This document shows positions 1-25,007 of a stretch of 25,007 bases of DNA, one piece after another (position 1 is the first letter of the stretch; each line of letters starts with the position of its first letter). Made by a program: the position numbers and the translations under genes. The stretch is from a virus: positions 1 to 25,007 of the IMG/VR virus record IMGVR_UViG_3300033148_008466. One strand, given 5' to 3'. The notes under the pieces were generated by a model that saw only the letters and a list, made by a program, of their open reading frames with translations, made no database searches and was not told where the DNA came from.

Positions 1-147
1 CTCTTTTTTACTTAGTTCATTTCCCCAATAACTTCGGCTCTGAAACACAATTGAAATATGGTCAACAACGTCTCTAATATGATTTATGCTGTCTTCCAGT
101 AATTCCACACCATCAAAAACGTTATAACTTACACTGAATTTACTCAT
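1..147 (-). CDS. glycosyltransferase-like protein, N-terminal part (cut by window edge)
   Basis: The reading frame starts at the ATG at 147-145 and stays open to the window edge, giving 49 residues. The N-terminus contains SYNVFDGVELLEDSI and later VVDHISIVFQS. This pattern, a short beta strand, an acidic 'DG-E-L' turn, and a helix followed by a 'vD-I-vv-Q' strand, resembles the start of GT-A glycosyltransferases that act on surface sugars. The ATG overlaps the TGA of the upstream glycosyltransferase gene (ATGA), so the two are probably translationally coupled and share the promoter at 1631-1661. No catalytic motif lies inside the window, so the family call rests on the N-terminal pattern and the neighbour. 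Confidence 0.5.
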   Translation of the reverse strand, partial: MSKFSVSYNVFDGVELLEDSINHIRDVVDHISIVFQSRSYWGNELSKKE

Positions 148-1610
148 ACCTTAATCTTATTTTCTCCAATAAATAGTTTTAATCTCTCATAATCAACCAC
201 AAATCTATCATCACCACCACTAATTTTATTTCTACTCACAGATTCATAGTGAAATGCGACTGCATCACTTACAGTTATATTCTTCAGTCCCTGTTGCTTA
301 CATTTCAAATTAAGTTCCACGTCTTCAAGACATTCGATATATTTTTCGTTGAACCCACCAAATGAATTAAAAAGGTCTTTTTTAATTAACATGAACCCAC
401 CAGTGTTCCCCAGCGAATTATAATTCACGGTTGTTTGATATTTTTCGATTTTCCTAATGTCTCGATGGGATAACGCCAGATTCTTATCAATAGTAATTCC
501 ATTATGTTGAATGCTACCGTCACCGTAATGTAAACGGATTCCAATAGTCCCAACCTTATCTCGGTTCTCATTATAAATTTGAACACATCTACTCAAAACA
601 TCGTTAAGTAATAGAATGTCATCATTACAAAATAAAATTAATTCGGTGTCTTCACTTACATAATTATGTACAACATCGTTATTTATTCTGGCGAAATTAT
701 ACCAATCATACTCTTCCAGTCTGACTTTATCACCAAGGAATTCATCATATGCTTTTATCACATCAGCATCACTACCTGTGTCAGCAATAATTATCTCGTA
801 ATTGTCGTAAAAAACTTCGTGTCGCCAAGAATATATGTTATTCCTTATATATTTCAGATTATTCTTTGTTGGAATTATAACGGTAACCTTGGGTTCAGCA
901 ATTAATTTGGGTTTAAGGTCTTTAAATGGTGGTGGAATTGTAAGTGGTAGTTCATCTGCCCATTGTTTCGAAAATTGAATTCTATTGTTCTCCCATTCCT
1001 GATTAGTTTCACCAATTGATTTATGAAGAACTCGTATTGAAGTCGTTACACCAATATTACAACCATCAAGATAATTAGGAACACAGAAACTCAGGTCGTA
1101 GAAATGAAAACCTTTAAAACTTTCATCGAACCGATGAATAATTGTATCTGGGTCAAAACTCATGAATAAACCATCAATTAACACAACGTCTTTAACACTA
1201 AAAATTTCTTTTGAATAAGCACTAACCCATTCACTCACACTATTTGAGTGTTCAACAATACCCAACATTTTTGTACGGTCTTCCCACCATTTACCAGATT
1301 CTGGAAGATATGTGCTTCCAGCGATGCCAATAATGTCAAAACCAGTATTATTGAATTTAGCCAATAAGGTTTTCCCCCACTTCGGAGTTTTTATCTGTAT
1401 ATCATTATGACACACAACAAAAACAGAATCGTGTTCATAATGGTCTTCAATTGCCTGATTATATACTTGAGGTAAACTGAATTGATTGAAGTTGGGGTAA
1501 CAAACAACTTTATGATGACAACCTATAGTATCACCAATATGTTTGATAAATTTTTCGTTTTCTTCTTCACTAAGATGTGATGAAAACACCACCACTATAT
1601 TATTTTTCAT
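144..1610 (-). CDS. two-domain family 2 glycosyltransferase
   Basis: This 488-residue protein has two GT-A-like halves. Residues about 1-200 look like the Glyco_tranf_2_5 type: VVCHNDIQI near 66-74, a WW pair near 108, and LIDGLFMSFD near 144. Residues about 239-488 are a classical GT2 domain. It opens with KVTVIIPTKNN (241-251), has the metal-binding DXD-like NDD at 329-331, and the acceptor/base region ECLEDVEL at 427-433, followed by HYES at 454. Family knowledge says it moves a sugar from a nucleotide-sugar donor; the acceptor cannot be told from the sequence. It overlaps the next gene by 4 nt and has its own host-type promoter, which separates it from the late structural genes beside it. 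Candidate roles are host-surface glycan remodelling, virion glycosylation or DNA modification. Confidence 0.85.
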   Translation of the reverse strand: MKNNIVVVFSSHLSEEENEKFIKHIGDTIGCHHKVVCYPNFNQFSLPQVYNQAIEDHYEHDSVFVVCHNDIQIKTPKWGKTLLAKFNNTGFDIIGIAGSTYLPESGKWWEDRTKMLGIVEHSNSVSEWVSAYSKEIFSVKDVVLIDGLFMSFDPDTIIHRFDESFKGFHFYDLSFCVPNYLDGCNIGVTTSIRVLHKSIGETNQEWENNRIQFSKQWADELPLTIPPPFKDLKPKLIAEPKVTVIIPTKNNLKYIRNNIYSWRHEVFYDNYEIIIADTGSDADVIKAYDEFLGDKVRLEEYDWYNFARINNDVVHNYVSEDTELILFCNDDILLLNDVLSRCVQIYNENRDKVGTIGIRLHYGDGSIQHNGITIDKNLALSHRDIRKIEKYQTTVNYNSLGNTGGFMLIKKDLFNSFGGFNEKYIECLEDVELNLKCKQQGLKNITVSDAVAFHYESVSRNKISGGDDRFVVDYERLKLFIGENKIKV

Positions 1611-1630
1611 ACATATACTATTAGCATCTG

Positions 1631-1661
1631 CAAACTTAGTGATTTAAAATAAGAAAGGCAA
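1631..1661 (-). promoter_or_regulatory. host-type (Bacteroidota) promoter for the glycosyltransferase pair
   Basis: Read on the minus strand, TTG (1661-1659) is followed by 20 nt and then TAAGTTTG (1638-1631), a full match to the Bacteroidota -7 box TAnnTTTG with the usual -33 spacing. The ATG lies 20 nt below the box. This leader lacks the GTATTTAT late motif. Function is inferred from the consensus only. Confidence 0.6.
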
Positions 1662-1667
1662 GGATTT

Positions 1668-1982
1668 TTATTGTTTTCTAAACGCCATTAATACTGCTTC
1701 GTAATCGGCTTTGGCTTTCTGGAATGGGAATGGAATTCTAATAAGTGCACCATCTGGGATATCGAACTCATTTAAATATATTTTATTCCCATATAAAATC
1801 AAAAAATCATAAAATGGGTTTCCATAATATTTTTGAGCCAGTTTATCTAATCTACTGAAATTGGTATTCCAGTACTCAAATTTATCACTTGAATTCGTTG
1901 GTAAATTAACAAATGGCATTTCATCAGTCGTACCATTGTCGTTTTTTAGTATTTCGTATCTTTTATAATCTTGATATGGCAT
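1668..1982 (-). CDS. LysM-like baseplate wedge protein (T4 gp53-like)
   Basis: A 104-residue protein. The segment RLDKLAQKYYGNPFYDFLIL (44-63) followed by NEFDIPDGALIRIP (71-84) is the LysM pattern: a helix carrying 'D-lA-kyYg', then 'I-G-IRIP'. Small LysM-bearing proteins are baseplate wedge components in T4-like tails (gp53), and in contractile injection systems they often sit beside a large hub or wedge gene. Here the ATG overlaps the stop of the 1104-aa baseplate gene by one base (TAATG), implying coupled translation and joint assembly. No separate promoter or terminator is seen. The gp53 assignment comes from family pattern and context, not alignment. Confidence 0.7.
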   Translation of the reverse strand: MPYQDYKRYEILKNDNGTTDEMPFVNLPTNSSDKFEYWNTNFSRLDKLAQKYYGNPFYDFLILYGNKIYLNEFDIPDGALIRIPFPFQKAKADYEAVLMAFRKQ

Positions 1983-4900
1983 TATTCTTCTCCCTCCGTT
2001 ACTTTATTAGTTAGTACATCATTAACCATATATGCTGTAGTTGCAACTCTTTGTTTTTTAGTAACAACACCCTTGATGTAACTTGCTTGCTTATTTGCTT
2101 CAGTTGCTGGTCTTGAATACATTTCTTTATCGGTGAAACTTGAATTGGCATAATAATTAAATGTCACGGCATTCTGTAATGCATCGATAGGTCCTTGCAG
2201 CGACTGACCACCAATTACCTTCATTTGTAACGTAATATTTGCCATCATTGGCTGCATTCCAAAACCTTCTGGGTTCATATCCCACGGAGCATCAGCATAA
2301 TCAATTGTTACACTTTCAATAACAACTTTAGTATAAAAGAAATCACCGACTCTCAATACACAAATTGGTTGCTTACCAAAAACACTGTTTCTCGCACGTA
2401 ACTCACCAGTATTTTCATCAACAATATCATAACGTTTTGCAGCACCTTGTCTTGTACATTGTTGTAAGAAAGTCAATCTTCTATGGAAATCTTCTGGTGT
2501 CTGACTATGGAATACAGGATAAAACTGATTTCCACTTATTGATTCAAAACTATTTAGAACAGCTTTATTTCTTTCATTATAAATATTTTCCCTAACACTA
2601 TTTTTTGCAACATTAAGTTGAAATTCAAGACTCTGAATGTCTTTCTGAATGTTTACTATATCTTCTTTTTGTTTCTGATTTAATTCCTGCCCCTTTTTAT
2701 CAACATCAAGATTATTTCTCTTAAAAACAATGTCTGCTCTTCTTTCTTTCTTAACATCCTCTAAATGCATATTCTCTGATTCAGCACCTGCTGCACTACC
2801 ATTAGTACTACCAACATCTAATTTAGATTTTATATTATTATCACCAATTTCATTCGCAACAGTAGCACCAAACATTTCAGTTAATTTACTAATAATTAAA
2901 TGTTTTGCTGCTGCAACTCTTCGGTTTCCAAGTGCCTTATTATATGCTATTTCGTTATCGCTTTTATATAATTTCGAAGCAGTTCCTGTTATCTCGATAT
3001 CATAATATTTTCTGAACTTTTCATCACTATAAACATCCAACAAATTCTTATTTAAAACACAAGGACCGAATGGAGATTCGACACTAATTGCAGTATATTG
3101 TTTGGAAGTACCACTAACACCCAAATTAGTTTTTGTCAGTGTGTCACCAGTAATATTTTCCAAATAATAAATATCTTTATTCAATCCAAACCCATTTCCA
3201 TCTTGTGCCGATTCCATGCCATCAATAATCTCATAATGATTTGGATTATTATACATAATATCGATAATAGTATTGACTTCACCAGCAGTTGGAGTATCAT
3301 TCTGGAAATAAATTGTTGTTAAAGGAGCTTTAGGGTCAGGTGGTTCGGCTTGGTCTACGGGACCGCCAATTTCTTTAAGTTGGTCTTTAAGTTTTTCAAT
3401 TTTTTCCTCAATAATTTCAGTTTGAGCTTCTGATGGTAACGGATTACCACCAAATGCAAAGAAATCAGCAATAGCTTTGTTCTTATTCATACCACCATCA
3501 CCAGTATACTCTTTATTTCTTAGTTGTTCTGGATAATCAACAAGTAATGAAAAACTAAGAACCGCAGTTCTTTCTGAGTTCATGTAGTTATACATTGGTT
3601 CGTTTCTACCAACCATAACAGTTGACTCATATTTAGCTATCGCAACTTCATTAATTTCAATATTATATGGTGGAAACCACATCAAACGACCAGCAAACGG
3701 TCCAACCTCTGACAATGGAATCGGAGTACCATATTCATCATCAATAACACCAAATTTTTCTCTAACAATCGTACCAACAGCAAGATTTTCAAGACTAAAC
3801 ATTAAGTTTTTGTTATTAATTGGATTTTCGCCTTTTGCAAAATTCTCTTTTCTTGTTGGATGAATTCTTGGGAGCACTGTTTTATAAATAACAGAATTTT
3901 GATTACCGTTATTATCACCATTATAAACAACATTTCCTTTAAATCTAATTGATTTAGCAAATCTATTATATGGGTCTACAGCCGTATGTTGTCTAATACC
4001 AGTTTTTCCCAACTCATTTCCACTATCAATAGAATATTTTTTATTATTTGTTTCCCATAATGGCGAACCTTGGAAGCCAACTATATTATTATCTCTTTTA
4101 AATGCTTTTCTGGTTTGGTCAACAAATTGACCATTAGTTGAATTAAGTAGATTTCTTGTGTATTCGAGTAAACCCTCTCTTACATTAAATTTTTCACCAT
4201 TTAACTCATTTCCACCACCAGTTGCAATATTATCATCTGTGCCACGAAACTGTCCAATATATTCTCTGGATTCCGAAATTAAACCATCTCTACCCCAAAC
4301 AATTTTATCATTATTATCATCATCAGTACTGAAATTAGATTCATCACCAACCCAATTATTCATTGTTTTGTCTTCAGTCTTAACAGTAGTTCCAAAATTA
4401 TTAAGTATATAATCTTTTGTTGGAGCATATTCCTGAATTCTATTAGTATTTCCAGAATAAGCGATATCCATTGCGGTATTCGCTCTACCAATTGCCGTTG
4501 TATTGATTTTAATTCCTAAATACGGATATGTTCTGGCATTATCAAATGTAAAACTTGGTTGATATGCCAACACCCTGTATCTCGCAGAATCAATTGTAAT
4601 ACCAGCCTCATCAGCATAATCGACAAATGTTTTACTGTAGTCAGAATTTGAATCATAATTAATTGGTTTATATAAATTCATATTAATGGCACTAAAAAAA
4701 CGGGTCAATTGCATATTACCTGTATTCTTAATTGCCTTAATACTATTAAAACCATCAGTAAATGGATTATCATCACCAAAAACACTATATGTGTCAATTC
4801 CGAGAATATTACTCGAAACACTACCAACTTTATCTAAAAATGATTTACTTTCAGAGTCTTTTACACTAATAGTATTATCCCGATTCAATTTAAACATTTT

Positions 4901-5296
4901 CTCAGGCTTACCTTTAAGTGCCTGTGAAATATCAATTGAAGGAAGATATTTTACCGAGAGATTCATTGCAGAATTATACATCATCTGCTTACCAAGCATA
5001 ACTAAACCAATTTTTGCCAATGGTGAACCATCGTCACGAAATGCATCATAAACATTTCCTAATAAATTCGTATTGACTTGCATACGATTATATTGAGGTA
5101 TAACATTTAAAACAGTTGAAATACTACTGGCGAGATTTGATTGTCCATTCTTTGAGAATAATTGAGTGTTTTGATACTCACTATCAAGACTATATAAACT
5201 ACGTGCGAATATCTTATTTCGAAATTCTTCAATTGGTATATAACTACCCTTATGATAGATATCTCCTGATGATAATCTTGATGGTGTGTCAGCCAT
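1982..5296 (-). CDS. large baseplate protein with embedded OmpA-like domain
   Basis: This 1104-residue protein is preceded by a late-promoter motif. Residues 536-591 (RLMWFPPYNIEI, then GRNEPMYNYMNSERT) and 925-1030 (HSQTPEDFHRRLTFLQQC, LRVGDFFYTKVVIESV, WDMNPEGFGMQPM) resemble blocks of large baseplate/hub proteins from Bacteroidota contractile phages. Between them, about 658-862, lies an OmpA C-terminal-like domain: TTIYFQNDTP (660-669), ITGTASKLYKSDNEIAYNKA (769-788) with NRRVAAAKHL, and DVKKERRADIVFKR (847-860). Coiled-coil stretches flank it at about 626-643 and 870-900. OmpA-like domains bind peptidoglycan, so it may touch the cell wall during infection; that step is inference. The gene is coupled to the LysM-like gene downstream. 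The exact T4 equivalent is not recognised. Confidence 0.75.
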   Translation of the reverse strand: MADTPSRLSSGDIYHKGSYIPIEEFRNKIFARSLYSLDSEYQNTQLFSKNGQSNLASSISTVLNVIPQYNRMQVNTNLLGNVYDAFRDDGSPLAKIGLVMLGKQMMYNSAMNLSVKYLPSIDISQALKGKPEKMFKLNRDNTISVKDSESKSFLDKVGSVSSNILGIDTYSVFGDDNPFTDGFNSIKAIKNTGNMQLTRFFSAINMNLYKPINYDSNSDYSKTFVDYADEAGITIDSARYRVLAYQPSFTFDNARTYPYLGIKINTTAIGRANTAMDIAYSGNTNRIQEYAPTKDYILNNFGTTVKTEDKTMNNWVGDESNFSTDDDNNDKIVWGRDGLISESREYIGQFRGTDDNIATGGGNELNGEKFNVREGLLEYTRNLLNSTNGQFVDQTRKAFKRDNNIVGFQGSPLWETNNKKYSIDSGNELGKTGIRQHTAVDPYNRFAKSIRFKGNVVYNGDNNGNQNSVIYKTVLPRIHPTRKENFAKGENPINNKNLMFSLENLAVGTIVREKFGVIDDEYGTPIPLSEVGPFAGRLMWFPPYNIEINEVAIAKYESTVMVGRNEPMYNYMNSERTAVLSFSLLVDYPEQLRNKEYTGDGGMNKNKAIADFFAFGGNPLPSEAQTEIIEEKIEKLKDQLKEIGGPVDQAEPPDPKAPLTTIYFQNDTPTAGEVNTIIDIMYNNPNHYEIIDGMESAQDGNGFGLNKDIYYLENITGDTLTKTNLGVSGTSKQYTAISVESPFGPCVLNKNLLDVYSDEKFRKYYDIEITGTASKLYKSDNEIAYNKALGNRRVAAAKHLIISKLTEMFGATVANEIGDNNIKSKLDVGSTNGSAAGAESENMHLEDVKKERRADIVFKRNNLDVDKKGQELNQKQKEDIVNIQKDIQSLEFQLNVAKNSVRENIYNERNKAVLNSFESISGNQFYPVFHSQTPEDFHRRLTFLQQCTRQGAAKRYDIVDENTGELRARNSVFGKQPICVLRVGDFFYTKVVIESVTIDYADAPWDMNPEGFGMQPMMANITLQMKVIGGQSLQGPIDALQNAVTFNYYANSSFTDKEMYSRPATEANKQASYIKGVVTKKQRVATTAYMVNDVLTNKVTEGEE

Positions 5297-5310
5297 TTAA
5301 TACTTTTTTA

Positions 5311-5318
5311 ATAAATAC
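5311..5318 (-). promoter_or_regulatory. late-promoter motif GTATTTAT, 1104-aa baseplate gene
   Basis: The minus strand reads AAGTATTTATTAAA, ending 14 nt before the ATG. This is one of nine identical octamers placed just upstream of structural genes. It is the proposed counterpart of the T4 late promoter TATAAATA. Confidence 0.7.
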
Positions 5319-5320
5319 TT

Positions 5321-5680
5321 GCAGATTGATTTTATAATACCTATTTTTACCTTCCCAAAAACTGTTTCAACATGACTGGCGTGATTCCAACTATTTTTAT
5401 TAAAACATTATTGGATTATGAAGAAAATTAATTTAAGAATAACTAATAAATTAATACTTTTGAAAATTTATTTTATTTCGTTTAGAAATAAATATAGTTA
5501 TCCTATAATGTCGAGGTTTTTATTAAATTCGCAGAAGTTAATAACCAAATCTTGTAATCTTTGTTGATTGATTCGAAGAATTGATTAATAGTTTGAGAAC
5601 TTGAGAAAAAACTTGTCAAAGTTACAAAGAATAAATTTAAGAAACAAGAGATTTTCTTAAATCACTGAAATTTTTAATAA
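5321..5680. other. noncoding AT-rich gap between tape measure and baseplate genes
   Basis: About 360 nt with no convincing gene. It contains one perfect 10-bp hairpin (5635-5662) just past the tape-measure stop. A plus-strand ORF of 49 codons at 5418-5567 has a Lys/Ile/Leu-rich product of random appearance and no late motif or TAnnTTTG box was noticed in front of it, so I do not call it. The gap may be a long leader, a small-RNA locus or the remnant of a lost gene; nothing distinguishes these. Confidence 0.5.
5635..5662 (-). terminator. AT-rich hairpin after tape measure gene
   Basis: The perfect inverted repeat ATTTAAGAAA / TTTCTTAAAT has an 8-nt loop. It starts 18 nt beyond the tape-measure stop codon, and on the minus strand it is followed by TTTATTC. 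Position and symmetry fit a terminator, but the stem has one G-C pair per arm and the T tract is weak. Confidence 0.45.
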
Positions 5681-8179
5681 TTATTTTCCAATTCTTCGAT
5701 TTTCATGCATTTGAACAGCGATTTCTGGGTTATAAATTTTATGCATGAACTTATTACCATCAATTTCTAATGTTATATCATTTTTAAGTGTGAGTCTACC
5801 ATTATTAGCAAATTCAACTTGTAATGGTTTATTTAATAGATTAGCTAAGTCAGCAAATACACTACCGCCTTTTATTTTTGCATTACCAATTGAGGTTACG
5901 GCTTTTTCAACAGCTTCGAAGTCATCTCGACTTCCAGATAATACGGCATGAATACTTTGGAAGGCTGCTCCGATTTTTTCAATACCACCACTATTTCTTT
6001 CCATTCTTTTCAAGGCATTGTTAAATGTAAACATTCCAGCAATACCACCAGCAGCCATTGCTAATGTAATTGCACCAATTCCAGCAGCAACACCAAGTAA
6101 CTCTTTACCTGCACCACCACCACTATTATTTAAATCAGCAAGACCTTCACTCATTTTTCCAATACCCATTGCAGCAATACCAACAGCACCACCAATCATA
6201 AGTATAGCAGCACCAAGAGCCAAGAGCGGAACTGCTGCTGGTGCAGCCACGGCAGCAACAATACCAATTCCTATCGCAGCAAGTGGAAATGTTACTGCTA
6301 ATGTAGTTGCAATTTTTTGTAATGTTTCTGCTTGTTCTGGTGTGAGTTTTGACATTGAATCTGCAAGTTTACTAATACCAACGGCAGCAAGTCCAACACC
6401 TGCTCCCATTCCAACAGCAGCAGCACCAATACCAGCACCAGTACCCAAATTTTGCATCCCCTTACCTTGTGCAGCAGCACCCATTCCAATACCTTTTCGT
6501 TGTTCAAAAAGTCCTGATGTAGTGCCTTTAGAAGATACGGCTTCTGCTATACTACTTGTTCCCTTACTACCAAGTCTACTAAGAACAGCACCCCCTCCTT
6601 TCATAAGACTACCACTTAATAGAGTTGAAGCAGTTTTAAATATCAGAACCGGAGCCATCAATAATCCAGCAGCTTTAACCATTCCCAATATACCTTGGTC
6701 AGCAAATTTTACGAATCTATCAGCAATTTTACCGAGTTTAGGAAGCACTTTTTCATTAATTACCTCCAGTAATGGAAGTAGTGTTGATTTTAGGATTTCA
6801 ATTGTTTTATCGAACGTCTCACTAAATGTTAGTGCTTCTGCTGCACGTTTTTTAAGTAATTCTGATTCACTTAAAAATGCTTTAGCTTGTGTTTTTGTAA
6901 GGTCTCTAATATTAACCAATTCCTTTCCGACTTGAACTTGGAACTTACCTGTTTCTTTATTGTAGATATAAGCACCTTCAACTGCTTCTTTTTCTTCGGC
7001 ACTAAGTCCCAGACCACCCATACTCTGACGTATTTTTTGGATTTCAGCCTGTCTTTCAGTAATTTCTGTTAATGCACTGGCTTCCATACCCATTGATTTA
7101 GCTACGGCAGCAATCCTGTCACGGTCAGCAGGACTAATAAACTTCTCAAATGTGCCGTCAGCCATTTTCCTGAAACTCACAAGACCCTTGGTCATGTCTG
7201 CGATTTTCTCAGCGAGTTTAGCAGGGTCATTACGTGCTGTCCATAACAATTCAAAGGGGTCGGTTTTTGCGAATTCACCACCCATAACTTGCAATTGTGC
7301 TGATAAATCGATTGCGTCCTCAAGATTTCTTGCTATATCAGCAGCACCTAAAACATCGGTTATATCCATTTTAAATTTTTCAGCATACATTGCCATTTCC
7401 GCAAATCCCTTGACACCCTGTTGAAATGTATATGTATTTAATCTCTTGAAATTATCATTAACTGTCTTTAAAACTTTAGTAGTATTCACACCCATTCTTT
7501 CACTGGTATCCATGACTCCTTGAACATAATCCGCAGTTGACCTTGCATCAAATCCCATTAATTCGAATTGAGCACCGAGTTTTGCTGCTTCACCTACATT
7601 AAGTCCAGTACCTCTACCAATTGCCTCGATATCATTCACCATTTCAGTAGTTAAAACACGAGCTTTTCCTGTTTCATCAGCATAGGTTTGCATTATAATA
7701 GCAATATCTTCAATACTTCCACCTAATTTCAACATATCTCCCGCAGACGCTTTAAAACTATCTCGCATTGCTGCTGCTTTCGCACCAGACATGCCAAGAT
7801 TAAGGGTTACAGATTTCATGATTTTATCTTGGTCTTGTAAATATTTCCAACCTGTTTTTAATTGAGAACTGAGTGTTCTGGCGAGGTCATTAGTGATTTT
7901 TCTTGTCTTGACTTGCCTCTCAAGTTGTTTATTAATCTTTTGTTCTTCAGCATTAACTTTTTCAAGTTGAGTATTAAGTTCACGAACAGCAGCCTCAGAA
8001 TCCGTATTGCCTTTAAGAATTTCTTTTCCATGTTCAGCAATTGCTTTTTGGATTTCACTGCTTTGTTGAATAAGTATTCTTCTTTCGGCTTCTTGTTTAT
8101 TAATACCGCTAAGATTAGTACTTTGTTCTCTCAACAAATCATTATATCTTTTTACATCATCTGGTTTAGGTGCTGCCAT
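5681..8179 (-). CDS. tail tape measure protein
   Basis: An 832-residue protein. The first ~115 residues are Gln/Glu/Lys-rich and probably coiled coil. A long helical part with TMP-like spacing follows (for example GRGTGLNVGEAAKLGAQFEL). A hydrophobic segment lies at about 496-515, and a Gly/Ala-rich, membrane-seeking stretch at about 566-716. This architecture, together with the chaperone-type gene pair immediately upstream, identifies a tape measure, which sets tail length and is ejected through the tube at infection. At the usual ~1.5 angstrom per residue it would span a tail of roughly 125 nm (inference). It has its own late motif 19 nt before the ATG and a hairpin after the stop, so it appears to be a single-gene unit. 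The antisense ORFs are shadows of its biased composition. Confidence 0.88.
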   Translation of the reverse strand: MAAPKPDDVKRYNDLLREQSTNLSGINKQEAERRILIQQSSEIQKAIAEHGKEILKGNTDSEAAVRELNTQLEKVNAEEQKINKQLERQVKTRKITNDLARTLSSQLKTGWKYLQDQDKIMKSVTLNLGMSGAKAAAMRDSFKASAGDMLKLGGSIEDIAIIMQTYADETGKARVLTTEMVNDIEAIGRGTGLNVGEAAKLGAQFELMGFDARSTADYVQGVMDTSERMGVNTTKVLKTVNDNFKRLNTYTFQQGVKGFAEMAMYAEKFKMDITDVLGAADIARNLEDAIDLSAQLQVMGGEFAKTDPFELLWTARNDPAKLAEKIADMTKGLVSFRKMADGTFEKFISPADRDRIAAVAKSMGMEASALTEITERQAEIQKIRQSMGGLGLSAEEKEAVEGAYIYNKETGKFQVQVGKELVNIRDLTKTQAKAFLSESELLKKRAAEALTFSETFDKTIEILKSTLLPLLEVINEKVLPKLGKIADRFVKFADQGILGMVKAAGLLMAPVLIFKTASTLLSGSLMKGGGAVLSRLGSKGTSSIAEAVSSKGTTSGLFEQRKGIGMGAAAQGKGMQNLGTGAGIGAAAVGMGAGVGLAAVGISKLADSMSKLTPEQAETLQKIATTLAVTFPLAAIGIGIVAAVAAPAAVPLLALGAAILMIGGAVGIAAMGIGKMSEGLADLNNSGGGAGKELLGVAAGIGAITLAMAAGGIAGMFTFNNALKRMERNSGGIEKIGAAFQSIHAVLSGSRDDFEAVEKAVTSIGNAKIKGGSVFADLANLLNKPLQVEFANNGRLTLKNDITLEIDGNKFMHKIYNPEIAVQMHENRRIGK

Positions 8180-8198
8180 TTTTACTTTCGTGTTTTAT

Positions 8199-8206
8199 AT
8201 AAATAC
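8199..8206 (-). promoter_or_regulatory. late-promoter motif GTATTTAT, tape measure gene
   Basis: The minus strand reads TTTGTATTTATATAA, ending 19 nt before the tape-measure ATG. It begins 3 nt past the hairpin at 8210-8236, so upstream transcription would end and tape-measure transcription start within about 40 nt. Confidence 0.7.
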
Positions 8207-8209
8207 AAA

Positions 8210-8236
8210 AGACCGAGTTTTTTATTATCTCGGTCT
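8210..8236 (-). terminator. hairpin between chaperone ORFs and tape measure
   Basis: The 8-bp perfect stem AGACCGAG / CTCGGTCT has an 11-nt loop and is followed on the minus strand by TTTTGTATTTAT. The TAA of the 58-codon ORF (8227-8225) lies inside the loop, so a ribosome finishing that ORF would melt the hairpin. It could end the chaperone transcript or limit read-through into the tape-measure gene. Confidence 0.6.
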
Positions 8237-8401
8237 GAAGTTATTTTTGTTTTGTGCTCTGTCTTGCATCTTCTCGATTTCTTCATTCTCTTTTTCCAAT
8301 AGAAATAAGAAGTGTCTTCTGCGATATATAGGTAGTTTCTCGATATAATCTGCTTGAAACTTAGCGTGTTTGGTCAATATATATATCTCTTCATCGACCA
8401 T
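8225..8401 (-). CDS. tail assembly chaperone second domain (T-like), 58 codons
   Basis: A short ORF of 58 residues starting MVDEEIYILTKHAKFQADYI, with YIEKLPIYRRRHFLFLLEKE (19-38) and a charged C-terminus. An aromatic/Pro 'LP-Y-RR-FL-LL-E' block is typical of the short downstream partner in tail-chaperone frameshift pairs. The ORF lies in the -1 frame relative to the 322-aa gene. That frame stays open from the slippery T9C4 run at 8440-8428 through this ATG, giving a fused product of about 387 residues (319 + 10 linker + 58). It could instead be translated alone from its ATG, 17 nt after the upstream stop. The position between the gp26-like gene and the tape measure supports the chaperone role. 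Confidence 0.65.
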   Translation of the reverse strand: MVDEEIYILTKHAKFQADYIEKLPIYRRRHFLFLLEKENEEIEKMQDRAQNKNNFRPR

Positions 8402-8418
8402 TTTTTTATAATCACCCG

Positions 8419-9387
8419 CTAAGTGCTGGGGAAAAAAAAATCGATGCCCACAGATAATTGCGCCTTAAATTTATATCCGTCTTTAGCTTTGAATTCATAC
8501 TCCATATCAACATCAGGAGCAACATCAATAATCTTCCTACGAATTGTAAGCGCATCAAGTGCTGGCATTGCATCAATGAATTTACTAATATATGTTCTAT
8601 CGGTTTTGCCCTCAATACTTACAACATGTGATTTTAATTTAAGAGTACTATACTCACTAAATTCCTGACCAAATGCTTCTTTATGTGCTTCGGCTTGATT
8701 AAATAACATGGTTTCTTCACCAGCAGTTAGTAATTTAAACATAACGGTTTTCTTACGCATGGGCAATTTAATGCCGAAATGTCCTTCTCCATCAGGAGTT
8801 TCTGTGATTTTTTTATATCTTAATTTAAGTAAATCTACCTCAGTTTTAAAAATTGCATTTGTCCTTGGGTCAGGCACTTGTACTGTATATGTTGAACCAT
8901 AACTTGAACTACGTAAGAATAATATGATGGCATTCCTATCACCTGCGAGTAACATACTGGCATCAATACCTTTTGTTTTAATCTTTCTGTTTAATAATAT
9001 ATCTAAAACAGTACCATTTTCGATTAAAGAAGGTGTTGTAAGAAGGTCTTCGTCTTTTGAAGTCATGTATTCAACATTGACTTCAGAAATCTTGTTCTTA
9101 TAAAATAAACCCTTTGACGGTAATTTAACTATTTCATATGAAGTCATTAAATCAGGGTCAGTTTCTTTACTCATAGCATTTTCATAATCTTGAGGATTAA
9201 AACTTGCCGATGGTATCGAAGCAGATTGTGCTTCAGGTGCAGAAGGAGTAGGTGCTGGTGCTTCATCAAGCGGTAATGAAGTTACTGATTCTGGGTTTGC
9301 AAGCGTACCTTCTTCACGCATTTGCTTATACTTCTTTAATACATCTCCAATTGGCTCTTTTTTTGGTACTTGATTTTCTTTTTCCAT
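8419..9387 (-). CDS. gp26-like baseplate hub / tail assembly chaperone
   Basis: A 322-residue protein. The Pro/Ala-rich linker at about 38-60 is followed by the conserved body: YEIVKLPSKGLFY (84-96), then an 'LL-R-ik..gid..mLL.gDRNAIIlFLRssSYG' type block at 131-164, and a C-terminus ending VGIDFFFPST. The last block matches the 'VGV-FFWP' ending familiar from T4 gp26-family proteins. In T4, gp26 acts in hub and tape-measure assembly. The protein sits upstream of the tape measure, where lambda-type phages have G/GT. Its last codons contain a U-UUU-UUC slippery run leading in -1 into the 58-codon ORF. The late motif lies 38 nt before the ATG, which is the first in-frame start after it. Confidence 0.78.
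   Translation of the reverse strand: MEKENQVPKKEPIGDVLKKYKQMREEGTLANPESVTSLPLDEAPAPTPSAPEAQSASIPSASFNPQDYENAMSKETDPDLMTSYEIVKLPSKGLFYKNKISEVNVEYMTSKDEDLLTTPSLIENGTVLDILLNRKIKTKGIDASMLLAGDRNAIILFLRSSSYGSTYTVQVPDPRTNAIFKTEVDLLKLRYKKITETPDGEGHFGIKLPMRKKTVMFKLLTAGEETMLFNQAEAHKEAFGQEFSEYSTLKLKSHVVSIEGKTDRTYISKFIDAMPALDALTIRRKIIDVAPDVDMEYEFKAKDGYKFKAQLSVGIDFFFPST
8431..8437 (-). promoter_or_regulatory. candidate -1 ribosomal frameshift site (U UUU UUC)
   Basis: In the zero frame the minus strand reads GAT TTT TTT TTC CCC AGC ACT TAG. The heptamer U-UUU-UUC fits the X-XXY-YYZ rule and lies four codons before the stop. Slipping back one base gives CCC CAG CAC TTA GCG and then runs without a stop into the 58-codon ORF. 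No clear downstream pseudoknot was identified by eye; the hairpin at 8210-8236 is too far away to stimulate. Confidence 0.6.
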
Positions 9388-9425
9388 AGTAATTATAAAA
9401 ATTTATAGTTTATTATCATTTGGTG

Positions 9426-9433
9426 ATAAATAC
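9426..9433 (-). promoter_or_regulatory. late-promoter motif GTATTTAT, gp26-like gene
   Basis: The minus strand reads TCAGTATTTATCACC, ending 38 nt before the gp26-like ATG. It lies in the 126-nt gap between divergent genes. Confidence 0.65.
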
Positions 9434-9513
9434 TGAGAAAAAAATTTCCGACTGTATTCAAGATTTTTAATTAAGACACGTATTACTATATAATATGTAA
9501 CATTTATAAATCA

Positions 9514-9801
9514 ATGAGTGAAGAAAATAAATTATTAATAATATATGTTGGTGTGCAAGGTGTTAGAATGGAAGACATCGAACATTTTGTTAAAAGCATA
9601 ACCAAAAGAATATCACCAGAAACAATCAAGGGTGAAATCATAGTGATTCCAACACAATCAACCGATACAAGGATTGAATGTATCAATCCAAAATATATTA
9701 CGGATGCCGAACTAATAAGTGAGCATACTGAAATGATGAAAAAATTAAAACAAGAACTCCAACACCAATTGGAGCAATTAAAACAAGAAAATAATGGGTA
9801 A
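9514..9801 (+). CDS. unknown 95-aa protein with C-terminal coiled coil
   Basis: I do not recognise a family. Residues about 6-60 alternate hydrophobic strands and helices (KLLIIYVGVQG, EIIVIPTQSTD), suggesting a small alpha/beta domain. Residues about 70-93 are Lys/Gln/Glu/Leu-rich and likely helical coiled coil. It opens the plus-strand block that ends in the late sigma factor and overlaps the next gene by 8 nt. The 126-nt upstream gap has no perfect GTATTTAT on this strand; GTATTACT at 9480-9487 is a 6-of-8 match and may or may not matter. No TAnnTTTG box was seen, so its promoter is unclear. Confidence 0.7.
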   Translation: MSEENKLLIIYVGVQGVRMEDIEHFVKSITKRISPETIKGEIIVIPTQSTDTRIECINPKYITDAELISEHTEMMKKLKQELQHQLEQLKQENNG

Positions 9802-10531
9802 GTTAAGAATAGGTATTGATGTTAATGAAGTCTTGAGAGCAAGATGGGCACAATTCGACAGATTTTACGCACAGGAATTCGGAGAAGAAAATTTACAGAA
9901 AGAACCAGAATATGTTTACGATTTTTGGAAAAATTATCATTGGGAAGATACTGTTGAAACTGTGAAAGAATTAAAAGAACCCGATGAAATGCCTGATGAT
10001 ATTAATCCTGTGCATTATCAAGTAGATGAAAAAGGTGAGGCAGAAGCCGATTCATTCTTATTTAAAAAAGAGGAAGAAATCAAATTAACGGCAAAGGAAG
10101 TTTATAACAGATTTCTGTATCAGGATTTTTTATTTGAACTTCATGGTGCTGCACCTAAAATATATCCTCAATTGGATTTGGATGTTAATAATTTCTTACA
10201 GAAATACGAAAAAACAGTTGATTTTACTGTAATGTCGGTTGAAAACAGATTTAGTATACCACCAACACTTTTCTTTTTAAGTAAGATATCATCAAGGTTC
10301 AGAGATTATAAATTTTTAGATAATGCGATTGATATGTGGAAACACGTGAATGTATTAATCACAACAGACCCCGAAATCATTAAACTTGGTGCGCCTTGGG
10401 GTAAGAAACTTATCAAATTAAGGCGACCATATAATGAAGAATTAAAATCTGGTTCATTAGATGCACTACAAATTGTAGATTTAATTGAAAATCAGAAATT
10501 TCAAAAAATAATTAAATATAAAACTAAATAA
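9794..10531 (+). CDS. HAD-superfamily nucleotidase-like protein
   Basis: This 245-residue protein begins LRIGIDVNEVLRARW. The strand ending in D9-V-N11 resembles HAD motif I (DxD) as found in phage and cellular 5'(3')-deoxyribonucleotidases. Later, DFTVMSVENR (143-152) could hold motif II, and HVNVLITTDPEIIKL (184-198) with KLRRPYN (208-214) resembles the 'DD-P' acidic motif and 'PYN' tail of that group. The second Asp of motif I is Asn here, so it may be inactive or have a changed reaction. The region 35-130 is a charged cap-like insertion. It overlaps the upstream gene by 8 nt and ends one base before the next ATG. The HAD call rests on motifs only, and an unrelated Rossmann-like fold is possible. 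Confidence 0.5.
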   Translation: MGKLRIGIDVNEVLRARWAQFDRFYAQEFGEENLQKEPEYVYDFWKNYHWEDTVETVKELKEPDEMPDDINPVHYQVDEKGEAEADSFLFKKEEEIKLTAKEVYNRFLYQDFLFELHGAAPKIYPQLDLDVNNFLQKYEKTVDFTVMSVENRFSIPPTLFFLSKISSRFRDYKFLDNAIDMWKHVNVLITTDPEIIKLGAPWGKKLIKLRRPYNEELKSGSLDALQIVDLIENQKFQKIIKYKTK

Positions 10532-10532
10532 A

Positions 10533-11675
10533 ATGAGTGAAGAATTAAAAATATCAGCAGAACAGGCTGAATTAGAAAAAATCGAGAAAATTAAGGTTAG
10601 TCTCGATAAAATGGTGAATAAGAAATCAAAATTCTTATTTGTTGTACCAGAATCACAGAGTCCTGTTGCAAGTGTATATGAAATATATTTCCATGCAACA
10701 GTTGTAAAAAATCTGGGTTATGAAGTGGTGATTATGGTTGAGAAGGGTGATTATGTTGCTCCTACTTGGATTGAAAAAGAACTTACTGACCACCCACATA
10801 TGTCAATGGCAGACCCAAAACTTACTGTAGGTCCTGAAGACATCATGGTAATCCCAGAAGTCTATTCAAACGTAATGGAACAAACCAAAAATCTACCTTG
10901 TTTAAGAGTTGGATTACTACAATCTGTTGATTATATGACAAGTTCATTAATCCCGGGTACGGATTGGAAATCATTTGGTATTGATGATGTTATTACTACC
11001 TCACAAAGTCTTAAAGAATGGTTAGAAACTTTTTATGGTGAAGGTAAATTCGATATTAAAACATATAACATCGGTATTCCAGAATATTTTGAAAAAAGTA
11101 ATGTGCCTCAAAAACCTGTGATTTCGGTTATCGGTAGGAACGCCAATGAAATCAGTAAGTTTGTAAAACTATTCTTTAGTAAATATCCACAATACAATTG
11201 GGTAACTTTTGACCCAATGGTAACAAAAAGCAAGCCACCGCAACCAATGAGAAGAGTTGATTTTGCAAAAAGGTTGCAAGGTAATTTTGCTGCTTTGTGG
11301 ATTGACAGAATTGCGAGTTTCGGAACATTTCCATTAGAATGTATGAAATCAGGTGTGATTCCAATTTGCTTGAAACCCGATATCATGCCTGAATATATGA
11401 TTGATAGGGATGAAGAAGGTAAACCAGTACAGGCTATTGATGGAGCAGGTGTTTGGACTGAAAACTATTACGACCTTCCAATATTAGTTGGAGACGTACT
11501 TGTTAAATTTTTGGATGATAATATTTCTCCAGAATTATATGATGTAATGGAAAGCGTTGCGTCAAAATATAATCAAGCAGATAGCGAAATTAGATTGGTT
11601 GAAATTTATACCGAACTCGCTAATAAAAGAATTGCTTTGCTTGAAAAATCACTTCAACCCGTTGAAGAAAAATAA
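10533..11675 (+). CDS. GT-B fold glycosyltransferase (family 4-like)
   Basis: A 380-residue protein. After a charged helix (1-32), KFLFVVPESQSP (33-44) and VVKNLGYEVVIMV (57-69) give the first Rossmann half, with an 'i-tts-sl-wl' helix near 154-163. The second half starts at PVISVIGRN (195-203) and carries IASFGTFPLECMKSGVIPIC (260-279). That block corresponds to the GT-B E-x7-E/nucleotide-sugar-binding loop with E269, in the usual 'fG.fplEaMasG.ipv' form. It probably transfers a sugar, acceptor unknown. It lies in the plus-strand block between the HAD-like gene and a GT-A gene. The leader is A-rich with no Shine-Dalgarno sequence. Confidence 0.72.
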   Translation: MSEELKISAEQAELEKIEKIKVSLDKMVNKKSKFLFVVPESQSPVASVYEIYFHATVVKNLGYEVVIMVEKGDYVAPTWIEKELTDHPHMSMADPKLTVGPEDIMVIPEVYSNVMEQTKNLPCLRVGLLQSVDYMTSSLIPGTDWKSFGIDDVITTSQSLKEWLETFYGEGKFDIKTYNIGIPEYFEKSNVPQKPVISVIGRNANEISKFVKLFFSKYPQYNWVTFDPMVTKSKPPQPMRRVDFAKRLQGNFAALWIDRIASFGTFPLECMKSGVIPICLKPDIMPEYMIDRDEEGKPVQAIDGAGVWTENYYDLPILVGDVLVKFLDDNISPELYDVMESVASKYNQADSEIRLVEIYTELANKRIALLEKSLQPVEEK

Positions 11676-11698
11676 CATTAAAATTTAAATAAAATAAA

Positions 11699-12535
11699 AT
11701 GAATATATCAGTAATTATACCAATTCATGAATATAATGATGAATTATCTGGATTGGTAACAAAATCAGTTGAAAGTGTTTTAAAGCAAGAAGACGTTGCT
11801 GAACTCCCTAAAATATTGTTGGTTTACCCAACAGAACTCGATGTAGCTATCGTGGGATTCAGAGATTCTGTACTTCGTAAACATAGTGTTAGTGGGGTAA
11901 CTCACGAAAACTTTGTTTTAATTAAAAACGATGGAAAAACCGATTATCAGTCGCAAGTTAATCTTGGAGTTGAAAACGTAACTACCGATTATTTCTCGGT
12001 ACTTGAATTCGATGATGAATACGGTGGAACATATTTCAGAAATGCGGTAAAATATGTTGAAAGTTTTCCTGAAATTGACATATTATTAACCATGATGATT
12101 GAAGTCAATGAGAAAAATGAGGGCATCAAAATGACCAATGAAACAGTTTGGGCACAACAATTTGTTGGCGAGAACGGTGAAATGGGTTATTTAAATGCGA
12201 ATGCTCTGAAACAATACACAGATTTTAAATTGTCTGGTGGTATTATTAAAAAGTCGGAATTCGTGAACTTAGGTGGTTATAAGTCAAATATTAAATTGAC
12301 TTTTATGTATGAATTCTTGCTTAGAGCATTAAATAATGCATCAAAAATCTTTAGTATGCCAAAAATTGGGTACAAACATCTTGCAACACGTGCAGGTAGT
12401 TTATTTGATGGATATCTGAAGGATATGCCTGTTGATGAAAGAAAATTCTGGTTTGAAACAGCGACAAAGGAATCTAATTTCATGAATGACAGACCAATCG
12501 ACTTAACAAGACTTCAAAAAGTAGTAACCGAATAA
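11699..12535 (+). CDS. GT-A fold glycosyltransferase (family 2-like)
   Basis: A 278-residue protein starting MNISVIIPIHEYNDELSGLV, the GT2 opening strand and helix. VESVLKQ at 24-30 corresponds to the 'l.SvL.Q' helix, and YFSVLEFDDEYGGTYF (98-113) carries the DXD-like FDDE at 104-107 after a 'vttdYfs.LE.DDe' stretch. Residues about 190-240 (LSGGIIKKSEF..LGGYKSN) match the later GT2 'g..iikks.F...GGy' region. It follows the GT-B gene by 23 nt and abuts the sigma gene: TAA at 12533-12535 is followed directly by ATG. The two enzymes may act in sequence on one acceptor; this is inferred from adjacency only. Confidence 0.75.
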   Translation: MNISVIIPIHEYNDELSGLVTKSVESVLKQEDVAELPKILLVYPTELDVAIVGFRDSVLRKHSVSGVTHENFVLIKNDGKTDYQSQVNLGVENVTTDYFSVLEFDDEYGGTYFRNAVKYVESFPEIDILLTMMIEVNEKNEGIKMTNETVWAQQFVGENGEMGYLNANALKQYTDFKLSGGIIKKSEFVNLGGYKSNIKLTFMYEFLLRALNNASKIFSMPKIGYKHLATRAGSLFDGYLKDMPVDERKFWFETATKESNFMNDRPIDLTRLQKVVTE

Positions 12536-13288
12536 ATGAAGAAAATCGCAAATCCTACGCATTATTTTGCTGAGAGAGAAGAACGAGCCGTTGTAGATTA
12601 TATTAATTCTGATTCGCTGGAAGAAAAAAATCAAATCTATAACGAAATATTGATTGAACCGTTTCGAAAAATGATTCAATCAATATTAAGACGATACCCA
12701 ATTCATATCGGAAATTATGATATGGAAGAAGTTGAATCGAACGCCCTTACACACCTGATTGAACACATGGTTAAGTTCAACCCTAATAAAGTAACAAAAT
12801 CGGGAGCTAAGACCAAGGCATTTAGTTATTGCCAAACAATTATACGAAATTATTATAAAGACCATAGTAAAAAAAGTTACACTGAAAAGAAAACTAATTT
12901 GAGTTTTGATGATTATATTGATGAAATTAATGAAAATCTTGAACATACATATGAGATGGAAATGGAGAATCAACAACAACTCGAAAAGTTAATTAATGCC
13001 GTAATTGGAAAAATTGAAGACCGAATAGAAACCGACCCAACGATAAAGAAGAATGAAGCACTCGTTGGTGATGCAATTGCTAATGTGTTAAAAAATTGGC
13101 AGGTTCTGTTTATGGAAGATAGTCCCGATGGTAGATATGAAAAGCGTGTAACTAATAAATTTGCTAAAAATAAAATTTTATTATATTTAAAGGAACAAAC
13201 AGGTCTAAGCACCAAAGAGATACGAATAGGAATCAAGCCATTTAAGGAAATTTATTTCATTCAGAAAATTGATTATATGGAAGATTAA
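12536..13288 (+). CDS. late-transcription sigma factor, T4 gp55-like
   Basis: A 250-residue protein. Residues about 35-112 look like sigma-70 region 2: EPFRKMIQSILRRYP (41-55), then DMEEVESNALTHLIEHMVKF (62-81), and AFSYCQTIIRNYYKDHSKKS (95-114), which has the 'FsY...iiRNy.kd' core for -10 binding and melting. An acidic linker (125-170) follows. Residues about 212-240 (NKILLYLKEQTGLSTKEIRI) form an HTH-like helix pair. T4 gp55 is the compact sigma-like subunit that directs host RNA polymerase to TATAAATA late promoters. Here the partner sites are probably the nine GTATTTAT motifs in this window, one of which lies 13 nt after this gene. A host-derived ECF sigma is less likely given the acidic linker and context. 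Confidence 0.75.
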   Translation: MKKIANPTHYFAEREERAVVDYINSDSLEEKNQIYNEILIEPFRKMIQSILRRYPIHIGNYDMEEVESNALTHLIEHMVKFNPNKVTKSGAKTKAFSYCQTIIRNYYKDHSKKSYTEKKTNLSFDDYIDEINENLEHTYEMEMENQQQLEKLINAVIGKIEDRIETDPTIKKNEALVGDAIANVLKNWQVLFMEDSPDGRYEKRVTNKFAKNKILLYLKEQTGLSTKEIRIGIKPFKEIYFIQKIDYMED

Positions 13289-13301
13289 AATATATTAACC
13301 C

Positions 13302-13309
13302 GTATTTAT
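13302..13309 (+). promoter_or_regulatory. late-promoter motif GTATTTAT, structural operon 13329-16743
   Basis: The sequence reads CCCGTATTTATATGT, ending 19 nt before the ATG at 13329. It sits in the short gap after the sigma gene, so the sigma gene and the structural operon can be driven separately. Confidence 0.7.
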
Positions 13310-13328
13310 ATGTACTAAAACTATTAAA

Positions 13329-13733
13329 ATGGCGAGACCAAAAAGAAAAAGATTAGAATTTACTGAAGACAGTGTTAATAAACTGCTTCAAGAAATTTAT
13401 GAAGACAGTCATAATCAAAAAGCAAAAATAAATAGATTATTTACAAAATGGGAAACCAAAGTTAAGGAAAATGGTGAGGTTGCAGCAATTGGTGACCAAA
13501 TTGTTAAACTTATTGCTGCTGAAGCAAAAAATGTTGACCAGAAAATCATGTTACTTCGTTACTTAAAGGAAGTGGTTTTCGATAAAGGTGGTGGAAGTGG
13601 TGTTTCTGGTAAAAATGTGCCTGTTGAAGAACAAGGTGATGTAAGTACTGATAGAAGAAATGAGTTATTGAGTTTTGTTCAAGAACAACTTGAAGAAAAG
13701 GATAAACTAAAAGAAAAGGAAAAAGGTAAATAA
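13329..13733 (+). CDS. unknown 134-aa charged helical protein
   Basis: I do not recognise a family. The basic N-terminus MARPKRKRLEF is followed by a mostly helical body (15-92) and a flexible Gly-rich bridge (KGGGSGVSGK, about 92-101). A Lys/Glu-rich C-terminal helix, probably coiled coil, ends the protein. It is the first gene behind the 13302-13309 late motif and overlaps the next ATG by one base (TAATG). The position in a structural operon suggests a small virion or assembly protein. A small-terminase-like role was considered because of the helical, charged character, but nothing specific supports it. Confidence 0.75.
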   Translation: MARPKRKRLEFTEDSVNKLLQEIYEDSHNQKAKINRLFTKWETKVKENGEVAAIGDQIVKLIAAEAKNVDQKIMLLRYLKEVVFDKGGGSGVSGKNVPVEEQGDVSTDRRNELLSFVQEQLEEKDKLKEKEKGK

Positions 13734-15061
13734 TGAGCTTGGCTGACCAAAAAAGAAGTGTTTTTACGATCATTGGTTCGTATAATTCCTTAATGGAACA
13801 AGGAGAAGATATTTTACAAACAGACTTGTTTCCGTCTATTAATAATAAGGATGATATCGTACCATTCTTACTTGATGTTTTAAAAACCGTTGCAGGTACT
13901 GAAGCAATCAAGGAAGCAATTGGTGGAATGTTTGGTAAATTAGTTGATGAAGTCGAACCAAAGTTAAAAACGGTGTTAAAAAAACAATTTGTTCAGTCAA
14001 ATGCTGAAGAACTAATTCCGTCTTCATTCATGACAAATGGAATTACTGTTCCTGTAAAAGATATTGATATAAGCGGTAAATTCAAAGTTAATCCGAATAG
14101 CACTGAAGGCGGTTTAATATATGGGTCAACAACAAATAGTTTCAATAGCACAGCATATGATGCAATTCTAAATGCTGGCGATTCTGAAGGATTTAATAAC
14201 TTACAAATTAAATTTATCGAAGCCAGTGACAGTTTTCAATTAAGACCAAGTGGTGCAACACCAACAATTGGAGCATTCTTTACCAACTATATTGATGGGA
14301 CTGAACTTGTTAATAAAAAAGAACTTGTGAGTTCTGTTATGGATAATTTTTATGGTACGTTGGTAAAAAATCAGAATAAAACTGAAGAACAAGCATATGA
14401 AGAACTTCTGGTTGAAACACAATTACAACAAGTTCTCAATGATGATGATTCTTTTGTGGTAGCACCAGAAAAATTCGATGAGTTACTTGCGAAAGCACGT
14501 GAATTGATTCAAGGTGCTGTTAGTTATGATTTAGGTTGTGGATTAATGCCAGCGTCTCTGGAGTTTGACGATTTCACTAATTTGGTTTCAAGCATCTCTG
14601 GAGCAACCGACCCATTTTTTATTGGTAACCAACTTGGAGCAACAATTGATGAAAGCACAATGGCAACTGAAGACCAGACAAAAGAAAATAAGGAAACAAT
14701 TAAAGACGGGTTTTTTCAGAGAATAATTAACATATTTACTGTTAAGATGCTGGAAGCCGTAACGACTGCACCACAAATACGAACGTTGTTCGGTATGATG
14801 AGTTCATTACAGAATAATGGAACTGTTTTACTTAGTAATGCGAGTGAAGACATGGAAAACTTCAAGACCTGTATTAAATGCATGTCAAAAGAAATAATGA
14901 GATTAGTTGCAGAATTCATATTTGTGCTGGCAATTGCATATCTTATAAAATTGTTGAAACCTGTTATAACAAGGGTTATCAAAGAAAAAATAAATCAGTA
15001 CAGTGATATTATTGTTAGTCTCACTGGTGCATTAAGTAAAGTTAAAGACGTAATAACATAA
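13733..15061 (+). CDS. structural protein of unknown role with C-terminal membrane-like helix
   Basis: A 442-residue protein of unrecognised family. The first ~95 residues are helical (IVPFLLDVLKTVAGTEAIKE). A more polar middle part follows, with Ser/Thr/Asn-rich beta-like stretches (ISGKFKVNPNSTEGG), and then further helical parts. Residues about 388-410 (IMRLVAEFIFVLAIAYLIKL) form a strong hydrophobic helix followed by a basic stretch, as in a membrane anchor or membrane-penetrating segment. It is translated from the one-base overlap TAATG with the preceding gene and lies in the operon that ends with the spike protein. It may therefore be a baseplate or ejected virion protein. Cysteines occur in a cluster (CIKCMSK) and once more in YDLGCG. 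Confidence 0.75.
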   Translation: MSLADQKRSVFTIIGSYNSLMEQGEDILQTDLFPSINNKDDIVPFLLDVLKTVAGTEAIKEAIGGMFGKLVDEVEPKLKTVLKKQFVQSNAEELIPSSFMTNGITVPVKDIDISGKFKVNPNSTEGGLIYGSTTNSFNSTAYDAILNAGDSEGFNNLQIKFIEASDSFQLRPSGATPTIGAFFTNYIDGTELVNKKELVSSVMDNFYGTLVKNQNKTEEQAYEELLVETQLQQVLNDDDSFVVAPEKFDELLAKARELIQGAVSYDLGCGLMPASLEFDDFTNLVSSISGATDPFFIGNQLGATIDESTMATEDQTKENKETIKDGFFQRIINIFTVKMLEAVTTAPQIRTLFGMMSSLQNNGTVLLSNASEDMENFKTCIKCMSKEIMRLVAEFIFVLAIAYLIKLLKPVITRVIKEKINQYSDIIVSLTGALSKVKDVIT

Positions 15062-15065
15062 AATT

Positions 15066-15239
15066 ATGATAGTAGACCAAAAATTAAACAGACCATTCCT
15101 TGGTGTTTTCCTCATTGACGGAGACAAAGAAGGAACACAACTTGCAGTTTCATCAAAACCTAATTGGTTTAGAAGAATATGTATAAGATTATTCTTCGGT
15201 TGGAAATGGATAAGTATTAAAAAGTTAAAAGAAGACTAA
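15066..15239 (+). CDS. small 57-aa protein, unknown
   Basis: The short ORF begins MIVDQKLNRPFLGVFLIDGD and ends in a Trp/Arg/Phe-rich basic segment (WFRRICIRLFFGWKWISIKK) followed by KLKED. It begins 4 nt after the preceding stop and ends directly against the next ATG (TAA then ATG), so it fits the operon with no slack. The amphipathic, aromatic, basic C-terminal half could bind a membrane or nucleic acid. No family is recognised. Confidence 0.65.
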   Translation: MIVDQKLNRPFLGVFLIDGDKEGTQLAVSSKPNWFRRICIRLFFGWKWISIKKLKED

Positions 15240-15647
15240 ATGGCAATAGATTTCAGTAATATTGACGCAATTATTGGAGGATTTACAAAAGTATTAAACC
15301 TCTCATCGATTGGCGGTCCTCCACCTGTACCCACTCCACTCATGTTGATTGGTGTGCCTCTTCGTGCAGGATTGTCACCAACAAAAATTGCATCACGTAT
15401 TATTGCAAGAAAATCAGAAGCAGGACTTCCAGTTGGTGCATTGCCATCAGGTGGGATTAATCCTGATGAAATAATGGAAAGAATTAGAATCGAAGAAATT
15501 GTTAAAGCAATTCAACAGGATATGATTATTTCAGTGGCAGTACCACCCGGGATAACACTCACGGCAGCAGGTATTTCACCTACAGGTCCTGTTTCGGTAT
15601 TCGGTTCAACAATAACATTTACAAAAGGTTATGGGGTGGCACAATAA
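15240..15647 (+). CDS. Pro/Gly-rich protein next to spike gene, unknown
   Basis: A 135-residue protein. The N-terminal part contains GGPPPVPTPLMLIGVPLRAG (25-44); the middle is helical (about 70-92, DEIMERIRIEEIVKAIQ). The C-terminal part is beta-like, with VAVPPGITLTAAGISPTGPV. It sits two genes upstream of the gp5-like spike protein, where a spike tip or baseplate component is common. The PAAR family was considered, but the protein has no His or Cys, so it cannot form the PAAR metal site. It overlaps the following gene by one base (TAATG). Confidence 0.7.
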   Translation: MAIDFSNIDAIIGGFTKVLNLSSIGGPPPVPTPLMLIGVPLRAGLSPTKIASRIIARKSEAGLPVGALPSGGINPDEIMERIRIEEIVKAIQQDMIISVAVPPGITLTAAGISPTGPVSVFGSTITFTKGYGVAQ

Positions 15648-15850
15648 TGGAAAACCTGACTAAACACACACAAATCGAACTCCAAAAAATGGGTAATGAT
15701 ATTAAAGCCAGACATGATAAGTTAAAAGATGAACTTATTGCCAATACCTATGAAATGGAAGAACTCGAAAAACGAATTAATAAAAAAGCCGAGTTAATGG
15801 AAGAACTCGAAAAAAATTATGTAGAAATTGTTGAAAAATTAGTGAAATAA
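15647..15850 (+). CDS. small coiled-coil protein
   Basis: A 67-residue protein, nearly all Lys/Glu/Leu-rich helix, with heptad-like hydrophobic spacing (LKDELIANTYEMEELEKRI) and a near-repeat of MEELEK at about 37-42 and 51-56. It is coupled to both neighbours by one-base TAATG overlaps. It probably acts as an assembly helper or small structural coiled coil alongside the spike protein; no family is recognised. Confidence 0.72.
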   Translation: MENLTKHTQIELQKMGNDIKARHDKLKDELIANTYEMEELEKRINKKAELMEELEKNYVEIVEKLVK

Positions 15851-16743
15851 TGGCATTTGATAAACCAATCATACAAACAAGTAATCCTAATAAAAGGGAA
15901 AATACAAGCATTGTTAGGAACAGAACGATTTTCTATGGTGAAGTTATGAGTATTACGGATGAAACTGATGGTGGTAGAATCAGAGTCAGAATTCCAGAAC
16001 TCGATAATAAAACAGCAAACAATGAATTGCCTTGGTCTTATCCATTACTACCAAAGTTTTTCCATATTTATCCACAAGTTGGAGAAATGGTCAGAATTTT
16101 CATTGAAGACAATAAATTTCCTGAAAGAAGTAGGTTTTGGATGGGAAGTATAGTCTCTCAACCACAGAAAATCGCATTTGATTCGAAGTTCACGGCACTT
16201 TCGACCACGAATCTCGGATTAACCAGACCAGAAAAAGCACCAAGCACATATCCAGATGCAAATGATGTTTATCCAACAAAAGATGATGTTGCTATTGTTG
16301 GTAAAGTTAATACTGATATTATTTTAAGACTAAATGAAGTACATCTTAGAGCAGGTAAACATGAAAATGGTAACGTGCTTAAACTTAATACAGAAAATCC
16401 TGCAACAATTGATATGGTTTTTGAACCACTTGAAGGTGATGAAGGAAATTATTATAGTAATACAATTATCCAAAGCGATAAATTAGCACTCATTACCCAT
16501 GAAGGTAATCCTCGATTTAAGGCTGCAAGGGTGAGTGCAGAGGATAGAATGAGGATATTCGAAGACGGACACCCATTGGCACGTGCAGATGTCTTGGTGG
16601 AAGCCTTAGAGGTCATTAGAGTAGCATTGATTGGTCACATACATGGATATTCTGGATTAGCAGCCGATAAAACTGCTGTGATTAAGAAACTCGAAGAACT
16701 ACAATTCGAACAAATTTTACAGAAAAACATTGTAACAAACTAA
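15850..16743 (+). CDS. gp5/VgrG-like baseplate spike protein with OB fold
   Basis: A 297-residue protein. Residues about 27-115 form the OB fold of phage spike proteins: YGEVMSITDETDGGRIRVRI (29-48), then PWSYPLLPKFFHIYPQVGEM (61-80) and VRIFIEDN followed by RFWMGSIVS. This matches the gp5-type 'G-V-s--D-..gRi-Vri', 'lP-.-..P-vGe.V-i' and 'WmG.i' blocks. The remainder has a strand-rich stretch (about 150-230) and a helical end. No lysozyme domain is visible, unlike T4 gp5, so peptidoglycan degradation must be supplied elsewhere or is not used. It is the last gene of the 13329 operon; the next gene carries a separate promoter. Confidence 0.78.
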   Translation: MAFDKPIIQTSNPNKRENTSIVRNRTIFYGEVMSITDETDGGRIRVRIPELDNKTANNELPWSYPLLPKFFHIYPQVGEMVRIFIEDNKFPERSRFWMGSIVSQPQKIAFDSKFTALSTTNLGLTRPEKAPSTYPDANDVYPTKDDVAIVGKVNTDIILRLNEVHLRAGKHENGNVLKLNTENPATIDMVFEPLEGDEGNYYSNTIIQSDKLALITHEGNPRFKAARVSAEDRMRIFEDGHPLARADVLVEALEVIRVALIGHIHGYSGLAADKTAVIKKLEELQFEQILQKNIVTN

Positions 16744-16759
16744 AATTTTCGTATATTTG
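16730..16759 (+). promoter_or_regulatory. host-type (Bacteroidota) promoter for the nuclease gene
   Basis: TTG (16730-16732), 19 nt, then TATATTTG (16752-16759) is a complete match to the Bacteroidota -33/-7 pattern. The box lies 5 nt before the ATG at 16765, so the transcript would be leaderless or nearly so. The -33 element lies inside the 3' end of the spike gene. Confidence 0.6.
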
Positions 16760-16764
16760 CTGCA

Positions 16765-17550
16765 ATGACTTTTGATGTACCTAATAAATTATTCACGACA
16801 TTCAATGACGTTACCTATCATGACGAACCACATAAATATTATGTGAATGGTCAGGAATTGATTAGTGTTACCACGATTTTACATCGATATCAAGAAGAAT
16901 TTCAAGAAGATTATTGGTCGAAAGTTAAAGCCGAAGAATATAGTCTCACACAGAAAGAGGTTTTACGTGCATGGCAATTCATAAATAAAAAAGGTACTAT
17001 GAAGGGGTCGGCAATTCACGACTATGCCGAAAACTTATTCTTAAACAAAGTCTTTCCATATCCCGAACAATGGATACTTGAGGAATTTGGGTTTGACCCA
17101 ATATTACCTGAGTATAAAATAACAAAAAAACATGTCAATAACTTCCATAATGATGTTAGAGGTAAATTAATTCCAGTACGAACTGAAATGATTGTTTATG
17201 ATAAAGAATCATTAATTGGTGGAATGCTCGACATATTATTCTTCAATATTAAAACAGGTGAATTTCAAATCTGGGACTGGAAAACAAATAAGAAATTCGA
17301 CATGGAAATGAAATCCAGACACTTTCATGATAAATTAATGATATTAGAAGACAGTGATTTGGAAATATATTCCTTACAACTTGCAATGTATAAATTAATT
17401 ATTGAAAAAAACACTGGAATTAAACTCGGAAAATCATATGTGGTATGGTTTAGTCATAATAATGAGAACTACAAAATTATCGAAACTAAAAACAGAGAAT
17501 ATTACGCTAAAATGATAATGAATGACAGAATTAAAGAATTAGCAGCATGA
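16765..17550 (+). CDS. PD-(D/E)XK nuclease (RecB/Cas4-like)
   Basis: A 261-residue protein with the RecB-type nuclease order: KGSAIHDYAEN (80-90, with H85), RTEM (139-142, with E141), IGGMLDILFF (151-160, with D156), FQIWDWKTNKK (168-177, with D171 and K173), and the motif Q-xxx-Y at Q205-Y209 (SLQLAMYKL). Family members cut or trim DNA ends in recombination, repair or replication. In a phage this could mean recombination, concatemer processing or host DNA breakdown; the sequence does not decide which. It is the only clear DNA-metabolism enzyme in the window and has a host-type promoter instead of the late motif, consistent with earlier expression. It overlaps the following 41-aa ORF by 4 nt (ATGA). 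Confidence 0.82.
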   Translation: MTFDVPNKLFTTFNDVTYHDEPHKYYVNGQELISVTTILHRYQEEFQEDYWSKVKAEEYSLTQKEVLRAWQFINKKGTMKGSAIHDYAENLFLNKVFPYPEQWILEEFGFDPILPEYKITKKHVNNFHNDVRGKLIPVRTEMIVYDKESLIGGMLDILFFNIKTGEFQIWDWKTNKKFDMEMKSRHFHDKLMILEDSDLEIYSLQLAMYKLIIEKNTGIKLGKSYVVWFSHNNENYKIIETKNREYYAKMIMNDRIKELAA

Positions 17551-17672
17551 AAGACAAGGAAAGTAGAATAATATTTAAAAACGATGAATTGATTCTGGTT
17601 AATCCAAAAAAACCAGTTTGTCAAATGGGTTTTGAAATGATTGTTTTAGGAATGATTGTTTCTAAAAACTAA
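17547..17672 (+). CDS. small 41-aa ORF after the nuclease
   Basis: The ORF begins MKDKESRIIFKNDELILVNP and ends in a Met/Val/Ile-rich stretch (CQMGFEMIVLGMIVSKN). It overlaps the nuclease stop by ATGA and ends just before a strong hairpin terminator, so it completes the nuclease transcript. No family is recognised; coding is supported by fit to the operon only. Confidence 0.5.
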   Translation: MKDKESRIIFKNDELILVNPKKPVCQMGFEMIVLGMIVSKN

Positions 17673-17673
17673 A

Positions 17674-17698
17674 AAAGCCACCCGAAACGAGTGGCTTT
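17674..17698. terminator. bidirectional terminator between nuclease unit and tail tube gene
   Basis: The stem AAAGCCAC / GTGGCTTT (8 bp, 9-nt loop) is flanked by an A run on the left and a T-rich stretch on the right. It sits between convergent genes, 1 nt after the 41-aa ORF and 19 nt beyond the tube stop, so it can stop transcription from both sides. Confidence 0.75.
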
Positions 17699-17717
17699 AT
17701 AAAGTTTTCTGTATTTC

Positions 17718-18215
17718 TTATAAATTAAGAATACATCTCCAAGGTTGAATTTCCAAGGTAATGTTTGTCAATTCATCGTTTGTATAGTCGTTATCTCCAA
17801 AGTCAATACTTGTAATCATACATTGTTCCAAGAACCATTTTTCGACTTCAACACCTGTTGGGTCTAATGATTTAAGTATAATGTCTTTCTTATAACCTGC
17901 TGCATAACCCATACGTCCTGTAAGTGATTCTGCGTGCAGACGAACCCATTCCATAAGTTGCTGTGAAGTAGACGGACCAATCGGGTCAAGGAATGTCACA
18001 GACATTGCGTCCCAAGTATATCTACCAGCAACATAGTTCTGTTCGTTCATGTACTGAATAGGTACACTATTGATTTTCATTGAAGGTCTTTTGAACTTCT
18101 GAACTTTCCAAACTTGAATTCCTAATGAGTCGTCAAATACGGCAAAGAATCGGTTAACCCGTTTCGGTTCGTATTCGAACGGCATCGTTCTTATCATTGT
18201 TTCTTCTGCTGCCAT
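17718..18215 (-). CDS. tail tube protein (T4 gp19-like)
   Basis: A 165-residue protein, close to the length of T4 gp19. Features are the N-terminal FEYEPKRVNRFFAVFDD, the strand VQKFKRPSMKINSVPIQYMN, AGRYTWDAMSVTFLDPIGPS with a helix LMEWVRLHAESLTGRMGYA, and the ending CMITSIDFGDNDYTNDELTN followed by ITLEIQPWRC. This is the tube fold of contractile tails: rings of it stack on the tape measure inside the sheath. The late motif lies 42 nt before the ATG; a bidirectional terminator follows. The neighbouring sheath gene on the same strand supports the call. Confidence 0.9.
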   Translation of the reverse strand: MAAEETMIRTMPFEYEPKRVNRFFAVFDDSLGIQVWKVQKFKRPSMKINSVPIQYMNEQNYVAGRYTWDAMSVTFLDPIGPSTSQQLMEWVRLHAESLTGRMGYAAGYKKDIILKSLDPTGVEVEKWFLEQCMITSIDFGDNDYTNDELTNITLEIQPWRCILNL

Positions 18216-18257
18216 TTTATTTGAATATTAATTTTCTGCTTATTTTTACGTTTAATA

Positions 18258-18265
18258 ATAAATAC
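18258..18265 (-). promoter_or_regulatory. late-promoter motif GTATTTAT, tail tube gene
   Basis: The minus strand reads CGAGTATTTATTATT, ending 42 nt before the tube ATG and directly joined to the hairpin at 18266-18289. Confidence 0.7.
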
Positions 18266-18289
18266 TCGGTGATTTGAAAACTACACCGA
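18266..18289 (-). terminator. hairpin after the 131-aa gene
   Basis: The 6-bp stem TCGGTG / CACCGA has a 12-nt loop and lies 17 nt beyond the stop of the Glu-rich gene. On the minus strand it runs straight into GTATTTATTATT. It is short for an intrinsic terminator, but its placement repeats the hairpin-then-late-motif joint seen at 8199-8236 and 18733-18774. Confidence 0.45.
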
Positions 18290-18305
18290 ATAAAAACAAC
18301 AAATA

Positions 18306-18701
18306 TTATTTAGGTAGCATTCCTGTTCTCTGATACCATCTCAACCCAGACTTTGAAAGACGTGAAAGTTGTTCTTTACTTGGTTTGATTATAGTTATTC
18401 CCTCAACAACAGGTTCTTCAGCTTTTTCTTCAACAATAACTGCTTCCAGTTTCTTTTCCTCAAGAACTTCAGCAAGTTTCTCTCCTGAAACCTTTAAACT
18501 AATCTCTTCTTGCTCCCTTAAACTAATCTCTTCTTGTTCTTTAGGTTCTTCTTCTCTTTTGAAAAATGATTCACCTTTCGATTTTGAACCATCTTGTTCA
18601 TCAATTGAAACTTCTTCAACCACCACTTCTTCTTTAGGTTCTTCCTTTATAATAGGTTCTCCAACAATTTGGTTAAGAACACTTTTTTTCTTTCGTCCCA
18701 T
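18306..18701 (-). CDS. Glu-rich disordered protein with conserved-looking C-terminus
   Basis: A 131-residue protein lying between tail sheath and tail tube. It starts MGRKKKSVLNQIVG. Residues about 17-105 are dominated by Glu, Lys and Val and are probably disordered, with an 8-residue tandem repeat (EEISLREQ then EEISLKVS). The end, LSRLSKSGLRWYQRTGMLPK, is basic and aromatic and looks like a binding tail. It has its own late motif 31 nt before the ATG and a small hairpin after the stop, so it is expressed with the tail genes. No family is recognised; a scaffold, cap or connector partner of sheath or tube is a guess from position. Confidence 0.7.
   Translation of the reverse strand: MGRKKKSVLNQIVGEPIIKEEPKEEVVVEEVSIDEQDGSKSKGESFFKREEEPKEQEEISLREQEEISLKVSGEKLAEVLEEKKLEAVIVEEKAEEPVVEGITIIKPSKEQLSRLSKSGLRWYQRTGMLPK
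18494..18541. repeat. 24-bp tandem repeat, two copies, inside the Glu-rich gene
   Basis: Copies at 18494-18517 and 18518-18541 match at 21 of 24 positions. The unit is a multiple of three and encodes an 8-residue repeat, so the frame is kept. Confidence 0.7.
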
Positions 18702-18732
18702 GAATTTTTAATTAAAACTAATGTTATTTCTC

Positions 18733-18740
18733 ATAAATAC
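18733..18740 (-). promoter_or_regulatory. late-promoter motif GTATTTAT, Glu-rich gene
   Basis: The minus strand reads CCAGTATTTATGAGA, ending 31 nt before the ATG at 18701. It starts 11 nt past the sheath terminator. Confidence 0.7.
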
Positions 18741-18751
18741 TGGAAAAAGAA

Positions 18752-18774
18752 AAACCCGCCAAAATAGCGGGTTT
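18752..18774 (-). terminator. intrinsic terminator of the tail sheath gene
   Basis: The 8-bp stem AAACCCGC / GCGGGTTT has a 7-nt loop and is followed on the minus strand by a T-rich run (TTTTTCTTTTTCC counted from the arm). It lies 21 nt beyond the sheath stop. Confidence 0.8.
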
Positions 18775-18795
18775 CTCAATTTTTAAAATCTATTA

Positions 18796-21558
18796 TTATG
18801 CGTCATCGAAACTTGCACCAGATGGTGTAATTGTAAATGTAATACCAATAAATTCAAGAGCACGTGTTGGCTTCAAGAAGATTTCACCATATAATTCGTT
18901 TCTATCACGAGTTTCAGTAGTATTATTACTATCGTCCATTTTGATTCTGAAGTCAGTTAAACCTCTTTCTCTCTTGATACTATCAAGAATTGGGTTTGCT
19001 TTATTCAAGAATTGGTCAATAGTTTGTTGGTCGTTTTGCTCGAATAAAAGTCTAACTGCGATATTAGCAATAAGAACCTTGATTTGAAGCAATAATCTAC
19101 GAACATTGATTCTGTCAAGAGCACTTTCTTTAACTTGAAGTGTCTTTTGTCCAAAGATTGCAGTACCTGCATCTGCGAAGTCTGCCATTGGGTTAATCCT
19201 ACCATCATATAGAATATCACGTGCTTCCAGAGAAAGTTTAAATTGTGATTTTCTTGCATTAGTAACTCCACGGTTAAGACCAGCAGGAGCAAACCAAGGG
19301 AACGAAATATTATCAGTAAACGCCATTGCTTTTACAACCTCACCTGTTGGTGGGATGTAAATGTTAACGTTATTCTGAGTATCACGTATTTGAATCCAAG
19401 GATAATAAGTACAACTGTAGCTACTATCAATTTCTGATGTATCAAGTAAGTCAACAATATTATTTGCTGCATTAACATCAGCCTTACCACTATCACCAAT
19501 TGTTGGTACGTTATCAATACTTGCTTGTGGAGCATCAATAACATATAATGTATCGGTTCTCTGCTGTTCAATCATATCGATTGTGTTTTGAACCAATGTT
19601 GTTTGGTCTGCCCAATTAATAGCAGGAGTTGCGAAGATATTGATGGTAACATTTTCAGGATTACTGAAAGTATCAATAGCCATTTCCCATGCTTGGAAAT
19701 CGTTAGTTGGAACAACCAAAGGCTGACCCGGATGACCACTCTGTCTTCCACCCTGAATATACATGTCACCATATGAACGTTCTCTTCTGTAAACATCCCA
19801 TCCGTCAAAACCGCCAGCAGGAACTAATGTAAATTTTCTTTTCTTTGAGTCGTAATATGGATTAGTCACATCTTCAACTTCTTGATATGTACTAAAATCA
19901 CCAGCACCTACTTTAAATGTTTCCAAAGTACCATTAACATAAACTGTGCTTGCGCCACTATCCATATGGAAACCATCTGATTTAGTGAAACCAGATGCTG
20001 GCTGTCCACTATACCAATTATCAAAATTGAACATGTTCTGGTTGATACCGTCACCAGTATAACCAAGTTCAGATATACCTAAGTATGTTTTATTAACTTT
20101 GTCGGTGTTGGCATAACTGGTTTTGTAGAAAATCTCAGGAGCAATACCAGTTCCATCACCAGTAATTGCACTATCATAATTATTGAACATGAAGCCTTCA
20201 AAACCTGCTGGGAACACATCAAGAGGTACGTCATCAGCAATCTCAATCATGATATAATTACTTAAAAGAGTATATTCGCCATCACTTGTACCAATACGTT
20301 GCCCAATATAATTTGAAGCACCTTTAATCATCGTACATTTTGTAAATGTTTCCAAAACAATTGGATTTGCATCTGTATCGTAAAATGCACGAATAACCAC
20401 ATCAAATTCACCTGCATATGGGTCAATATTTGCGATACTAATTTTAATTTCCTGATTAGCTGCATCACCATCTGAAATGCTAATAAATTTGAAAAGTCTG
20501 TCAACACCATTACCTTTTAATTGAGAAACAACCCAAGGAGTTTCTGGTGTTTTGAAACCAGTTTCGTAATCAGTAAATATTTCAGTTGTGCCTGTAACCA
20601 TTACAGATTTAATACCATATGCAATTCCGTCTTCATCAAGTTTTTTAATGAGGTCAGGATAAATCGCTTGAACCCAAACCATTGTGTTTTTATCTTTTGG
20701 TTCGTAACCAATTACATTTGGTAAATAGCTACTGTCATTAGAATTCAATGATACCTTATATGTTTCACTTGTTGTACCTGATGTACCCGAAGCAACTAAA
20801 TCAAAGTTACCAAAAACATCACCAGTGGGACTTATCACACTATCAATTGTGTTATTATTAGTTATTTCAAGATTCTCAGTTACGAAAGTTGTTATAGGAA
20901 CACTATCAATTGGTGTGGTTGAATCGCCTCTACTTCTAACTACGGCAAGAACCATATTATCATATTCTGTTAATGTTGTCGCACTAAGTACAGTTGTTTC
21001 ACCAGTTACAGTACCCGTAGTAGTACTTGCAGTATATGCAGTACATTCAAATTCCATGATTGTATTCTCAAATGCTCCAACACCAATCAATTCCCAACCA
21101 CTTTCATATGTGCCAGTAACACCAATACCACTAATACTCACACCCATAAAACTATTATCGGTAAATCCTGATGAAAATGGTGTACTTACACCAGTTACGG
21201 CAGTACTTTCATCAACACCTGCTTGCATAATGATATTCCAAGCAGTACCTGCTTCATATCCACTGAGTCCAAGAACTCTGGTCACCCAAAGTTGCTGTGC
21301 TTCTTCAAGGAATGCATTTGCAACATATGGTAATTGGTATTTTAATGTTTTTTCAGCATTCTGAAATCTTTTCGTGCTTTGCGCACCAAACTTTTCTGAG
21401 AATTGTCCTTGGTCTTGAATGAAGACTGGTTCAAAAGCTGGACCCTTTAAGGTTTCACCAGCTAATCCCAAAGTTGTTATACCTACATTACGTGTTACGT
21501 AAGTGAGGTCACGTTCTTTAAATTTTACACCCGGAGAGGTAAATACAAAATCTGCCAT
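18796..21558 (-). CDS. tail sheath protein (T4 gp18-like), long form
   Basis: A 920-residue protein. The N-terminal part FVFTSPGVKFKERDLTYV (4-21) and QLWVTRVLGLSGYEAGTAW (89-107) belong to the sheath core. The C-terminal ~290 residues carry the conserved part: NIFATPAINWADQTTLV, YYPWIQIRD, PPTGEVVKAMAFTDN, WFAPAGLNRG, ALDRINVRRLLLQIK and FRIKMDDSNNT, ending with a hand-over strand (EIFLKPTRALEFIGITFTIT). The sheath contracts to drive the tube into the cell. T4 gp18 has 659 residues, so about 260 extra residues sit in the middle (about 110-630), rich in Thr, Gly and Asp and probably outward-facing protrusion domains. The late motif lies 59 nt upstream and a strong terminator follows. Confidence 0.9.
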   Translation of the reverse strand: MADFVFTSPGVKFKERDLTYVTRNVGITTLGLAGETLKGPAFEPVFIQDQGQFSEKFGAQSTKRFQNAEKTLKYQLPYVANAFLEEAQQLWVTRVLGLSGYEAGTAWNIIMQAGVDESTAVTGVSTPFSSGFTDNSFMGVSISGIGVTGTYESGWELIGVGAFENTIMEFECTAYTASTTTGTVTGETTVLSATTLTEYDNMVLAVVRSRGDSTTPIDSVPITTFVTENLEITNNNTIDSVISPTGDVFGNFDLVASGTSGTTSETYKVSLNSNDSSYLPNVIGYEPKDKNTMVWVQAIYPDLIKKLDEDGIAYGIKSVMVTGTTEIFTDYETGFKTPETPWVVSQLKGNGVDRLFKFISISDGDAANQEIKISIANIDPYAGEFDVVIRAFYDTDANPIVLETFTKCTMIKGASNYIGQRIGTSDGEYTLLSNYIMIEIADDVPLDVFPAGFEGFMFNNYDSAITGDGTGIAPEIFYKTSYANTDKVNKTYLGISELGYTGDGINQNMFNFDNWYSGQPASGFTKSDGFHMDSGASTVYVNGTLETFKVGAGDFSTYQEVEDVTNPYYDSKKRKFTLVPAGGFDGWDVYRRERSYGDMYIQGGRQSGHPGQPLVVPTNDFQAWEMAIDTFSNPENVTINIFATPAINWADQTTLVQNTIDMIEQQRTDTLYVIDAPQASIDNVPTIGDSGKADVNAANNIVDLLDTSEIDSSYSCTYYPWIQIRDTQNNVNIYIPPTGEVVKAMAFTDNISFPWFAPAGLNRGVTNARKSQFKLSLEARDILYDGRINPMADFADAGTAIFGQKTLQVKESALDRINVRRLLLQIKVLIANIAVRLLFEQNDQQTIDQFLNKANPILDSIKRERGLTDFRIKMDDSNNTTETRDRNELYGEIFLKPTRALEFIGITFTITPSGASFDDA

Positions 21559-21617
21559 GTTATTTATTTATTTAAGTTTTTATTATTTTTCTAATTAAGC
21601 AATGCTTATTCTTTTCA

Positions 21618-21625
21618 ATAAATAC
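21618..21625 (-). promoter_or_regulatory. late-promoter motif GTATTTAT, tail sheath gene
   Basis: The minus strand reads TTAGTATTTATTGAA, ending 59 nt before the sheath ATG, the longest leader of the nine. It lies in the divergent gap, opposite to the motif at 21833-21840. Confidence 0.65.
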
Positions 21626-21832
21626 TAAAAAAATATCGAAAAGGTGTTTTGGGACAATTATTATCATGCTGTTATTCTTGTCTGTAATTCGGGATTCATT
21701 GGTTTTCTATTCATATTTCTCTCGATTTTCTGAAATTCGGTTTTTTTCGCCCGAAATTCGACTCGATTCCCCTGAATTTATTTTTATAAAAACATGAAAG
21801 TTTTTCAAGTAAGTTGGGTTTTTCTCGTATTA
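21626..21832. other. divergent intergenic region with AATTCG-containing direct repeats
   Basis: The region between the two divergent late motifs is noncoding if the downstream gene starts at 21857. It carries AATTCG three times (21686-21691, 21734-21739, 21755-21760), the last two inside the octamer GAAATTCG, with CGATT words near them. This could be a binding-site cluster or chance in AT-rich DNA. Confidence 0.4.
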
Positions 21833-21840
21833 GTATTTAT
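21833..21840 (+). promoter_or_regulatory. late-promoter motif GTATTTAT, structural gene 21857
   Basis: The sequence reads TTAGTATTTATAGGA, ending 16 nt before the ATG at 21857. An in-frame ATG at 21794 lies upstream of the motif, so the motif decides in favour of the 21857 start. Confidence 0.7.
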
Positions 21841-21856
21841 AGGAAACATTTTAATT

Positions 21857-22222
21857 ATGAATAAATCACAACGAATTTATTTAAGCAGTGGTGATACGGG
21901 AAACGATAATCAAGACAAATATATAAGGGTTAAACTCGAACAAGATGTTGAAACCCTTGAGTTTATGTCATTAAGCCTTGGCACTGCCGATGTGTATCAA
22001 AATTTTAATGCAGATTATGGTGTTCTTGTTGGAAGAGTACTTGCTAACGGTGGTATTGGAGTTCCAAATGCAAAAATTAGTATTTTCATCAACTCGAACC
22101 CAAACAGGCATTTGGTAGTTTTCCAATTAAAGAAGAAATTGTTGGAAACTTACCATTTTTGGATGTTTATAAAAAATATTATAAATATACTGCTCTTACA
22201 AATATTGCTGGTGACTACATGA
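21857..22222 (+). CDS. N-terminal fragment of the broken structural protein
   Basis: This fragment has 121 codons from the ATG chosen by the late motif. Residues 1 to about 79 (through NAKISIFIN) are authentic-looking. The last ~40 (from about SNPNRHLVVFQLKK) are out-of-frame translation past the first break. The upstream in-frame ATG at 21794 would add 21 hydrophobic residues resembling a signal peptide, but they precede the promoter motif. Confidence 0.6.
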   Translation: MNKSQRIYLSSGDTGNDNQDKYIRVKLEQDVETLEFMSLSLGTADVYQNFNADYGVLVGRVLANGGIGVPNAKISIFINSNPNRHLVVFQLKKKLLETYHFWMFIKNIINILLLQILLVTT

Positions 22223-22491
22223 TTTTTGGTGTGCCAGTTGGTACACAAGTTGTTCATCTTAGTGTCGATATAACCGATATTGGAAAATATAGTATGAATC
22301 CAGCAGCAATGGTGAGAAATTTAGGTTATCCTGAGAGTCAATTTACTGATAATAATACCAGAATTAAACCAAGCGATGATTTGGGTGATTTACCAAATGT
22401 TGAAACCCAAGAAATAACTGTTGATGTCAGACCATTCTGGGGTGATTTCGAAAATTTCGAAATTGGAATTACTCGTCAAGATTTGGGGTGA
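22081..22491 (+). CDS. middle fragment of the broken structural protein
   Basis: This frame opens after a TAG at 22078-22080 and becomes convincing from about 22108 (AFGSFPIKEEIVGNLPFLDV). The only ATG is at 22159, so the fragment is a continuation, not a separate gene. It contains the second half of the beta sandwich and ends LG-stop, inside the second copy of the 46-bp repeat. Confidence 0.5.
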   Translation, partial: YFHQLEPKQAFGSFPIKEEIVGNLPFLDVYKKYYKYTALTNIAGDYMIFGVPVGTQVVHLSVDITDIGKYSMNPAAMVRNLGYPESQFTDNNTRIKPSDDLGDLPNVETQEITVDVRPFWGDFENFEIGITRQDLG

Positions 22492-23920
22492 TTTCGAAAA
22501 TTTCGAAATTGGAATTACTCGTCAAGATTTCAGGGTTAGAGCGACCCTTGTGAATACTTTTATTCTTTTTGGTACTGCATTTACTGATAGTCAAGAAGCA
22601 CTACGTGGTTATGATTGGGATGATGCGGAAGAAATTAGGGATTACTATCGTGTATACCCAAATGATAAGGTTGATGAAAGTATTAATGATTATTATACAA
22701 TCGGAATGGGGTCGAAAAGAATTGGTGAAATAACGGAAAAAGTATACACATATCCACCAGAAATTAGTGATGTTGATATTGATGCAGGAAACGTAGCTGA
22801 TGATGGAAGTGATATGATTTTAGTTGACCCCAGCAATTATTCAATATTTAAACGAAATGGTGATTTTGTTTTCATCATTAATTGTAATAGAGATAAAATA
22901 CTAACAAATGATTTTGGTGACGAAGTTTCTACTAATTGGGATAATCTGAATGGTGTCTTTACAAAATTCAGGGGGTTTATCACCCTCGAAATAACATCAA
23001 CTGAATTATCAATGAGTGGTCGTGGTAAATTAAGACGAGAGAAAACACAAATCGAACCATATAGAATCAAATTAAAATTTCCACAACACGCAGCAAGCGC
23101 ACAAGGTTTTACCTATCAGAATGATTCAAAAACTGTTGCTTGGAGAAAACAACATGCAACTTTTGAGACTGGTAAATTTTATAGTGTCTCAAGATTTCAT
23201 GGAATAACATTTAATAATATTCATAAAGATTATCAAAATTTTGACCCAATGCAAGCTGGTCCGTTTTTCAGAAAATTTAGTAGCGACCAAGGTGAATGGG
23301 TTAATTATTTAGAAAAAGGGTCAAAAAATAATGTTGGTGTTATTCTCACTGAGGATATTCAGGGCACAATTAATAATTTTGCAGAATTCCCAAGTAATAG
23401 AACTGCTGGAACAAATCGTTTTGGTGCTAACTGGATGAATTTTGCTATATATCTACCACAATTAGGTAAAATGATTGATATTCAAGGCGGGAGTGACCGT
23501 GTGAAGGGTGTGTTAACGGCAGATTATTTTCATCCTCAATGGGAAGATGAAGTTAATTGGAATAAATATTTTTTGTTTGGTAATAGTATGCCTCTTGCTG
23601 CTGGTATGGTTAATACAGAAGGATTTGCACGTTCTGACTTGCATTGGACTGATATTATTGAAGTACCCCTTGATGATATAATTAGTATTAATAGTCATCC
23701 ATCGAAAGGATTTACAAGCACAGAACTCACTGGATTAGCAAATACTAATTATCGTAACGGTACTAATATTCCTACGGGTTGGACTGCTGCATGTCCATAT
23801 AGTGGTGGAAAAGTGAATGGTGTTCCAAGTGGTGGTGTTGATTCCAAATATTATTTCTATAAAGGATTTGATGCTGCAAACGTATTTGAATATATTTTTG
23901 AATTAGGTCTGGTAACATAA
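22421..23920 (+). CDS. C-terminal fragment of the broken structural protein
   Basis: The frame is open for 499 codons, but about the first 21 are a shifted reading of the region up to and including repeat copy 1. True sequence resumes at WGDFENFEIGITRQD in copy 2 and continues FRVRATLVNTFILFG. Later parts (YFHPQWEDEVNWNKYFLFGN, TEGFARSDLHWTDIIEVPLD) are well formed and look like a virion protein. It ends at a strong bidirectional terminator. Specific fold and T4 equivalent are not recognised. Confidence 0.65.
   Translation: MMSDHSGVISKISKLELLVKIWGDFENFEIGITRQDFRVRATLVNTFILFGTAFTDSQEALRGYDWDDAEEIRDYYRVYPNDKVDESINDYYTIGMGSKRIGEITEKVYTYPPEISDVDIDAGNVADDGSDMILVDPSNYSIFKRNGDFVFIINCNRDKILTNDFGDEVSTNWDNLNGVFTKFRGFITLEITSTELSMSGRGKLRREKTQIEPYRIKLKFPQHAASAQGFTYQNDSKTVAWRKQHATFETGKFYSVSRFHGITFNNIHKDYQNFDPMQAGPFFRKFSSDQGEWVNYLEKGSKNNVGVILTEDIQGTINNFAEFPSNRTAGTNRFGANWMNFAIYLPQLGKMIDIQGGSDRVKGVLTADYFHPQWEDEVNWNKYFLFGNSMPLAAGMVNTEGFARSDLHWTDIIEVPLDDIISINSHPSKGFTSTELTGLANTNYRNGTNIPTGWTAACPYSGGKVNGVPSGGVDSKYYFYKGFDAANVFEYIFELGLVT
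22438..22529 (+). repeat. exact 46-bp tandem duplication causing a frameshift
   Basis: Copies at 22438-22483 and 22484-22529 are identical, and the match runs one base further. Because 46 is 1 modulo 3, the duplication shifts the frame; both copies encode WGDFENFEIGITRQD, but in different frames. Each copy contains the 12-bp palindrome AATTTCGAAATT, a plausible slippage or assembly hotspot. Confidence 0.9.
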
Positions 23921-23923
23921 AAA

Positions 23924-23947
23924 AACCCCACGCAATCACGTGGGGTT
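23924..23947. terminator. bidirectional terminator
   Basis: The perfect 9-bp stem AACCCCACG / CGTGGGGTT has a 6-nt loop, with an A run before and CTCTTTTT after. It lies 3 nt after the structural gene's stop and 18 nt beyond the lipoprotein gene's stop, between convergent genes. Confidence 0.85.
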
Positions 23948-23965
23948 CTCTTTTTCATAATTAAT

Positions 23966-24376
23966 TTAATTTATTAAGAGCACGTAAGTGTGGTCATCAT
24001 AATATGGTGTATTTCCCACATCAAATACAATCGTTATTTCATCATTTATAAACGTACCATTTAAATATGGTGTACCATCCATCACATCACCAATAACAAC
24101 ATAATCACCTGTTATGGTCATGTCTTCGAAAGTAAGGTTAGAAGTACTGGTTTCATTTACTAAACTTACAGTCACCTCGTTACCAACAATGTTGATACTG
24201 AGTTTGGGATAGGTGTTACCATTGTAATTATCATCAGTGGCTTCCCAAGTAAGGTTCACCCAATCAGGAAACTGAGTTTCCAAAGTATCAGGAACAATCG
24301 GGTCGTCTTTCTCACAACTACAACTCATAAAAATAATTGTAAGAATAATTACTGCTAAATTTGTTACTTTTTTCAT
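23966..24376 (-). CDS. surface-type lipoprotein carried by the phage
   Basis: A 136-residue protein. MKKVTNLAVIILTIIFMSCS is a lipoprotein signal peptide with candidate lipidated cysteines at 19 or 21. The mature start around C21 reads CEKDDPIVPD; K-D-D just after the cysteine resembles the Bacteroidota lipoprotein export signal for display on the outer surface. The rest (about 40-136) is a small strand-rich domain (LSINIVGNEVTVSLVNETST, YVVIGDVMDGTPYL) of the kind seen in host lipocalin-like or Ig-like lipoproteins. It is the only gene here with a secretion signal, is convergent to the structural gene and closed by a bidirectional terminator, so it behaves as a separate cargo gene. Superinfection exclusion at the cell surface is a plausible but unproven role. 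Confidence 0.75.
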   Translation of the reverse strand: MKKVTNLAVIILTIIFMSCSCEKDDPIVPDTLETQFPDWVNLTWEATDDNYNGNTYPKLSINIVGNEVTVSLVNETSTSNLTFEDMTITGDYVVIGDVMDGTPYLNGTFINDEITIVFDVGNTPYYDDHTYVLLIN

Positions 24377-24395
24377 AATTTCATTTTTTTTAAGT

Positions 24396-24421
24396 TAAAC
24401 ATACTCATTATACGAAAACAA
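24396..24421 (-). promoter_or_regulatory. weak host-type promoter candidate for the lipoprotein gene
   Basis: The minus strand has TATGTTTA (24403-24396), 7 of 8 to TAnnTTTG, with TTG 15 nt upstream (24421-24419), shorter than the usual spacing. No GTATTTAT lies on this strand before the gene. Confidence 0.35.
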
Positions 24422-24458
24422 AATAGAAATGTTACAAAAAACAGAAAAAATTTTGCAG

Positions 24459-24466
24459 GTATTTAT
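24459..24466 (+). promoter_or_regulatory. late-promoter motif GTATTTAT, right-edge structural gene
   Basis: The sequence reads GCAGGTATTTATGATA, ending only 5 nt before the ATG at 24472. With T4-like geometry (motif ending near -6) transcription would start at or beside the A of the ATG. Confidence 0.6.
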
Positions 24467-24471
24467 GATAT

Positions 24472-25007
24472 ATGGATAGTAAACAAGATATATTACTTGG
24501 TAGTCAGAAGAATGTTGATAGTGTTAATATTGACAATTACACTAAAGTTGAATTAACGAGAAATGCTTCCGAAATCACAGAATTCACAGTAAATGATGTA
24601 GTAAATAGTACTTTGGTCTTTGATGCCGAAAGAGAGGAAAATCAGGTTTATAGGATATATGGTAGGATTGAATGGATGTCATTATTAAATGGTGTTGCAA
24701 TGGGTCATAATAGTTTGGAAGACTTCTTCAATCCCACTTATGATACTAATTCAAAAAATCTTCTTAATTCATTTGATTTTTATCTCGTAGCACCGTCTTC
24801 AGGTTCAACATATAATAATATGAGTGGTACAAAAAAAAGACGAAATTTTGAAGTAATTGCAACACCAAATGAATTTGAAATATATGAGGCTGGTTTCAGT
24901 AATAATGTTTATGGTGAACAAGTATATGGATTTAGTTTCAAAACAGATTTTGATGTTAGTGAATATTATGATAAACTTGGATTTCCATTAACCGAATTAT
25001 TTTTATA
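24472..25007 (+). CDS. structural protein, N-terminal part (cut by window edge)
   Basis: The frame is open from ATG 24472 to the window end, 178 codons, with no stop. It begins MDSKQDILLGSQKNVDSVNI and continues with EWMSLLNGVAM, DFFNPTYDT, RRNFEVIATPNEFEIYEAGF and FGFPLTELFL-like ending DKLGFPLTELFL. The pattern resembles hypothetical virion proteins of Bacteroidota phages; the fold is not recognised. The nearby ATG at 24465 hits a stop after four codons, so 24472 is the start. The late motif directly in front supports a virion role in the same regulon as the sheath and baseplate genes. Confidence 0.7.
   Translation, partial: MDSKQDILLGSQKNVDSVNIDNYTKVELTRNASEITEFTVNDVVNSTLVFDAEREENQVYRIYGRIEWMSLLNGVAMGHNSLEDFFNPTYDTNSKNLLNSFDFYLVAPSSGSTYNNMSGTKKRRNFEVIATPNEFEIYEAGFSNNVYGEQVYGFSFKTDFDVSEYYDKLGFPLTELFL

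Follow-up and report, generated by a model that had tools for sequence, protein, structure and literature searches.

The tail assembly chaperone (TAC) gene described here very probably yields a short and a long product by programmed -1 ribosomal frameshifting, which is the best reading of the sequence comparisons below. The gene is carried on the minus strand of a 25-kb virus contig from IMG/VR; the whole stretch analysed, 25,007 nt, is termed the window. The short form (TAC-N, gpG-like) consists of a 322 aa open reading frame at positions 8419–9387 on the minus strand, with a TAG stop at 8421–8419.

The 3′ end of the 322 aa gene reads GAT TTT TTT TTC CCC AGC ACT TAG. Direct inspection of the sequence shows a slippery run (8431–8440, minus strand) of nine T at positions 8440–8432 followed by a C, and within this run are two heptamers, U UUU UUC at 8437–8431 and U UUU UUU at 8440–8434. 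The -1 frame is open across the slip point and continues as ...DFFFPQHLAGDYKKMVDEEIYILTKHAKFQADYIEKLPIYRRRHFLFLLEKENEEIEKMQDRAQNKNNFRPR*. The -1 frame extension, TAC-C (8225–8431, minus strand; PQHLAGDYKKMVDEEIYILTKHAKFQADYIEKLPIYRRRHFLFLLEKENEEIEKMQDRAQNKNNFRPR), starts with a CCC proline codon at 8431 and ends at a TAA stop at 8227–8225. The 0-frame TAG of the short form (8419–8421) is situated inside the -1 frame Leu-Ala codons TTA GCG. A predicted fused product would display the junction peptide DFFFPQHLAGDYK. The -1 frame also carries a 58 aa open reading frame that begins with an ATG (8401–8225, minus strand); this in-frame internal ATG, at 8399–8401, is 17 nt past the 0-frame stop. The initial annotation had described a gene ending in U-UUU-UUC and a stop, with the -1 frame open to 8225, and a fusion of 387 residues. 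The sequence and coordinates were confirmed, and the fusion length when recomputed is the same (318 + 69 = 387 aa).

The 322 aa open reading frame matches PF12322, the T4 gp26/gp51 family, with an E-value = 4.9e-7 and 30.1 bits against a curated cut-off of 24.5. It also matches phrog_150 (baseplate hub) with an E-value = 2.2e-7, and phrog_150 is matched by 46/46 members. Neighboring genes encode a T4-type tube protein (phrog_4542, E-value = 3.9e-26) and a T4-type sheath (PF17482). The tape measure gene, which was initially said to follow directly, is found as an 832 aa open reading frame (5681–8179, minus strand) that starts at 8179, 45 nt past the TAC-C stop, its identity being assigned from position and length. 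A long open reading frame begins 37–88 nt past the TAC-C stop in 51 of the 54 representative relatives described below, and has about 820–860 aa in those whose locus contains it whole.

Other features of the contig were observed at a distance from this gene. Positions 22438–22530 of the window display a perfect 46 bp tandem duplication within a gene, which breaks its frame and could have arisen recently or during assembly. A second frame break is found near positions 22160–22220. A 136 aa open reading frame on the minus strand (23966–24376) shows a lipoprotein-type signal, MSCSCEKDD; this type of signal is common in Bacteroidota and is a hint at the host. A host search of genome contigs found no relative.

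An AlphaFold model of the short form (m725499211403; window positions 8422–9387) has a mean pLDDT of 83.5. The two best PDB matches found with VIA-align among 986 chains are 3klu (YqbN), which we take to be a tail assembly chaperone, with Z = 5.7, and 2ob9, an HK97 tail assembly chaperone by its title, with Z = 5.4. Both matches are modest, with Z < 6 (under 8), about 85 residues covered in each and a Foldseek E-value of about 1. Each half of the model, residues 65–164 and 200–292, has its own match among the solved chaperones (2ob9 and 3klu), and the halves may represent two related domains.

The window-clade extension taken alone matches no family profile. Ten related contigs of 200–366 kb, which may be incomplete, each contain one PF12322 gene over the cut-off, and the clade profile likewise gives one match per related large contig. 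A separate long-form gene of the T4 kind was considered and rejected, as none was found in these ten, possibly incomplete, contigs. The conserved site, the frames and the single PF12322 gene support, at the level of sequence, the earlier suggestion of a G/GT-type pair before the tape measure gene.

A protein scan of IMG/VR yielded 80 related loci, and removal of near-copies left 54 representatives with <95% identity. Every IMG/VR relative that reaches the slip site keeps it, with the same -1 frame and protein. The motif GAY TTT TTT T(T/C)N C, together with a nearby 0-frame stop, is present in 54/54 representatives. It takes the form GAT TTT TTT TTC CC in 50 and GAC TTT TTT TTC CC in two, with TTT TTT TCC and TTT TTT TCT found once each. 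All 54 have a T-run of 8 or 9 and the heptamer U UUU UUY in phase, and only three occurrences of an in-frame U UUU UUY are found elsewhere in the 54 genes. In agreement with the frameshift first proposed, the 54 representatives keep the slippery run and have the two open reading frames close together.

The third Phe codon of the run is TTC in 52/52 sequences, compared with 19% (116/613) of Phe codons elsewhere in the genes, because the -1 frame Pro codon forces it. A codon-by-codon analysis was performed on 53 sequences that share the same spacing. All 53 sequences use TTA or CTA for the -1 frame Leu codon that overlaps the 0-frame stop (at another invariant Leu codon, taken as a control, NTA is used in 26/53 only), and the 0-frame stop is therefore always preserved. 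From the 0-frame stop to the ATG, the mean entropy is 0.27, 0.29 and 0.99 at -1 frame codon positions 1, 2 and 3, a pattern typical of coding sequence, here upstream of any point at which translation could restart. These comparisons indicate that the slip run, the 0-frame stop and the -1 frame are under joint selection, as expected if the short and long products are both needed.

A candidate stimulatory element is found as a stem-loop (8359–8424, minus strand), which was drawn from single-sequence folds and then counted. Stem S1 pairs positions 8424–8417 with 8366–8359 (8 bp, ACUUAGCG/CGCUAAGU) and is 6 nt past U UUU UUC; it encloses hairpin S2, in which 8400–8392 pair with 8379–8371 (9 bp). 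The window fold shows z = −2.61 in the stem-loop region. Over 48 sequences, 87.0% of S1/S2 cells are paired compared with at most 45.5% when the structure is slid, and there are 38 double-change cells compared with 18.6 ± 3.4 in shuffles, where S1/S2 was derived from the same sequences on which it was counted and relatedness inflates such counts. RNAalifold on the window clade prefers another fold to S1/S2 and gives no simple conserved hairpin. S1 is lost in the five most divergent relatives (L064, L072–L075). The covariation is thus no more than suggestive of a role of S1/S2 as a -1 stimulator. An SD-like stimulator upstream of the site was not found in the window clade, with AGGAG present in 1/54 and GGAG in 2/54.

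In the proposed mechanism, most ribosomes would stop at the 0-frame TAG to give the 322 aa short form (TAC-N), and a minority would shift by -1 at the U9 run and translate the 387 aa long form (TAC-NC). The slip would most likely take place on U UUU UUC, helped by the downstream stem-loop. On the model of lambda gpG/gpGT, the expected role of the short form is to coat the tape measure protein, and that of the extension is to recruit subunits of the tail tube. We infer the ribosomal nature of the shift, its efficiency and the roles of both products, with the roles and the efficiency taken from lambda.

Both chaperone forms would likewise result from transcriptional slippage, in which RNA polymerase adds one U (or drops two) on the T9 run to give mRNAs that encode the fusion. 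The T-run is in fact always at least 8 long, longer than a slippery heptamer requires. However, the homologous cyanophage site has six T only and shows the same -1 arrangement, and runs of 8 retain the in-phase U UUU UUY (as GAC TTT TTT TTC or GAT TTT TTT TCY). The covarying structure at a 6 nt spacing also points to the ribosome. Transcriptional slippage is thus an unlikely explanation of the site, but the two mechanisms are not exclusive and it may contribute alongside a ribosomal shift.

The internal ATG at 8401 is present in 48/53 relatives, and TAATG stop-start overlaps appear at the same junction in K444, RC-2014 and Cygsa01. Two separate proteins could then be formed, with the 58 aa open reading frame re-initiating at the ATG after the 0-frame stop, but this is very improbable. 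The ATG is 17 nt beyond the stop and is replaced in 5/53 sequences by TTA (twice), GTT, ATA or TTG; it is not universal and is therefore unlikely to be the general start. In addition, the -1 codons upstream of the ATG are under protein-level selection, and the invariant U run would go unexplained. A sequencing or assembly error, where the real run would be ten T and the frames simply fused (the circumstance that the initial annotation had set against its own proposal), finds a possible parallel in the 46 bp duplication elsewhere on the contig but has next to no probability and is rejected in favor of the frameshift, as the run is 8 or 9 T long and the frame offset identical in 54/54 representatives from independent metagenomes, and the 0-frame stop is itself under selection.

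The junction was also compared across the wider family, by representatives and not by a tree. The cyanophage gp26/'51' locus (Kyanoviridae) is similar to the window in showing a -1 extension past U UUU UUC and a downstream hairpin; unlike the window, its six-T site is directly before the stop. The sequence NNT TTT TTC GNN stop is found in 38/38 cyanophage-type representatives (L097–L176). At the end of gp26, 7 nt past U UUU UUC G, there is a conserved hairpin with an RNAalifold value of −7.84 compared with −0.92 ± 1.11 in column shuffles, and 88.9% paired compared with at most 52.5% when slid. S-CAM1 (L259) retains a stem but the stem sequence is different. The isolates S-CAM1, VH7D and Aswh_1 (L264) keep U UUU UUC, and gp26 also ends in U UUU UUC in Vibrio VH7D, Aeromonas phiAS5, Rhizobium IC12 and PA5oct.

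In Sf-FS3 the -1 extension is annotated as a gene of its own, baseplate hub assembly catalyst (gp51); in S-CAM1 it is unannotated. S-CAM1 and Aswh_1 show no ATG near the start of the -1 extension. An ATG is what allows annotation of the cyanophage -1 open reading frame as a gp51 gene in its own right. The cyanophage extension matches phrog_634, as does T4 gp51. The window-clade and cyanophage extensions share a weak similarity (hhalign P = 0.004). The cyanophage site appears from these comparisons to be an independent parallel to the window site.

Extensions in the +1 phase are found in other groups. The 49 immuto-type representatives (L177–L256) have their extension in the +1 phase, at TTT YTN TGG CCT GA; this motif is nearly invariant, with TAC in place of TGG in 1/49, and a +1 slip would be possible on its CUU U and UUU U. 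A +1-phase extension is likewise displayed by SP-15, LIS04, a Streptococcus phage and Mel-JY01, the SP-15-type loci being L082, L083, L085, L087 and L088. Scans with gp26 of Rhizobium IC12 and of SP-15 gave one near-identical locus each. The Ackermannviridae, K444 and Cygsa01 show no clean heptamer, and several loci display a TAATG stop-start overlap at the junction, namely Cygsa01, K444 and Dickeya RC-2014 (among L093, L260, L262 and L263). The junction of Salmonella PhiSH19 has neither TAATG nor a clean heptamer. Tentatively, and with slightly less than an even chance, production of the long form may have been switched repeatedly within one orthologous family, the forms being the -1 shift on U8–9 (window clade) or on U UUU UUC with a hairpin (cyanophages), the +1 phase, the overlap and the T4 duplication. 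It may also be that neither the +1 groups nor the conserved RNA stems have been reported before.

A 2016 review lists T4 as the exception to the tail-chaperone frameshift (PMC5009743). Vladimirov, Gautam & Davidson (2022; Virology 566:9–15) identified T4-like TAC genes, as cited in PMC10274946, PMC10885494 and PMC12846349. According to the PRFect paper, a short gene stands alongside a longer, fused one in some T4-like phages (PMC10274946), and another report gives poly-T slippery sequences as known -1 signals in T4-like TAC-N genes (PMC12846349). As cited there, the T4-like TACs of Vladimirov et al. resemble the window in having a gp26-family short form, a C-terminally extended long form and poly-T sites. 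The initial annotation had considered such a frameshift to lie outside the standard description of gp26 in T4. This holds for T4 itself, where genes 26 and 51 are separate, but not for T4-like phages, whose TACs and poly-T TAC-N sites were described by Vladimirov et al., as cited in two papers (PMC10274946, PMC12846349).

Thus a -1 TAC frameshift of this sort is already described in other T4-like phages. The uncultured clade of the window, its U8–9 run and its stem-loop may lie outside the 2022 study, and these, together with the RNA stems and the +1 groups of the wider family, may be new. The findings add an abundant uncultured lineage, whose contigs measure up to 366 kb, to those with the conserved tail-chaperone frameshift, and locate its site exactly. 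Where annotation pipelines split off or omit the extension, it should be joined to the short-form gene.

T4 gp26 and gp51 both match PF12322, with E-values of 8.8e-64 and 3.9e-52, and match one another by hhalign (99.0). With the cyanophage fusion, T4 gp26 gives an hhalign probability of 98.4 and the match stops at the slip site; T4 gp51 gives 98.3 in an end-to-end alignment that covers nearly all of the fusion, including the extension. The window clade gives no hhalign match to T4 gp26 or gp51 alone, and the link to T4 therefore runs through PF12322, phrog_150 and the cyanophages. A sequence search of solved structures gave nothing relevant for T4 gp26 or gp51. As in the window, the two T4 proteins are of the same family, with gp51 carrying the extension and gp26 lacking it. 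However, T4 has two genes on opposite strands, whereas the window has one gene with an out-of-frame extension. The study of Vladimirov et al. reportedly finds frameshifting kept in several T4-like groups, with T4 using genes 26 and 51. The present comparison supports T4 gp26 and gp51, which are essential yet poorly understood, as a short and long chaperone. Leiman et al. 2010 (PMC3004832) class both with the hub assembly chaperones and report that the particle does not contain gp51.

The gpG/gpGT pair of lambda, like the pair predicted for the window, consists of a short and a -1 extended chaperone, and the tape measure gene comes immediately afterwards. The slippery heptamer of lambda differs from that of the window, and the short form of the window is about twice as long. 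The likeness to lambda lies in the arrangement of the genes, and sequence similarity is not expected.
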